A DNA stretch of 64,000 bases from Methanothrix soehngenii GP6 (lineage in GTDB: Archaea; Halobacteriota; Methanosarcinia; Methanotrichales; Methanotrichaceae). Below are positions 1 to 64,000 of this stretch, piece by piece (within the stretch, counting starts at the first letter, position 1; the number at the start of each line of letters is the position of its first letter). The notes beneath the pieces are model-generated. The model made no database searches. It saw only the letters and a list, made by a program, of their open reading frames with translations, and was not told where the DNA came from. Made by a program: the position numbers and the translations under genes. Where the stretch lies: positions 2,914,001-2,978,000 of the forward strand of contig NC_015416.1 in the NCBI RefSeq assembly GCF_000204415.1, read 5' to 3'.

Positions 1-76
1 GCGGAGCAGGCGATATGCCGAATGTTGATTCCAATTATCAGAAGCTTCATCCTATCTGACTCTCATAAGATCGTCA

Positions 77-724
77 TCACCATGAGAGGAGGCTGGTGTC
101 TGCACCAGGGGCGATTTGGTCATCATCCTCGTCCAAACCATCATCTGCAGCCTCATTCCCATACTCGCTCTTCTCATCTCCGCCTTCTTCATCCTTGGAG
201 CTGAATTCCGGATAGATGACCTCCTTCCCCCGAGAGGAGGGCACTATCTTCAGCCCCCCCTCAAACTCCCGGCCCAGCTCCTCGCCCTGAAAAAGCCGGT
301 CTAAGAATACCGCCAGCGCCGCCACCTCGGAATGGGGCTGGTTGCCCACAGCCACATTCCAGTCCGCCAACTGATACACCTCTGCCGGAACCTTCTCCGC
401 CCCCACCACGATCAGTATATCCTCGCTCTTGCGGATCTCATCGATCACATCGGGCAGATTCGAGCCGTACATGGTGAGGTGAACCACCTGACCACCGCTT
501 TCCTTCCAGCGAACGATCTCTCCCTTCCATGACGCATTCGGGGTGAGACGGAAGGCCCCTCCCCACCGCCTGGCTGCATCATTCAGGCTCTCCTCCACAT
601 GGGCATCGCGACCGCAAAGAAGCATCCCCTCCGCTCCAAAAGCCCGGGCGACCAGGCCCACATGGGTGGTGATCCTCTTATCCCTCTCCGGTCTATGCCC
701 CAGACGCAAAACCACTGCTCGCAC
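77..724 (-). CDS. tRNA (cytidine(56)-2'-O)-methyltransferase, aTrm56
   Basis: SPOUT-class methyltransferase that methylates the ribose of C56 in the T-loop of archaeal tRNAs, using S-adenosylmethionine. The N-terminus reads [20 protein letters not shown], the typical aTrm56 opening, followed by [11 protein letters not shown] and a central section ([18 protein letters not shown]) leading into the SAM-binding knot ([31 protein letters not shown], given here only as a landmark around residues 105-140). The 215-residue length is slightly above the usual size because of an acidic, low-complexity C-terminal tail (roughly residues 175-210) that looks dispensable. The start is GTG at 724; no strong Shine-Dalgarno is seen. 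It is divergent from the DHH gene at 838. Assignment is by family recognition; the acidic tail is the only oddity. Confidence 0.9.
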
Positions 725-805
725 GGGCCAAAAGAATATGGTCTCCCTTATTTAGAGCCTTCCAGGATCCTGCTATCTCGTGCCCGAAACCGGGAACATC
801 CCGAA

Positions 806-817
806 GCTATAAATTCC
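806..817 (+). promoter_or_regulatory. TATA box of the DHH phosphoesterase gene
   Basis: The sequence gctataaattcc lies about 26 bases upstream of the ATG at 838. With the usual archaeal TATA-to-start distance this would put transcription initiation at or next to the start codon, so the mRNA is probably leaderless. No Shine-Dalgarno precedes this ATG, which agrees. Inferred from sequence only. Confidence 0.5.
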
Positions 818-837
818 TCCAAAACATCCCAAGAGCG

Positions 838-2994
838 ATGAATCAGTGTGAGAGATGCCAGGGCCGTGGAGTGCTCACGGTTGGAGAGAAGCCCTGCCCC
901 AACTGCAATGGCAAGGGAACGACCGAGTCCATCTCCCTGGGAGAGGCATCAGATAAGGACATGAAGTCTCTGATCGAGAGCGGCTCGGCGAAATGCAGCG
1001 TCTGTCAGGGTAGCGGCAAGATTCCGATCACCGAGATCTGCCCTGATTGCCATGGTCTTGGCCGGGAATACCTGTGCGTGGTCTGCAAGACAAAGCTGGA
1101 CAGCAAAAAAGAGCTGTGCGAGCGTTGTGCCAAAAAGCCGCTGGTCCACATCCTCGATCCGGCCTGCGACATCAGAGATATCTCCGTGGGGGAGATCTAC
1201 CAGGGCAAGGTCTCCGGTCTGGCAAACTTCGGGGCTTTTGTCGATCTATCCGATTCTGTGCGCGGCCTGGCCCACAACAAATATCTCAAGAGTCGGCCGG
1301 AAGCTGGCGACGCCATCATGGTGACGGTGAGAAACATCCTGCCTAATGGCAACATAGAGCTTGAGCCAGCAGAGCTGAAGGAGTACAACACCGTCGAAGT
1401 GGAAAAGGACCTTCCTCTATCCAAGGCATCTGATCTGCACAGCCAGGTGGGCAAGACGGTCATGATCAAGGGAGAGGTGATCCAGGTCAAGCAGACCGGC
1501 GGTCCGACCATCTTCACCCTGGCCGACGACAGCGGCCTGGTCTTCTGCGCTGCCTTCGAACGGGCCGGAGTGCGAGCGTACGCTGATATTGATAGCGATA
1601 TGATGGTCCGGGTCATCGGCGAGGTCAGCCTGCGCAATAACCAGGTTCAGGTGGAGATAAAATCCATGAAACGCCTCTGGGGAGGCGATGCCTCGGTAGT
1701 TAAAGACCAGATAGAGAAGGCCATTGACCTCCGGGCCGAGCCGGCCCAGACGGAGTTTTTGGTCAAAAGCGAGATCTTGGACCGGCTGCGTCCGGCGATG
1801 AAGGCGGTGGCCAAAGAGATCCGCCGCGCCGTCCTCAAGTCCCGGCCCATTGTGGTCCGCCATCATGCCGACGCTGATGGTATTTCCGCTGCAGTGGCCA
1901 TTGAGATGGCCATCCTTCCCCTGATTGCCGAGGTCAGCGGCCCGGATGCCGAGTACCACAACTACCGCCGCGCCCCCAGCAAAGCCCCATTTTACGAGCT
2001 GGAGGATGTAACCAAGGACCTGACATTTGCCCTGGAGGATCAGAGCCGGCACGGTCAGAAGATGCCTCTGATCGTTCTGATGGACAACGGCTCTACCGAG
2101 GAGGATGTTCCCGCCATGCGCCAGGCCCAGGTTTACGGCCTGGAGATGCTGGTGGTCGACCATCACCATCCCCACAAGATCGTAGACCAGTTCCTGGTGG
2201 CCCATGTCAATCCCGCCCACGCCGGAGGGGACTTCGGCCTGACCACGGGCATGCTGGCCACGGAGATCGCCCGCATGATCCATCCCGAGGTCGAGAACAA
2301 GATCCGTCATTTTCCGGCTGTATCCGCGGTGGGCGACCGCAGCGAGGCCCCGGAGGCTGATCTATACATCCGCCTGGTCGAGGACAGGTTCCCGAGAGAT
2401 GACCTCAAAAAGATCGCCCTCGCTTTAGACTATGAGGCCTTCTGGCAGCGCTTCAACGATGGACGGGGGCTGATAAACGACATCCTGTGCCTGGGAAGGC
2501 TTGACCGGCACCAGAAGATCGTCGAGCTTCTCTGCGAGCAGGCCAATGCTGCCATAGACGAGCAGCTCCGGGCGAGCATGGGCAATGTCAAGAGCACAAA
2601 GCTTCCCAATGGCATCATCATGAACGTCCTGGATGTGGAGAACTTCGCCCATAAGTTCACCTTCCCCCCGCCTGGCAAGACCTCAGGCGAGGTGCACGAC
2701 CGACTATGCCAGAAATATGATGGAAAGCCGGTGGTCACTATCGGCTATGGCCCGGATTTTGCAGTGTTGCGCAGCCGGGGAGTGAGGATGAACATCCCCC
2801 AGATGGTTAAAGAGCTGATGGAGGAGATCCCCAATGGAGGGGTCTCAGGAGGAGGTCATCTCGTCGTTGGTTCCATCAAGTTCGTAGGTGGGATGAGAAA
2901 AGAGGTCCTGGCGAAGCTGGCAGAGAAGATCGCTGCCTGCTCGGTGGATGAGGTTCCGCTGAAGGCTCCCGCATTGGGTGCAGAGGCAATTTGA
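838..2994 (+). CDS. Archaeal DHH-family phosphoesterase / RecJ-like protein with DnaJ-type zinc finger, S1 and OB domains
   Basis: A 718-residue archaea-specific RecJ-like protein of the COG1107 type. Domains in order: a DnaJ-like cysteine-rich region (residues 1-100) with four CxxCxGxG-type knuckles (CERCQGRG, CPNCNGKG, CSVCQGSG, CPDCHGLG) and two further CxxC pairs; an S1 RNA-binding domain (about 115-175, GKVSGLANFGAFVDLS); an OB-fold (about 210-280); and a DHH phosphoesterase core with RHHADADGIS near residue 340, VVDHHHPHK near 438 and the DHHA1 signature GVSGGGHLVVGS near 667. The metal ligands expected for a DHH nuclease are present. The nucleic-acid-binding modules suggest a nuclease acting on RNA or DNA ends, possibly linked to replication or repair; the exact substrate is not known from sequence. 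Confidence 0.88.
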   Translation: MNQCERCQGRGVLTVGEKPCPNCNGKGTTESISLGEASDKDMKSLIESGSAKCSVCQGSGKIPITEICPDCHGLGREYLCVVCKTKLDSKKELCERCAKKPLVHILDPACDIRDISVGEIYQGKVSGLANFGAFVDLSDSVRGLAHNKYLKSRPEAGDAIMVTVRNILPNGNIELEPAELKEYNTVEVEKDLPLSKASDLHSQVGKTVMIKGEVIQVKQTGGPTIFTLADDSGLVFCAAFERAGVRAYADIDSDMMVRVIGEVSLRNNQVQVEIKSMKRLWGGDASVVKDQIEKAIDLRAEPAQTEFLVKSEILDRLRPAMKAVAKEIRRAVLKSRPIVVRHHADADGISAAVAIEMAILPLIAEVSGPDAEYHNYRRAPSKAPFYELEDVTKDLTFALEDQSRHGQKMPLIVLMDNGSTEEDVPAMRQAQVYGLEMLVVDHHHPHKIVDQFLVAHVNPAHAGGDFGLTTGMLATEIARMIHPEVENKIRHFPAVSAVGDRSEAPEADLYIRLVEDRFPRDDLKKIALALDYEAFWQRFNDGRGLINDILCLGRLDRHQKIVELLCEQANAAIDEQLRASMGNVKSTKLPNGIIMNVLDVENFAHKFTFPPPGKTSGEVHDRLCQKYDGKPVVTIGYGPDFAVLRSRGVRMNIPQMVKELMEEIPNGGVSGGGHLVVGSIKFVGGMRKEVLAKLAEKIAACSVDEVPLKAPALGAEAI

Positions 2995-3042
2995 TCCTCC
3001 TCATCCTGAATATCATCGGCATCTTTTCTCTATAATATCCCT

Positions 3043-6000
3043 TTATCCTCCAAAAGTCCTTTCTATGAGGCCCCTTCCTTTATCTTTGACATAGCTGTGC
3101 ATGACCTCCTGGAGCATAGCTACGAACTGATCCTGGCTAAAGTTGAGCTGCGAGGCCAGCCGCTCCACCACCGGCTCGATGTTCTTGACCTCATCGCTAT
3201 TGATGCTTCTCAAGACCACTGCAGATAAAGCCATGAGGCGGAGCCCTTCCTGGATCCTGTCCATCTGCACCGCCAGGGCGCCGAGCTGAAAGAGCGCTCC
3301 TGCCTCACCCGCCTGATCTTTCAGTTCCTGATAGACCTGCAAAGCCTCCCGGAAATGCTCCGCGGCCATTTCCATCTCCCCTGCCTGAGAGCTGATCATT
3401 CCCAATCCATGCAGGCTGGCGGCCATCCCTTTGCGGTCGCCCAGATCCCTGGTGATGGCCAGGGCACAATCAAGCTCCTCTGTTGCCCGAGCAAGCTCTC
3501 CGGTCTCCCGGTCAACATCGGCCAGATAAAAGAGCAGTACCGCCTCACCTGCTCGATCTTTTGCCTCTCTGGCCAGCTCCAGGGATCGGGCCAGCCTGGG
3601 CCAGGCAGAATCGTAGTGGCCTTGCATCATATCGATATTCGCCATCTCCTGCAAGACCGCAGCCTCCCCCATCCTATCTCCCAGATCCTCAAGGATCCGG
3701 GCAGCCCTCTCCAGCTTATCTTTAGCCGCAGAGCCGCTCTTCCGTGACATATCAATGGAGGCCAGAGCCTGCAGAACTGCTGCCTCTCCCCGCTGGTCTT
3801 TCTGGCCCAGATGAATCTGTAGAGCTTTCTCTAAGCTCTCCTCAGCCAGATCATACTCTCCCCGGCCAAGCTGGATCATGCCCAGCCCTTGATAGCTGAA
3901 GGCATCCGGAGCCATATCCAGGGCCTTTTTGTACCACTGGGCAGCATTCTCAAGATCCATCTGATGAGCATAGGCCTGGGCGATCCAATTCATTGAATCC
4001 TTGTCCGGCTCCAGCTCCAGTATCTCTCTGTTCAGCCTTATCAGCTCGGTGTAGTATCCCCTCCGATCCAGGTAGCTGCTGATCCTGGCGGTCACCCTCC
4101 TCGCCTCAGCCAGGTCGCCGGCCTCCAGATAGTGCCCCCGCGCCTCTAAGAGGCCGTCCAGACGGAACAAGAAAAGCTCCGGGGAGCGGCCCGATTCCGC
4201 CATCTCCTCCAGAAATCGGCCTGCCCTCTTATGAGCCTCTCTTATCTCCTCCGGGCTCAACCCCTCTCGAAGGGCAGGGCGAGCGGAGGAATGAACCGCC
4301 CACAGATTGCCGGTCTTATAGCAGAGCGACAGCTCCTCCCAGAGGGGCAAGCTCTCGGCTATGCTCTCCAGATCGGTCCCGGCTGCGGCTGTAAAGCCTG
4401 CCGGGCTCATTGCTACATCGTAGACCGCTATGCGTTGGAGGGCCAGGAGAGACTCGGGGCTGAGGCACTCGGCGAGCCTAGCCAGGGGATCGACATCTTT
4501 TGGCAGCCCTCTGGCCAGAGCGCTGCGGATCTGCTCTAATTTAGACGGATCTCTCTCGTAGAGGGAATAGAGGTCCGACAGGGCATCGAATGCGATCTCG
4601 CCTTTGCGGTAGCCATCAGCTATAATTCTATCCTGGAGCATGAACCTCAGGAAAGCTGCTTGAGAGAGCCGATCCAGCTTCCAGTTTCTAGCCAGACGGG
4701 GCAGAATGGAGGCATCCGCAGGGACCTTTTGTGAGGAGATGATCGCCCGGCTGGAATGGAGGCCTTTAGTCATCTGATGGAAAAGCTCGCCAAGATGAGG
4801 ATCCGAGATCCTGCCCGTCTTCTCCTCAAGATCGAGGTCATCCCAGAATATGAGTATGCGGTTGGATCGGAGAAGCTCCATCAAAACAGCCAGCCTCTCA
4901 TTAACCGGGAGCGATGAATCTAAGAGCCTCTTTGTCCCCTCCAGTCCTTGATACTCTCCTGCCGCTGCCAGCTGCAGGCCTGCTGCTTCTATCAGTCGGG
5001 CAGAGCTTATGGGGTTGTGGGCAGTGCCTCCCAGAGGCAGCACAAAGTAGCCTGATGCGGCCAGCATTCTGGCCAGGAAATTGGCAAGAGCGCTCTTCCC
5101 TCGGCCAAGCTCGCCAGTGATGATCAGAGCGTTGACCGCACCCTGTCTCAAATCGGGATAGAGTCGAAGCAAATCTTTTCTTCTGTCAAGAAAACCCCTG
5201 GCATGTCCTTCCGTCATCCCAGGCATTGGAGGAAGCTCTTGGTATCTTGTTTTTATCTCCTCTCTCTTCTTATTGGGATCGAAGAGACCTGTTGGCTCTC
5301 TGACGGCATAAATAAAGGGATAGGCCTGTATCGCTCCCTTCTTCTCCTCCTTTTCTTCCAAGCCTTCTTTCAGCATCCTCTGCCCGGTCCTCCATATGGC
5401 TTCATCTGCAGATGCGCCCAGGGAAAGAGAGCGAACGATCTCCTGAGGGGCGACGGTACCATTCCAGGCTACAGCCATGAGCAGATCTTCTGCCAGCCTC
5501 TGGCAGAGAAGCTCCCTGGCAGGGTCAGGGCCATTCCCTTCCCCTCCAATAATTATGCACTCAACCCCGCCACTCTTCAGAACGGGAGCTATCTCCTCTG
5601 CAGATCTCAGGTCAAGCTTGCCCGCAGGATCCATGAAGGCTAGCCTTGCCTCTCCCCCGGAGACTTCGCCGGACAGTTTTGCCTCACCGGAAAGGTATAC
5701 CAGATGAGGCTGAAAAGACTCAATGCTGCTTTTCAGCTCCTCGAAGGAGGCGGTCTCGCCCATCTCCAGGTGGATATCTAATCCCTGCACCGCCTTGAGA
5801 AGGGACAGCTCCTCCTCCTCAAAATGCTGCAGATTGGTGGAGAAAAAGAGCATTCTCAAGGGGCCTCTTCTCAGTTCAGAGGGCTGAGAGAGAAATGGTG
5901 CAGGAAGGGATGAGCTGGCGGGCCGGCCACCTTCCATTGGCACGCGCAGGACGGCAAAATCCGGGGATGAGCCATCGGCCATATCCTCAAATCCCGGAAG

Positions 6001-6339
6001 GCGGAGAAGCTCCCAGGGGAGCAGCAGGATCTGGGGTATGCTCGATACCACAATCAGCCGTCCCCCAGATAGGATCTTCGGCCCCAGCTCCTGCCAGCCC
6101 GGCTGAAAAAATAGGCGGAAGATGCTCTCGCCCAGGAGATGAAGGTAGCTATTCTTCCCTTTTTTGCCGTTAGAAAAGAAAGACGCATACTGAGAGGATA
6201 TCTCTCTGGCCTCCATAGCCTCAACCGGGTTGAGCCGTCTGTTCATGACCACCTCCCCGTCCACTGCTATTCTTATTTCAAAGGCCCTGGCGGCAGCAGT
6301 GCCCGTCTCCCAAATCTCAATGATAGTATCCTTTTGCAT
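3043..6339 (-). CDS. STAND-type NTPase with degenerate CHAT-like N-terminus and C-terminal TPRs
   Basis: 1098 residues in three parts. Residues 1-330 resemble a CHAT (caspase-HetF-associated TPR) domain, with the typical LPWELL motif near 105, but the usual catalytic positions look lost: where active CHAT proteases have a GHG-type histidine motif this protein has LVYLSGEA (near 215), and the cysteine strand reads CIIIGGEGNG. Residues 400-760 are a P-loop signal-transduction ATPase with Walker A GELGRGKSALANFL (near 405) and Walker B ILIFWDDLDL (near 500). From about 770 to 1040 there are TPRs. Such proteins act as ligand-gated switches in signalling or defence. No partner gene is adjacent: it converges with the DHH gene and diverges from the protease at 6649. 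The effector role is uncertain because the protease site seems degenerate. Confidence 0.75.
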   Translation of the reverse strand: MQKDTIIEIWETGTAAARAFEIRIAVDGEVVMNRRLNPVEAMEAREISSQYASFFSNGKKGKNSYLHLLGESIFRLFFQPGWQELGPKILSGGRLIVVSSIPQILLLPWELLRLPGFEDMADGSSPDFAVLRVPMEGGRPASSSLPAPFLSQPSELRRGPLRMLFFSTNLQHFEEEELSLLKAVQGLDIHLEMGETASFEELKSSIESFQPHLVYLSGEAKLSGEVSGGEARLAFMDPAGKLDLRSAEEIAPVLKSGGVECIIIGGEGNGPDPARELLCQRLAEDLLMAVAWNGTVAPQEIVRSLSLGASADEAIWRTGQRMLKEGLEEKEEKKGAIQAYPFIYAVREPTGLFDPNKKREEIKTRYQELPPMPGMTEGHARGFLDRRKDLLRLYPDLRQGAVNALIITGELGRGKSALANFLARMLAASGYFVLPLGGTAHNPISSARLIEAAGLQLAAAGEYQGLEGTKRLLDSSLPVNERLAVLMELLRSNRILIFWDDLDLEEKTGRISDPHLGELFHQMTKGLHSSRAIISSQKVPADASILPRLARNWKLDRLSQAAFLRFMLQDRIIADGYRKGEIAFDALSDLYSLYERDPSKLEQIRSALARGLPKDVDPLARLAECLSPESLLALQRIAVYDVAMSPAGFTAAAGTDLESIAESLPLWEELSLCYKTGNLWAVHSSARPALREGLSPEEIREAHKRAGRFLEEMAESGRSPELFLFRLDGLLEARGHYLEAGDLAEARRVTARISSYLDRRGYYTELIRLNREILELEPDKDSMNWIAQAYAHQMDLENAAQWYKKALDMAPDAFSYQGLGMIQLGRGEYDLAEESLEKALQIHLGQKDQRGEAAVLQALASIDMSRKSGSAAKDKLERAARILEDLGDRMGEAAVLQEMANIDMMQGHYDSAWPRLARSLELAREAKDRAGEAVLLFYLADVDRETGELARATEELDCALAITRDLGDRKGMAASLHGLGMISSQAGEMEMAAEHFREALQVYQELKDQAGEAGALFQLGALAVQMDRIQEGLRLMALSAVVLRSINSDEVKNIEPVVERLASQLNFSQDQFVAMLQEVMHSYVKDKGRGLIERTFGG

Positions 6340-6648
6340 TCATGGATGATATGGCTGGATGCGATATATAATTTCTCAGCCTGCAGTTGGCTGCACAATA
6401 TAAATCCGCATCAGGAGTTATCCTTTTCACGATTCCTTCTCCAATTGGTTTATCGAAAAACATGGGCGATCTGCAATTGATCGTAGCTCATGCTATTTTA
6501 GACGTGCATATGCTTAGAAATATTTTAATAGTATTAGGATTACCATAAAGGCTCAGGGATTGGATAAAATAAGCAGATATTCAGATCGAATCGACTATGA
6601 GACGGCGCGATAGGATCGGAGAACTTTAATCATTATGCGGTGGTTGAG
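6340..6648. other. Divergent intergenic region
   Basis: About 310 bases between the divergent STAND and protease genes. An AT-rich stretch near 6512-6535 (aaatattttaatag) could be a TATA element for the protease gene. No conserved ORF or RNA gene was recognised. Confidence 0.4.
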
Positions 6649-7563
6649 ATGATGACGATACTCTTGAAAGATCTGGGAATGAAATCAAAGAACGGCGAGA
6701 AGACAAAAGGAATGGGCTGGCGACCAGAGCTTCCGGACTTAAGAGACTATACCTTCCAGACAAAGGAGGTAGCAGATATCCTCGGCCCTCTTAAGCTTTC
6801 CAAAGTGGCGGTCTCCACCCTTCCCACATCGGTTGATCTCAGAAAATGGTTCCCACCGATAGAGGATCAAGGCGACCTGGGCTCATGCACTGCAAACGCT
6901 GGCGTAGGAGTCTTTGAGTATTTCGAGCGAAGGGCATTCGGAGAGCATATCGATGCCTCGAGGCTGTTTCTCTATAAGGTGACGAGAAATTTGATGCAGG
7001 AGAGAGGAGATACTGGTGCTTATATCCGGACGACCATGGGAGCGATGGCACTATTTGGCGTCCCACCGGAGAGATACTGGCCATACGATATATCAAAGTT
7101 CGATGAGGAGCCCTCAGCATTCCTCTTCGGTTTCGCGGACAATTACAAAGCTCTCAAGTATGTGAACCTCGATCCGCCCGGAACCACCCCCACCAAGCTT
7201 CTGTCTAACATCAAGACGAATATAGCGGCGGGAATTCCCTCAATATTCGGATTCACTGTTTACGATTCGATCAGCCAGGCTGGAAGCACCGGCAAGATCC
7301 CCTATCCCTGCAGCAATGAAAGCGTGCAAGGCGGCCATGCTATAATTGCAGTGGGCTATGATGACAAGATGAAGATCAAGAACAGCAATTGCGGTGCCGA
7401 GACCACCGGTGCTCTCATGATAAGAAACTCCTGGGGAGAGCTATGGGGCGACGAGGGATATGGATGGTTGCCATATGATTATGTTCTGACCGGACTGGCT
7501 GATGATTGGTGGACTCTCATAAAGGGATCATGGATTGAGACCGGGCAGTTTGAGTATGTATAA
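6649..7563 (+). CDS. C1-family (papain-like) cysteine peptidase
   Basis: A papain-fold peptidase of 304 residues from the ATG at 6649, which follows a GGTGG ribosome-binding site; GTG at 6640 is an alternative in-frame start. The catalytic triad is visible: Cys80 in DQGDLGSCTANA (with the oxyanion Gln just upstream), His230 in GGHAIIAVGYD and Asn260 in IRNSWGELWGDEGYGW. The propeptide is short and there is no signal peptide, so it is probably cytoplasmic or secreted by an unknown route. The next gene, 48 bases downstream on the same strand, encodes a chagasin-type inhibitor of exactly this peptidase class, so the two are likely co-expressed. Natural substrate unknown. Confidence 0.9.
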   Translation: MMTILLKDLGMKSKNGEKTKGMGWRPELPDLRDYTFQTKEVADILGPLKLSKVAVSTLPTSVDLRKWFPPIEDQGDLGSCTANAGVGVFEYFERRAFGEHIDASRLFLYKVTRNLMQERGDTGAYIRTTMGAMALFGVPPERYWPYDISKFDEEPSAFLFGFADNYKALKYVNLDPPGTTPTKLLSNIKTNIAAGIPSIFGFTVYDSISQAGSTGKIPYPCSNESVQGGHAIIAVGYDDKMKIKNSNCGAETTGALMIRNSWGELWGDEGYGWLPYDYVLTGLADDWWTLIKGSWIETGQFEYV

Positions 7564-7611
7564 TATAGAAAGATATTTCCCTTTTTAGCGCCTATTATCA
7601 CTGGTGATCCA

Positions 7612-7887
7612 ATGAACGCGAGCTTGAACGTGGAGTTCACCTTATCGCTCGAATCGAATCCCACTACCGGTTATGTATGGGAGGCAACATTCGACAGAGC
7701 CTTTCTTGAGCTGAAGAAAAAGGAATTCAAAGAATCCGATGGAGAATCGGTTGGATCCGGCGGAATAGAGACATTAACCTTTGTCCCGATCAAGGCAGGA
7801 AGGACAGAGATAACCATGGTTCACAAGAGGCAGTGGGAGAATATCCCTCTGGAAAGAAGATCATTCCCAATCCAGATCACAAAGTGA
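7612..7887 (+). CDS. Chagasin-like (I42 family) cysteine peptidase inhibitor
   Basis: A 91-residue protein with the three-loop signature of I42/chagasin inhibitors. NPTTGY at residues 16-21 is the L4 wedge loop, a glycine-rich loop GSGG sits at 48-51, and KRQW at 72-75 is in the place of the usual RPW loop. Chagasins inhibit papain-family peptidases by inserting these loops into the active-site cleft. The start ATG is preceded by GGTGATC. No signal peptide is seen, matching the neighbouring peptidase, which also lacks one. The pair is likely an enzyme-inhibitor unit. The only departure from the consensus is the RPW loop. Confidence 0.87.
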   Translation: MNASLNVEFTLSLESNPTTGYVWEATFDRAFLELKKKEFKESDGESVGSGGIETLTFVPIKAGRTEITMVHKRQWENIPLERRSFPIQITK

Positions 7888-8044
7888 AAGACAGCAGCGG
7901 AATCGCATCACAAAGGCGATCTCGAAATGGAAAGGTTCCGCTACGAAGACCGCCTTCGTAAGGATCATGCCTGTTTTGGGCGATCGGTTTAAATACAGTG
8001 AGCTTGAACGGAGTTCGGATTAATATTATCTCGGAGGATGTTTA

Positions 8045-8677
8045 TTGGCTAGAAGATCGCAGAGAAAGGCTGATAGCAGAAAGGCCAAACAGTGGTATAA
8101 GGTTGTAAGTCCGGAGATGTTCGGAAGGGTTCCCTTTGGAGAGACGATCGCCAACGATCCCGAGAGGATTGTGGGAAGGATCATCGAGACCACCTTAGGA
8201 GACCTCACCAACAACTTCTCCAAGCAGAATACCAAGCTAAAGTTCAGAGTGGACCGTGTAGCTGGTGACTCGGCATATACGAAGTTCCTGGGCCATGAGA
8301 TGACCACAGATTATGTGCGCTCTCTGGTCAAGAGAAGAACCTCTCGCATTGATTCCATCGTAGATGTAACCACGACCGACGGCTACACCGTCAGGATCAA
8401 GCCCAGCTGCTTTACAGTTAAAAGGGCACGGGCAAACCAGGTCAAGTGCATTAGAGATCTCTCAAAGAGCGTCGTCATGGAGAGGTCGAAGAACCTGGAC
8501 TTAAATCAGCTGATCCAGGATGTGGTGGGTGGAAAGATCTCTCTGGACATTTATAAGGAAGCCAAGGTGATCTACCCCTTGAGAAGGGTAGAGGTACGAA
8601 AGACTGAGATCAGAACTGAGCCCGCATTGTCTGTGCCTGAGCCAGCGGCACCAGCTGCTCCGCCGGCATCATCCTGA
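8045..8677 (+). CDS. rps3ae: 30S ribosomal protein S3Ae (eS1)
   Basis: Small-subunit ribosomal protein of the archaeal/eukaryotic eS1 family. The basic N-terminus ARRSQRKADSRKAKQWYKVV, the segment GRIIETTLGDLTNNFSKQNT and the core TTTDGYTVRIKPSCFTVKRA are characteristic. 210 residues is a normal length. The start is TTG at 8045 with a GGAGG Shine-Dalgarno six bases upstream (8034-8038). The C-terminus is an Ala/Pro-rich tail. It stands alone as a single transcription unit. Confidence 0.95.
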   Translation: MARRSQRKADSRKAKQWYKVVSPEMFGRVPFGETIANDPERIVGRIIETTLGDLTNNFSKQNTKLKFRVDRVAGDSAYTKFLGHEMTTDYVRSLVKRRTSRIDSIVDVTTTDGYTVRIKPSCFTVKRARANQVKCIRDLSKSVVMERSKNLDLNQLIQDVVGGKISLDIYKEAKVIYPLRRVEVRKTEIRTEPALSVPEPAAPAAPPASS

Positions 8678-8691
8678 GGCTTATTGTGGCC

Positions 8692-8708
8692 AGATCCATC
8701 TTGGATCT
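8692..8708. terminator. Small perfect hairpin downstream of rps3ae
   Basis: AGATCCA, three bases, TGGATCT form a perfect 7-bp stem 14 bases after the eS1 stop codon. It may act in 3'-end formation or mRNA stability; there is no long T-run directly after it, so this is tentative. Confidence 0.35.
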
Positions 8709-8877
8709 ATGATTCAATCGGATCGAATCTGCATCAGCTTGGCGCCCCTCTTGTACATTGCGGGAAGGGCGCTGGCTTGAGAATTTCTCGGCCATAAGTG
8801 TGGTCAGCTTTGCTTTTATTCTGATAAAGACATCTTCTATAGAAGAAGATATATTCCACTAAGGGATCATTCGTTTC

Positions 8878-9273
8878 ATGAAGCTGGTCATCATATTGGC
8901 AATATGCCTTGCCCTTTTCTCGGCAGGGTGCATGGAGAAGGAAGACAGTGGCGGCGCAAAAGACAGCGCCGCAGGGGCCTCAGAGCCAGTTGGACATGCT
9001 GACACTGAAATGATAAAAGTGACCATTACCTCACCTGATGCCGGGCAGATCATCAAGGGTGATGAGGATATAAGCTTTGAAGGCTCTGCAAAAGGTGGCG
9101 AAGGAGATCTGAGCTACGAATGGAGCTCGAGCATTGATGGAAAGCTGTCCACCAGCCGGTCCTTCAAGCAGAATCCAATAGAGCTTGAAAAGGGTGGACA
9201 TATCATCATTCTCAAGGCCATGGATGAGAGCGGCAAATCCGGACAGGGCAGCGTCCAGGTCGAGGTGATGTAG
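8878..9273 (+). CDS. Small lipoprotein with Ig/PKD-like domain
   Basis: 131 residues. A lipoprotein signal MKLVIILAICLALFSAGC places the lipidated cysteine at residue 18, followed by a short acidic/Gly/Ala-rich linker and one beta-sandwich domain. The repeated phrases ITSPDAGQIIKGDEDISFEG and LSYEWSSSIDGKL are typical of bacterial and archaeal Ig-like/PKD-like surface domains. It is probably anchored on the outer face of the membrane. It converges on the phosphorylase gene, whose end lies 22 bases away. No specific function can be given. Confidence 0.65.
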   Translation: MKLVIILAICLALFSAGCMEKEDSGGAKDSAAGASEPVGHADTEMIKVTITSPDAGQIIKGDEDISFEGSAKGGEGDLSYEWSSSIDGKLSTSRSFKQNPIELEKGGHIIILKAMDESGKSGQGSVQVEVM

Positions 9274-9295
9274 GGCTACAGTTCCAGGGGCTTTT

Positions 9296-10051
9296 CTAGA
9301 GCGCTGCCTTGGATAGGGATTCCCTGCAATGGCAGGATCTTTTTTCATCCAGCTTTAAAGCCGCCTGATAAATTATCTCCCGGACATCCTGATGGCACTT
9401 TTTCACCTGCTCAGGGATATCGCTGGCGGAAAGGCTCTCAGATTCCCCCATTCCGGCGGCGGGATTGGTGATAATGCAGATAGAAGCATAGCACAGTTCA
9501 GCCTCCCTGGCCAGAGCTACCTCTGGATAGCCGGTCATACCCACTACATCCCCGAACTGGCGCATCATTCTGATCTGGCCAGGCGTCTCAAGATGGGGGC
9601 CTTCAGCGCAGACGTAGACTCCTTCCGAGGTCTCCAGATCAAGCGACTTCGCAGCTGCAAGAAGATGGCCTCGGAGATGGGGGCAGTAGGCTTCGCTCAG
9701 GTCTATATGCACCGCTCGGTCCTCATAGAATGTGTTGGACCGGCATTTGGTGAACTCGACAAAATCATAAGGGAAAAAGAAGCTTCCCACGGGCTGAGAT
9801 GCCATTGCTCCTACGCTATTGACCGATATGACCCATTGAGCGCCAATCTTCTTGGCGGCAGATATGATGGCCCGGTAGTCTACCTTATGAGGCGGCAGGT
9901 GCCCTGTGCCATGGCGGGGGATGAAGGCGAGCCTCTGGCTCTTTATTCCGCTGCGAAAGGCAGGGACGGGACCGTAAGCTGTATCCACTTCATCTGCTAT
10001 CCCCTCCAGGGTGAAGCCCACTCCGCCGATGACGGCGATTTCTGCATCCAT
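9296..10051 (-). CDS. S-methyl-5'-thioinosine/thioadenosine phosphorylase
   Basis: PNP/MTAP family phosphorylase, 251 residues, cleaving the nucleoside formed from methylthioadenosine to 5-methylthioribose-1-phosphate and a free base. The phosphate-binding motif PRHGTGHLPPHKVDYR, the central NSVGAM and the base-site region GMTGYPEVALAREAELCYAS are clear. The base-specificity loop reads ITNPAAGM: Asn instead of the Asp seen in adenosine-type MTAPs (TDYD). This favours 6-oxopurines, so methylthioinosine (as in the Methanocaldococcus MTIP route) is the more likely substrate. It lies 43 bases downstream of mtnA on the same strand, which would use its product. Confidence 0.85.
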   Translation of the reverse strand: MDAEIAVIGGVGFTLEGIADEVDTAYGPVPAFRSGIKSQRLAFIPRHGTGHLPPHKVDYRAIISAAKKIGAQWVISVNSVGAMASQPVGSFFFPYDFVEFTKCRSNTFYEDRAVHIDLSEAYCPHLRGHLLAAAKSLDLETSEGVYVCAEGPHLETPGQIRMMRQFGDVVGMTGYPEVALAREAELCYASICIITNPAAGMGESESLSASDIPEQVKKCHQDVREIIYQAALKLDEKRSCHCRESLSKAAL

Positions 10052-10094
10052 GAGTTGAGCTGCTCTTCAAACTTAAACTACCTTTCTGTAGAAT

Positions 10095-11111
10095 CTATAC
10101 TGGGGGCATGAGCGGGGGCCGGAAGACGCCCTTCTCGGTTATCAGTGCAGAGACAAGCTCCAGAGGAGTGGCATCGAATGCCGGATTGTAGACGTTTATT
10201 CCCAGGGGTGCCAGGCGCACTCCGGCCAGGGTGCAGATCTCCTCAGGATCACGTTCCTCTATTGTGATGTCCTCCTCGCCATAAATCCGGTCAAAGGTGG
10301 AGAGGGGTGCGGCCACATAAAAGGGAATCTTGTGGTGTTTGGCCAGGACGGCATGATTGTAGGTCCCGATCTTATTGAAGACCACATCCCTGGTTATGCG
10401 GTCTGCTCCCACAATTACCTTGTCGATCTTCCCTCTGCGCATCAGGCTGCCGGACATGCTCTCACAGATCAGGGTTACGGGGATTTTATCCTCTGCCAAT
10501 TCCCAGGCGGTCAGGCGGGAGCCCTGGTGCAGAGGTCGGGTCTCGCAGGCGTAGACCTCTATTTTTTTTCCGGCCTCAACCGCGGAGCGCACAACTCCCA
10601 GAGCAGTTCCCCAGCCTACACAGGCCAGCCTTCCGGCATTGCAGTGGGTGAGAATGGTGTCCCCGTCCTCCAAGAGCTTTGCTCCGTTCTTTCCTATGGC
10701 CCGATTGACCCGGATGTCCTCCTCGGCGATCCCCTCTGCCGATCGTAGCGCTGCCTCACGAATCTCTTCAGTGCTCTCCCCCCCTCTGGCCGCCTGCAGG
10801 GCTCTGTCCACACCCCAGGAGAGGTTTATCGCCGTGGGCCGTGAGTTCCGGATCATATCGGCGGCCATCTCCAGCTCGGCGATCATATCGAAAGCGTTGG
10901 TGGCATGGGATCTTTCTGCAGCCAGAGCGATGCTGTAAGCACCGGCGGCTCCCAGAGCAGGGGCGCCGCGAACGGAAAGAGACTTTATAGCGGCTACCAG
11001 CTGTCTTATGCTCTCGATCTTCAGGGGAACAAGCTTTAGAGGAAGCTGGGTCTGATCGATAAGCCAGAGGCCTTCATCCCACCAGATGGTCTTGGGCTCG
11101 GGTATGCACAA
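10095..11111 (-). CDS. mtnA: S-methyl-5-thioribose-1-phosphate isomerase
   Basis: Isomerises 5-methylthioribose-1-phosphate to 5-methylthioribulose-1-phosphate in methylthio-nucleoside salvage. The eIF2B-like fold is recognised from SLSVRGAPALGAAGAYSIAL, the catalytic cysteine region THCNAGRLACVGWGTALGV and the catalytic aspartate in VIVGADRITRD. 338 residues is normal for MtnA and fits it better than the shorter ribose-1,5-bisphosphate isomerases. The start is TTG at 11111, preceded by GGTGAA. It is followed by the phosphorylase that makes its substrate, so the two form a salvage operon. Confidence 0.88.
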   Translation of the reverse strand: MCIPEPKTIWWDEGLWLIDQTQLPLKLVPLKIESIRQLVAAIKSLSVRGAPALGAAGAYSIALAAERSHATNAFDMIAELEMAADMIRNSRPTAINLSWGVDRALQAARGGESTEEIREAALRSAEGIAEEDIRVNRAIGKNGAKLLEDGDTILTHCNAGRLACVGWGTALGVVRSAVEAGKKIEVYACETRPLHQGSRLTAWELAEDKIPVTLICESMSGSLMRRGKIDKVIVGADRITRDVVFNKIGTYNHAVLAKHHKIPFYVAAPLSTFDRIYGEEDITIEERDPEEICTLAGVRLAPLGINVYNPAFDATPLELVSALITEKGVFRPPLMPPV

Positions 11112-11205
11112 AGGAAGTTCACCAGATAGTAGATGTACATACTGGTATTATTATTTTTTGCTTGCTCCTGTGCAAGATTAGAGTGCTTTTCTCTCCTTAA
11201 AAGTA

Positions 11206-12075
11206 TCAGTCCGGTATGAAACCCTCTTCTGCCGCAATCTTCTGTCCCTTTGGCCCCAGGATGAAATCGATGAATGCCCTGGCTCCAGGAGTAGGGTCGC
11301 CGAATGTATAGAAGTAGAGGTTCCTTTTGAGCTCATAAAAATCCAACTTTATGTTCTCATAGCTGGGCACGATGCCGTTGAAGGCTATCCCCTGGACGCC
11401 TCCTCCCAAATAATTGAATCCCAGGTAGCCTATGGCCCTATCGCTTCCGGAAATTGCCGTCTTGACCTCTGCTCCGCTGTAGGCCACGGTATCGACTCCA
11501 GGGCTTTCTGTCCCTATGTCCCCTATCACCGCTTCATTGAAGTCGTCTCTTGTGCCCGAGCCGTATTCTCTGGAAATAACATAGATATCCTTATCCGGTC
11601 CTCCCACCTCATTCCAGTTAGTGATCTCACCGGAATAGATCCTCATAACCTGATCCCTGCTCAGGTCCCGTACTCCTTCCTGGTATATCTCATCGCTTAC
11701 GGCAATGCTGATGCCGTCCATGCCGATCTTGAACTCCTGGAAGCTGTCCCCGAACATCTGTTTTTCTTCCTCAGTTATAGCCCGCGAAGCCATGGCTATA
11801 TCGTACTTGCGCTCCACAATGCCCAAAATTCCCGCGCCGGTTCCACCTGCCGTGACACTGACCAAATAATCATTCTGCTCGAGATTGAATACCTCTGCAG
11901 CAGCCTCGGCCAGCGGCATCACTGTTGAGGATCCCATGATTGTGACATCTTCCGGTAGTGCCTCACAGGGCGAGAGGGATACAAATGAGAGACAAACCAG
12001 CAAGATTATAATTATTTTTGTAATTAACCCCACCACTCGAGAATTATCCGGCCAGATATGTAAGCCTATCGTCAT
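11206..12075 (-). CDS. PstS-like phosphate-binding (substrate-binding) protein
   Basis: A 289-residue extracytoplasmic binding protein with an N-terminal hydrophobic export segment (ITKIIIILLVCLSFVSLSPC). The mature part starts with the phosphate-binding signature IMGSSTVMPLAEAAA, followed by VTAGGTGAGI and SREYGSGTRDDFNEAV, all typical of PstS-family proteins. No permease or ATPase genes are adjacent, so it is either an orphan binding protein or works with a transporter encoded elsewhere. The cysteine near residue 38 could be a lipid attachment site but is not a perfect lipobox. Confidence 0.8.
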   Translation of the reverse strand: MTIGLHIWPDNSRVVGLITKIIIILLVCLSFVSLSPCEALPEDVTIMGSSTVMPLAEAAAEVFNLEQNDYLVSVTAGGTGAGILGIVERKYDIAMASRAITEEEKQMFGDSFQEFKIGMDGISIAVSDEIYQEGVRDLSRDQVMRIYSGEITNWNEVGGPDKDIYVISREYGSGTRDDFNEAVIGDIGTESPGVDTVAYSGAEVKTAISGSDRAIGYLGFNYLGGGVQGIAFNGIVPSYENIKLDFYELKRNLYFYTFGDPTPGARAFIDFILGPKGQKIAAEEGFIPD

Positions 12076-12235
12076 AGCTCAATCCGATCGTTGCCACACC
12101 ATATAATTAAATTAAGGCGACTGTATCTTGCTTTTATACCGAAACTGTAATCAACGAGATCATATAACAAAAATTTCATGAATTTGAGCCCATGGAACTC
12201 CTGGCCAGACAGGAGCTTTTGGTGGAGGTATTGAG

Positions 12236-14959
12236 TTGGATACGATAATAGAAGCCCATTCAATTCCTGCATACGATGCAATAGAGGCATTGAAGGCAAA
12301 CACCGAAGGCGGACTGGGAAAGGACGAGGTTGCAGAAAGGTTGAGGATCTATGGGCCGAACAGCCTTCCCAAACCGAAGCCGACGAGCATTGCGGTCTAT
12401 TTTCTCCGCCAATTTTACAGTCCCCTGATATACATTCTCCTCCTGGCAGCCGCTATCTCCCTGTTGCTTGGAGACTGGCAGGAGAGCATATTTATCATGA
12501 TTGTGCTGCTGCTCAACTCAATCATTGGCACCATCCAGGAGTACTCAGCCGAGAAGAGCGCTGAAGCATTGAAGAATATGGTCCGAACCAAGACCCGGGT
12601 GATCCGGGATGGCGAGGAGTTCGAGATAGACTCTGAGGAGCTTGTTCCCGGCGATATAGTCCTCCTGGAGTCAGGAGGAAAGGTTCCAGCCGATATCAGA
12701 CTGATAGAGGTCCAGGATCTGGTGGTGGACGAGTCTCTGCTCACCGGAGAGTCGATACCAGATGCCAAAGACCCCGATCTGATTCTCGATCGGAGAACCC
12801 CACTGGGCGATAGGGAGAACATGGCCTTTGCCGGCACCATTGTAGTATCAGGGAGGGGTAGAGGTGTCGCAGTCGCCACCGCCTCGAATACCGCAGTAGG
12901 AGGTCTGGCAGCGTCTCTGGCTGGCAAGCCCGAGACCAAGCCTCCTCTGATCCTGCGCATGGAGAAGTTCAACTCCAAGATCGCTCTGGGCGTGGCCGTG
13001 GCTGTGGCGGTGATCTTTGCGGTTGAGATCTACCGGGGAGAGCCAATTTATGATATCTTCCTGCAGTCGGTGGCTTTGGCGGTGGCGGCAGTGCCCGAGG
13101 GTCTGCCAGTGGCCATGACTGTGGCTCTGTCCATAGGCATGTCTCGCATGGCAAAGAGAAATGTCATCGTCCGCCGGCTGGTGGCGGTGGAGGCCCTGGG
13201 ATCATGCAACTTCATTGCCTCGGACAAGACGGGAACCCTTACCGTCAACCAGCTTACTGTTACCAGAGCTGTCATTCCCGGCAGGGATAGCTGGAATGTG
13301 ATCGATCTGGCGAAAAGCCCTCGGGAAGTGGCAGAGGAAGCAGCAGGGAAGATGGCAGCAGAAGGCCCGGTCGGGAGCCAGTCAGCCGGCCAGACATCTG
13401 CCCTGAAGGCCCTGGCTAGAGCCTCGGTTCTGGCAAATGAGGCCTTTTCCGGCTTCCGAGACGGCGGCTGGGACTACCACGGGGATGCAGTGGACGTGGC
13501 CCTGCTAATGATGGCTCAGGAGACTGGAGTCACTCAACAGGAGGAGCAGAGCAATTATCCCAGGATCGCTCAGATACCCTTTGAATCCAAGCGCCAGTTC
13601 TCAGCCACCCTTCATCAGGGGCCGGATGGGAGGATTGCATTTGCCAAAGGCTCGCCAGAGAAGATCCTGAAGATGAGCTGCAGAATGGCCACTCCCGATG
13701 GCGAGATTCCTCTGGATCCACAGGGTGCAGATAAAGTGGCCGAGGCTCTGGCCACTGCAGGTTTCAGACTCCTGGCCCTGGCCTCTGGCAGGTTCCCAGA
13801 GAACCAGGAATTCGCTGAGGACCGGCTGGAAGGGCTCACATTTTTAGGACTGGTGGGGATGATCGATCCCCTCCGGCCGGAGGCCAAAGCGGCAGTGGAG
13901 GCATGCAAGAGCTCGGGCGTCCAGGTGGCAATGGTCACCGGTGATCATCCAGCAACCGCATTTGCCATTTCCAGGGAGCTGGGGCTGGCGGATAGCGTCG
14001 ACCAGGTGGTCACGGGAATGGAGCTGAAGGATGCTGAGGCCAAAGGCCCGGAGGCAGTCGATGCTCTTACCAGGAAGGGCCGGGTTTACGCCCGGGTTGA
14101 GCCCCAGCAGAAGGTGCTCATCACCAACTCTCTGGTGAGAAACGGAAAGCTGGTGGCTGTTACCGGTGACGGAGCCAACGATGCCCCCGCGCTGCATGCC
14201 GCTCATGTGGGCGTGGCCATGGGCAAGGGCGGGACCGATGTGGCCAAGGAGAGCGCTGACCTCATCATCACCGATGACAACTTCGCCTCCATAGTCTCGG
14301 GGATAGAGGAGGGGAGGATCGTCTACAATAACCTGCGAAAGGTGATCTTCTTTTCTATTTCCACCGGAGTGGCGGAGATATTCCTATTCATCTTAGCCCT
14401 GATCTTCAATATGCCCCTCCCTCTGCTTGCGGTCCAGCTCCTCTGGCTGAACCTGGTCACCAACGGGATTCAAGATGTAGCCCTGGCCTTCGAGCCCGCC
14501 GAGGGCGGGGAGATGAACCGGCCGCCGAGACCGGCGAACGAGGCGATTTTCAACCGTTTGATGGTGGAGAAGGTAGCACTGGTGGCAGTGGTTGTAGGCG
14601 GCCTGACCTATGCCATATTCCACTGGCAGATGTCCATGGGCCGGAGCATTGAGGAGGCGAGAAACATCGCTATGATCATGATGGTCCTCTTCGAGAATGC
14701 TGTGGTCTTCGCCAGCCGATCAGAGCTCAAGAGCGCTTTCAGCTCCAGTCCACTTAGAAATCCTCTGCTGGTGTTCGGCACCATAGCCGCCATTCTGATC
14801 CAGGTGGCTGCCATGTACATGCCCGGTCTATCCGATGTGCTGCAGATTCATCCCGTCTCTCTGTATCAGTGGGTGGAGCTGGTGGGAGTGGCCCTGGTGG
14901 CCTTTGCCGCCATTGAGCTGCATAAGCTCATACGCAGGAGGTTTCCGATGATAGGTTAA
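12236..14959 (+). CDS. P2-type cation-transporting ATPase
   Basis: A 907-residue P-type ATPase with N-terminal cation-ATPase domain, actuator (LLTGESIPDAKD), the M4 PEGLP motif, phosphorylation site SDKTGTLTVNQ with Asp330, the hinge (VTGDGANDAPAL) and six C-terminal membrane segments. The overall plan is that of Ca2+-type (P2) pumps. In M6, where SERCA has NLVTDG, this protein has NLVTNG, so one canonical carboxylate is an amide and ion specificity is not certain. The start is TTG at 12236 after GGTGGAGG. Its stop codon and that of the convergent PPS gene share the palindrome TTAA. Confidence 0.85.
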   Translation: MDTIIEAHSIPAYDAIEALKANTEGGLGKDEVAERLRIYGPNSLPKPKPTSIAVYFLRQFYSPLIYILLLAAAISLLLGDWQESIFIMIVLLLNSIIGTIQEYSAEKSAEALKNMVRTKTRVIRDGEEFEIDSEELVPGDIVLLESGGKVPADIRLIEVQDLVVDESLLTGESIPDAKDPDLILDRRTPLGDRENMAFAGTIVVSGRGRGVAVATASNTAVGGLAASLAGKPETKPPLILRMEKFNSKIALGVAVAVAVIFAVEIYRGEPIYDIFLQSVALAVAAVPEGLPVAMTVALSIGMSRMAKRNVIVRRLVAVEALGSCNFIASDKTGTLTVNQLTVTRAVIPGRDSWNVIDLAKSPREVAEEAAGKMAAEGPVGSQSAGQTSALKALARASVLANEAFSGFRDGGWDYHGDAVDVALLMMAQETGVTQQEEQSNYPRIAQIPFESKRQFSATLHQGPDGRIAFAKGSPEKILKMSCRMATPDGEIPLDPQGADKVAEALATAGFRLLALASGRFPENQEFAEDRLEGLTFLGLVGMIDPLRPEAKAAVEACKSSGVQVAMVTGDHPATAFAISRELGLADSVDQVVTGMELKDAEAKGPEAVDALTRKGRVYARVEPQQKVLITNSLVRNGKLVAVTGDGANDAPALHAAHVGVAMGKGGTDVAKESADLIITDDNFASIVSGIEEGRIVYNNLRKVIFFSISTGVAEIFLFILALIFNMPLPLLAVQLLWLNLVTNGIQDVALAFEPAEGGEMNRPPRPANEAIFNRLMVEKVALVAVVVGGLTYAIFHWQMSMGRSIEEARNIAMIMMVLFENAVVFASRSELKSAFSSSPLRNPLLVFGTIAAILIQVAAMYMPGLSDVLQIHPVSLYQWVELVGVALVAFAAIELHKLIRRRFPMIG

Positions 14960-15720
14960 TCGCTCCCTTTCCTGAACTGCTCGTCCAGATGGTCCCGGAT
15001 CTCCTGCACCGCCCCGGCCAGAGTCTCCTGGTTGTCGTATTCATTTAATATCTTCTCCAGATCAGAGAGAGGCTTATTGGAGAGCTGCCTGACCTCTTCC
15101 GTCAGCTGGGGAACCGCCCGGAGTATGTTGTCCACAATGCTTACAGTGGCCTTTTTTGCTGTGCGGGAGAGGGGGTTGAGGTCGATGGCAATGACTCTTT
15201 TTCCCATGGCCAGCAGGGCCTCGCAACGGTCGCCGTCCTCCAGGGGAATGAGCACCACATCGGCATCGTAGATTCCGCCCCGGGTGGCCAGGGCCCGGGC
15301 ATGATCAAGGCCTGGTACTGAAGTGTCCGGCCTCTCGCCCAGAACATCTTCTGCCCCCTTCTCCCTTAGCAGATCGGCGATCTTCTTCACCCTATCCTCG
15401 CTGCGGTGAAATAGGTTCACCTCCAGGGGGATATTGAGTGCTCTAGCCAGCGCCACCATCTCCTCTGAAACGAGGGCGGCCACATTGCCGTTGACCGAGA
15501 TCGCTGGCCTCTCGGCTAAGAGGAGCAATGCCGCTCCCGCCCGGATCGCTGCTGCAGCGGAAGCCGTCGTCCTCTCGCCCAGGAGATAGTCGAAGCACTC
15601 TCCTCTGCCCTGGGCAATCAGCCCCTGGGTGCTGGTATATCCTTTTTTCACTCCTTCTGCCACGCGCTCCCGCGCCACCAGGGAAGCATATCTGGGATGG
15701 GATTTGGGAATTTCAGTCAA
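14956..15720 (-). CDS. 4-phosphopantoate--beta-alanine ligase (archaeal PPS)
   Basis: Archaeal phosphopantothenate synthetase: joins 4-phosphopantoate and beta-alanine using ATP, replacing the bacterial PanC route. Recognised from IPKSHPRYASLVARERV, the motifs ISVNGNVAALV, DVVLIPLEDGDRCEALLAMG and VIAIDLNPLSRTAKKATVSI. I chose the TTG at 15720, which overlaps the end of the pantoate kinase gene by 8 bases and has GAGAGGTG upstream, giving 254 residues; the longer reading to 15798 adds residues that the family lacks. It is the third gene of the coaBC-pantoate kinase-PPS operon, so coupled translation is likely. Confidence 0.9.
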   Translation of the reverse strand: MTEIPKSHPRYASLVARERVAEGVKKGYTSTQGLIAQGRGECFDYLLGERTTASAAAAIRAGAALLLLAERPAISVNGNVAALVSEEMVALARALNIPLEVNLFHRSEDRVKKIADLLREKGAEDVLGERPDTSVPGLDHARALATRGGIYDADVVLIPLEDGDRCEALLAMGKRVIAIDLNPLSRTAKKATVSIVDNILRAVPQLTEEVRQLSNKPLSDLEKILNEYDNQETLAGAVQEIRDHLDEQFRKGSD

Positions 15721-16582
15721 GGTTAGCACCTCTCTGAGAGATGAAGGTAGTATAGACCTGGCCTGAGCCCTGGAGGGCCTCAATTCCGCCAAAGGCATAG
15801 ACCGCGTCTCCTAGCATGATCATGCTGGCCCTTCCGCCCTCCGCCTCCACCGCCTCTATCATATCCAGGGCCCAGCTGCTGGCAAGACCCGTCTCCATGG
15901 TGAAACGGCGGGAGAGCCGCATGAACTCCTCCAATGTGGGCCTTCTCAATAGATCCTTCAGGGCAGCCCGGCCAGCCTCATTTATGGATGACATGATGCT
16001 CTGGTCGGAGAGCACCTCCCGGGTGGAGATCGGGCCCCGAACCATGCAGTGAACCGGTTGTGGTGCAACGGGTATTCGGTCGATTCTGCCGATGCCCGGC
16101 GCTCCTGGCTCCAGACGAATAACCAGCCCGCCGGTGTTCTGGGCGATGACGTCCCCAAGGCCAGTGCGATTGACAACCTCTGCCGCATGGGCTACAGATG
16201 CCGCCTGATCGGCGGTGAGGCCCAGGTCGAAGTGATGGTTTAGGGCATAAGCGCAACCCAAGGCCCCCGCCCCGCTGGCCCCGAATCCGGAACCAAAGGG
16301 CATATTCATATCGGTTTTCACCCGGACTGGGCTCCTGGCCAGCCGCTCGATGACGAACCTGGAGACGGGAGCATCTGTCGCTCTGCCATTGAGGATGATC
16401 TTTGTATCCTCGATATCGGGAGAGGATTCTATGATAGTTGTGGCGCCGGGGGAAAGACACAGGCCGCAGCCGATAGAGCCGGACTGCAGAGGGTCTTCCT
16501 CACGCCTGGCCGCGAAAAAGCCGGTGATGTGGGATGGGACCCAGGCTCTGGTTGTCAAATGATTCGAATTGGGGGAATTCAT
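15713..16582 (-). CDS. Pantoate kinase (GHMP family)
   Basis: Archaeal pantoate kinase, 289 residues, which phosphorylates pantoate to 4-phosphopantoate, the substrate of the next gene's product. The GHMP ATP-binding motif PFGSGFGASGAGALGCAYAL is clear, and the N-terminus WVPSHITGFFAARREEDPLQ resembles the archaeal family. It overlaps coaBC by 4 bases and PPS by 8 bases, so the three enzymes are translationally linked and cover most of CoA synthesis from pantoate to phosphopantetheine. Confidence 0.9.
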   Translation of the reverse strand: MNSPNSNHLTTRAWVPSHITGFFAARREEDPLQSGSIGCGLCLSPGATTIIESSPDIEDTKIILNGRATDAPVSRFVIERLARSPVRVKTDMNMPFGSGFGASGAGALGCAYALNHHFDLGLTADQAASVAHAAEVVNRTGLGDVIAQNTGGLVIRLEPGAPGIGRIDRIPVAPQPVHCMVRGPISTREVLSDQSIMSSINEAGRAALKDLLRRPTLEEFMRLSRRFTMETGLASSWALDMIEAVEAEGGRASMIMLGDAVYAFGGIEALQGSGQVYTTFISQRGANLD

Positions 16583-17781
16583 AGAATCTCCGCCAGAGAG
16601 TCGATGATCCTTCTCGCAATCAGGCTCTTTTTCCCCTCGACCTCGCTATGGCTGCCGGACCGGCTCAAAATCAGCACCCGGTTATCATCCGTGCCCATGC
16701 CACCTCTGGAGACGTCATTGGCCACTACCAGGTCCAGACCCGCGCCCTCCAGGGATGCACGAGCTCTGGCCAGGAGCGCCTCGTCGCCGGTATCGGTCTC
16801 GGCCTTGAAGCCCACTATCTTCAGATCAGGGTAGGCTTCTCGCACCGTCTTGATTATCTTCCTGGTGGGCTTAAGACGCAGATTCAATTCCAGGCCGGAT
16901 TTGATCTTCTCCTCGCTCGGGTCGAGGGTGTAGTCCGCCACTGCCGCGGCGCTGATCAGGGCGTCGCAGCCCTTCTTGAGCTCTGACATGACCGCATCCA
17001 GCATATCGCTGGCGCTCTGGGCATAGACCTGGTGGACGGGCAGGTCCTGGATGAAGCGGTGGACCAGGGTTACATCCGCCCCCCGCCTTCGGGCCTCCAG
17101 GGCGAGGGCGACACCGGTCTTTCCCGAGGCCCGGTTGGTGAGAATTCTGATGGGGTCGATGGATTCGGCATTCGAGCCGCTGGTGATCAGGATCCTCTTC
17201 CCTTTAAGGTCGGCCGGGCCCAGCAGTCTTTCTACCTCCTGCACCACCCGCTGGTTATCGGCGAATTTGGCCTTGCCCTCCTCGATGCGCGGATCGATGA
17301 GGGCCACGCCCATTTCCCTCAGGATTTGCAGATTCCGGATGACTGCAGGATGGCGGTACATGGCCTCATGCATGGCAGGGACGACTGCCACCGGCTTGCC
17401 ACTTCCGAGAGCCGTGGTGGCAAAGGTGGTCACCGGAGTGTCATCGATGCCATTGGCCATCTTGCCAATGGTGTTGGCGGTGGCCGGCGCGACCAGGAAG
17501 AGGTCTGCCTTTCCGCCCACGCCGCAGAACAAGACATGCTCCACCCGGCCAGTGATCTCGGTTATCACCGGATGGTTTGAGGCATACTCCAGGGCATAGG
17601 GATGCAGTATCTGTCCGGCGGCATGGCTCATGGTACAATGAACCTCTGCCCCGCGGCGGATGAGGTCGCGAATGAGGTCTATCACCCGGACAGCAGCGAT
17701 GCTGCCCGTCACTCCCACCACTATCGTCTTTCCGGATAGGGTCTCGCTCACCGAGGCTGAGATATCAGAGGGCATACTCAT
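16579..17781 (-). CDS. coaBC: Bifunctional phosphopantothenoylcysteine decarboxylase / phosphopantothenate--cysteine ligase
   Basis: The N-terminal half is the FMN-dependent decarboxylase (CoaC): VGVTGSIAAVRVIDLIRDLI, VAPATANTIGKMANG and VVPAMHEAMYRHPA. The C-terminal half is the CTP-type ligase (CoaB): ILITSGSNAESIDPIRILTN, SAAAVADYTLDPSEEKIKSG and VGFKAETDTGDEALLARA. I start at the ATG at 17781 (400 residues); a TTG at 17838 would add 19 residues without family support. It is the first gene of the CoA operon. The only unusual feature is the tight overlap with the following gene. Confidence 0.92.
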   Translation of the reverse strand: MSMPSDISASVSETLSGKTIVVGVTGSIAAVRVIDLIRDLIRRGAEVHCTMSHAAGQILHPYALEYASNHPVITEITGRVEHVLFCGVGGKADLFLVAPATANTIGKMANGIDDTPVTTFATTALGSGKPVAVVPAMHEAMYRHPAVIRNLQILREMGVALIDPRIEEGKAKFADNQRVVQEVERLLGPADLKGKRILITSGSNAESIDPIRILTNRASGKTGVALALEARRRGADVTLVHRFIQDLPVHQVYAQSASDMLDAVMSELKKGCDALISAAAVADYTLDPSEEKIKSGLELNLRLKPTRKIIKTVREAYPDLKIVGFKAETDTGDEALLARARASLEGAGLDLVVANDVSRGGMGTDDNRVLILSRSGSHSEVEGKKSLIARRIIDSLAEIL

Positions 17782-17876
17782 CCCTTTTGCACTTTGAGCT
17801 TTTAAAGGATGCCCGTTCCCTTGAAGGGGATTAAGCAAAAACCTTAATTAGCTATTCACCCGAGGGACTATGCCGT

Positions 17877-17978
17877 GCCGGGGTGGCCTAGCTGGTTAGG
17901 GCGCGAGACTCATAGGGTAATTGCGAAGAACGCGCCTGAGTCATCTCGAAGTCGCGGGCTCGAATCCCGCCCCCGGCA
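17877..17978 (+). tRNA. tRNA-Met(CAT), elongator-type, with intron
   Basis: A full cloverleaf: acceptor GCCGGGG (17877-17883) pairs with CCCCGGC (17971-17977), D-arm with AGCTGGTTAG, anticodon stem CGAGA/TCTCG, T-arm GCGGG-CTCGAAT-CCCGC, discriminator A at 17978. The anticodon is CAT at 17911-17913. CCA is not encoded. A 28-nt intron splits the anticodon loop after position 37. The acceptor sequence fits elongator Met rather than initiator; tRNA-Ile2 (agmatidine-modified CAT) is the less likely alternative. Confidence 0.85.
17915..17942 (+). other. tRNA intron with bulge-helix-bulge splicing motif
   Basis: The 4-bp helix CTCA (17911-17914 region) / TGAG is flanked by the 3-nt bulges TAG (5') and TCA (3'), the canonical archaeal hBHBh' arrangement. 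Cleavage after the second bulge base on each side releases exactly 28 nt and leaves a standard 7-base anticodon loop. Confidence 0.8.
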
Positions 17979-18440
17979 CCTACTTACTGTTAATTTTTAA
18001 TAGATTTTCGTCTATACTATTTGCTAGGAGCCCGAGATTGGAAGCTTCCACTGAGTCAGCGCATTACTCTGTTGCCCTGCACGAGCTATTAGTGACCAGA
18101 TCATCGATGTCTATCATTGAGTAAGTCCGAGGAAATAAGGTAGCTCCGCATTGAGCCTGCAGAGTCGATAGGTTGAGCCCAAATCTCAAATCAATACTCA
18201 GTTTATTCCGCATGATTATTCCTGGCCGGGATAAATAGACAGACCTTGAATGTCGGAAGAGTAGCCTCCTGAATGCATGATATGTTATTTGTGTGATGCC
18301 AAATCATTGAAGTGGCACGTTGTATTGCTTGAATGAAATCGCAAAATTATTTTATAGCAATGTCCCGATGCTTTGGTTGTTGAAATGAAAAACTTGGAAA
18401 GTATAGTAAACTTCGAAAGCACTGTATTTATCGTAGCTAT
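17979..18440. other. Intergenic region downstream of tRNA-Met
   Basis: About 460 AT-rich bases between the tRNA and the coiled-coil gene. No gene, RNA structure or repeat was recognised. No second copy of the tRNA 3' end was found elsewhere in the window, so there is no sign of an integration site. Confidence 0.4.
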
Positions 18441-19541
18441 TTATATTATCTTAAATATGTAAAGCAAAATAACAATAACAATAAGCCCAACAAAAGCTAG
18501 TTGTGCTCTTACCTGCTTTCGTAATTCGTGTATTTGGCTCTCGATAGTTGTGTTTTTCTCGATTGCATTTCTGAAAAACTCTTTGTACTCTTGGCGTGAA
18601 ACCTCCAAATCTCCTGTAAGTTCATCATGCATCTTTTGAATGCTGTCCTTTAATCCTGTAGTCACTTCTGAAAACTCATCCTTCTGCTGATCAAAACTAT
18701 TATTGAATTCTAAAAAGCGTATTTCAGACTCACTGCGCAGATCGTTTATCATTCTTACTAGCTCGTTGCGCAAATTGCGATTAGCAATTTGAAAGTCACT
18801 CTGCGCGTTAGTTATATCTTCCTGGAGCTTCATCCCGCGTTGGTCAATCTCTTTTTCAAGTTCGTCAAGTCGAGATCTGTGATTATCCAGGTTTTGATTT
18901 ATCTCTGTGTAGCGATCCTCTGATTTATCTTGGAAATACTTTAAGCTCTGATCCAACTTAGATTCCAGGTTATTAAGAGCTGCATGCAGCTCAACCTTCG
19001 CCTTATCTGTATCTTCCTGGAGCTTCATCCAGCGTTGGTCAGTCTCTTTTTCAAATTCGTCAAGTCGAGATCTGTGATTATCCAGGTTTTGATTTATCTC
19101 CGTGTAGCGATCCTCTGATTTATCTTGGAAATACTTTAAGCTCTGATCCAACTTAGATTCCAGGTTATCAAGAGCTGCATGCAGCTCAACCTTCGCCTTA
19201 TCTGTATCTTCCTGGAGCTTCGTCCCGCGTTGGTCAGTTTCTTGTTTGAGTTCATTAAAACTATTATGAATATCATTCCCAGTATCTTTAAGCTGTTCTA
19301 AAATTTTTCTTGCTTCCGGCTCAAGGATTGACCATCTGCTTTCCACTTCGATTATGTACTGATCTAGCTTATCGAGACTCTCAGAAGCACCTCGAAGCTT
19401 GGATTCAAAGTCCTTTTCTAGCTTAGAAAATTCCAAGATAAAATCGGCAAGTTGATCCAGTGTTTTGAGGGTTTCCTGTGACCTGGCTCTGAAGTCTTCA
19501 AGTTCAAAGTTTACTTGTTCTAGGTCGTCTATGCGGGCCAT
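18441..19541 (-). CDS. Coiled-coil protein with C-terminal membrane anchor
   Basis: 366 residues, nearly all charged heptad-type helix, ending in one hydrophobic segment (LAFVGLIVIVILLYIFKII) that would anchor it by its tail to the membrane. A 65-residue unit is present in two almost identical copies. The ATG at 19541 overlaps the end of the helicase gene by 13 bases, so the two are translationally coupled. No enzymatic domain is visible. It could be a membrane-tethered scaffold or sensor for the helicase; this is inference from operon structure only. Confidence 0.7.
   Translation of the reverse strand: MARIDDLEQVNFELEDFRARSQETLKTLDQLADFILEFSKLEKDFESKLRGASESLDKLDQYIIEVESRWSILEPEARKILEQLKDTGNDIHNSFNELKQETDQRGTKLQEDTDKAKVELHAALDNLESKLDQSLKYFQDKSEDRYTEINQNLDNHRSRLDEFEKETDQRWMKLQEDTDKAKVELHAALNNLESKLDQSLKYFQDKSEDRYTEINQNLDNHRSRLDELEKEIDQRGMKLQEDITNAQSDFQIANRNLRNELVRMINDLRSESEIRFLEFNNSFDQQKDEFSEVTTGLKDSIQKMHDELTGDLEVSRQEYKEFFRNAIEKNTTIESQIHELRKQVRAQLAFVGLIVIVILLYIFKII
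18841..19230 (-). repeat. Two tandem 195-bp copies inside the coiled-coil gene
   Basis: Copies at about 18841-19035 and 19036-19230 are almost identical at DNA level (for example tggtcaatctctttttcaag versus tggtcagtctctttttcaaa) and encode a 65-residue unit twice. The high identity indicates recent duplication or homogenisation. Confidence 0.85.
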
Positions 19542-22500
19542 GCAGTCTCCTTCAACATCCTAAGACTATCAACTTTCTGCAAAATATTTCCCAGATTCAT
19601 AGAGATCTCTCCATATTTTCGTAACTTCCAAAGAGCAAAAGTGTGACGGTATTCCTGGGATCTCTTGCCGAAGCACTGGAATGCCTCTTCTGCCAAGAAC
19701 TCCAATCCATCGGTTGAATCCCAAGGACCTTTAGCTTCAGCAATCCAGGAGAAAGCTTCTTTGGCATCTATAGCGCTAGCCTCTTGGTAAAAGGCCAAAA
19801 GAGAATCCGTCTTAAATTCTCGTTGTACACCAAATTTGAATCCATCCCTTAGATAACGCAATGCTTCTTTTTGCTCTCCACGATGCCTGCTAAGGGTTCC
19901 AGCCATAAACAAAGTTCCAGGATCATTGTATTTCTGCTCTAGCTGATAGGTCATTTGGACAAGAAGGCTTGTATCTGCCTTTTTTTCGAAAACAGTTCGC
20001 ACAGCTTTTTTCATGGCTTCTACATCAAATCTCTCTAGAATGAGATGGATACTCTTTGCGATCTCGTCTAATTCTGCTTCATAAACTGGAATCTCAGCTT
20101 CTGACCTCGGAAATCTCAGGTCAGGAACGCAGACATCACAGAAATTGCAATGGTAATTTGAATCGACCAGACGAGAATGATTTTGTTCAGTATCAAAAAT
20201 ACTACGTAATGTTATACGGCGGCATTGTTTGCTCACTGCATAATTCTTCTCATCTGTGAGCATTTGGTAGCGCATATTCGGCACTGTATCATAGACAAGT
20301 TTCAATAATATCCTAACTGCCTCAGTTATGAAATTCTCTCCTCTTACATTGCGATTTTCTCCAATCAAGGAGATATTTTGGAGTCCTCTGGCTTCATCAT
20401 CGAATTTTTTCCCTGCTTCAGTGCGGTTCAATATTTCTATTAGATTAGATATAACATCTCCTGGTTTCCAGTCATCTTTGTATTCGGGATCGAAAACAGT
20501 CTCATTCCAGCTTAGATAGCGCATAGAATAGCCTTCAACCAGACCCAATTGTTGCAGCCTGTATAAGGCCAACTCCATAAATTTATATTCGTCTTCCTCT
20601 TCGCTTTTGACCTTGCTTCTTGAAGATCTGTTTTCACCTTTTCTTGAGCGAATATTCTCTCCTTGTTCTAAACTCCGATAAACCTTCATGACAGTTTTTA
20701 GATCTCTCTCTATGCCTATATACGATTGCTCAATGAAGCGTGCCTGTTTTCCGTAGTCGCACAAAGATTGTAAGTTGTAGGCACATCTCCACCTACCAGA
20801 AGCACAAGGTGGCTTAGGCGGGCTCTTATCCTTTAGCCAATCATTTTCGCACTGCTGGTCCGGAGGTACATACATGAGAGCAACGTGGGCATGATCGCCA
20901 TCTCGTCCTGCGCGTCCTGCTTCCTGATAATACCCCTCCAAACCGCTTGCGAAGGAGTGGTGCACGATAAACCTGATATTGCGCTTATCAATGCCCATGC
21001 CAAAGCCTTTTGTGGCAACTAATAGCGGAAATTGAGATTGATGAAACTCCTCCTGACATTGCAGGATTTTCTTTTCCCAATTTGCATCCTTCCGCGCTTC
21101 ACGCTTCGGAAGGACCATATCACAGTCTTCGCATTTAAGATGATCCTCAGTGGGCCATAGGCCCTTTTTACTTATAATACCCGCCCGCACGAGATCATCA
21201 TCGCTTGCATCAACTAAACGAGGAGAATCGCAGGATGAACAAAGCCTTGGTGGCTCAGAGGCATATACATTAATCAATCGATTGTCCTTAAGCAAATTTT
21301 TTACAAGTTTTTGGGAAATGAAGTGAACTCCTTCCGGCGCTGTATTATACCCAGACGGCGCTGCATAGATGCCAAAAATAATGCCGGCATTATCATAAGG
21401 AGGTTTCCCGTTAACCGGCACTAGCTCCTCGAAGGGCATGTTCAAAGCTCTGGGAATTTTTTCAGTAATGATATGCTTAAGCATGTTCGACTTGGCAGTG
21501 CTGCTAGAACCTACTTTCCATACGGAAAGGCTGAGGTTGGTCCTATCACTGCTCTCTTTCTGAATAACGGCTTCCTCAGGCAAGTTCAAAACCCTTCTGA
21601 TGTCTTCTTTTACATCTTTTGAGGCAGTTGCCGTAAGTGCTATAATTGGAACCATACGCCTGGTGGCTTTCTCGATAGTCTTTCGGAAGCGATCGATCTG
21701 AAGATAGGAAGGACGGAAATCATGACCCCATTCAGATACGCAATGGGCCTCATCAACCACAATTGCTCCTACCGGACTATTTTCCAGAGTAGATTTGATC
21801 TGGCAATAGAATTCTTTTTCTCGAAGACGTTCTGGAGAAATATAGAGCAGACGGTAATTATGGCCTTGAAGATCTTCGTATTTCTTATCTTTTCCGGAAC
21901 GATTGTCGTAGGATGTGATGGATTCGGCGCAAAGTAATCCCTGGCGTTGCAAGTTTTGGATTTGATCTCGAATAAGCGAACGGAGAGGGCAAATGACAAG
22001 TGTGGTTCTTGGGATTAATAACGCGTATAACTGAAAGACAAGTGATTTGCCGTAGCTTGTAGGAAGGATACCTAATACTGATTCTTGATTCAGAATCTTT
22101 ACTAAGAGCTCAAACTGCCGTTCTTTAAGCTCGGGAACTAAGAAGTAACGCCTTGCAAAATAATCAAGTATCTCTCGGTCAATCATCTTGGGCAATTCAA
22201 GTTGAATCTGCCTATTTGCGATCTCTAAGAACATATCAGGAAATCTCTCCAACGATGCTCCAGATATACAATCCTTAGATTTGCAGGGATTCATCGCCTC
22301 ATCAGCAAAAACGTAGTCTGCGTCTGGTAAATTGTCGTTAAAGTAAAGATTTACCGGAGTCATAGAAAAGTCGACTCGTTGGTCCCCTTGACCAGGCTCT
22401 GCGCCTAGGTATTTTCTCAAAACCTCGTAAACTCCATATTTGTCGTACGGACCCACAATATGAATATCCACCTTTGGCAGTTCAACCTCTAGACCGTATA

Positions 22501-23458
22501 GCCGTGCTACCCTTTCAATCAGAGCTACGGTATCTAACAGGGCTACAGACAACAAGGCCAACATCGGTGACCAGTCTGCTATCACAATCTTGTTCTTGCC
22601 CTGATGTATCGCCTTGCAGAGTATGGTGAGCGCAATTTTTTGGTACAAGGGATACTTCTTTGGAAAATGATTTAAGAGATCCATAATATAAATTAGCGTA
22701 GGCTTTTGGCTGTGCTCTTTATCACTCAATTCGAGTTCTAGTAGGCCCTTTAGAATCGGATCTTCTAATGCCATCTTTCTTAGATATTCTCTAGTGTCCT
22801 CACCCTTAATCTCGTCCAAAGCAAACGGTTTATAAATAAAGCCTTGATCCGATAGGCTTCTTTGCCTTTTCTTTTCATCCCTGAATCGATCTCTGTTTAT
22901 TATTGCTGAATCATGATATTTGGACCCTTCTACCTCAAAGGCGTACTTTCTTACTCCATGAAAAACAAAATCAACTCGGCGTTCTCTACCCGATTGGTCA
23001 CGGAATGCAAACTGAGGACTTAAAAATGACAGCCCGTGTACACCGAAAACAGGCAAGAACGCATCCTTAAGGAAGAGGCGCTCTGCATAATGTTCATCAA
23101 AGCTATCGTCTTCTGGCTTATCGAGGTTATGCACATGAATGAACTCATCAACGGATTTAAAAGGAATTTTTTGATTGCTATGATTGCTACGAAGGATTTT
23201 CCTTTTTTCATTATTCGCGAAACGCCACTGTTCGACCCATTTATAATTTGCATGCCTTGGATCTACCACTCTTATAAGTTGTCTTTTATTAATTTTTACT
23301 AAGACATCTTCCGGGTCGATCTCATGTGCGACCTCTAGAACTGCGGTTCTAATTTGAATTGGCAAGCTTCCTAAGGGTTCTGATTCAGTTCTGCCTAATA
23401 TGGTGCATCCAGATAATTGATATGCTAGAACCCAAAGCAGGGAATCTTTATCGCTCAC
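19529..23458 (-). CDS. Large RecQ-like DEAH helicase with N-terminal nuclease-like domain
   Basis: 1309 residues. Near residues 160-215 there is a PD-(D/E)XK-like section (RRVDFVFHG, YAFEVEGSKYHD) of the kind found in DUF559/Vsr-like nucleases. The helicase core has motif I TSYGKS near 466, DEAH in VVDEAHCVSEWGHDFRPSY near 567, TATA motif (ALTATAS) and motif VI QEAGRAGRDGD near 843. An inserted four-cysteine zinc site (CSSC...CEDC) lies near 742-776, and the region around 1080-1115 (CRRI...CNFCDVC) matches the RecQ zinc-binding domain. The C-terminal 180 residues are helical and unrecognised. The gene is AT-richer than the housekeeping part. It heads a two-gene operon with the coiled-coil membrane protein. 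Fused nuclease-helicase plus membrane partner is typical of defence modules, but no known system is recognised. Confidence 0.8.
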   Translation of the reverse strand: MSDKDSLLWVLAYQLSGCTILGRTESEPLGSLPIQIRTAVLEVAHEIDPEDVLVKINKRQLIRVVDPRHANYKWVEQWRFANNEKRKILRSNHSNQKIPFKSVDEFIHVHNLDKPEDDSFDEHYAERLFLKDAFLPVFGVHGLSFLSPQFAFRDQSGRERRVDFVFHGVRKYAFEVEGSKYHDSAIINRDRFRDEKKRQRSLSDQGFIYKPFALDEIKGEDTREYLRKMALEDPILKGLLELELSDKEHSQKPTLIYIMDLLNHFPKKYPLYQKIALTILCKAIHQGKNKIVIADWSPMLALLSVALLDTVALIERVARLYGLEVELPKVDIHIVGPYDKYGVYEVLRKYLGAEPGQGDQRVDFSMTPVNLYFNDNLPDADYVFADEAMNPCKSKDCISGASLERFPDMFLEIANRQIQLELPKMIDREILDYFARRYFLVPELKERQFELLVKILNQESVLGILPTSYGKSLVFQLYALLIPRTTLVICPLRSLIRDQIQNLQRQGLLCAESITSYDNRSGKDKKYEDLQGHNYRLLYISPERLREKEFYCQIKSTLENSPVGAIVVDEAHCVSEWGHDFRPSYLQIDRFRKTIEKATRRMVPIIALTATASKDVKEDIRRVLNLPEEAVIQKESSDRTNLSLSVWKVGSSSTAKSNMLKHIITEKIPRALNMPFEELVPVNGKPPYDNAGIIFGIYAAPSGYNTAPEGVHFISQKLVKNLLKDNRLINVYASEPPRLCSSCDSPRLVDASDDDLVRAGIISKKGLWPTEDHLKCEDCDMVLPKREARKDANWEKKILQCQEEFHQSQFPLLVATKGFGMGIDKRNIRFIVHHSFASGLEGYYQEAGRAGRDGDHAHVALMYVPPDQQCENDWLKDKSPPKPPCASGRWRCAYNLQSLCDYGKQARFIEQSYIGIERDLKTVMKVYRSLEQGENIRSRKGENRSSRSKVKSEEEDEYKFMELALYRLQQLGLVEGYSMRYLSWNETVFDPEYKDDWKPGDVISNLIEILNRTEAGKKFDDEARGLQNISLIGENRNVRGENFITEAVRILLKLVYDTVPNMRYQMLTDEKNYAVSKQCRRITLRSIFDTEQNHSRLVDSNYHCNFCDVCVPDLRFPRSEAEIPVYEAELDEIAKSIHLILERFDVEAMKKAVRTVFEKKADTSLLVQMTYQLEQKYNDPGTLFMAGTLSRHRGEQKEALRYLRDGFKFGVQREFKTDSLLAFYQEASAIDAKEAFSWIAEAKGPWDSTDGLEFLAEEAFQCFGKRSQEYRHTFALWKLRKYGEISMNLGNILQKVDSLRMLKETAWPA

Positions 23459-23614
23459 ATTCTGTGCTTATATCTAAGAGATTAAATCCTTTATGTTTTT
23501 GCCGTTCCAATTCATGAATTTCGATTTGCTATATTGGGAGCACAGAGAATCACGAATACCCCATCCTTTCCCATGAAAAGCAAGATTTAAGATGTCGATA
23601 GATCTTGTTTTTTA

Positions 23615-25497
23615 CCTGATCAGCGATGACTTCCTCCCTACATCTCTCGTTAGCCGACGAGTCGAGTCTCCTCTTTGAATAACGCACTCATTCCGATCTC
23701 CTTTAATCTTGCAGAAACAGAATCGGTCATATTGAGATACCATGTTTTGACCTCGTTGCCAAATCGAACCTCGACTCTTTGCACCACGGCCAGATCCCGC
23801 AAAAACATATCCGCGCTCTCCCAAGATCCTTCTTTGCCAGAAGCCTCTTTGAGCTTCCATTGAAGCACAGCCAACAATCGATATGCAAGCATGCAGACGA
23901 AAAGGTAAGCTTTCACACGATGCTCCAATCTGTGTCGAACAGGTTCGACCTCTTCATGTGTTTTCAAAACACGAAAGACTTTCTCTATGAAGTCCTTTTC
24001 CAGATACATGTTCACAGCATTATTTGCATTTAATGAGTAATCAGTAGATAATATGAGCCATTTTCCATCATATTTTTCCGCAGATCGGAGTCTCTGTCGA
24101 TCATAACTCCATTCAATCCTAGGCCCGTCTTTTTTTCTGCGCACGCTGGCATCAATAAAGCCAGACCACTGTCCGACTATGTTTTTTATTCGATCATGGA
24201 GTCGTTTTTCGGACCAGTCTTTTCCAGTCTGGCTTAGCTCGTTGAGGCTTTCTCCGATTACGGAAAGCGCTTCATTTCTTGCATCAGCATCCTTCACGCT
24301 TCTTTCGCGATTGGCATAAACGATTGTAGAGCGTTCTTTTCCGAAAAGTTCATTTTCTGTCTTTATCGCATAGATATGCCCCGCATGACTGCTGCGGACA
24401 AGCGAATCAGGGCTAATTGGGATTTTGGTTTTGCCGATGATTTCTTTTGCTTCTTTCGATGTTTTAGGTACGCCGCATATCAGTTTCCACCCAGACTCAT
24501 CTACCATTTGCACATGTTTTTTTGATACGTTTCCGCGATCCCATATTAGAGTTCCAGGTTCAATGGCCATTTTAGATAAGCGATTCAGCAGGTTTTTCAC
24601 TGTGGATATGCTGTGACGGCTTCCGTTGTACACAAAATGCGAAAGAGGATATCGATCTCGTTTTGACACAAGAATCGCGAGGTTAGCTTGACGCCGACGA
24701 ATTCTATCAGGATTATATCCAAGCTCAGCAAGAGGGCAACTAACTCCGAAAAACAGCAAAGTTGTAAGGTCGTAAGCTAATGTCTCTTTTTCATCGGCAG
24801 GGAGTGGATGGCTTTTTCGCCATCTATGGTACAGAGCGTCATCTATCCTCGAACTCAAATCGGTAATAGAAGCTGCGGTCTTGTCTTCCTTGCATACGAA
24901 ATCAAGTGCAAAAAGGAATGCATCCTTTGTGAAGACATCTGCGGGAAGACCTGCAAGATGCGGGAGATCTGTAGTTTGCACCCATCGCTCAAGCATAGTA
25001 GCACTATCTGGGTCGATCGCACGGTTTATTGCCCAAACAGTCAGCAATTTCCCTGGAGAGACGCCGTTTAAGCCTGAATCGGAGCAGCAGATTCCGTCGA
25101 TTATCTGGATAAAACCAAGATCCTCGGCAATCGACCAGAGCAATTGAACGTCACCTGCTCGATATGATCTGGACAAATCAAGTCGATCTATGACCTTCTT
25201 ACGAGGTTTATAGGTATCGGATTTGGCATCTTCTCGTCCAATATAGCGCACGAACTTACTGACTACTTTTCCCTCTTCCCTTGTGGTTTTGTATTCCTCA
25301 AGGTAAACATGACCTCCTCGCTTGCGCCTTTTGATAGCCATGTGGGGAGTATACTCCCTACAAGCATAAGTATATTTCGGTACGAGGATAATTTAATATA
25401 GTGGCTTATTTTGGAAAATCAGTTTCAGAAATGGCTCATTAACAGAAGGATAAATTCTAGTGGGGAGTAAGTGCCACGCTGTTCAGGTTTTTATTTG
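23615..25497 (-). mobile_element. IS1634-family insertion sequence, complete
   Basis: 1883 bp. The ends are imperfect inverted repeats: the left end begins CCTGATCAGCGATGACTTCC and the reverse complement of the right end begins CCTGAACAGCGTGGCACTTA. The element is flanked by the 6-bp direct repeat TTTTTA (23609-23614 and 25498-25503), the expected target duplication. It contains one intact transposase gene. It lies in the intergenic region upstream of the helicase gene and interrupts nothing visible. Confidence 0.88.
23650..25341 (-). CDS. IS1634-family DDE transposase
   Basis: 563 residues, IS4-superfamily DDE transposase. Recognised from the N-terminal VYLEEYKTTREEGKVVSKFV, the KLLTVWAINRAIDPDS region, DLTTLLFFG, LIWDRGNVSKKHVQMV (second catalytic Asp) and the C-terminal EKDFIEKVFRVLKTHEEVEP with the catalytic Glu region, followed by HVKAYLFVCMLAYRLL-type helices. 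No frameshift is seen, and the inverted repeats and target duplication are intact, so it may still be active. Confidence 0.92.
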   Translation of the reverse strand: MAIKRRKRGGHVYLEEYKTTREEGKVVSKFVRYIGREDAKSDTYKPRKKVIDRLDLSRSYRAGDVQLLWSIAEDLGFIQIIDGICCSDSGLNGVSPGKLLTVWAINRAIDPDSATMLERWVQTTDLPHLAGLPADVFTKDAFLFALDFVCKEDKTAASITDLSSRIDDALYHRWRKSHPLPADEKETLAYDLTTLLFFGVSCPLAELGYNPDRIRRRQANLAILVSKRDRYPLSHFVYNGSRHSISTVKNLLNRLSKMAIEPGTLIWDRGNVSKKHVQMVDESGWKLICGVPKTSKEAKEIIGKTKIPISPDSLVRSSHAGHIYAIKTENELFGKERSTIVYANRERSVKDADARNEALSVIGESLNELSQTGKDWSEKRLHDRIKNIVGQWSGFIDASVRRKKDGPRIEWSYDRQRLRSAEKYDGKWLILSTDYSLNANNAVNMYLEKDFIEKVFRVLKTHEEVEPVRHRLEHRVKAYLFVCMLAYRLLAVLQWKLKEASGKEGSWESADMFLRDLAVVQRVEVRFGNEVKTWYLNMTDSVSARLKEIGMSALFKEETRLVG

Positions 25498-25580
25498 CCT
25501 CGCATGTGCCATTGTCCTGTGGCACATGGGCGTTTAGGGTGGAGTGGCAGCACGCAGTTTGATTGTCGAACAGCCACAAG

Positions 25581-25718
25581 ATTTATATTCGTTGACTGCC
25601 GTAATACGGCAAATGCCGTAGTTCAATGCCGGCTGCTTAGAGTGGGAGACAGCCTGAAGAAAGGCTGAATTATTGCGATTAGATCCGTTTCTGTCAATGG
25701 AGAGGGGTCTATTGAGGA
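25581..25718 (+). ncRNA. Structured leader RNA with TATA box, copy A
   Basis: A TATA-like ATTTATATTC (25581-25590) is followed by three hairpins: TGCCG/CGGCA (25597-25611), GCCG/CGGC (25615-25633) and CAGCCT/AGGCTG (25650-25667), then the box GCGATTAGATCC (25675-25686) and a fourth stem TCAAT/ATTGA. The same order occurs in copy B (39307-39436) with compensatory base changes in the stems. The element ends just before the ribosome-binding site of the first TPR gene. No known riboswitch class is recognised. Confidence 0.6.
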
Positions 25719-25728
25719 GCGCGATTCG

Positions 25729-27207
25729 ATGGAGAATAATGCTAAGATAGCGGAGATCAGGCATGATCACCGTCAATTGCCTGATATATTATATGCCGTC
25801 TTTAAGCTTATTTTCTCCTTGATATCGCTGAAATTTTTTTGCACCTCTGCAGTAGCGCGGGAAGAGACTACCGGCTACTGGATTAATAGAGCAGAAGAGC
25901 TCATGCACAACGATTCTATCGATGAAGCCATCTCTGCATGCGGCATGGCTCAAAAAAAAGAACCATGGAACGATTCAATTATCGTTCGCAAAGCCATGTA
26001 TCTTAACATCATTGGCATGGTGAATGAATCGGCAAAGACATATGAGAAAGCGCTGACCCTGCTGGATGAAAAGCTAAAGAAGAATGCAATAGATGTCGAA
26101 GCCTGGCAATGGAAGGCCATAGTTCTAGCCAGCCTGAACAGAGAAGATGAGTCCGACCAGGCATATGAAAAGGCCCTGGAGATCTTCGACCAGAGAATAA
26201 AGAATGACTCGCGGGATGCCGACTCCTGGATAGGCAGAGCAGATGTGCTGCTCAACCTCGGCCGGTGGGATGAGGCCCGTGAGTCATATAATAGAGCGAC
26301 GGAGCTCAAACCTCTGGATTACAGCGTCTGGTGGAGGAAAGCAGAAGTCATTAGCGGCATAGGAGATATCAACGAGTCCGTGGAGGCCTACGATAAGGCC
26401 ATCAGCCTGATACCAGCCTACGATGCAGCGGAGCGGGCACTGGCTTATGCTGCAAAGGCAGAAGACCTGGCATTTGCCGAACGATGGGAAGAGGCCCTGG
26501 AGGCGGTTGATAAATCTCTGGAGCTGAATCCTAAAAGCAGCGTGTGGTGGCATTTCAAGGCTTCTACTCTAATGGAGATTGGCAGGAATGATGAAGCGCT
26601 GGCAGCCTTCGACGAGGCCCTCAGGCAGAGTCCCGGAGATGCCCATAGCTGGTTGCGGAAGGCTGGCCTGCTCGTGGAGATGAAATGCTATAACGAATCC
26701 ATCAAAGCCTACGACAGAACCCTTGAGCTGATTGCAGAAAGCAACACCAAAGAGCTGGCTGGGATTTGGCTGGTCAAAGGAACGGCACTGAACAGGATCG
26801 GCAGGCGAAAAGAGGCAAAAGAGGCCTTCCGGATGTCGCTGGAGCTTCACGTTAAAGCCATCTTGGAGGACCCCGGCGACCTCAGCCTGAAGAGGATGAA
26901 AGGCCTGACGCTCTATAACCTGGGCAGATACGAGGAGTCCTTAGAGGTTTATGATCAAGTACTCGAGGCCTCTCCCAGAATAGAGCCCTACGTTATCGAC
27001 GTTTCTGCATTGGAGGGCAAGGGTGATGCTCTTCGGGCATTGAACAGAAACCAGGAGGCTCTGGAGGCTTACAATGAGGCAATAGAGCTGGCTCCCAGTT
27101 CTAGCGCCGCATGGCACGGAAAAGGTGAGGCCGAGAGGGCATTGGGACAGGTTGGCAATGCCGGCATGTCGCTTTTGACGGCGGATAAGCTGGGGTATGA
27201 AAAGTGA
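25729..27207 (+). CDS. Secreted TPR protein (KLGYE subfamily)
   Basis: 492 residues. After a short polar leader there is a hydrophobic export segment (LIFSLISLKFFCTSAVA), then about ten TPRs with the pattern W-x-x-A/G-x-x-L...A-x-x-x-Y-x-x-A-I-x-L. N-x-S/T sequons sit in the TPRs (VNESAKTYEKA, YNESIKAYDRT). It ends in GNAGMSLLTADKLGYEK, a tail shared with the next gene and with those at 46028 and (nearly) 55284. The start ATG follows TGAGGAG. It is the first gene behind leader RNA copy A and is likely exported to the cell surface. Molecular partner unknown. Confidence 0.85.
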   Translation: MENNAKIAEIRHDHRQLPDILYAVFKLIFSLISLKFFCTSAVAREETTGYWINRAEELMHNDSIDEAISACGMAQKKEPWNDSIIVRKAMYLNIIGMVNESAKTYEKALTLLDEKLKKNAIDVEAWQWKAIVLASLNREDESDQAYEKALEIFDQRIKNDSRDADSWIGRADVLLNLGRWDEARESYNRATELKPLDYSVWWRKAEVISGIGDINESVEAYDKAISLIPAYDAAERALAYAAKAEDLAFAERWEEALEAVDKSLELNPKSSVWWHFKASTLMEIGRNDEALAAFDEALRQSPGDAHSWLRKAGLLVEMKCYNESIKAYDRTLELIAESNTKELAGIWLVKGTALNRIGRRKEAKEAFRMSLELHVKAILEDPGDLSLKRMKGLTLYNLGRYEESLEVYDQVLEASPRIEPYVIDVSALEGKGDALRALNRNQEALEAYNEAIELAPSSSAAWHGKGEAERALGQVGNAGMSLLTADKLGYEK

Positions 27208-27251
27208 GCCCCACTATTTTTTTTTTGTGAAAAGGGGATGTGGTGAGAGAA

Positions 27252-28697
27252 ATGAAAAGAGATAAAAGAATATCTAAAAAATTGGGAGCAAAGCTCGCTC
27301 TCACTCTTCTGGCTCTGGCCGCGCTATGTGCTTGTGTCACAGCACAGGAAACTACAACAGACTACTGGATGGACAAAGCCGAAGAGTTTGCGTATAACAG
27401 CTCCTTCGAAGAGGTGATTTCTTCCCTCGATGAAGCCCTGAAGACAGATCCCGGAAACGAGACCATTCTGATCCGGGAGGCTTTGTACCTTGGCATTGTA
27501 GGCAAGGTGAACGAGTCATCTCAGACCTATGAGAAGGCGCTGAGCATTCTGGATGAAATCTTGTTGAAGGACCCGGATGATGCCGAGGCCTGGCAGAAGA
27601 AGGCATCGGTTTTAGGTAGTCTGAACAGGCAGAACGAGTCCTTAGCCGCTTATGAAGAAACTCTGGAGGCATTCAACAGGCGCATTGAAAAGGACTCAAA
27701 AGACATAGATGCCTGGATCGGCAAGGGCAATGCCCTTTTGAACCTAGGCAAGTGGGATGAAGCGCGGGATGCCTACAACGAGGCCATAGAGGTCGATCCG
27801 CAGGATTACCACGCCTGGGGCAGGAAAGCCGAGGTCATAGGCAGAATAGGGGATATCAACGAATCGATGGAGGCCTACGATAGGACCATCGAGCTGATTC
27901 CAGCCAATAATACTCGGGAGCAGGCAGATTACTGGATGTCCAAAGCTGAAGTGCTGGCGATTGCAGGTGGCAGATGGGCGGAGGCCCTGGAAGCCATCAA
28001 CCATTCTCTGGAGATTGATCCAGAAAGCCGGGTGAATTGGCGCTTCAAAGCCGATATCCTGTCACAACTGGGCCGTAAGGATGAGGCGATAGAGGCTTTT
28101 GATGAAGTCCTCAATCAGAACCCAGAGGATGCCGAAAGCTGGCTGTGGAAGGCCAATCTCCTTGTGGAGATGAAGAGGTACAACGAGTCAGTAGAGGCCT
28201 ATGATAAAGCCATCGAGCTGATTGCAGAGAACAATAGCGAAGATCTGGCGCTCGACTGGCTCTCCAAAGGATGGGCGCTTAATAAGACCGGCAGAACAGA
28301 TGAGGCCCAAGCGGCATTCCAGAAGTCCCTGGAGTTTTACGAAACGGCCATTTCAGGGAATACAGGAAATATCCGTCTGCTGCAACAGAAGGGCTTGGTT
28401 CTATTCGAACTGGGCAGATATGATGAGGCTATCGAAGCTTATGACCAGGTTCTCAAGAACTCCCTGAGCCTCGAGTTTGATACAACAGCTGTTAGCGCAT
28501 GGATAGGCAAGGGCGATTCGCTGCGCTTGCAGGGCAAAAACGAGGAGGCTCTTGAGGCCTACAATAAAGCCATAGATTTAGGGCCCCATTATAGCAATGC
28601 CTGGCACGGCAGGGGAGAGGCGCAGAAGGCCATGGGGCAGGTTGGTAACGCCGGCATGTCGTTTTTGGTGGCGGATAAGCTGGGGTATGAGGAGTGA
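27252..28697 (+). CDS. Secreted TPR protein (KLGYE subfamily)
   Basis: 481 residues from the ATG at 27252 (GGTGA five bases upstream; GTG at 27240 and 27243 are alternatives). A signal peptide LALTLLALAALCACVTA is followed by ETTTDYWMDKA and about ten TPRs of the same build as the preceding gene, to which it is a tandem paralogue. Sequons recur (VNESSQTYEKA, QNESLAAYEET, YNESVEAYDKA). The tail reads GNAGMSFLVADKLGYEE. Its stop codon overlaps the start of the next gene (GTGA), so the two are translationally coupled. Confidence 0.87.
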   Translation: MKRDKRISKKLGAKLALTLLALAALCACVTAQETTTDYWMDKAEEFAYNSSFEEVISSLDEALKTDPGNETILIREALYLGIVGKVNESSQTYEKALSILDEILLKDPDDAEAWQKKASVLGSLNRQNESLAAYEETLEAFNRRIEKDSKDIDAWIGKGNALLNLGKWDEARDAYNEAIEVDPQDYHAWGRKAEVIGRIGDINESMEAYDRTIELIPANNTREQADYWMSKAEVLAIAGGRWAEALEAINHSLEIDPESRVNWRFKADILSQLGRKDEAIEAFDEVLNQNPEDAESWLWKANLLVEMKRYNESVEAYDKAIELIAENNSEDLALDWLSKGWALNKTGRTDEAQAAFQKSLEFYETAISGNTGNIRLLQQKGLVLFELGRYDEAIEAYDQVLKNSLSLEFDTTAVSAWIGKGDSLRLQGKNEEALEAYNKAIDLGPHYSNAWHGRGEAQKAMGQVGNAGMSFLVADKLGYEE

Positions 28698-29341
28698 CCT
28701 CCGTCAATCTTTTTTCACGCATGAGATTGGCGAATAGCGGTGGCTGTTTATTTGCAGCCTTGCTGGCATTCCTCTTTGTCGCAACAGCTGCGGCTTCTGA
28801 GGATCTTTCCGGTCGCTGGAAGATCAGCTATGTTGTTCAGAGCGGCGGCCCTGACGAAAAGTTCGCTGAAGGCAGCGTGGTCTCCCTAAGCGAGAAGGAC
28901 TCGACTCTGCAGGGCAGGGCAACCCTTGGCAGCCGCGGCGACGGCTTCCTGATAGGATCCCGACAGGGTAGCGATGTTCAGGCGGCCATCACCTTCCGCA
29001 GTAATCCTGCTCTGTTCCTTCGGCTGTCGGGCAGCCAAGGCGATGATGGGCTGCAGGGCAGCTTCACCGCCTCCGGCGGGGGAAGCTTCTGGCAAGGGAA
29101 GTTCGCTGCCACCCAAATGACTACGGCCGCCGGAGAGGTCATCGGCACAGAAGTTATATTTGCGAATTTCACCCCCCTGGACGAGGACCTCATGCCCAAG
29201 CCAACCCTGTACCTGGACCCTGAGGCAAACTGGAGCGCACAGCAGGATAGCGGTGTTAGGGAGACTTTCGTCATCAGGTATCAAAGAAACACCGTCCTCA
29301 TGTGCAGAAAGAAGCCATTGATATGGGATTGGTGGCTGTAA
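28694..29341 (+). CDS. Secreted beta-rich protein, paralogue of the protein at 53511
   Basis: 215 residues. A signal peptide (CLFAALLAFLFVATAAAS) precedes a domain starting DLSGRWKI, with regular L-x-G and G-S-F patterns suggesting a lipocalin-like or small beta-barrel fold. The protein at 53511 has the same layout (NLEGIWTI, then GSFLRGDSQGK). The GTG at 28694 overlaps the previous stop codon; ATG at 28721 would also leave a full signal peptide. The C-terminal 25 residues (RYQRNTVLMCRKKPL) do not resemble the paralogue and could follow a frameshift. Function unknown. Confidence 0.6.
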   Translation: MTSVNLFSRMRLANSGGCLFAALLAFLFVATAAASEDLSGRWKISYVVQSGGPDEKFAEGSVVSLSEKDSTLQGRATLGSRGDGFLIGSRQGSDVQAAITFRSNPALFLRLSGSQGDDGLQGSFTASGGGSFWQGKFAATQMTTAAGEVIGTEVIFANFTPLDEDLMPKPTLYLDPEANWSAQQDSGVRETFVIRYQRNTVLMCRKKPLIWDWWL

Positions 29342-29381
29342 GACTCTGGTTGAGAGATCCACAATATCATCATGGACAGGG

Positions 29382-29390
29382 ATATAAATA
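29382..29390 (+). promoter_or_regulatory. TATA box of the ISL3-interrupted TPR gene
   Basis: ATATAAATA lies about 40 bases upstream of the ATG at 29426, with a GAGGGGG ribosome-binding site between them (29414-29420). This is a good archaeal promoter in a gap between genes. Confidence 0.5.
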
Positions 29391-29444
29391 GAGGCGCAAT
29401 TAATTTTTCATGTGAGGGGGATAAGATGATGAAAGCTAATTTAG

Positions 29445-30746
29445 GGCTCCTCGCTATTCTCTGTGGGTAGCTGGTTAAGTCTTTATAGCAACTCATGCTA
29501 GAAAATTAGCCGTGTCAATCTCCCAGGAAGCCCTATTTAAGATAGCATTGAATCTTGAAGATCCTTGGTACATCAAGACGATAGATTTCAGTGCCGAAGG
29601 AAAGCAACTTGATATACACGTTGACTTCGAACCAGGCAGCAAATTTCCTTGTGCGAAATGCGGCAATCCAGGTTGCAGCGTGCATGATACTATCGAAAGA
29701 ACCTGGCGACATTTGAACTTCTTTCAGTTTAAAACCTATATCCACTGTCGTGTCCCTCGCACGATCTGTGAAGACTGCGGAGTGAAGCAGTCAAAGGTTC
29801 CCTGGGCAAGAAAAGGTAGCGGTTTCACCTTGCTTATGGATTCTCTGATAGTCCTTATGGCTCAATACATGACTGTTACTGCTATTGCTGAAATGATTGA
29901 TGAACATGATACTCGGATATGGAGAGTCCTGCAACATTATGTCGCAGAAGCTAGATCCAATGAGGACTTTTCAATGGTCAAATCAATCGGAGTTGATGAG
30001 ACATCAAGAGCTAAAGGACATAAATATGTTTCAGTATTTATAGATCTAGATGAGTCGAGAGTTATCCATGTATGCGAAGGAAAAAATGCCTCAACTATCG
30101 GATCGTTTAAAGATGATCTAGAGCAGCATAACGGATCTAGCGAAAATATTGAAAATTTCTGCTGCGATATGTCGCCAGCTTTTATATCTGGTATAGAGAA
30201 TAGTTTTCCTAATGCATCGATAACGTTTGATAAATTCCATGTTATGAAATTGATGAATGAAGCTGTTGATAAAGTCAGACGTGAGGAACAATCACACAAT
30301 GCTTTGCTGAAAAGAACAAGATATATCTGGCTCAAAAATCCCGAGAACCTCACAGCCAATCAGAATAAGATGCTAACGCCACTAAAAAGCATCCGATTAA
30401 AAACGATGAGAGCTTATAATATTAAATTAGCCCTTCGCGACTTTTGGAGCTATGAATATCGGAAATCCGCCGAGGACTACCTCAAACGCTGGTATTATTG
30501 GGCTACGCATAGCAGACTCGATCCTGTGATCGAATGCGCTAAAATGATAAAGAATCACTGGAATGGCGTGACTAATTATATTAAAACAAAAATCGATAAT
30601 GGTATCCTGGAAGGAACAAATAGTCTGATTCAGGCTGCAAAGGATAGCGCCAGAGGTTTCAGATCAACAAAAAATTTCATTACTATTATTTATATCAGGA
30701 CAGGGAAACTCAAATTCAATTTACCCACATGAAACAGCGAGGAGCC
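29445..30746 (+). mobile_element. ISL3-family insertion sequence, complete
   Basis: 1302 bp. The ends are inverted repeats GGCTCCTCGC...GTGGGTA (left: ggctcctcgctattctctgt; right, reversed: ggctcctcgctgtttcatgt). The 8-bp target duplication TAATTTAG is perfect (29437-29444 and 30747-30754), as expected for ISL3. It carries one full-length transposase and has cut a TPR gene in its signal peptide. Confidence 0.93.
29512..30732 (+). CDS. ISL3-family transposase
   Basis: 406 residues from a GTG start. The N-terminal zinc-binding segment (CAKCGNPGCSVHDT...CEDCGVKQSKVPWARKG) and the catalytic core (SIGVDETSRAKGHKYVSVF, CCDMSPAFISGIENSFPNA, DKFHVMKLMNEAVDKVRR) are characteristic of ISL3 transposases. 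The C-terminal NGILEGTNSLIQAAKDSARG with the catalytic Glu is complete. No frameshift is seen, so it is probably functional. Confidence 0.95.
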   Translation: MSISQEALFKIALNLEDPWYIKTIDFSAEGKQLDIHVDFEPGSKFPCAKCGNPGCSVHDTIERTWRHLNFFQFKTYIHCRVPRTICEDCGVKQSKVPWARKGSGFTLLMDSLIVLMAQYMTVTAIAEMIDEHDTRIWRVLQHYVAEARSNEDFSMVKSIGVDETSRAKGHKYVSVFIDLDESRVIHVCEGKNASTIGSFKDDLEQHNGSSENIENFCCDMSPAFISGIENSFPNASITFDKFHVMKLMNEAVDKVRREEQSHNALLKRTRYIWLKNPENLTANQNKMLTPLKSIRLKTMRAYNIKLALRDFWSYEYRKSAEDYLKRWYYWATHSRLDPVIECAKMIKNHWNGVTNYIKTKIDNGILEGTNSLIQAAKDSARGFRSTKNFITIIYIRTGKLKFNLPT

Positions 30747-31827
30747 TAATTTAGCTCTGGCCTTTGTAGCCCTGGCAGTACTATGTGCTTCATCTAGTTC
30801 TCAGGAAGATATGGCGAAGGAAGACACAGCCGGTTATTGGCTGAACAAGGGCAACGAGTCGCGTGAAATGGCAATAAATGAAATGCAAAATCAGACTGCC
30901 CGAGAGATATTTCTTCAGGAAGCCCGCGAGGCCTATGATAAGGCTATAGAGATCGATCCTCAATCGGCATCGGCCTGGTTTAAGAAGGGAGAGCTTCAGA
31001 TCGATTTCCTCGGCAATTATGAGGAAGCCCTTAATGCTTTCAATAAATCCATACAGATCAATCCGCAATTTGCCGATGCCTGGTATCAGAAAGGCAAAAC
31101 CCTGACTGGCTATGGAGATTTTGAAGAAGCCCTGGAATCCTATAATAAATCTCTTGAGATAAATCCAAACTCATCCGATGCCTGGTACTGGAAAGCAGGC
31201 GTTCTGGCCGAACTGAACAGGCACGAAGAGGCAATCCCGGCTTATGATAAGGCCATTGAGCTCGATCCCACTCAAGCATCATACTGGCTGGACAGAGGCG
31301 GCGCTCTCAACAGACTCAATCGCACTGAAGGGGCTAACGCTTCTTTCACAAGAGCAGTTGAGCTCTGCGACGAGGCCATCGAGCAAAATCCCAAGAGTAT
31401 AATGGCCTGGCAGGGCAAAGGCACGGCCTTTTACCATCTGGAACGACTCAATGAGTCGATACAGTGCTTCGACAAGGTCATAGAGCTGGCTCCCATGTAC
31501 TATAGGTCCTACTACTACAAGGGAAAGGCACTGCAGGATTTGGGCCGTGAGGTCGAAGCAGAGGAACTCTTCGCCAGGTCCAAGGAGCTGGGCGGCATAT
31601 AAGCCCATCTTTTACCTTTTGCATCGATGATGGGCAGAGATTTGATCCTATGGCAATGACGCACACTCAATGCCGCCAGTATTCTTGTCCCAGTCATAGC
31701 TCCTTAAACGTCGTAGTACCCAATAAAATGGATTTTTTAGCTTTGCTAATGGCTCAGGAGATGTCTTTCATCAAAAAGGAACCTTCATGAACATCTGAAC
31801 GCTCCATCTCTCAAGATTTTCTCCCAT

Positions 31828-31912
31828 GTTCATCGTTCATTCAATCAATCATTTATCTACAGTTCACGCCCAGAAGAGGTTGGCAGGCATTTCGAACGAG
31901 AGATGTCCGCAT
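31828..31912 (+). promoter_or_regulatory. TPR-regulator module promoter, copy 1
   Basis: GTTCAT boxes at 31828 and 31835 lie upstream of the TATA-like TTTATCTA (31852-31859), and GTTCAC follows at 31862. The start-to-start distances (17 and 10 bases from the TATA box) are identical in copies 2 and 3. Downstream is a hairpin-forming stretch GGCA...TGTCC within the 5' UTR. The spacing suggests operators flanking a core promoter. The rest of the gap (31603-31827) holds nothing I recognise. Confidence 0.6.
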
Positions 31913-31956
31913 AAATGAAAGAAGTCGAGGAATAGAGCAGAAAGGAGAGTTTGGGA

Positions 31957-33273
31957 ATGAATGAAAAAAGAGTGAATGATCTGAGAGCGAATGCAAAAAA
32001 GATGAGGGCCTGGATGAGAATCCCCCTCATCCTGGCCGTTCTCTTTGTGCTATGTCTGGCAGCTGTAGCGCAGGAGAATACTGCAGATAGCTGGTATCAA
32101 GAGGGTTTGAAGCTAATGGGAAACGATAACTATAGGGATGCGCTCATTGCATTCGATAAGGCAATTGAGATCGATCCCGAGAACGCCAGCATATGGATGG
32201 GCAAAGGTGATGTGCTCGTAAGAATGGGAGATTATAATGAATCGCTGAAGATTTATGAAAACGCCTTGGAGATGGCAGAAAAAACTACCCAAGATAATCC
32301 CCATGATGCCAGGGGCTGGCTTGTGAAAGGGGAGCTTTTCATAAGGATTTTCAAGAACGATGAGGCCATCAACGCCTATAGCAGAGCTACTGAACTGAAT
32401 CCCAAGTATGCGGAGGCTTGGTACCAGAAGGGCGCAGCTCTGAACCTTAAGGCAGGGGAACTACCTGAACAGGAGAGCGCCAAGACCTATGAAGAAGCCT
32501 TTACAGCCTTGAACAAGGCCATTGAGCTGGATCCTGGCTATGGAAAGGCCTGGAATGATAAAGGCTATACTCTCTTGTCCCTCGCCAGGTTCAATGGCAA
32601 GAATTTTAACAGATACAATGAGTCGCTGGAGGCTTTCGATAGGGCCATTGAGCTTATTTCTGCTGAAGATTCCAGGCAATTCTCAGCTCTGGCCTGGGAG
32701 GGCAAGGCACTTGCATTCGTTGGCATGAGCAATATGCTTAACGATATGGATAGGAAGGATGAGGCCAGAGAAAGGTATGAAGAGGCCTTAACGGCTTGCG
32801 ATAGAGTTATTGAGCTAGACCCAGATTTCACCGGCCAGGAAGCTCGATTATTGAAGGCTGGTATCCTCTCCGAACTGGGCAGGTACAATGAATCTCTTGT
32901 GGCCTACGACGGGGCTATTTCGTCTGTGCCTGCAGACCTTGTCTTGCTCACAGCCACATTTATGGCGGACAAGAGTAGCGTTCTTGTAAAGATGGGCGAG
33001 TACGAGGAAGCCCTAACGACTATTAATGCCGCCCTAAAGATAGATCCGACAAATCCGATTGCCTGGAAGAACAAAGGTGAAGCCCTAAATTATACGGGCA
33101 GATACGAAGAGGCCGTAAGCGCCTACGACAAGGCTGTTGAGCTGAGTCCAGAGCTAGGTCTGCTGAAAGCCTCCTCCTGGCAGGGCAAGGGCGATGCACT
33201 GAAGGCCTCAGGACGCCAGGTTGAAGCGGCTGCAGCTTTTGCCAGGGCAAAGGAGCTAGGGTATAAAGCATAG
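31957..33273 (+). CDS. Secreted TPR protein, module 1
   Basis: 438 residues. The ATG at 31957 is chosen because AAGGAGAG lies 8 bases upstream; the TTG at 31951 would be too close. A signal segment (IPLILAVLFVLCLAAVA) follows a basic N-region (MNEKRVNDLRANAKK), then QENTADSWYQEG and about nine TPRs with sequons such as YNESLKIYENA and YNESLEAFDRA. The tail is AAFARAKELGYKA. The membrane regulator at 33328 follows after 54 bases, so they are probably co-transcribed. It is the first of three TPR-regulator modules in a row. Confidence 0.87.
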   Translation: MNEKRVNDLRANAKKMRAWMRIPLILAVLFVLCLAAVAQENTADSWYQEGLKLMGNDNYRDALIAFDKAIEIDPENASIWMGKGDVLVRMGDYNESLKIYENALEMAEKTTQDNPHDARGWLVKGELFIRIFKNDEAINAYSRATELNPKYAEAWYQKGAALNLKAGELPEQESAKTYEEAFTALNKAIELDPGYGKAWNDKGYTLLSLARFNGKNFNRYNESLEAFDRAIELISAEDSRQFSALAWEGKALAFVGMSNMLNDMDRKDEARERYEEALTACDRVIELDPDFTGQEARLLKAGILSELGRYNESLVAYDGAISSVPADLVLLTATFMADKSSVLVKMGEYEEALTTINAALKIDPTNPIAWKNKGEALNYTGRYEEAVSAYDKAVELSPELGLLKASSWQGKGDALKASGRQVEAAAAFARAKELGYKA

Positions 33274-33327
33274 ATCCGTAGGAATACAGATGACCGTGTT
33301 TAGCATCTCAAGAACCGGAGGGATAGG

Positions 33328-34347
33328 ATGGTATCTATGGTACTATTGAAGAAGATCCTGATGGGATCGGCTATTCTTCTATCCCTTGTCGCCGCAATTC
33401 AGGCATCCGGACAGGAGTTCTATTCTGGGGCAGCCGGGAAGAACCTCAGCCTCAATGTCCACCTGCTCGACACCGGTCAGGCCCTGGTCGTGGGCTATGT
33501 TGATGATCCCAGGGGCCTGATCTTTCTGAGGCCGACCCAGTATACCGACCCGGCTGCGACTCGGTATGCATCCAGATACAGGTATGAAAACGAGACTCAT
33601 CAGCTGTATGCCTGGACTGACGCACTGACTTTCAAGCAAGGAGATACCTGGAGATTGATGTTTCAATGTCCGGGCTTTTATGCCGAGTATCGCGTCATAT
33701 TCGACCTTCCAGCCGATTTAGGGCTGGGAAGAATCAATAGCTCTGAGGGGCTGAAATACGTGGTCTCAGCCTCAAATGATTCGTTAACAGTTATTTCTCA
33801 GGGATATGATATCAGGAATCCTTCCATAACCATAGAGTACCAGCAGTCTTTAGCAGAAGAGGCATCTCTTGAGGATATCAACGGCAGCAGCTCTAACAAT
33901 TTTTGGCTGGTCGGGGGCGCCATTTTATTTCTTGTTTTGTTTATCGGATCTGTCTTCACCTTTATGATGAGATGGCGAAGAAATGAGATGCAACCTGTCA
34001 AGAAGGATCTGCTTGAAGGCGATCATCTGCTCGGCATTGAGTCCCAGGATGCCTCAAAGCCAATAGATGCTGTCAGGTCCCTGGGAGAAATCGAGGTTGG
34101 CAGCGAGTTGAATGCGGTCTTGGAGACCCTGACCCCACGGGAGCGCTCGATCATGGAGATCCTGATAAAGAACGGCGGCAAAATGAAGCAGATGGATATG
34201 AGATACGAGACCGGCGTCCCTAAATCAACGCTTACCATGGTTCTGATATCATTGGAGAAGCGCAATCTCGTAACCAGGAAAGAATGGGGCAGAACCAACG
34301 TCGTAGAGCTATCAGAGAGGTTCTTCTCCGGAGAAAAACATTCCTGA
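33328..34347 (+). CDS. Membrane-anchored winged-helix regulator, module 1
   Basis: 339 residues. A signal peptide or first TM (ILLSLVAAIQASG) is followed by an extracellular domain of about 160 residues (LSLNVHLLDTGQALVVGYVD, YASRYRYENETHQLYAWTD), a transmembrane segment near 190-213 (WLVGGAILFLVLFIGSVFTF), a cytoplasmic linker and a MarR-like winged helix (LTPRERSIMEILIKNGGKMK, YETGVPKSTLTMVLISLEKR). This is a one-component membrane sensor: outside stimulus, inside DNA binding. Good ribosome-binding site GGAGGG. The TPR protein just upstream is the obvious candidate ligand, partner or target gene. Confidence 0.85.
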   Translation: MVSMVLLKKILMGSAILLSLVAAIQASGQEFYSGAAGKNLSLNVHLLDTGQALVVGYVDDPRGLIFLRPTQYTDPAATRYASRYRYENETHQLYAWTDALTFKQGDTWRLMFQCPGFYAEYRVIFDLPADLGLGRINSSEGLKYVVSASNDSLTVISQGYDIRNPSITIEYQQSLAEEASLEDINGSSSNNFWLVGGAILFLVLFIGSVFTFMMRWRRNEMQPVKKDLLEGDHLLGIESQDASKPIDAVRSLGEIEVGSELNAVLETLTPRERSIMEILIKNGGKMKQMDMRYETGVPKSTLTMVLISLEKRNLVTRKEWGRTNVVELSERFFSGEKHS

Positions 34348-34393
34348 ACATTCTGAACAAAAACCTGCCTTTAAAACAAGGTCTTCGTTTTCC

Positions 34394-34470
34394 GTTCATT
34401 CACATTACCTTTTATCTATCGTTCATGCCGGGTAGAGGTCGTCGGGCGGCTCGAAGACGAGCTTCCAGAC
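34394..34470 (+). promoter_or_regulatory. TPR-regulator module promoter, copy 2
   Basis: GTTCAT at 34394, TTTATCTA at 34411-34418 and GTTCAT at 34421, with the same 17 and 10 base offsets as copies 1 and 3. The 5' UTR holds GCTCG/CGAGC, a small hairpin at the place where copies 1 and 3 also have one. Confidence 0.6.
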
Positions 34471-34586
34471 GTGGAGGTTTCAGTGGAATAGTGGATAAGG
34501 GGCCAACTCTATGCCAATAAGGGGCAGGCCCCTTATTTGCTATCACCTCTTTAGACGAAGTGAGCAACTTGAAGGAGAGTTTGGGA

Positions 34587-35336
34587 ATGAATGGAAAATC
34601 TAAGATGAGAGCCTGGATCGGGGTGGCCATGGTCCTAATAGTGCTCTCTGCGATGTGCTTGGTAGCTGCGGCACAGGAGACTGCAGATGAGTGGGTGAAG
34701 AAGGGAGATGATCTGATGAATTCAATGGCGTCTGAGTCCTTAACTGAGGCGCTGAACGCATACGACAAAGCTCTTCAAATGGATTCGCAAAATGAGTCTA
34801 TTTTGCTAAGAAAAACAGTAGTTCTTGATATAATAACAATAGGAACAGCTACAGAGGCGCTTGGTATCGTAGAGAAGAAATTGGAGAATAATCCGCAGGA
34901 TGCATTGGCCTGGCAGGCAAGAGGTGTAGCACTAAACTACTTGAGCATTGAACAAGAGGCCACCCAATCCTTCGAGAAGGCCATAGAAATATACGATCAA
35001 GAGATCCAGAAAGATCCCAAGAACGGCACTGCCTGGTGGTATAAGGCCGAAAATTTAGCGAATCTCCAGAGGTTCGAGGAGGCACTCATTGCTTACGAGA
35101 AGGTGATTGAGCTAGACCATCCCAGGAAGGTAGACGCATTGAGCACTAAAGGTGGCATTCTCATGCAGTATGGAAGGCTTGAAGAATCTATCAGTGCCTT
35201 AGATAAGGCTACTGAGTTGGATCCAAACCATATCACGTCGTGGTTTACTAAGGGCCAAGCTCTTAAAGAAATGGGACGCAATGCAGAATCAGAGGCCGCC
35301 ACCGCAAAAGCGAGGGAGCTGGGGTATAAAGGTTGA
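34587..35336 (+). CDS. Secreted TPR protein, module 2
   Basis: 249 residues from the ATG at 34587, placed 8 bases after GAAGGAGAG; the GTG at 34560 is upstream of that ribosome-binding site and was not used. MNGKSKMRAWIGVAMVLIVL opens a signal peptide ending AAAQETADEWVKKG, the same opening as modules 1 and 3. About five TPRs follow; this is the shortest intact member of the family. The tail is AATAKARELGYKG. The regulator starts 19 bases downstream. Confidence 0.85.
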   Translation: MNGKSKMRAWIGVAMVLIVLSAMCLVAAAQETADEWVKKGDDLMNSMASESLTEALNAYDKALQMDSQNESILLRKTVVLDIITIGTATEALGIVEKKLENNPQDALAWQARGVALNYLSIEQEATQSFEKAIEIYDQEIQKDPKNGTAWWYKAENLANLQRFEEALIAYEKVIELDHPRKVDALSTKGGILMQYGRLEESISALDKATELDPNHITSWFTKGQALKEMGRNAESEAATAKARELGYKG

Positions 35337-35355
35337 CAGCTTCCTTTTTTATATA

Positions 35356-36543
35356 ATGAAGAAGGATCTGATAATCGTGGCTTTGAAGTATGGGCAGGGT
35401 ATTCTTAAGGAACCAAGAAAGCTCATAGTTGCTCTTCTTCTGCTAGTCTCCATCGCTCTGACATCTGGACAGGAGTTCGATGGTACGGATGAACAAAAGC
35501 TCGACCTAGACATCTACTTATACAATACAGGCAAAACCCTAGTGGCGGGCTACATGGAGGACCCAAAAGGCCTGACATTTCTGAGGACCGCTCAGTACAA
35601 TGCCCTTTATCCCAATCAATATGTCCCCAGATACAGCTACGATAATGATACTCGCCAGCTATACGCCTGGACAGACGGCCTGACCCGGAAGAATGGGGAG
35701 AACTGGAGCCTGGCCTTCACCACCTGGGGACTCTGCAGCCAGTGCCATATCGTCTTCCACTTGCCAGGCGACTTGAGGCTGGGAAGAATCAACAGTTCTA
35801 GCGGGCTGAACTACATGATCACCGCCTCCAATGAATCCCTGCTGGTGGATGCCCAGGCACACGGTGTTAAGGACCCTGCAATCACCATCGAGTACCAGCA
35901 GCCTTTGGGCAATGAGCCTCTGCAAGACGCATCTGCGAGAGAGGAAGGCCATGGCAGCGGCTCACAAAACCTTCTCATGGTTGCCGCCTTTATATTTATC
36001 CTGACTATTGGATCAGCATTCGCTTTCGTCGTAGGCAGGCGAAGAGAAAGACTGCCGCTCGGCCAGGCAGATCGACCAGATCTGTCGGTTGTAGACCGCC
36101 AGCCTGAAGTCAGTGCCCCAGATACGTCGGCAGAGCCTTTGCAGGCTGCGCAGATGGCAGCATCGCAGGATTACGCGTCTTTCGAAGCTGATCCGCCGAC
36201 CGTTGCAGCTGAGGACGATGCGGAGGATGAGGATGATGCAGGGCCCATTGGGATGCTCCCGGCAGCAGAGGGCCAAAAGAAAGATATCGCAGTCAGCAGC
36301 GAGATGAAGGCCGTTATGGACGCTCTGACTCACAGAGAGCGCTCGATCATAGAGGCCCTGATAAAGCACGGCGGCAGAACGACCCAGGCGGAGATAAGAT
36401 ATGAGACCGGCCTGCCCAGATCCTCCCTCACCATGGTTTTGGTATCCCTGGAGAGGCGAAACCTCATAACAAAGAAAGAATGGGGCAGGACCAATGTGAT
36501 AGAGCTGTCTGAATCGTTCTTTTCCAAAAAGGAACAATCCTGA
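35356..36543 (+). CDS. Membrane-anchored winged-helix regulator, module 2
   Basis: 395 residues from the ATG at 35356; an in-frame extension to 35281 would run back through the end of the TPR gene and was rejected. Layout: N-terminal hydrophobic segment (LIVALLLLVSIALTSG), extracellular domain (KLDLDIYLYNTGKTLVAGYM), TM near 204-227 (LLMVAAFIFILTIGSAFAFV), a long acidic linker, then the winged helix near 320-390 (LTHRERSIIEALIKHGGRTT, YETGLPRSSLTMVLVSLERR). The linker is much longer than in module 1. No Shine-Dalgarno precedes the ATG, which suggests it relies on coupling to the TPR gene. Confidence 0.83.
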   Translation: MKKDLIIVALKYGQGILKEPRKLIVALLLLVSIALTSGQEFDGTDEQKLDLDIYLYNTGKTLVAGYMEDPKGLTFLRTAQYNALYPNQYVPRYSYDNDTRQLYAWTDGLTRKNGENWSLAFTTWGLCSQCHIVFHLPGDLRLGRINSSSGLNYMITASNESLLVDAQAHGVKDPAITIEYQQPLGNEPLQDASAREEGHGSGSQNLLMVAAFIFILTIGSAFAFVVGRRRERLPLGQADRPDLSVVDRQPEVSAPDTSAEPLQAAQMAASQDYASFEADPPTVAAEDDAEDEDDAGPIGMLPAAEGQKKDIAVSSEMKAVMDALTHRERSIIEALIKHGGRTTQAEIRYETGLPRSSLTMVLVSLERRNLITKKEWGRTNVIELSESFFSKKEQS

Positions 36544-36578
36544 ACATCGATCTGCATCCAAACAAATCTTCATTTACC

Positions 36579-36657
36579 GTCCATCCACATCGTCTTTTAT
36601 CTATCGTTCATGCCCAGTGGGGATCGCCGGGCGGCTCGAATGAGAGACGCCCGCTGA
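36579..36657 (+). promoter_or_regulatory. TPR-regulator module promoter, copy 3
   Basis: GTCCAT at 36579, TTTATCTA at 36596-36603 and GTTCAT at 36606. Offsets of 17 and 10 bases match copies 1 and 2 exactly. The UTR contains the hairpin GGGCG/CGCCC (about 36629-36653). Confidence 0.6.
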
Positions 36658-36691
36658 AGAAATAAAGTGAGCGAAACAGGAGAGTTTGGGA

Positions 36692-37759
36692 ATGAATGCA
36701 AAAAGAGTGAATACAAAAAAGATGAAGGCCTGGACTGGGATTGCCATGGTCCTGGCCGTATTCTCTGCGCTGTGTCTGGCTGCGGCGGCGGAGGATAACA
36801 CGCCCGTTGCTTGGATTAAAAGAGGTATAGAATTATCCAGTAACGAATCCTATGAGGAGGCCACCCAAGCCTTCGACAGAGCACTTGAGCAGGACCCTCA
36901 GAATCTCAATGCATGGCTTTTCAAGAGCATGGCACTGACGAGTCTGGGCACAAAGATCGCTTTGGAAAATAAGAACCTGGGCATAAAAGACCGTGAAGCC
37001 TCTGGCATGACGGCCTTTGATAAAGCTATTGAGGCACATGAAAGGGCTATAGAAATCGCCCCAGAGAATGCCACAGTCTGGACCTACAAGGCCAACAACC
37101 TTGCTAAAATCGGCTCATTCACAGATAACCTTAGCATATTAAACGAATCCCTGCAGGCCTTCGACAAAGCCCTGGAGCTGAATCCCGAGGATGCCGATGC
37201 CTGGCATGGTAAAGGTATTGCCTTGGTTTACATAAGCCAGACGAGAGAGGATACAAGCAGATATGAAGAGGCCCTTCGGTACATCGACCGGGCTCTAGAG
37301 ATAGACCCGCAGACGGCAGGAGCACTGGAGAACAAGGCAGGCATCCTCTCCGAATTAGGAAGACAAAATGAATCTGATAAATTATATAGCGAAGCTCTTG
37401 AGCTTTATAACACCAGTATTGAAACTGAAAAATCGACTGAGGATCTGGTGGAGGCTTGGCTTTCAAAGGGCTTCATTCTGCAAGCTCAGGGCAAATATGA
37501 GGATGCTGTCAAGGCACTGGGTAATGCTACTGATGCCGATCCGATGAACGGATTGGCCTGGAAGGTCAAAGGAGTTCTCTTGTGGAGGGAGTTGAAAGAA
37601 TATGATGATGCCGTAAATGCTTTCGATAAAGCCCTGCAAATTAATCCCAAAGACCCTCTGACCTGGATGAATAAAGGCGATGCTCTAAAAGCGCTGGGCC
37701 GCCAGGCCGAAGCGGATGAAGCCTACGCCAAGGCCCGGGAGCTGGGGTATCAAGGTTAA
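36692..37759 (+). CDS. Secreted TPR protein, module 3
   Basis: 355 residues from the ATG at 36692 after CAGGAGAG. MNAKRVNTKKMKAWTGIAMV begins a signal peptide ending in AAAEDNTPVAWIKRG. About eight TPRs follow, with sequons including LNESLQAFDKA and QNESDKLYSEA. The tail is EAYAKARELGYQG. Closely related to the TPR proteins of modules 1 and 2. The regulator follows after about 160 bases. Confidence 0.87.
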   Translation: MNAKRVNTKKMKAWTGIAMVLAVFSALCLAAAAEDNTPVAWIKRGIELSSNESYEEATQAFDRALEQDPQNLNAWLFKSMALTSLGTKIALENKNLGIKDREASGMTAFDKAIEAHERAIEIAPENATVWTYKANNLAKIGSFTDNLSILNESLQAFDKALELNPEDADAWHGKGIALVYISQTREDTSRYEEALRYIDRALEIDPQTAGALENKAGILSELGRQNESDKLYSEALELYNTSIETEKSTEDLVEAWLSKGFILQAQGKYEDAVKALGNATDADPMNGLAWKVKGVLLWRELKEYDDAVNAFDKALQINPKDPLTWMNKGDALKALGRQAEADEAYAKARELGYQG

Positions 37760-37922
37760 GCCCCTTCCCATTTTTTTTATAAGAAAGAATTATCGGGATG
37801 AGTCTAAGAAATCAGAAGGAAGCGGGGCATGGTAATCCTTGACGAATGGCACAAACTATAAGAAAAGTGAGAAGATCTATCAAACGCAGCCTCTAACTCA
37901 TCTCAAGGCTTGGAAGGGTAAA

Positions 37923-39038
37923 ATGAGATCGGTCGCGCTGCTAAGAATGTTAGTGAGAGCAAGCCTCCTTTTGATCCTGGCCTCCATGGCCATGGCATCG
38001 GCTACCGGTCAGGATTTCGACAGCGAGGTCGCTGGGAAGAATCTCAGCCTCGATGTCTACTTGTATGATAGCGGCAAGGCCCTGGTTGCAGGCTATGCGG
38101 ATAGCATAGAGGGCCTTACCTTTCTGGAGCCTGCTCGCTATGCTCCGGACAATACCGCTCAGTACACCTCCAAGTACAGGTTTGACAATCAGCTTTATGC
38201 CTGGACTGATGCTTTGACCTCGAAGCAAAGAGAGAACTGGAGCCTGATGTTCTCTTGCGACGGTTTTTATAACGAGTACCATGTCATCTTTCACCTTCCG
38301 AACAGCTCGAAGCTGGGCAGGATCAACAGCTCTAAGGGACTGAGTTATCTGGTATCTACCTCAAACGACTCTTTGATAGTGGAATCTCATGGGTACGGAG
38401 TCTATGAACCAGCGATCTCAATAGAGTATCGACAGCACATGGAGCCAGAGGGCAATGAGCAAGAGGGCATAACAGGAAATACAGGCAATATTAGTAGTAA
38501 TCTAGATAGCTCAAACGGTGATAATAGCGACCTTAGCCAGGCCTATCTTCTTCTGATTCTGCTCGTAGCTTTAGCAATAGGCAGCCTGATTATTTTCATT
38601 GTCCGACGCAGAGCAGTTTCACCTAACGCTGAGTCGTCGATCCCTGAAGCAGAAGATCTTCCCGACGATGATCAGGCCCTCGATGCCTTATCAACTGAAT
38701 CTGATCAACCGGAGGCCTCTGAGGAAGATGTTGAACCCGAAGAGATGCCTTCGCTCGAAGAAGGGCCGAAGAAGGAGATCGCAGTCAGCAGCGAGATGAT
38801 GGCGGTCATGGATGCTCTGACTCCTCGAGAGCGTTCTATAGTTGAGGCATTGATCAAACGCGGCGGCAGGATGACCCAGGCGGAGATAAGATATGAGACC
38901 AACCTCCCCAGATCCACGCTCACCACGATACTGGTCTCACTGGAGAGACGAAACCTCATAACAAAGAAAGAATGGGGCAGGACCAATGTAATAGAGTTAT
39001 CGGAAAGGTTCCTTTCCGTCCAGGAGCGCTCCTCCTGA
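37923..39038 (+). CDS. Membrane-anchored winged-helix regulator, module 3
   Basis: 371 residues from the ATG at 37923, which follows GGAAGGG; the TTG at 37839 lacks this. Signal segment SLLLILASMAMASATG, extracellular domain (LSLDVYLYDSGKALVAGYAD), TM near 205-226 (YLLLILLVALAIGSLIIFIV), acidic linker and winged helix near 294-365 (LTPRERSIVEALIKRGGRMT, YETNLPRSTLTTILVSLERR). It matches the regulators of modules 1 and 2 over the full length; the winged helix and its C-terminal flank (KEWGRTNVIELSERF) are the most conserved part, which suggests all three bind the same or similar operators. Confidence 0.85.
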   Translation: MRSVALLRMLVRASLLLILASMAMASATGQDFDSEVAGKNLSLDVYLYDSGKALVAGYADSIEGLTFLEPARYAPDNTAQYTSKYRFDNQLYAWTDALTSKQRENWSLMFSCDGFYNEYHVIFHLPNSSKLGRINSSKGLSYLVSTSNDSLIVESHGYGVYEPAISIEYRQHMEPEGNEQEGITGNTGNISSNLDSSNGDNSDLSQAYLLLILLVALAIGSLIIFIVRRRAVSPNAESSIPEAEDLPDDDQALDALSTESDQPEASEEDVEPEEMPSLEEGPKKEIAVSSEMMAVMDALTPRERSIVEALIKRGGRMTQAEIRYETNLPRSTLTTILVSLERRNLITKKEWGRTNVIELSERFLSVQERSS

Positions 39039-39306
39039 GATTATCCTGGTTTTCCAGAATCGCGGGATTATCCTGCCATCTCAACTCCCACTGGCTCCGG
39101 CTCGTTGATTTAGGTATAACGATATGAGAGAAATTTATGAATATATCATATGGCTCTCTCATGCCGAGAGTTCTTAAAAAAAGCTAATAAGATTTATTCT
39201 CTATGCAAATTATTCATATTTCATTTTGTCTATTGTTTAAAACGAGCAAATGAGCAGTATTAATGGATGCATACTGTTAATAAGTTTAAAACTTAACACT
39301 CGCAAG
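39039..39306. other. AT-rich intergenic region before leader copy B
   Basis: About 270 bases, AT-rich, with a short palindrome near 39283 (AAGTTTAAAACTT). No gene is seen. It separates the regulator modules from the long TPR operon. Confidence 0.4.
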
Positions 39307-39436
39307 GTTTATATTCGTTAACTGTCGTAATCCGACAAATGCCGAAAAAGAATTCGGCGGTTCATTGAGTGAGATAGCCGGAAAATGGCTGCCTTATAGC
39401 GATTAGATCCTTTTCATCAATAGAAGTGGATCGATG
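39307..39436 (+). ncRNA. Structured leader RNA with TATA box, copy B
   Basis: TATA-like TTTATATTC (39308-39316); hairpin 1 TGTCG/CGACA (39323-39337), where copy A has TGCCG/CGGCA, a compensatory change; hairpin 2 GCCGAA/TTCGGC (39341-39358); hairpin 3 AGCC/GGCT (39376-39390); the invariant box GCGATTAGATCC (39399-39410); and a fourth stem CATC/GATG. It leads into the 37-codon TPR remnant and the long operon. Confidence 0.6.
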
Positions 39437-39452
39437 AAAGAGGGCGATGTGA

Positions 39453-39566
39453 ATGAATTCAAAGAGAAGATCCACAACGGATCAATTGATACTGCATTCC
39501 CTGGGGAAAGACACAGATGCGGCTGCGGCATTTTTCCAGGCAAAAGAGCTGGGGTATCAGGAATGA
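39453..39566 (+). pseudogene. Remnant of a deleted TPR gene (start and tail only)
   Basis: A 37-codon open frame that opens MNSKRRSTT like the TPR family start (MNxKR) and ends DAAAAFFQAKELGYQE, which is the family's C-terminal signature. The whole TPR body in between is missing. It sits in the position where a TPR gene would follow leader B, so it is best read as an in-frame internal deletion. Translation of the small product may or may not still occur. Confidence 0.7.
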
Positions 39567-39603
39567 CTCCCTCACTTTTTCTGAGAATAATGGAGGTTTG
39601 CAA

Positions 39604-41772
39604 ATGAAAACAGGATTTGTCGTTGCATTGTTGGCGATAGCTATGCTCTGCGCCTCTGCTATGGCGCAGGAGGATACAGCAAATGACTGGTATAAAAAAG
39701 GCCAGAGCTTGATTGCCACTGGATTCGGATACAACATCGATGAGGCTTTAGAGGCGTTCGATAATGCCATTCAAATCGAACCTCAAAATATCGATGCCTG
39801 GCTTGGCAAGGCCAAAAGCCTGGCCTATATGGACGAGAAGAACGAGTCGCTTGAGGCATTCAGGAATATCCTAAATCTAACCAACGAGACCATAAAGGAG
39901 AATCCAGAAGATACAAGCGCCTGGCAGAGCAAAGGAATCGCCCTGGCAAGCCTTGGCAGAGAGGCAGAGGCCACAGATGCTTTTGAAAGATCCATTGAAC
40001 TGCTCAACCAGAGCCTCCTGAACGATCCAAAAGATGCCGAAGCCTGGTGGCTGAAGGCCGAGAATCTGGAATTATTGGGCAGGACCGATTCTGCGCTTGA
40101 GGCTTACGATAAGGTCATAGAGCTGAACTCCTCTGAGGCTGTGGGGGCATGGATCCGTAAGTCAGACATCTTCTATGGACAGCCGGGAGGCTATAACCAG
40201 TCACAGGACGCCTTCGGCAAAGCGGTCGACCTGATGGAGGTCAACTCCACCAGCTTCATCTCCTTTTGGTATCCTGAAGGAGATCATACCATAATCCTGA
40301 ACGAGTGGATGATCGACGGCCAGATAGTCAGAGTGGACTTTGGAAGATACAACAGATCCATTCAGGCATACGATGACCTGGTCCAGACCCGCACCAAATC
40401 CGGTCTCTTTGCCGCCTGGCAGAACAAGGGCAGAGCCATCACTCCCCTTGATACGACTCTAGGAAAGCCAAGCGAGTATCTTTTAGGATCGAGCCCCAAC
40501 TGGGTGGTCTACAACTTCTCCAGTGCCGATTTTCCCGTCATTAACGGCTCAGCTGATTTGCAGGAGGGCTCATTCGAGGATAACAGCGCAGAGGACTGGT
40601 TCAACAGGGGCCAGGAGCTGCAAAGAAACGATTCTCATGAAGAGGCCCTCCAGGCTTTCGATAAAGCCATTGAGATCAATCAATCGTACGCCTTCGCCTG
40701 GGGTGGCAAGGGATATGTTCTCTACAACATGGGCAGGTACGAGGAGGCAATAGCCGCCTGGGACAGAGCCATTGAGCTTGAGCCTGATGAGTTTTACTCA
40801 GGCAGCAAATGGGAGATGAAGGGAAAAGTCCTGGCGATCCTTGGCAGGAACGAGGAGAGTGCTCAGGCTTACGAAAGAGCGCTTGAGCTTGCGGATAAGG
40901 CTGTGACTGAGTACAAGACCTCAACAGACCTGAACCTCTCCGCTGCCTGGGGCTTTAAAGGACAGCTCCTCGACGACCAGGGAAGGTACGTAGAGGCTCT
41001 AGAGGCAGTGGCCAACTCCTCGAAGGCAAATCCAGAGGACGCATTTGCCTGGGCCGTCATGGGAGACATTCTGGCAGACCGTCTTGGCAGGTACAACGAA
41101 TCAATCGAGTCTTACAATAAATCTCTGGAGATTGACCCGAAGAACATAGGAGCCCTGAGAGGAGAGGGATATGCTCTCGCAAGCCTTGGCAGGTACGAGG
41201 AGGCCCTAGAGTACTATAACAGGGCTCTGGAGATCGATTCTCGGTTTGCCAGAGCCTGGCAAGGCTTAGGAGATGCCCTCAGGAACATGGGCATGTACAA
41301 CGAATCAATCCAGGCTTATGACAGGGCAATTGCGGAGATGCCGCAACAGCCACAATATGCCTTGATTGGAAAGGGCATGGCCCTCGACAGCCTGGGCAGA
41401 TATGACGAAGCACAAGAGGATTACGAGCAAGCCCTGAAGGATTACGATGATGTCATCAAAAAGAATCCGAGAAATGCCCAGGTCATGTACAATCAGGGCA
41501 ATGCCCTCCGGGGACTGCAGAGACACAACGAATCTCTGCAGGCATACGACAGAGCCATTGAGCTGAATCCGGGATATATCGATGCCTGGCGCGGCAAGGC
41601 CATTGTGCTTCGAGCTCTTGGCGGCAATGCCGAGGCAGAGGAGGCTTCCGCAAAAGCCATGGATCTGGGATACATGTCTGGAATGGTGACGGCGGTTGCC
41701 GGAAGCGGTCTCATTGTCGCCGAAAGGGCAGAGATGATGCCTGAGGCTGAGGAAACGGGGCCTCGAAGATGA
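39604..41772 (+). CDS. Secreted TPR protein with inter-TPR insert module
   Basis: 722 residues. The ATG at 39604 follows GGAGGTTTGCAA; a longer in-frame reading to 39517 would run through the remnant gene and was rejected. Signal peptide VVALLAIAMLCASAMA, then DTANDWYKKG, two blocks of TPRs and, between them (about 40241-40425), an inserted section with the pattern NEWMIDGQIVRVDFGRYNRS that also occurs in the proteins at 44190, 47516 and 50089. Sequons are abundant (KNESLEAFRNI, YNESIESYNKS). It heads the operon that runs to 56.7 kb. The C-terminal 40 residues follow the usual tail and have no match within the family. Confidence 0.85.
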   Translation: MKTGFVVALLAIAMLCASAMAQEDTANDWYKKGQSLIATGFGYNIDEALEAFDNAIQIEPQNIDAWLGKAKSLAYMDEKNESLEAFRNILNLTNETIKENPEDTSAWQSKGIALASLGREAEATDAFERSIELLNQSLLNDPKDAEAWWLKAENLELLGRTDSALEAYDKVIELNSSEAVGAWIRKSDIFYGQPGGYNQSQDAFGKAVDLMEVNSTSFISFWYPEGDHTIILNEWMIDGQIVRVDFGRYNRSIQAYDDLVQTRTKSGLFAAWQNKGRAITPLDTTLGKPSEYLLGSSPNWVVYNFSSADFPVINGSADLQEGSFEDNSAEDWFNRGQELQRNDSHEEALQAFDKAIEINQSYAFAWGGKGYVLYNMGRYEEAIAAWDRAIELEPDEFYSGSKWEMKGKVLAILGRNEESAQAYERALELADKAVTEYKTSTDLNLSAAWGFKGQLLDDQGRYVEALEAVANSSKANPEDAFAWAVMGDILADRLGRYNESIESYNKSLEIDPKNIGALRGEGYALASLGRYEEALEYYNRALEIDSRFARAWQGLGDALRNMGMYNESIQAYDRAIAEMPQQPQYALIGKGMALDSLGRYDEAQEDYEQALKDYDDVIKKNPRNAQVMYNQGNALRGLQRHNESLQAYDRAIELNPGYIDAWRGKAIVLRALGGNAEAEEASAKAMDLGYMSGMVTAVAGSGLIVAERAEMMPEAEETGPRR

Positions 41773-41809
41773 GCCCCAATCTTTTTGCAGGGCTAAAGAA
41801 GGTTTGTAA

Positions 41810-44176
41810 ATGAAAGCGAGGCTCATAGTTGTATTATTAGCGATAGTGATATTCTGTGTCTGTGCTGTGATAGTTCCATCCTATGCTTTGTCAAAGTGTG
41901 GAGATTGCGATGATAAAAATCCCTGCACGAAGGATTACTGTGGGCCAAATGGCTGCGTCCATGAGCCGATAGACTGTGACATTGAAATAACCAGTCCCCC
42001 AGAGGTTACCGGTCCCGGCATAACCAGTCCCCCAGAGGTCACGAGTCCCGGCATAACCAGTCCCCCAGAGGTCACGAGTCCCGGCATAACCAGTCCCCCA
42101 GATATCACTAGTCCCGGCATAGCCAATCCCCCAGAGGTCACAAGTCCCAGCATAGCCAATCCTCCGGAGATCACCAGTCCCAGCATAACCAATCCCCCAG
42201 AGGTCACAAGTCCCAGCATAACCAATCCTCTGGAGGTCACCAGTCCCGGCATAGCCAATCCTCCGGAGGTCACCAGTCCCGGCATAGCCAATCCCCCGGA
42301 GGTCGCAAGTCCCAGCATAACCAATCCTCTGGAGGTCACAAGTCCCAGCATAACCAATCCTCCGGAGGTCACAAGTCCCAGCATAACCAATCCCCCCGAG
42401 GTCACAAGTCCTGGCATAGCCAATCCTCTGGAGGTCACCAGTCCCAGCATAACCAGTCCCCCTGAGGCCACAAGTCCTGGCATAGCCAATCCTCTGGAGG
42501 TCACGGGTCCCGGCATAACCAGTCCCCCGGATATCACGAGTCCCGACATAACCAGTCCCTCGGAGATCTCCAGTCCTGACATAACCAGTCCCTCAGAGAA
42601 CCGCAGTCCCGACATAACCAATCCTCCGGAGATCACGAGTCCAGAAACCGCCAGCTTCCAAGTTACAAACAGTTCCCAAACGAATACAAGTGGAACCAGG
42701 GTAACAGGCTTTCCGATAAATAGCAGTGAATCGGGGGAATCCGGGACCTATCTCGCTAGCAATGCTTCAAAGACAACCTGGATTTTGGAAAACAATGTGG
42801 CATCAAATAATTCAAGCATAAATGGCCCGGCTAGAGCTGATGTATCTGGAATCATTAATTCCACTGAATCCGGCAATCAGAATACGGGAATTCTGCCAAA
42901 TATGAACGCTAATACTTCCTTCATAGAATCAATGCCGACACAAGGGAATTCATCAATTCTGCAAAGCTCAGAAATCTCCATGAACAGCACCAATGAATCC
43001 ATTACTGGAAATGAGTCCTCTGCCCTCCTTCATTTCTGTGATGATGGCAATGCCTGCACTGCAGATGCCTGGAATGGAAAAGAATGCGTTCATACTCCCG
43101 TAAACTGCGATGATGACAATCCCTGTACAATCGATTCCTGCGAGAATGGGGTATGCACTCATAAGCAGAAAGACTGCGATGATCAAAACGAGAGCACAAT
43201 AGACTATTGTTTGAATGGAGTGTGCGTCCATTCTTCAAAGAAATGCGATGACGGCAACGCTTGTACCATCGACACATGGAATGGAAACGAATGCGTTCAC
43301 ACCCCAGGGAATTGCGATGACGGCAATGCCTGCACTGCCGACTCCTGCGAGAACGGGACATGTACTCATAGGCAAAAGAACTGCAATGACGGCAATCCTT
43401 GCACTGTCGACTCCTGTGTGAATGGAGAATGCTACCATATGGGAAAGAACTGCAATGACGGCAATCCTTGCACTGCTGACTCCTGTGTGAATGGAGAATG
43501 CTACCATAGAGGAAAGAACTGCGATGACGGCAATGCTTGCACTATCGATGCCTGTGACGGCCGGGGCAAATGTATGCATCTGCGGAGGAACTGCGATGAT
43601 GGGAATCCCTGCACAATCGATGAGTGTGATCCGTATTGGGGGTGCTCTCATACACCCGTGGTCTGTGGAGCTGGAAAGAGGTGTGTGAACGGCGTTTGTC
43701 AGACGATTTCCTCACCTCGGGCTGCCCCGAGCAGCTACACGATTCCACCCGGATCATCCATAAATCTGCCCTGGGGAACGGCAGTCACAGCCATCGGCTC
43801 TGCAAAGGTAGAGAATGGAGTTACATATGTTGCCGGACAGCCCCTTATATTCTCAAGACAGCTCGGCTACGATCAGGCCGCTCTTGCAGCCCAGGGAATA
43901 AGTCAGGCAGCTGGGAGCGCCGAGATGGTGGGCCTCGCCTGGCAGAGCAATCCCTTCAGCGTTACCCTGATCAAGCCTGATGGGAGCAAGCTTTTCCCGG
44001 ATAGCGACCGTCAGAATATAAAACACGTCACTGGCACGAACTACGACTATTACTTCCTCAGAAATCCCGCAAAGGGTATATGGAATATCGAGATCAGGCC
44101 CATAAATCCGGGAAGCAGAGGAGAGAGCTTCTCATTGATCACGGGACTTGTGTCAGGAGCCGCTTTCGACCAATGA
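41810..44176 (+). CDS. Secreted repeat protein: TSP-type repeats plus Cys-rich CTDC-type repeats
   Basis: 788 residues with signal peptide (VVLLAIVIFCVCAVIVPSYA). A first Cys-rich unit (CDDKNPCTKDYC) precedes about 20 copies of an 11-residue Thr/Ser/Pro unit of the type TSPGITSPPEV (about residues 60-280), an Asn/Ser/Thr-rich linker with many N-x-S/T sites, then about ten Cys-rich repeats of the DDGNPCTxDSCxxGxCxH type (residues 405-630), like the Dictyostelium CTDC repeat. The C-terminal 160 residues form a beta-rich domain. It is probably a glycosylated extracellular stalk or adhesin. Start ATG after AAGGTTTGTAA, the same initiation region as its TPR neighbours. Function unknown. Confidence 0.75.
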   Translation: MKARLIVVLLAIVIFCVCAVIVPSYALSKCGDCDDKNPCTKDYCGPNGCVHEPIDCDIEITSPPEVTGPGITSPPEVTSPGITSPPEVTSPGITSPPDITSPGIANPPEVTSPSIANPPEITSPSITNPPEVTSPSITNPLEVTSPGIANPPEVTSPGIANPPEVASPSITNPLEVTSPSITNPPEVTSPSITNPPEVTSPGIANPLEVTSPSITSPPEATSPGIANPLEVTGPGITSPPDITSPDITSPSEISSPDITSPSENRSPDITNPPEITSPETASFQVTNSSQTNTSGTRVTGFPINSSESGESGTYLASNASKTTWILENNVASNNSSINGPARADVSGIINSTESGNQNTGILPNMNANTSFIESMPTQGNSSILQSSEISMNSTNESITGNESSALLHFCDDGNACTADAWNGKECVHTPVNCDDDNPCTIDSCENGVCTHKQKDCDDQNESTIDYCLNGVCVHSSKKCDDGNACTIDTWNGNECVHTPGNCDDGNACTADSCENGTCTHRQKNCNDGNPCTVDSCVNGECYHMGKNCNDGNPCTADSCVNGECYHRGKNCDDGNACTIDACDGRGKCMHLRRNCDDGNPCTIDECDPYWGCSHTPVVCGAGKRCVNGVCQTISSPRAAPSSYTIPPGSSINLPWGTAVTAIGSAKVENGVTYVAGQPLIFSRQLGYDQAALAAQGISQAAGSAEMVGLAWQSNPFSVTLIKPDGSKLFPDSDRQNIKHVTGTNYDYYFLRNPAKGIWNIEIRPINPGSRGESFSLITGLVSGAAFDQ
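41985..42660 (+). repeat. 33-bp tandem repeat array in the surface-protein gene
   Basis: About 20 head-to-tail units of 33 bases (typical core agtcccggcataaccagtcc), each encoding one 11-residue Thr/Ser/Pro-rich unit. Units vary at a few positions but stay in frame. There are no spacers, so this is not CRISPR. Confidence 0.9.
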
Positions 44177-44189
44177 AGGAGGTTTGTAA

Positions 44190-45986
44190 ATGAAAGAGAT
44201 ATCTGCTATCGTAATGCTAACGATAGCTATGCTCTGCGCCTCTGCTATGGCGGAGAGTATGTCGGTTAATCAGACTGGAATAAGTGGGAACATATCGGAA
44301 CGCAATCCCTTCCAGGATGTCGTTCAGGGATATGACCACGCCCTGCAGCTGGACCCCGGAAATGCCAGTGCCTGGTTGGGCAAGGCCCAGGTATCTCAAA
44401 TTCTGGGAAATCAGATTGAATCTCGGGAATATTTCCAGAAGGCTCTCGATGCGACCAATGGGACCTTGAAGGATGATTCTCAGGATGCGAAAGCCTGGCA
44501 GGCAATGGGTGTAGCTCTGGCCGGCCTTGCCAGAAATGAGGAGGCAATAGGTGCCCTGGAAAGGTCAATAGAGATTTCAGACCAGAGGCTGGAGGAGAAT
44601 CCGGAAGATATAGATTCGTTGTGGCAAAAAGCTGTAAGCTACGAGGCTCTGTACATGGATTATGCTGCCATCAAGGCATATGAAAAAGTCATAGAGCTGA
44701 ACTCCAGCAAATCGGTGGGTGCCTGGATCAGGATAGCCGACATACTCTTCGCAAAAGCTAACGGCTATAACGAATCGGTGGAAGCCTTCAATGAAGCAAT
44801 TAGACTGATGCCTGACAATGCCAGCTGGGCAGGGGGTGTTGTCTCAGATCAAGGGAACTCTATTCTACGTACGGACGTCTGGCGGGATGATGATAAGATC
44901 CTCAGAGTAACCATCGGCAGCTATAACAAGTCTACAAAGAAATTTGATTTCATCCAGCAGATTGTTTCAAGGCCGGCTTCCACCTGGTTGTTCAGAGACA
45001 ACAGTATTGGCTTTTTACAGACAAGAGCCGAATTTGCAGCTTTAGCTGCCAATAGAATGCAGGAAAAAACTGATGGCTGGTATAAAACGAGTCAGGAACT
45101 TTTCAAGAAGGCATCATATGAAGAATCTGTCGAAGCCCTCAACAGGGCCATTGAGCTTGATCCCCAAAATGCTACGCTCTGGGACGCTAAAGCCTCAAGC
45201 CTCGGCATTGCAGCCTCCTTTGACGGCAACCGCAGCCAGTACAACGAATCACTCAAGGCGCAGGACAAAGCCATTGAACTGGATCCAGGAAACTCCACAT
45301 TGCATATTCACAAAGGCTTTTTCATCGCCAACCTGGCCGATTTGAGCGGGCACAAGAATGAGAGCCTGTACGAAGAAGCCATCAAGGAGTTTGATAAGGC
45401 CCTTGAGCTTGACCCGATGAATGAGGAAGCTTGGACCTACAAGGCATCAGTTCTCGATACTAGGCTGAACAAATCTGCGGAGGCCCTGCTCGCTTACGAT
45501 AAAGCTATCGATCTTGATGGCGAAAATGCAATTGACAATGAATCGCTGAGCAATGCCTGGAGCGGCAAGGGAACGGCCCTGGCAAAACTGGGAAGGTATA
45601 ACGAGTCCTTTGAAGCCTTTGACAAAGCCATAGAGCTGAACCTGCAAGCCTCCGCCTTTGTCTGGCTCGCAAAGGGCGATGCCCTCAACCAGTCGGGAAG
45701 ATATGAAGAGGCCGCTTTTGCATACGATAAAGTCGTTGAACAGAATCCCGACTCCTCGCAGGCGCTGATAGCTCACGCTTACGGCAGCAAGGGAGATGCG
45801 CTAAGCGCCTGGGGAAAATACGATGAGGCGGTCATTGCCTACGATAATGCCATCGAGAACTACCCGTCGGAGCCTATGGGTGCACAGACCTGGCACAAAA
45901 AGGGCATTGCTCTCCAGGCGCTGGGCCGCACATCAGACGCAGATGCCGCCTTCGCAAAGGCAAAGGAGCTGGGATACGAAAAGTGA
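44190..45986 (+). CDS. Secreted TPR protein with inter-TPR insert module
   Basis: 598 residues. ATG at 44190 after GGAGGTTTGTAA, identical to the initiation region of neighbouring genes. Signal peptide MLTIAMLCASAMA. TPR block, then the insert module (about 44815-44985; TDVWRDDDKILRVTIGSYNK), then a second TPR block rich in YNES-type sequons (YNESLKAQDKA, YNESFEAFDKA). Ends AAFAKAKELGYEK. The insert lacks the DGQI core of the other three but keeps the surrounding pattern. Confidence 0.85.
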   Translation: MKEISAIVMLTIAMLCASAMAESMSVNQTGISGNISERNPFQDVVQGYDHALQLDPGNASAWLGKAQVSQILGNQIESREYFQKALDATNGTLKDDSQDAKAWQAMGVALAGLARNEEAIGALERSIEISDQRLEENPEDIDSLWQKAVSYEALYMDYAAIKAYEKVIELNSSKSVGAWIRIADILFAKANGYNESVEAFNEAIRLMPDNASWAGGVVSDQGNSILRTDVWRDDDKILRVTIGSYNKSTKKFDFIQQIVSRPASTWLFRDNSIGFLQTRAEFAALAANRMQEKTDGWYKTSQELFKKASYEESVEALNRAIELDPQNATLWDAKASSLGIAASFDGNRSQYNESLKAQDKAIELDPGNSTLHIHKGFFIANLADLSGHKNESLYEEAIKEFDKALELDPMNEEAWTYKASVLDTRLNKSAEALLAYDKAIDLDGENAIDNESLSNAWSGKGTALAKLGRYNESFEAFDKAIELNLQASAFVWLAKGDALNQSGRYEEAAFAYDKVVEQNPDSSQALIAHAYGSKGDALSAWGKYDEAVIAYDNAIENYPSEPMGAQTWHKKGIALQALGRTSDADAAFAKAKELGYEK

Positions 45987-46027
45987 TTCCTTAATAATTT
46001 TTATTGCATCGAAAATGGGTGATTGAA

Positions 46028-47479
46028 TTGAACAAACGTCGAGTGGGGAAAAGACACAAATGCAGAGGGCTGTGGGCTGTTGCTCTGGGCATGCTGGCTG
46101 TCGCAGGACTATGTGCTTGTGTCACTGCACAGGAAAATACCACAGACTATTGGATGGACAAGGCTGAAGGGCTGACGCACAACGGCTCCTTCGAAGAGGC
46201 CATCTCAGCATTGGACGAGGCTCTGAATATAGAGCCTGAAAATGAGACCGTCCTGATCCGCAAGGCTTGGTATCTAAGCGTAGTTGGCATGGCGAATGAG
46301 TCGGCCAAGGAATACGAGAGGGCTCTCTCCTTTCTGGATGAGGACTTGAAGAAGAATGCGAGCGATGCCGAGGCCTGGGAAAAAAAGGCCAGTGCCTTGA
46401 ACAGTCTGAACAGGAACGAAGAATCCATCAAGGCATATGAGAAGGCACTGGAAGTCTTCGACCAGAGAATAGAGAGGAACCAGTTGGATGCAGACGCCTG
46501 GATGGGCAGGGCCAATGTTCTCCTGAACCTAGGTCGATGGGATGAGGCCCATGAGGCCTACGATGAAGTCACTGAACTCAAGCCGCAGGATTACAATGTC
46601 TGGTGGAGAAAGGCTGAGGTTATAAGCGGCATAGGGGACATCAATGAGTCGGTTGAAGCATACGATCGAGCCATCGGCCTGATACCTGCCAACGATACAG
46701 ATGAGCTTGCCCTGGCTTATGCCTCCAAGAGCGAGAACCTGGCCTCTGTGGACAGATGGGAAGATGCCCTGGAGGCGGTCAATAAGTCTTTGGAGCTAAA
46801 TCCCAGGAGCAGCACTTGGTGGCATTTCAAGGCATTTATTTTAACAGAGCTTGATCGAAAGGAAGAAGCTCTGGCAGCCTTCAATGAGGCCATCGGGCAG
46901 AATCCGGAGGATATCGGCAACTGGCAGTGGAAGGCCAGCCTTCTCGTCGAGATGAAGAGGTACAACGAGTCCTTGGAGGCCTATGATAAAGCAATCGAGC
47001 TGGCAGCAGAGAACAACACCGAAGAGCTGGCACAGACCTGGTTCTCCAAAGCATCAGCCTTGAACAAGACAGGCAGGAATGAGGAGGCAACAGATGCCTT
47101 CCAGAGGTCCCTGAAGCTTTATGATGAAGCGATAGCAGAGAACCCGGGCGATGTCAGCCTCCTGGAGGCGAAAGGCCGAGTGCTCTTCAATCTGGAAAGG
47201 TACGATGAGGCCATAGCCATCTATGACCATATCCTTGAAACCACTCCGAGCGTCGAGCCAAGATTAACTCACATAACCACATGGATTGCCAGGGGAGATG
47301 CTCTCAGAGCTTTGGGCAGGAATGAGGAGGCTCTGGAGGAGTACAACAAGGCCATAGATATGAGCCCCAATTTCAGCACAGCCTGGCACGGGCTGGGAGA
47401 GGCGCAGAGGGCGCTGGGCCAAACCCACAACGCGAGCATGTCGCTTCTAGTGGCACAGAAGCTGGGGTATGAGGAATGA
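46028..47479 (+). CDS. Secreted TPR protein (KLGYE subfamily)
   Basis: 483 residues from the TTG at 46028, chosen because the related gene at 54244 has the same MNKxRVGKRHK start after a GGTGA-type site. Signal segment VALGMLAVAGLCACVTA. The body is highly similar in plan to the proteins at 25729 and 27252 (ENTTDYWMDKAEGLTHNGSF, then about ten TPRs), and it ends VAQKLGYEE. This is a dispersed paralogue of the first pair in the array. Confidence 0.85.
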   Translation: MNKRRVGKRHKCRGLWAVALGMLAVAGLCACVTAQENTTDYWMDKAEGLTHNGSFEEAISALDEALNIEPENETVLIRKAWYLSVVGMANESAKEYERALSFLDEDLKKNASDAEAWEKKASALNSLNRNEESIKAYEKALEVFDQRIERNQLDADAWMGRANVLLNLGRWDEAHEAYDEVTELKPQDYNVWWRKAEVISGIGDINESVEAYDRAIGLIPANDTDELALAYASKSENLASVDRWEDALEAVNKSLELNPRSSTWWHFKAFILTELDRKEEALAAFNEAIGQNPEDIGNWQWKASLLVEMKRYNESLEAYDKAIELAAENNTEELAQTWFSKASALNKTGRNEEATDAFQRSLKLYDEAIAENPGDVSLLEAKGRVLFNLERYDEAIAIYDHILETTPSVEPRLTHITTWIARGDALRALGRNEEALEEYNKAIDMSPNFSTAWHGLGEAQRALGQTHNASMSLLVAQKLGYEE

Positions 47480-47515
47480 CCATAGCATTTTTGTAAAGTT
47501 AATGGGGGTTTGTGA

Positions 47516-50014
47516 ATGAAAGCAAGATTTGCCATCGCGTTGTTAACGGTAGCCATGCTCTGCGCCTGTGCCCTAGCGCAGGAGGACAGCGCAGAGGACT
47601 GGTTTGACATGGGCAGGAATGAGGAGGCAATAAGCGCCTTCGACGAGGGCCTGAAGACGGACCCGCAGAATGCCTCTGCCTGGCATCATAGGGGAATGGC
47701 CCTGGCGGGCATGGGCCACGGAGCGGAGGCTAACCAGTCAATTCAGAAGGCCATGGAGCTCATAGACCAGAGGCTCCAGGAGAACCCTGAAGACCAGGAG
47801 GCCTTATGGCTGAGGGCAGAGGAGATGGATCTCTTTGGGAAGAGCGAGGAAGCACTGGAGGCCTACGGTCGGGTGGCAGAGTTGAACTCATCCCACGCTC
47901 TGGAAGCCTGGATAAGGGAGTCAGATATCCTGGCGGCTCAGGGCAGGTACAACCAATCGGTAGAGTCCTTCAGCAGGGCAATGGCTCTGGTTCCCGCTAA
48001 CAAATCCGAGTCGCAGTTAGGATTCCAGCGGCGGAGCGAGAACACCTTTATATTCACAAAAGCCTGGCTCATTAACGGCCAGATCCACAGGGTCTCTATC
48101 GGATTGTACAATATCTCCTCAAAGTCCTTCGATGAGATAGAGCAGATCAACTCCGATTATATTGCAGCCTTGCAGCTAAAAGGCAAGGCGGTTGATCCAG
48201 GCAGACATGGAGGCTCACTCATGGGGTCAAGCCTTAATTGGGAAATGTACACCTTCAACCAGCCAAAAGCGCAGCCTCAGGCCTGGCCTCCCTGCCTGAC
48301 CATAACCAAAATCAATCCCAAGGAAGACGATTTCATCGATATCGCCGACAACCTGAAGGAGGCCGTCAGTCTCCAGAACTGGAGCCTGGAGATTCAGGGA
48401 TCAAAAGTATCGCTGCCGGAATATTCCCTTCTGCCAGGGAAAGCCGTCAGGGTTCACCTGAGAAGCGGCCAGGAGAATGAGACAGACCTATTCCTGGACA
48501 GCAATCTGGGGCTGAATGACACTGTCGGAAGCGTCTCCCTGAGAGACGGCTCAGGAGCGAAAGTAGCCTCATTGGACTACTGGACCAAGCTGGATGGTTC
48601 GATCGCTCACCAGGTCACTCACTACTCAGGCACAGCTGAAAACGATCTTGAGTATCCAGGGACTGGTTATCAGGGGAAGATGGTGCAGAAGGCAGCGGGT
48701 GTTGGTCCTTTTATCGCCGAGAGGACGGAGATCGGGCCGGAGTTAGCTCATAATCATAGTAACAAAGATGAGCTGCAGGAGAACACTGCTGACGACTGGT
48801 ATAAAAAAGGAACTGAGCTTTTTGAAAACGACTCTTTGGAGGAGTCGGTATTGGCCATGGAGAGGGTCATACAGCTGGATCCCGAGAACTCCAGTGCCTG
48901 GCTAAGCATCGCCATAACCTTGGGAATAATGGGCAATGGTAGCGAGTCATCAAAGGCCTATGAGAAGGCTCTGAATCTCATTGACAATGATCTGAAGAAG
49001 AACCCTCAGGATGCCAGAGCATGGGAGGCCAAAAGTGATGCCTTGATCGGCCTGGGAAGACAAGAGGAATCGCTCGATGCCATTGAGAAGGCCCTGGAGA
49101 TTCTCAACCTGAGCACAGAGAGGAATCCGAAAGATGGAGAAGCCTGGTGGTCCAAGGCCAACGTACTTTATGGGATTGGTAGAAGTGACGAGGCTCTGCA
49201 GGCTTACGAGAAGGTCATAGAGCTGAACCATACGCCGAGGCTGGCAGATGCCCTGTTAATTAAGGGATATGACTTCGCTATCAAAGGCAATTACGATGAG
49301 TTCAAGGAAACCTTCAACCAGGCTATTGGGCTGATACCTGCTAGCGATACTGCAAAGCTTGCTCGAACATGGAATAGCGCAGGCTTTGCCCTCGCGGAAT
49401 TAGGCAAGGAAGAGGAGGCATTCGAAGCATTTGAAAAGTATGCTCAATTAAGCCCCGGAGACAGGCACAGTTGGCGCATGAAAGGCGATATGGCCTCCGA
49501 GCTAGGCAGATACAACGTATCCATTGAGGCTTACGATCAGGCCCTTCGGATAGATCCCAAATGGGCTGAAGTCTGGTACAAAAAAGGAAATGCTTTGGCT
49601 AAAATGGATAACCATAATGATGCCTTGAAGGCGTTTGAGAAGGCTGTGGAGATCTCTGATGAGGTTATCCAGAAAGATGCAGGCAATGCCAGCGGCATTT
49701 GTATCATAAAAGGCTATGCCCTCATCAAACTAAACAGGTACGATGAGGCCATAGAAGCCTTAGACAGGGCACTGGAGATCGCTCCATCTTCTGTTCCAGT
49801 ATTCCCTGCTGAGGCCTGGAATGGCAAAGGCGATATTCTGCTAGCGTTAGGGAAGAACGAGGACGCTCTAGAGGCTTACAACAAATCCATCGAGTTCAAT
49901 CCGGCATTTGGCCGTGCTTGGCATGGCAAGGGATTGGCACAGAGCGCCCTCGGCCAGTTCTCTGAAGCCGACCTATCTTTTCGTGTGGCCAGGAAGTTAG
50001 GGTATCAGGAATAA
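47516..50014 (+). CDS. Secreted TPR protein with insert module and lamin-tail domain
   Basis: 832 residues. Signal peptide ALLTVAMLCACALA; ATG after GGGGGTTTGTGA. Order: short TPR block, insert module (about 48000-48175; KAWLINGQIHRVSIGLYNIS), a lamin-tail-like (LTD) domain (about residues 262-390; DDFIDIADNLKEAVSLQNWS ... SVSLRDGSGAKVASLDYW), then a long TPR block. LTDs are immunoglobulin-like domains common in secreted archaeal and bacterial proteins and are usually linked to adhesion or wall attachment. Ends ARKLGYQE. Confidence 0.85.
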   Translation: MKARFAIALLTVAMLCACALAQEDSAEDWFDMGRNEEAISAFDEGLKTDPQNASAWHHRGMALAGMGHGAEANQSIQKAMELIDQRLQENPEDQEALWLRAEEMDLFGKSEEALEAYGRVAELNSSHALEAWIRESDILAAQGRYNQSVESFSRAMALVPANKSESQLGFQRRSENTFIFTKAWLINGQIHRVSIGLYNISSKSFDEIEQINSDYIAALQLKGKAVDPGRHGGSLMGSSLNWEMYTFNQPKAQPQAWPPCLTITKINPKEDDFIDIADNLKEAVSLQNWSLEIQGSKVSLPEYSLLPGKAVRVHLRSGQENETDLFLDSNLGLNDTVGSVSLRDGSGAKVASLDYWTKLDGSIAHQVTHYSGTAENDLEYPGTGYQGKMVQKAAGVGPFIAERTEIGPELAHNHSNKDELQENTADDWYKKGTELFENDSLEESVLAMERVIQLDPENSSAWLSIAITLGIMGNGSESSKAYEKALNLIDNDLKKNPQDARAWEAKSDALIGLGRQEESLDAIEKALEILNLSTERNPKDGEAWWSKANVLYGIGRSDEALQAYEKVIELNHTPRLADALLIKGYDFAIKGNYDEFKETFNQAIGLIPASDTAKLARTWNSAGFALAELGKEEEAFEAFEKYAQLSPGDRHSWRMKGDMASELGRYNVSIEAYDQALRIDPKWAEVWYKKGNALAKMDNHNDALKAFEKAVEISDEVIQKDAGNASGICIIKGYALIKLNRYDEAIEALDRALEIAPSSVPVFPAEAWNGKGDILLALGKNEDALEAYNKSIEFNPAFGRAWHGKGLAQSALGQFSEADLSFRVARKLGYQE

Positions 50015-50088
50015 TCCGGGCTATTTTTTTGAAAAACATGATTGCCGCTCAAACATGAGCAATAAAAACAGGAGATGTGGGTGAAAAA

Positions 50089-53000
50089 ATGAAACGAAAA
50101 AAGACATTAGACGCCAAGAAGCCATCGATGATAGTAGTAGGAGTAAGATTTGCTCTCGCTATGATTTCGCTGGCCATACTCTGCATCGGCGCTGTAGCGG
50201 AAGACGAGAAGAGCGCAAATTACTGGTATGAAAAGAGCCTGGATCTTTACAACAACGGATCTCTCGAAGAATCACTTCAGGCGGTCGATAAGGCCATAGA
50301 GCTCGATCCCGAGAACGCCACCCTCTGGGCTTACAAAGCCTCCGGCCTGAACTTAGCCGGGGTGATCACTCAGAACCAGAGCAGATTCGATGAGTCCCTC
50401 CAGGTTTACGACAGGGCCATCGAGCTTGATCCAGAGAACACTACCTACCTGTTGTGGAAGGGTTTTGCCTTGCGACAGGCTGTCAACGGGCTGCGCGGCC
50501 AGGAGCGCATTCAGATCTTTGAAGAGGCAATAGAGACCTTCGACAGAGCTTTGGAGATTGATCCTAAATTTGCAGAGGCCTGGGCAGGCAAGGGAGTGAT
50601 CTGCGACGATCTGGCCACGTTCAACAACGACTCCGCCAGGTACAACGATTCTTTAGCTGCATATGATAAGGCCATCGAGCTTGCACCCACCAACGATAGC
50701 AGAAACCTGGCTCAGGCTTACGAAGGAAAGGCTGTCGCTCTCTCCCATATGGGCCAGGATCTGGCAGCCAGAGGCCAGATTGAGGAATCCAGGGCTGTGC
50801 TGAAGGAGGCCGTAAAGAACTACGACAAGGTCATCGACCTGGATCCGGATTTCGTGGGCCAGGAGGCCCAGCAGAATCGAGCGGGAGTACTGAAAGAGCT
50901 GGGGAGACGCGATGAAGCCGCTGCAGGATACGAGAAGGCAATAGAGCAACTGAACAGAAGCATCGAAGTGAATCTCAATAACTCTGGTGCCTGGGTTAAC
51001 AAAGCAATTCTGTTCCAGGAGCAGGGCAGGTATGAGGAGGCAATTACAGCTCTAAACAATGCCACGAAAATAACTCCGGAGTATGTGATGGCCTGGGAGA
51101 TGATGGGCGAGATTCTGTCCAATGATCTGGGCAGATATGATGAGTCCATAGAGGCCTACGACCGCGCCCTGCAGCTGGACCCATCCGATGCCCGAGCCTG
51201 GACCAGCAAGGGCCATGCTCTCAGGAGCTTAGGCAGGAACCGAGAGGCTGTTTTAGCTTACGACCGGGCCCTAAAGATCGATCCCAATCGTGCAACGGCC
51301 TGGTCGGGTAAAGGTGCAGCCTTAAGAGACCAGGGCAGATATAACGAATCTGTTCAGGCCTACGATGAGGTCCTCCGTGCTGTTGAACGGGACCCGACAT
51401 ACAGATACTCCTCTGCCGCTTTGGCAGTTGCGGATGCGTGGCTTGGGAAGTCCAAGGCCGAGTCTCTGATGGGCCCAGATAAAGCTGAAGAGGCGGCCAT
51501 AGCCTACAACGAATCTCTTCAGGCTTACGAGAAGGCCATTCAGATCGATCCGGAGTCGGCCAGGGCCTGGATTGGTAGGGGCAATGCCCTGCTGAGCCTG
51601 GAAAAATATAGCGACTCCAAGGAGGCTTACGAGAGAGCAGTCGAGGTTTTGAATGGCAGCCTTGAAGAAGATCCCGAAGATGCTGAAGCCTGGTGGCTGA
51701 AGGCCGAAAGCCTGGACAACCTTGGCAGGAGCAATGAAGCGCTACAAGCTTACGATAGGGTCATCGAGCTGAATTCCTCGAAGGCAATTGGTGCCTGGAT
51801 AAGGAAATCAGACATCTTCGTTTCCTTGGGCAGATATAACGAGTCAGTGGAAGCCTTTGACAGCGCTCTCAATCTGCTGCCAACCAAAGATAAGCAGAGC
51901 ATCATGGGCCTGTGGTGGGCAAAAGGTACGGACATCTACCATAATGCCTGGATTGCAGACGGTCAGATTGTCAGGACCACCTCAGCATGGCGCAACCAGT
52001 CCACAGGAGCCATCGAGAATATCATGATGGTCAACTCGGACTTCACCGCAGCCTGGCAGAGGCCGACCAGTGGCAAAGGCTTCTCGCCCGAGGAAAAGCC
52101 TCTGGGCAGGCATGATGAGGCGCTGCAGGCCTTGAGCACAAACTGGGCGGATTATGGCTTCCCCAATTCTAAAGAGACTGCACAGGTGAAAATTGCAGAT
52201 GATTGGGTTCAAACTGGCAGGGCTCTATTCAGAAGCCAATCCTTTGAAGGAGCAGCTGAGGCTTATGAAAAGGCCATTGGGGCTGCGGGCTCGAATAAAA
52301 TTCTGCTGGCAGAAGCCTGGAAGGGCAAAGGAGAGGCATTCCTTGTGCTGTCGGGCAGTGAAAAAAGCCCTGGAAAGAGGGAAGAGGCCAATGAAAGCCT
52401 CGAAAAAGCCTTGGACTACTTCGATCAGGTACTGGAGATCTATCCAGAGAATGCTGGAGCCTGGCTCAACAAAAGCTTTATTCTCAGGTGGATGGGCAGG
52501 ACCGGCGAGGCGCTCGATGCCGTAGACAGGGCAGTTGAGCTGAATCCCGAGAATATCGATTTTCACTGGCAGAGGGCGGAGCTTCTCTCTATGCTTGGTA
52601 GGTACAACGAGTCCGACCAGGCTTTTGATGAAACCATTGAGATGATCCCAGCCAATTCAAGCCGAAAATTAGCAGAGGTCTGGACCTTTAAGGGCTTTAA
52701 CTTCATGGGGCAGAACAATAACGAAGAGGCATTGAAGGCATTTGAGAAGGTCACAGAGCTTGATCCCCAAGAGCCGACAGGTTGGCTTTACAAGGGAGAA
52801 GTCTTGAAGGCGCTGGGCCGACGGGCCGAGGCGGACGAGGCCTATGCCAGGGCTGGGGAGCTAGATAACCATCTCCGCAGCCTGCTAACCGCGGAGGAGG
52901 AAGCGAACGAGGCTTCCACCAGGGTTGTGGATCTGGGGTACAACGTCCAGAAGGAGAGCGACGCTAAGCCTTCTTCAACCCCTAAAATGCTGGCCATCAC

Positions 53001-53511
53001 CAGGATTATGGCCACAGGCGAGGACGAGTTCGTGGTAGTAGCCAATAGCCGAGCAGCTGCCCAAAGCCTCAACGGCTGGACTCTTGATGTCAGTGACGGT
53101 AGGAACGGCAGCAGCAACCAGTCCGTAACTCTGCCTGATCTCACCCTTGGCCCTAACGAGAGGATCAATATCCATCTTGGTAGGGGCGAGAGCAACGAGA
53201 CGGATGTCTTCTTGAACAGCGCCATCACCCTTAACGATACTGCGGGAAACATCATCCTGAAAGATGAAACCGGAATGATTGTGGCTTCTTTTGGGTACAG
53301 AGTCGAGTCCGATGGCTCTATCACAGGCATAATGACTGCAGAGGGCGAGTTTGGCTATCCGCCGTCGGGCCAAAACGAGGTGAAGATGGTGGTGAGAGAA
53401 ACCGGAAGCGGCCCTTATGTCACCGAGAGGACTGAGTACGAACCTGAGGCAGCTAACTACAGCTGGATCAGAAACACTTCCCTGGAGAGGAGCGGAAAGG
53501 AGATGCTTTGA
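50089..53511 (+). CDS. Large secreted TPR protein with insert module and C-terminal lamin-tail domain
   Basis: 1140 residues, the largest in the array. I use the ATG at 50089 (GGGTGA upstream); GTG at 50077 is possible. Signal segment ALAMISLAILCIGAVA. About 20 TPRs in two blocks separated by the insert module (about 51890-52065; NAWIADGQIVRTTSAWRNQS). The C-terminal 170 residues are a lamin-tail domain (EDEFVVVANSRAAAQSLNGW, AGNIILKDETGMIVASFGY). Sequons are frequent (YNDSLAAYDKA, YNESVQAYDEV, YNESDQAFDET). The stop codon overlaps the next start (TGATG). Confidence 0.87.
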   Translation: MKRKKTLDAKKPSMIVVGVRFALAMISLAILCIGAVAEDEKSANYWYEKSLDLYNNGSLEESLQAVDKAIELDPENATLWAYKASGLNLAGVITQNQSRFDESLQVYDRAIELDPENTTYLLWKGFALRQAVNGLRGQERIQIFEEAIETFDRALEIDPKFAEAWAGKGVICDDLATFNNDSARYNDSLAAYDKAIELAPTNDSRNLAQAYEGKAVALSHMGQDLAARGQIEESRAVLKEAVKNYDKVIDLDPDFVGQEAQQNRAGVLKELGRRDEAAAGYEKAIEQLNRSIEVNLNNSGAWVNKAILFQEQGRYEEAITALNNATKITPEYVMAWEMMGEILSNDLGRYDESIEAYDRALQLDPSDARAWTSKGHALRSLGRNREAVLAYDRALKIDPNRATAWSGKGAALRDQGRYNESVQAYDEVLRAVERDPTYRYSSAALAVADAWLGKSKAESLMGPDKAEEAAIAYNESLQAYEKAIQIDPESARAWIGRGNALLSLEKYSDSKEAYERAVEVLNGSLEEDPEDAEAWWLKAESLDNLGRSNEALQAYDRVIELNSSKAIGAWIRKSDIFVSLGRYNESVEAFDSALNLLPTKDKQSIMGLWWAKGTDIYHNAWIADGQIVRTTSAWRNQSTGAIENIMMVNSDFTAAWQRPTSGKGFSPEEKPLGRHDEALQALSTNWADYGFPNSKETAQVKIADDWVQTGRALFRSQSFEGAAEAYEKAIGAAGSNKILLAEAWKGKGEAFLVLSGSEKSPGKREEANESLEKALDYFDQVLEIYPENAGAWLNKSFILRWMGRTGEALDAVDRAVELNPENIDFHWQRAELLSMLGRYNESDQAFDETIEMIPANSSRKLAEVWTFKGFNFMGQNNNEEALKAFEKVTELDPQEPTGWLYKGEVLKALGRRAEADEAYARAGELDNHLRSLLTAEEEANEASTRVVDLGYNVQKESDAKPSSTPKMLAITRIMATGEDEFVVVANSRAAAQSLNGWTLDVSDGRNGSSNQSVTLPDLTLGPNERINIHLGRGESNETDVFLNSAITLNDTAGNIILKDETGMIVASFGYRVESDGSITGIMTAEGEFGYPPSGQNEVKMVVRETGSGPYVTERTEYEPEAANYSWIRNTSLERSGKEML

Positions 53512-54197
53512 TGGAGCCACTGAGTCAAGAATCAGCGGCAAGAGTCGTTTTTCTGCCGCTATCCTTGATGCTACTGTCATTGGTGATGATAACAGGCCTC
53601 TCAAGCCTATCCCTGGCAGAGGATCCTGCAATTGCCGCCCAGCCTCCGAACCTGGAGGGCATCTGGACGATTAACCTGGGCAGCGAGCAGGTCACCATGA
53701 TGATCCGCCAGCATGAAAGCCGTTTGATAGGAGCCTGCACTGGAAGCGACTCTGGACCCTGGAATGCGGTGGTAATGGGCTCGCTTGCCGGAAATGAGGT
53801 TGAACTCCAGACTCGATCTATTCGCAGCGGCAGCGGGCTCATTGTGGAGACGGCGATATTTGGAGACGCAGACGGCGAGACCATTCGAGGCAGCTTCCTG
53901 CGAGGAGATAGCCAGGGGAAGGTCTCCAGCGGAGAAGCTACAGGGTTCAAGATCAATCCGGATACATCACAATACAGACCTGCAGCCACAATTCTTGCAG
54001 ACGCAATTGCGCCCTCGAGTCTGAATACGGAGACGATAGACGAATCCAGGGAAAAAGCCGAGGACCAACAAGCTTCCGGGGCGGACAAGAGCCGGTTTGT
54101 GGATGTCAAGTCCCAAACGGACAGGGTCTTTTACCTGGGATGGGCCTGGACTCCTGGAGAGGCCAGCGATAAGGCGGCTGTGAAAAATCAGATCTGA
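53511..54197 (+). CDS. Secreted beta-rich protein, paralogue of the protein at 28694
   Basis: 228 residues from the ATG at 53511, which overlaps the stop of the preceding gene and follows AAAGGAG. Signal segment VFLPLSLMLLSLVMITGLSS. The mature domain starts NLEGIWTI and shows the same L-x-G and GSF pattern as the protein at 28694 (DLSGRWKI). Both follow directly on a large TPR gene with overlapping start and stop, so they may act as partners of those TPR proteins. Fold and function are not assigned. Confidence 0.65.
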   Translation: MEPLSQESAARVVFLPLSLMLLSLVMITGLSSLSLAEDPAIAAQPPNLEGIWTINLGSEQVTMMIRQHESRLIGACTGSDSGPWNAVVMGSLAGNEVELQTRSIRSGSGLIVETAIFGDADGETIRGSFLRGDSQGKVSSGEATGFKINPDTSQYRPAATILADAIAPSSLNTETIDESREKAEDQQASGADKSRFVDVKSQTDRVFYLGWAWTPGEASDKAAVKNQI

Positions 54198-54243
54198 ACG
54201 TCGTCTGAAATTTTTTTTGTTGCATCGAAAAGAGGTGAATGAA

Positions 54244-55107
54244 TTGAACAAATGTCGAGTGGGGAAGAGACATAAAAACAGCAGGCTGTGGGCCGTTGCC
54301 CTGGGCCTGCTGGCACTGGCAGCATTATGCGTTTCTGCTGCAGCACAGGAGAATACAGCAAAATACTGGATAGCAAAAGGAGACGACCTGTTTTTTAATA
54401 AAAGCAACCCTCTAGAGGCCCTGGAATCGTATGAAAAAGCCATCCAGATAAATCCTGACAATATGACCGCATGGAATGGAAAATCTATGGTTCTCGACAC
54501 TTTAAGCGTACAGACTTATAGTAAAATTCTCAATTTGAGTGAGACAAAATTAGCCAAAAATCCCCAAGATATCGAGGCTTTGCAGACTAGTGCGATGGCA
54601 TTGGCAAGTTTGGGGAATCGAGAAGAATCCAACCAGTTCCTAAAGAAAGCCATAGATGTCTACGACCAAGAAATAAAAGATAATCCAAAGAATGCCACTG
54701 CTTGGTTTCTCAAGGCGGGGCTGATTTCCATCTTAAATGGGAGTGAGGAGGCTATCAGCGCCTATGATAAAGTGATCGAATTGAACGGTTCAAAGATGAT
54801 TGATGCCTTGATCACCAAGGGCAATATTCTTCTGAACCTTGGCAGGTACAATGAGTCCATTGATACCATCGATAAAGCCATTCAGTTAGATCCAGAGAAT
54901 CCCAGCGTATGGTATGAGAAAGCTACCTATTACAATGTCCTTGGGAAGTACAATGAGTCTCTGGATGCTTATGAGATGATTACTAAGCTGGAACCTGAAA
55001 AAGCGAGTGCTTGGTTGTTCAAAGGCAATGTTCTCAAGGCTTTAGGTCGTCAGACTGATGCAGATGCTGCCTATGCCAAGGCTAAGGAGTTGGGGCATCA
55101 GGAATGA
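54244..55107 (+). CDS. Secreted TPR protein (KELGH/Y subfamily)
   Basis: 287 residues from the TTG at 54244, after GAGGTGA. The opening MNKCRVGKRHKNSRLW is nearly identical to that of the gene at 46028, but the body is closer to the module-type TPR proteins (KELGHQE tail). Signal segment VALGLLALAALCVSAAA. About six TPRs with sequons such as YNESIDTIDKA. The mix of start from one subfamily and body from another suggests recombination between paralogues. Confidence 0.83.
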   Translation: MNKCRVGKRHKNSRLWAVALGLLALAALCVSAAAQENTAKYWIAKGDDLFFNKSNPLEALESYEKAIQINPDNMTAWNGKSMVLDTLSVQTYSKILNLSETKLAKNPQDIEALQTSAMALASLGNREESNQFLKKAIDVYDQEIKDNPKNATAWFLKAGLISILNGSEEAISAYDKVIELNGSKMIDALITKGNILLNLGRYNESIDTIDKAIQLDPENPSVWYEKATYYNVLGKYNESLDAYEMITKLEPEKASAWLFKGNVLKALGRQTDADAAYAKAKELGHQE

Positions 55108-55152
55108 CCCCCAGCACTTTTTATGTGGGTGAGTTCGGGCAGAGAATACGGT

Positions 55153-55223
55153 CTCTGTTCCTCTGTGACTCTGTGGTTGGGTCAGAGCATAGCGGTTCAC
55201 CACAGAAGCACAGAGACATAGAG
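55153..55223. repeat. Imperfect 25-bp palindrome, intergenic
   Basis: Left arm 55153-55177 (ctctgttcctctgtgactct...) pairs with right arm 55199-55223, 21 bases apart, in the gap between two TPR genes. This type of CTCTGTG-rich hairpin is a common intergenic repeat in many genomes and may act as a transcript-end or stability structure. Confidence 0.6.
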
Positions 55224-55283
55224 TTTTTCCGATTCAAGTTCAACCATACATAATCGCGAGGAGCCATAAAAAGAGGTCTATAA

Positions 55284-56690
55284 ATGAAAGTAATATTGTC
55301 TACCGTCATGTTGGCGCTGGCCATGATATGCACCTGTACCCAGGCGCAGGAAAATACCACAGATTACTGGATGGACAGAGCCAACGTGCTCATCCATAAA
55401 GACCTGGAAGAGGAAGCCGTTTTTGCTTACGATGAAGTCTTGAAGCTCGATCCAAAGAATGAGACTGCATTGCTTCGCAAGGCATCAACGCTATATACTC
55501 TGGGAAAAGAGGACGAAGGTCAAAGGACTTATGAGAGAGCACTTCTGCTAATGGAAGAAGACCTGAAGAACACTTCACAGAATGCTAAAGCCTGGCAGAA
55601 TAAGGCCATAGCTTTGAGCGGCCTGGGCAGGAAAGACGAGGCCAAAGAGGCAAATGAAGAGGCTCTGGCCATCTTCAACCATAGCCTTGATAAGGATCCG
55701 GAAAACGTCAGCCTCTGGAAGGGCAAAGCGGATGTACTGGCTTTCCTGGGCAGATGGGAAGAAGCCCTGCAGGCTTACAGCAAAGTTACAGAGATCGATC
55801 CTGAAGATTACGGTGCCTGGGGAAGAAAGGGCGAATTTCTTGGTATGATCGGAAGGTACAACGAATCCCTGCTGGCCTTGGATAAAGCTATTGAGACCAT
55901 ACCGGCAGATAATGATGAAGACCTTCAAGCCTGGAGCTTTGCCAAAGTCGCAGTGCTCCACAGTTCAAACCAGATTGGAGAAGCTCTCAGCCTTCTTGAT
56001 AACCTCACGGATCTCTATCCACAGAACAAAAAGGCCTGGAGCCTTATGGGATATGATATGGCAAAGCTTGGCAGATACAATGAATCATTAGAAGCCTATG
56101 AAGAAGTCCTTAAGCTGGACCCAAAGGACGCTCAAGCCTGGAGCACCAAAGCTCGACAGCTTGTCGAGATGAAAAGATATGACGAGGCTCAAGAGGCGTT
56201 CGATAAAGCCATTGAGCTGATGCCGGGCGATGATCTCAAAGAGCTTGAACAGATCGTGCAGATCTGGCTTGACAAAGGAGATGCTCTAAACGAGACCGGC
56301 AATGGGGATGATGCTGGAAAAGCCTTCCAAAAGGCACTGGAAGTCTCCGATGAAGCATTGTTGAACGATTCGGAACAGACGAGCTCCATGCTGTTAAAAG
56401 GCAACGCACTCTTCAATCTTGGCAGATACGATGAAGCTAGAGAGGCCTATGACCAGGCCATCAAGACAGCATCGCCAAACTCTTTCCATGTGCCAAGTGC
56501 CTGGATTGGCGAAGGCAAAGCTCTTTTGGCATTGGGCAGGAATGAAGAGGCTCTGGAAGCCTTCAGACAGGCCTTAGAGATAAATCCAACGCTAGTCGAG
56601 GCCTGGAAGGGCAAAGGAGATTCCCAGAAGGCTTTGGGAAGGGCCAGAGATGCAAGCCTGTCATTTCACGTGGCAGAGAAGCTGGGGTAA
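55284..56690 (+). CDS. Secreted TPR protein (KLGYE subfamily), shortened tail
   Basis: 468 residues. ATG after AGAGGTCTATAA. Signal segment VMLALAMICTCTQA, then ENTTDYWMDRANVL and about ten TPRs, very like the proteins at 27252 and 46028. It ends VAEKLG: the DNA reads ctggggtaatgagg where paralogues have ctggggtatgagg, so one inserted A creates an early stop and removes the last residues YEE. The loss is three residues and probably harmless. Confidence 0.87.
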   Translation: MKVILSTVMLALAMICTCTQAQENTTDYWMDRANVLIHKDLEEEAVFAYDEVLKLDPKNETALLRKASTLYTLGKEDEGQRTYERALLLMEEDLKNTSQNAKAWQNKAIALSGLGRKDEAKEANEEALAIFNHSLDKDPENVSLWKGKADVLAFLGRWEEALQAYSKVTEIDPEDYGAWGRKGEFLGMIGRYNESLLALDKAIETIPADNDEDLQAWSFAKVAVLHSSNQIGEALSLLDNLTDLYPQNKKAWSLMGYDMAKLGRYNESLEAYEEVLKLDPKDAQAWSTKARQLVEMKRYDEAQEAFDKAIELMPGDDLKELEQIVQIWLDKGDALNETGNGDDAGKAFQKALEVSDEALLNDSEQTSSMLLKGNALFNLGRYDEAREAYDQAIKTASPNSFHVPSAWIGEGKALLALGRNEEALEAFRQALEINPTLVEAWKGKGDSQKALGRARDASLSFHVAEKLG

Positions 56691-56719
56691 TGAGGGGTGA
56701 ACTCATTGAGGAAGATTCA

Positions 56720-57240
56720 GTCTTCCTCCTTTTATCTCGGATCCTTTTGGACAATATATCCTGATCTGATGAGAATCTGAATCGCGTCCGCAATAGTCAT
56801 CTCAGGCGATGAGGAAGGTCTGCCAGGCTTTTCTCGTTTGGATTTGTTCGTAATCTCATCCTCGAACATCTCTTGATTGACTATCAAGTGATGGAGGATG
56901 CAGATAACCTTTCCAGCTAATGCGACGACAGCGACTTTGGCTCCGTAACTGCTCTTGATCCTGAAATAGAACTGCTTTCAGCTTTGAATCGGCTTTTGTC
57001 CTTGATATAGCATATGCGACCTTGAAATACCCTAATTTCAGCAGGAGTAATTGATGCGGAAGTCAATCCGATTCCAGGAATCGACATAGGCGATTGTGAT
57101 ATGTTCGCATGTACAGCATCCTGGATTTTTCCCTGATTGTCATTGAGCTTCTTTGAATGGATGTTGTCCAGAATATCCTCGATGCTCAATCCATTCAGTA
57201 TGCCTCTGATTATGTAAATTCCTGATTTGCCGAAAATTAG
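56720..57240 (-). pseudogene. Remnant of an IS110-family transposase
   Basis: On the minus strand, the conserved C-terminal segment of IS110/IS902-type transposases can be read: SIPGIGLTSASITPAEI (about 57035-57085), preceded by GILNGLSIEDILDNI and followed, after frame changes, by VALAGKVICILHHLIVNQEM and a Ser/Pro-rich tail. The N-terminal RuvC-like half is missing and the frame is broken, so the gene is dead. Confidence 0.75.
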
Positions 57241-57592
57241 CTTAAAAACCAGGTCCCCATCGTCTCTCCCTCAGGTCATTGAGGGGCGTGGATGGAAGTG
57301 CGGCAAGGAAGCTCAGAGATACCTTGGTGATCGATCAAAATTTATGAAAATTGTAAATTCTGTCTGCAGTGGAAGGATGAATAGGTCTTAATTTATCAAT
57401 TGGACCTTTAATTGAAGCCTGATTTAGTCCAGATTTTACATCGCGATATTTGAGGATTCTATATGGAAATGTAAAAACTTCCAAAGTGTTCCGATTTTCT
57501 AATGTTGCTATCAGCCCTTGCCTAAATGCAGTTAATCTTAATCTGTGATATATATGGCCTTTTAGGCAGAACTCTGGCGTAATATTGGCAAG

Positions 57593-57719
57593 ATTTATAT
57601 TTGTTGAACATAACAACGTCAAATGCCGTATGTGGAAACGGCAGAGTAGGGTAGGATATGTGGAGAATGATCGGATTCGGTTACCTTATACAACATTACC
57701 TGAAAAGGAGGTTATTTTA
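57593..57719 (+). ncRNA. Structured leader RNA with TATA box, copy C (divergent)
   Basis: TTTATAT (57594-57600), a stem GTTG/CAAC (57602-57616), then AAATGCCGT/ACGGC hairpin (57625-57642), in the same order and distance as the first two hairpins of copies A and B. Hairpin 3 and the GCGATTAGATCC box are not recognisable, so this copy is divergent or partial. It ends at AAAGGAGGT, the ribosome-binding site of the TPR gene. Confidence 0.45.
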
Positions 57720-58982
57720 TTGAAGAAAAGATCAGTGAACATTAGGCAAATCAATAATAGGCAGCTAAAAATATTAGGGGCCAAATTCACTATTGGCTTG
57801 ATAGCGATGGTTTTATTATGCATCTTTGCCTTGGCACAAGAGAACACTACGGAATATTGGTGTCAGAAAGGCCAAGAGTTGCAGGTAAATGGATCTTATG
57901 AGGAGGCTATTCAAGCGTACAATATGGCTATTCAAATAAATCCAGAAAATGCCGACGCATGGCTTGGTAAAGCCGGCATTTCCAGTCGCATTGATAAGCA
58001 TGATGAGGCCAAAAGAGAGTATGAAATTGCTTTGGAAATCTTAAACAAACGTTTGGAGGAAAATTCTCAGAATGCCAGCGCTTGGATCAATAAGGGTGTG
58101 GCCCTCTCCTGCCTAGGGAGGGATATTGAAGCCTTTGAAGCTCGTGGGAAAGCACTGGAAATCTATAACCAGGCTCTTCAAAAGAATCCTAATGATGGCA
58201 ATACATGGGAAAATAAAGCGCTTGTTCTCGTTGGGATGGGTAGGTGGGAAGATGCTGTTGAAGCCTATGACAAGGTTATTGAGTTTAGTCCCTCAAAGGC
58301 TGCATATGCCTGGATAGACAAAGCCATATGCTACTCTGAGGGTCTAAGCATGACCAATGAATCAATAGCGGCCTGGATCACGGCTGCTCAGCTTATACCC
58401 ACTAGCGATATTAAGAATCAATCTACAATATGGAGCGGCATAGGCAAATCCCTTAGTACTGCAAGTAGGTATGAGGAGGCTATCAAGGCCTATGACAAGG
58501 CCATAGAGCTGAATTCAAAAGATGTAAGTAGCTGGCCAAATTGGTCTGGCAAAGCCTACGCGCTCTATGCGCTCGGTAGATATAATGAATCCATTAATGC
58601 CTTCGACATAGCCCTTGAAATGATGCCTGAGTTTCCCGATATCTGGGACTGGAAGGGCAATGCGTTGTTTCAGATAGGTAGATACGAGGAAGCCATCAAG
58701 GCCTATGACAAGGCTATAGCACTGAATCCAAAAGATGGAAGTGCCTGGAATGGCAAAGGTATGGTCCTTTATAATATGGGCAGATACGAGGAGGCCATTG
58801 AGGATTATGACAGGGCCATCAAATTTGCACCATTCAATGTAACTCCTTTAGCGGATTTGTATGCCAAGAATCTCTCCGCCACAGCATGGACAGGCAAAGG
58901 GAATGCCCTCAAAGCATTGGGTCGCCAGTCCGAAATGGAGGCAGCTTATTCAAAGGCCAAGGAGCTGGGGTATGCTGGCTAA
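57720..58982 (+). CDS. Secreted TPR protein (KELGY subfamily)
   Basis: 420 residues from the TTG at 57720, chosen because of the strong AAAGGAGGT six to eight bases upstream; an in-frame extension to 57585 would translate the leader RNA. Signal segment IGLIAMVLLCIFALAQ, then ENTTEYWCQKGQELQVNGSY and about nine TPRs with YNESINAFDIA-type sequons. Tail AAYSKAKELGYAG. It is separated from the rest of the array by the IS110 remnant and has its own leader. Confidence 0.86.
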   Translation: MKKRSVNIRQINNRQLKILGAKFTIGLIAMVLLCIFALAQENTTEYWCQKGQELQVNGSYEEAIQAYNMAIQINPENADAWLGKAGISSRIDKHDEAKREYEIALEILNKRLEENSQNASAWINKGVALSCLGRDIEAFEARGKALEIYNQALQKNPNDGNTWENKALVLVGMGRWEDAVEAYDKVIEFSPSKAAYAWIDKAICYSEGLSMTNESIAAWITAAQLIPTSDIKNQSTIWSGIGKSLSTASRYEEAIKAYDKAIELNSKDVSSWPNWSGKAYALYALGRYNESINAFDIALEMMPEFPDIWDWKGNALFQIGRYEEAIKAYDKAIALNPKDGSAWNGKGMVLYNMGRYEEAIEDYDRAIKFAPFNVTPLADLYAKNLSATAWTGKGNALKALGRQSEMEAAYSKAKELGYAG

Positions 58983-60789
58983 TACTACGGCCCAAAATTT
59001 ATTTTTGAAGGACACCCTACTTGCTAATGGGTGACTCTGTTTGGTATATTAATCCCTTTGCAAAGGCATATGATTCCAATTTAGGGATTGGCTGACCTAC
59101 TATCGGCTTTAGATGATGTTCAACCTACGTTCCGCACTTTTGGCTCTTGGTTTCTGAATTTCTCCTCTTATTATCAGAAACATTTTTAAATAAATATCCA
59201 CTATGCTCTTCCGCAGGGATGTAGTGTGGATGCAGGCATCCAATCGTACAATATAGGTCATCTTGGAATCGTGGCTGGAATTTTGACGACTTGAAAATTG
59301 CTGAAGTGATAGATAGGGCCCTGCCAAAACAGGGTTCCAAGAACCTGCCTCATTCGATAACAACTAAAGCTATGATTCTCAACAGCTTAGGATTCACTCA
59401 CCAAAGGTTATACCTGTTTCCCAACTTCTTCATGACGATTCCAACAGAAAAGCTGCTTGGAGAAGGCGTCACCTCCCTCTGCTCTCAACGACGATGTAGT
59501 TGGCAGGACACTTGATACGATTTATGAATACGGCGTGACTGAACTGAACTATTCAATGAGATCACTTTGCAGATCATGAAGACTCATCCTTTAGGAACAC
59601 AGCTGATCCATGTTGATACGACGAACTTCAGCGTTCATGGCAAGTACGAAAATGATGCGCCGGATAGTACGGATTCGATAAGGATCACCTTTGGTCATGC
59701 CAAAGATGGCAGAACGGATCTGAAGCGTTTCGTTCTCGGTTTAGTAACAAACCAGTTTGGGTTACCATTTTTTACCGAGGCGTTCTCAGGAAACGAATCA
59801 GATAAGAAAAGCCTAATCAAGATGATCCAAAAAACACAGCAAGCGATCAATTTAGACGACAATAGATACTGGATCGTGGATAGCGCTTTGTATACAGAGG
59901 ACAACATCAAACTTTTGGGAACAGATATGCAATGGATCACTCGTGCGCCGGAGACATTGGATGACATCGAACGGCTTCTTGATGCAGAACTGGATTTTAC
60001 CCAAGGCACGGATCCTCGATATGCTTTCCATGTTTCTGATCTGAATTATGGCGGCGTTCCTCAGCGTGCTGTTGTTGTATGGTCTGAAGAAAAGCAAAAG
60101 AGGGACGAACAGACCTTCGAAGGAAGATCCAAAAGGAGACGATACTGGCTGAAAAGACCTCACGAAGCACATGGGCATAAAGTTCGCATGTGTCCCTGAT
60201 GCTGAAAAAGAGGTAACAATCTGGACATCTACACATTTTCATCACCTGATCAAGAACCTAAATGTATTGTCGGTAGCTGAAAAGGTTGAGAAGCGACGGG
60301 GCAGGCCAAAAAAGGATGAGCCCCGTTAAGGTCCGCTTCAAAATTGAGGCTCAGATCGATCTGAACGAGCGAGGCTCTAAACGATGAACGCAAGAAGCTG
60401 GGAAGATTTGTATTTATCAGCAACGATACCGATCTTGATCCTGAGACCATGCTCAGATATTATAAAGGGCAGCAGACCGTTGAGCGCGGTTTTCGTTTCC
60501 TGAAGGATAAGTGCTTTCATGTTTCTGAAGTTTATCTGAAGAAGGAGGGAAGGATAGAAGCGCTATGCATGATCATGGCCCTCAGCCTTCTGATTTACTC
60601 TTTTGCAGAGTAGCGGCTCAGGGAGAGGCTCAAGGAATCGGGACTGACAGTTCCCAATCAACTCAATAAGCCCACGCAGCGGCCAACTATGCGCTGGGTG
60701 TCAACGCCGGGATAAAACTGTCCAATTATGGCGGAATAAAACTGTCCAGTTCTACTTAAGTCTTCTGCCCAGCCATATCTCAACGCACC

Positions 60790-61561
60790 TTATCCTGAAA
60801 AGCTCTGAGGAATTATCCCCTGCCTCTTGCGATCCTTAAGTCGATAGCTATCGCCTTTTATATTGACAGTAGTGCAATGATGGAGAATCCTATCAAGAAT
60901 AGCCGCTGCAATGACATGATCTTTGAAGATGTCTCCCATTCGCCATAGGACTTGTTTGAGGTGAAGATAATCGAAGCTCTTTCATATCGCCTGGAAACGA
61001 GCTGAAAGAAGCAGTGAGCGCCAAAGTCATCAAACGGCAGATAACCCATCTCATCAATAATGATAAGCTGAAACCTCGATAGTTCCCTAATCATCTCTTC
61101 AAGTCTCTTCTCTCGGTCAGCTTTTGCAAGACGCTCGATCAGAGCTGAAGCGTTGGCGAATTGAACTCTGAATCCCGCCCTGACAGCTTCAATTCCTAAG
61201 GCGATGGCAAGATGGGTCTTTCCCACACCAGGCGGACCTAGCAAGACCACGTTCTCTGCATTATGGATAACTTTAGAGATGCGATCTCATTGATGACACT
61301 CTTATCCAGAGACGGCTGAAATTCAAAATCGAAATCATCTAGCCTCTTCTCCATAGGAAAGCCCGCCTTTCGCGTTCTGAGGGCCAAAGACCGAGACTCC
61401 TTGCTTCTTAATTCCCGGTCCACCAGATAATCGAGGATCTCGATAGTTGATTTCTTCTCTTTAGCGGCGATCTCCAGATAGTTGTCGAGAACCGACTCAA
61501 AGGTCCCCAGTTTCAGGAGCTTAAGATTATGATGAAGTCTTTCGTATTCGAAATTTGTCAT
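60790..61561 (-). pseudogene. istB, IS21 ATPase helper, with two frameshifts
   Basis: The N-terminal part (61238-61561) and the ATPase part with Walker A GPPGVGKTHLAIALG and Walker B IIIDEMGYLPFDD (60910-61250) are in different frames; one base is missing near 61245-61265 (SL-KVIHNAENVVLLG). A second one-base loss near 60945 (GEW-DIFKDHVIAAAILD) shifts the end, which ends RKRQGIIPQSFSG at 60790. So istB is a pseudogene and the element cannot transpose by itself. Confidence 0.88.
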
Positions 61562-62808
61562 CTGCTATCTCCCCCACCAAGTCGATCATAAACAGAAAGC
61601 GGTCGATGCTCGACATCTGTGTCCACAAACTTAAGAATTGACGGATTATTATCTCGGAGCGTGCAGTTCTGCTTCAGGATCTCACTCAGAAGCCCTTTGA
61701 AGTGCTCTTTGATTCGCATCACTTTTCCATGGCCAGGTTGAATCTCGTGAGTGCAGATCTCATCAGATCCAACAATTATCTTAAAGGTCAAGTCAGAAAT
61801 CTGCAATCGTGCGGTCATCCCAGCGTATCGATATGGAACAGAATAGAGGTTGCCCAGGTAAGAGACGAACGAGTCCCTGGAAATCTTTCGGCTCTCATCT
61901 CTGCGATTATGATAGGACGGAGCATTTCCGATCTTCTGGAGACCTTCCTGCTTAAAACGTTCAATCGGAATCTCATGGGTTGTGCCGTTAGGTATCGAGT
62001 TTACTCTGGACAGCCATTTCTGAAGCTGGGAGTTAAGATCAGTGAACGAAGTGAACCTGCCACCCATGAAGAAATCCTTCTTCACGAACCCCACAGTCCT
62101 CTCTATTTTCCCTTTGGTCTGAGGTCGATAGGGACGACACAACCGGGGAATGAAACCGTAGTGCTCGAAGAAGTCCTGGAAATGAGAATTCCAGGTGGAA
62201 TCCGATGATTTTGGGGCTCGCTTCTTCACGATTTGCGTTATGTTATCATATAGAAGCTCTTGGGGATAACCTCCAAAATACCCAAACGCATTTATGTGGC
62301 ACTGGATAAGGGTATAAACGTCTATTCGCAGAGTAAATTCGGCATATCTCATTCGCGAATAACCGAGAACCATGGTGAAACAGTAGAGTCTCCTTTTCTC
62401 CCCATCGATATCGATGTAACCACATTCTGCCCAGTCAACTTGAGCCTGAACTCCTGGTTTGGTCTCGTAGCGGTATATCGCCGGAACTCCAATCTCAGGC
62501 CGGACTTCACGCACGAAATCCTTTACAATTGTATACTTCCCTGTGAACCCCCTATCCTGGATCTCACGATAAATACGGCTAGCAGAAAGAGGGAACTCTT
62601 TGAGTCTATCAATTATGTATTCCCTGTGACCATCCAGTTTGCTCGGCTTTTTGGATCGCTTCTGGGGTAATGGGGGAACCTGTGAGTTCAGATACTTCCG
62701 CACCGTCACCCGGCTGTGTCCAGTCTGTCTGGCGATCTCGCTGATGCTCAATTCTTCGTTGAATAAATCTCGCAACGTGAGGAACTCCTCCATATCTATC
62801 ATCCACAT
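61558..62808 (-). CDS. istA: IS21-family transposase IstA
   Basis: 416 residues. N-terminal helix-turn-helix (LSISEIARQTGHSRVTVRKY), DDE core with VQVDWAECGYIDIDG, the second Asp in ELLYDNITQIV and the Glu in KGKIERTVGFVKKDF, and a C-terminal domain with HTR-type sequence (YHNRRDESRKISRDSFVSYL). No frameshift is seen. It overlaps istB by 4 bases as in other IS21 elements. It lies on the strand opposite to the host transposase remnant. Confidence 0.93.
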   Translation of the reverse strand: MWMIDMEEFLTLRDLFNEELSISEIARQTGHSRVTVRKYLNSQVPPLPQKRSKKPSKLDGHREYIIDRLKEFPLSASRIYREIQDRGFTGKYTIVKDFVREVRPEIGVPAIYRYETKPGVQAQVDWAECGYIDIDGEKRRLYCFTMVLGYSRMRYAEFTLRIDVYTLIQCHINAFGYFGGYPQELLYDNITQIVKKRAPKSSDSTWNSHFQDFFEHYGFIPRLCRPYRPQTKGKIERTVGFVKKDFFMGGRFTSFTDLNSQLQKWLSRVNSIPNGTTHEIPIERFKQEGLQKIGNAPSYHNRRDESRKISRDSFVSYLGNLYSVPYRYAGMTARLQISDLTFKIIVGSDEICTHEIQPGHGKVMRIKEHFKGLLSEILKQNCTLRDNNPSILKFVDTDVEHRPLSVYDRLGGGDSR

Positions 62809-63053
62809 GACCCCTGGGTTTCAATCCAGGGAATTGGCAGGTGGACAATTTTATCCCGCCACTATTGGACACTTTTAGACCGCCATTGACATGGGTCTTC
62901 GAGATCTTTATGGGGGTAATTTAGGCGGTTGTTACATCAGGTGGGACGATAATCAAAGTCAGCGTCAATCTGACAGGTACGCAGATCACAATTCTAGCCT
63001 GATGGGCAGAGGAAGCGAAAATTATTATGGGATGAATTGAAAGTGCGGAAACC

Positions 63054-63079
63054 TCATGAGCCAGGACGAGGGCTCATGA
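63054..63079. repeat. Hairpin next to the IS remnant end
   Basis: TCATGAGCC (63054-63062) and GGCTCATGA (63071-63079) form a perfect 9-bp stem with an 8-base loop directly outside the right end of the IS1634-type remnant. Confidence 0.5.
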
Positions 63080-63087
63080 CCGAAGAA

Positions 63088-63119
63088 TGAAAAAACCGAT
63101 ATGCAATTCGGTTTTTTCA
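63088..63119. terminator. Bidirectional terminator-like hairpin
   Basis: TGAAAAAACCGA (63088-63099) pairs with TCGGTTTTTTCA (63108-63119), a 12-bp stem with 8-base loop and an A/T-rich foot on both sides. It lies 29 bases past the stop codon of the minus-strand radical SAM gene and would give a T-run after the stem in either direction. Confidence 0.6.
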
Positions 63120-63147
63120 TAGGAATGTGGATTCAAAATTATTCCCA

Positions 63148-64000
63148 TTATGACCACTTTCCCTCGCTTGGGTCATAATTACAGAGCATTTTTCCATCTA
63201 ATTTTCCTGTTAAGCTCTCTTCTAAAGATCTGCAATCTGCACACGAATATCTAAATTCACAACTGCAGCATTTTTCTATTTTATCTAAATTTAATTCCCA
63301 GAAGTTATCTATTCTTTCCCATTCACTTTTTAGGACTGCATAAAGTTCTTTGTTGCTCACATTGCCAAAGCTATGACCCCGCATCATAGGACATGGAATG
63401 ACATTTCCATTAAAACAAATTGCTAATGTATGGCCAAGACAAGGGTGATATTCAATATTGTTAAAAAATTGATACATGCTCCCGGGTTGAATCTTCTTTT
63501 TGGATGTTATTGGTAAGTCCTTTGGCAAAAGGTTACCGCGTTCGATAATAAAATCTACCATAATATTCTTACCTTGTATCCCTTCTATATTTTCGAAATT
63601 TTCAGGCCTTGTCACTAATAAACTGGCTGTATCTAGAGATTGTACATCATTAAAATCCTCCGTTTGGATAATCATGTTAGCTTTGCCAGCTAACTCGTTA
63701 ATTTTATCTATAGATAGGCTTTGTCTATGTAAGGTTATATATATATTGGTAAATTTCCTGTTTGTATAATCTAAAATATCTATCGTTCTATCCCACTCTA
63801 AGGTCAAATCTCCGCCGGTTATAAAAATATCCATACAATTTAGGTCTTTCAACTCATCTATAACTTCTTTCCACCTTTCTATGCTTAGAGGTCTACCGTT
63901 TTCATTCCATTTATTACAGCCCATACATCCTAGACTTCTCTTTATTCCGTTATGGCCACAGAACCAGCAATTTCTATTGCATGAATTATTTATTTCAATA
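63148..64000 (-). CDS. Radical SAM protein with SPASM-like C-terminus (5' end outside the window)
   Basis: The frame is open through the right edge, so the true start lies beyond 64000. Near the edge it contains CNRNCWFC, the CxxxCxxC iron-sulfur motif of radical SAM enzymes. ITGGDLTLEWDRTIDILDYT follows the usual second strand. At the C-terminus CLGHTLAICFNGNVIPCPMM and the cluster CCSCEFRYSCADCR are SPASM-type auxiliary iron-sulfur ligands as found in peptide- and protein-modifying maturases. The coding region is AT-rich. No partner peptide is visible in the window; the upstream gene context is missing. Confidence 0.82.
   Translation of the reverse strand, partial: IEINNSCNRNCWFCGHNGIKRSLGCMGCNKWNENGRPLSIERWKEVIDELKDLNCMDIFITGGDLTLEWDRTIDILDYTNRKFTNIYITLHRQSLSIDKINELAGKANMIIQTEDFNDVQSLDTASLLVTRPENFENIEGIQGKNIMVDFIIERGNLLPKDLPITSKKKIQPGSMYQFFNNIEYHPCLGHTLAICFNGNVIPCPMMRGHSFGNVSNKELYAVLKSEWERIDNFWELNLDKIEKCCSCEFRYSCADCRSLEESLTGKLDGKMLCNYDPSEGKWS

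Follow-up and report, generated by a model that had tools for sequence, protein, structure and literature searches.

Transmembrane winged-helix regulators paired with exported TPR proteins in Methanothrix soehngenii: a predicted operator and a predicted exported-protein regulon

Gene Organization of the TPR Array

The window analysed here is a stretch of 64,000 nucleotides (G000:C1:2914001-2978000) from the genome of Methanothrix soehngenii GP6, which has a size of 3.03 Mb and comprises two contigs. An earlier note on this DNA described three tandem gene pairs, each with an exported TPR protein followed by a sensor–transmembrane–winged-helix regulator, and all six open reading frames (ORFs) were recovered with the same starts. 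All of them are located on the forward strand. The first pair consists of TPR1 (31957-33273), which has an N-terminal hydrophobic signal-like segment, and the membrane-anchored regulator R1 (33328-34347); the second of TPR2 (34587-35336) and R2 (35356-36543); and the third of TPR3 (36692-37759) and R3 (37923-39038). The TPR genes were assigned by matches to TPR families and the regulators by matches to DUF7343, supplemented by an AlphaFold2 model for R1. The gaps between the TPR stop and the regulator start are 54, 19, and 163 bases in pairs 1, 2, and 3, respectively.

The three pairs are embedded in a larger forward-strand array that contains some 14 TPR genes (about 25729-58982), which was absent from the earlier note. 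Genes for other exported proteins are interspersed in the array, and the 3' ends of TPR genes turn up again as short repeats; one such leftover end (repeat family D13) was found near 39546, ahead of the TPR gene at 39604. An ISL3-type transposase gene (29512-30732) lies just ahead of the TPR gene at 30811. The ORF of the latter has no signal peptide, while the bases preceding it read like one, and the transposase element seems to have removed the beginning of the gene. The exported protein encoded at 41810-44176 has a length of 788 aa and contains nine Dicty_CTDC (slime mould) repeats as well as a long repeat of the TSPPEVTSPGI type. The genome as a whole has many TPR genes.

Element M at the TPR Promoters

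The promoter architecture reported previously for the three TPR genes was confirmed in the form of repeat families D8 and D11. When the third promoter was searched against the whole genome, only the three TPR promoters were significant, and the next match had an E value of 0.42. The shared core, designated element M, is a 31-bp sequence, GTTCRTTC-N16-ATCGTTC, that encloses a TATA box; mismatches are counted against the pattern CGTTCRTTC-N15-TATCGTTC. The consensus of 96 distinct sites reads GTTCGTTC[GT]G[CT], a T-rich TATA-like stretch, and TATCGTTC. As a candidate operator, element M is located on the forward strand upstream of TPR1 at 31834-31865 (CGTTCATTCAATCAATCATTTATCTACAGTTC, 2 mismatches), of TPR2 at 34393-34424 (CGTTCATTCACATTACCTTTTATCTATCGTTC, 0 mismatches), and of TPR3 at 36578-36609 (CGTCCATCCACATCGTCTTTTATCTATCGTTC, 2 mismatches). 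The other TPR genes of the array have different upstream regions, and within the array M is restricted to the regulator-paired TPR genes. A further upstream sequence, distinct from M, is common to the TPR genes at 25729 and 39517 (TTTATATTCGTTRACTGYCGTAAT...CAAATGCCG; about 25560-25730 and 39300-39400).

The two half-sites of M are mainly direct repeats, which is unusual for a symmetric dimer; the upstream half in ANME-1 can often be read as an inverted repeat, GAACGATTCGTTC, the arrangement that a dimer would be expected to bind. Two other roles for the region were considered and rejected. M is not a 3' element of the regulator mRNA, because TPR1 has M without a regulator gene just upstream and R3 has no M downstream. 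A hairpin in the 5' leader downstream of M was not supported, folding of four TPR leaders being not clearly better than that of shuffled sequences (z values of -0.8, 0.7, -1.75, and 0.45).

Domain Structure of the Regulators

The AlphaFold2 model of R1 comprises an N-terminal hydrophobic helix (residues 3-27), an all-beta domain (38-173), a transmembrane helix (192-220), which is also hydrophobic in the regulator alignment, a disordered linker, and a C-terminal winged helix (259-332). R2 and R3 share 46-53% protein identity with R1. The three regulators matched DUF7343 (PF24034) with scores of 48.6, 52, and 50.2 bits against a curated cut-off of 27.6. The cut-offs of the MarR families (PF01047/PF12802) were not reached, with best scores of 26.2 versus 27 bits for MarR_2 and 18 versus 24.6 bits for MarR; many MarR and ArsR proteins were found among the Foldseek matches of the DNA-binding part. 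The beta domain, the putative sensor, had no significant fold match in the PDB.

Relatives of the Regulator and Their Neighbours

A regulator match was found in 49 of the 50 Methanotrichaceae genomes, and relatives occur in ANME-1 (Methanophagales) and Methanoperedens, with M. harundinacea among the named ones. In the fetched loci the neighbouring gene was nearly always c2 or c3 and rarely a TPR gene. The product of c2 is an uncharacterized exported protein, and the gene is often accompanied by c3 and by a secreted sensor-only copy. The adjacency of regulator and c2 is kept across the Methanothrix, ANME-1, and Methanoperedens lineages. Neither c2 nor the sensor-only protein had a Pfam match, and the structure model of c2 gave no significant fold match. 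The standard layout within the genus is nadE – regulator – c3 – c2 – sensor-only gene – kae1 – purD, where we take the flanking genes to be nadE, kae1, and purD from recognition of their sequences rather than from a family search. Two further regulator copies are present in the window genome, L048 downstream of nadE and L047 at another location. The secreted sensor-only paralog adjoins the canonical regulator in many Methanothrix genomes (L051:10929-11393 and equivalents) and could compete with or feed the regulator's sensor. A contig labelled Nitrospirae bacterium (L201) bears a Methanoperedens-like regulator with c2 and is probably misbinned.

An intact TPR–regulator pair was present in the fetched loci of the window genome and of Methanosaeta sp. 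PtaB.Bin039 (L193) only. In L193 the order is M – TPR – regulator, and the fetched 12 kb contain no other TPR gene. The L193 TPR protein is 57% identical to TPR2, as a reciprocal best match and thus its ortholog, and the L193 regulator clusters with R2 in the tree (support 95/90). The four intact TPR-paired regulators (R1, R2, R3, and L193) form one clade with support of 100/99, in which several branches are long and the internal order is less sure. L193 is part of genome G059, which, judging from identical site positions, seems to be the same genome as G066, from another genus of Methanotrichaceae. In G006, next to a TPR array, there is a decayed copy in which the regulator has an internal deletion and comes after the tail of a TPR gene. 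Thus, the M–TPR–regulator unit is real and inherited, but rare, and the TPR partnership is a rare local version of a wider regulator system. The earlier proposal is partly supported, in that the TPR–regulator unit is co-inherited in this clade: L193 has the pair orthologous to TPR2 and R2 under the same promoter element, and a remnant persists in G006; elsewhere the regulator stands mostly beside c2/c3. A general role of the TPR protein as the sensed partner was not supported: consistent linkage of regulator and TPR genes was not observed, and outside one clade the regulators were linked to unrelated genes, a result that the note itself had named as refuting.

Distribution of Element M and the Predicted Regulon

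The bipartite sequence of the TPR promoters recurs upstream of c3 and c2 in other species, with an identical spacing of 27 bp. Of 76 regulator genes, 40 have M in the 200 bp that follow them, a density of 2.6 per kb versus 0.011 per kb in the remainder of these loci, or a per-base enrichment of about 240-fold. The remaining 36 loci have no M in that interval with up to 2 mismatches, and some of them have c2 directly after the regulator. In total, 141 M sites were detected in the 50 Methanotrichaceae genomes, compared with 6 for the reversed-pattern control. The background was drawn from sampled genome regions, and the sites are related by descent, so the counts are taken as enrichment rather than as independent trials. 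M was absent from eight control regions totalling 160 kb and showed no excess over the control in other families of the class. One site was found in nine genomes of genus g15, which seems to include the relatives of the M. harundinacea type, whose regulators have no M next to them. A downstream M occurs in Methanothrix as well as in ANME-1; for most of the ANME-1 genomes searched, it is the single convincing site, between the regulator and c2. In Methanoperedens M is weaker, with only part kept in the same register. Two weak matches are still present in G083, a genome without a detected regulator.

The genes after M are biased towards export: 32 of 43 were exported-like by a simple hydrophobicity rule, versus 20 of 146 background ORFs. 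In Methanothrix they span several unrelated families, including c3-like repeat proteins, Met/Cys-rich exported proteins, an exported ferredoxin-like protein, a repeated-domain protein (CnaB-like by eye), an ABC-transporter operon, and others. In the window genome, M also precedes a gene for an exported Met/Cys-rich protein (271188), an ABC operon (1734339), and the c3 gene (1603105) that follows the canonical regulator (G000:C1:1601741-1603039). In several species (L112, L129, and L123), M lies before a gene whose small product is predicted to be DNA-binding-like, and a gene for an ABC transporter ATPase comes next. Some members of the predicted regulon are Met- or Cys-rich; metal sensing was considered as the signal and stays a lead only, the sensor having no invariant Cys or His and the TPR proteins not being Met-rich.

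Variation of the Recognition Helix and the Operator

In nearly all relatives, the recognition helix has Gly, rarely Ala, after the L-[TS] step (Asp in L192). At this position R1, R2, R3, the L193 regulator, and the decayed G006 copy have Met or Thr. The second repeat of M is A-type in the four intact TPR operators (CGTTCATTCA-type, with ATTCA, or ATCCA in TPR3) versus mostly GTTCG or GTTCT in the others. Both operator types are present together in the window genome and in G066. This co-variation, which represents a single evolutionary change, would fit direct recognition and insulation after duplication.

Proposed Model and Alternative Explanations

Taken together, R1-R3 probably belong to a family of transmembrane one-component regulators with their own predicted operator, M, and a regulon of exported proteins. 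The exported beta domain would sense something at the cell surface, and the cytoplasmic winged helix would bind M, with its GTTC-type sites flanking the TATA box, and thereby gate the genes for exported proteins. The sign of control can be guessed as repression by blocking TBP/TFB; since M lies on both sides of the TATA box, repression that a surface signal would relieve is mildly favoured over activation. The ancestral target of the regulator may have been the adjoining c2/c3 operon, with the regulator outside the M-driven operon. In the lineage of the window, a TPR gene would have come under M and the regulator moved into that operon, and the resulting M–TPR–regulator unit would have given rise to three copies with diverged recognition helices and operators. 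In this TPR version, with its gene included in the operon driven by M, the regulator would feed back on itself. The presumed role of the TPR protein as a regulated target, one of the two options given in the earlier note, gains support, because the TPR promoters share the bipartite element that adjoins the regulator in other lineages.

More tentatively, the system may be a conserved archaeal surface-sensing circuit, composed of a transmembrane regulator, a two-site operator around the TATA box, c2 as the core exported partner, and sometimes a secreted sensor copy that could be a decoy. Such a circuit would be common to acetoclastic methanogens and anaerobic methane oxidizers, expanded into a regulon in Methanothrix, and able to recruit cargo such as TPR proteins.

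It is rather unlikely that M is owned by another transcription factor, or marks a special TFB/TBP promoter class, and that the regulator merely adjoins one of the targets. The many targets far from a regulator, the position of M around the TATA box, and the regulator loci without M would agree with such an owner, but M stays beside the regulator in Methanothrix, ANME-1, and partly Methanoperedens, the regulator-side site is the only convincing one in most ANME-1 genomes, and the recognition helix and operator change together in the TPR clade. It is unlikely that the two proteins form a dedicated signalling pair, with the exported domain sensing the extracellular TPR protein as its ligand or partner: the genes adjoin with short gaps, are co-inherited in the case of TPR2/R2 and L193, and decayed together in G006, but in nearly all relatives the same sensor family has no TPR gene next to it. 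Least probable is a pairing that arose as a by-product of the array, with regulators duplicated by recombination among TPR genes and no functional link, for which the number of TPR genes in the array and genome, and, as signs of rearrangement, the leftover 3' end and the transposase gene could speak, but which agrees poorly with the L193 unit, alone in the 12 kb fetched, and with the restriction of M to regulator-paired TPR genes.

Comparison with Known Regulators

Archaeal transmembrane regulators have been catalogued in numbers, but operators or targets are known for few of them. For one family, from Methanothrix and ANME lineages of which many are uncultured, an operator and a regulon can now be predicted and a conserved partner named; therefore, binding and regulation are directly testable with short DNA and soluble domains. 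The family also provides a case where the recognition helix and operator seem to change together after duplication. No relevant literature was found on COG2512, DUF7343, or ANME-1/Methanothrix regulons.

The winged helices of R1-R3 all exceed the curated cut-off of DUF7343 (Pfam PF24034), an entry of no known function that spans the 62-residue winged helix only. The regulators resemble MarR/ArsR-type proteins in their Foldseek matches but differ from them in scoring below the MarR Pfam cut-offs and in being membrane anchored with an exported domain. ArnR and ArnR1 of Sulfolobus are likewise archaeal membrane-bound one-component regulators, which control surface structures (PMC6396743). In ArnR, the HTH is N-terminal and is combined with a HAMP-like and a sensor domain and with two transmembrane segments at the C terminus (PMC6396743), a layout not found in the modelled regulator, where the winged helix is C-terminal behind one transmembrane segment and the sensor is predicted outside the cell. 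A known class is that of the transmembrane transcription regulators (TTRs), one-component regulators combining a DNA-binding domain with a transmembrane region, of which the single-pass form is the commonest kind (PMC10269533). R1-R3 each combine a predicted DNA-binding domain and a predicted transmembrane region in one protein, as TTRs do; unlike the TTRs described, this family adds an exported beta domain without a significant PDB match, a conserved exported partner, c2, and a predicted operator.
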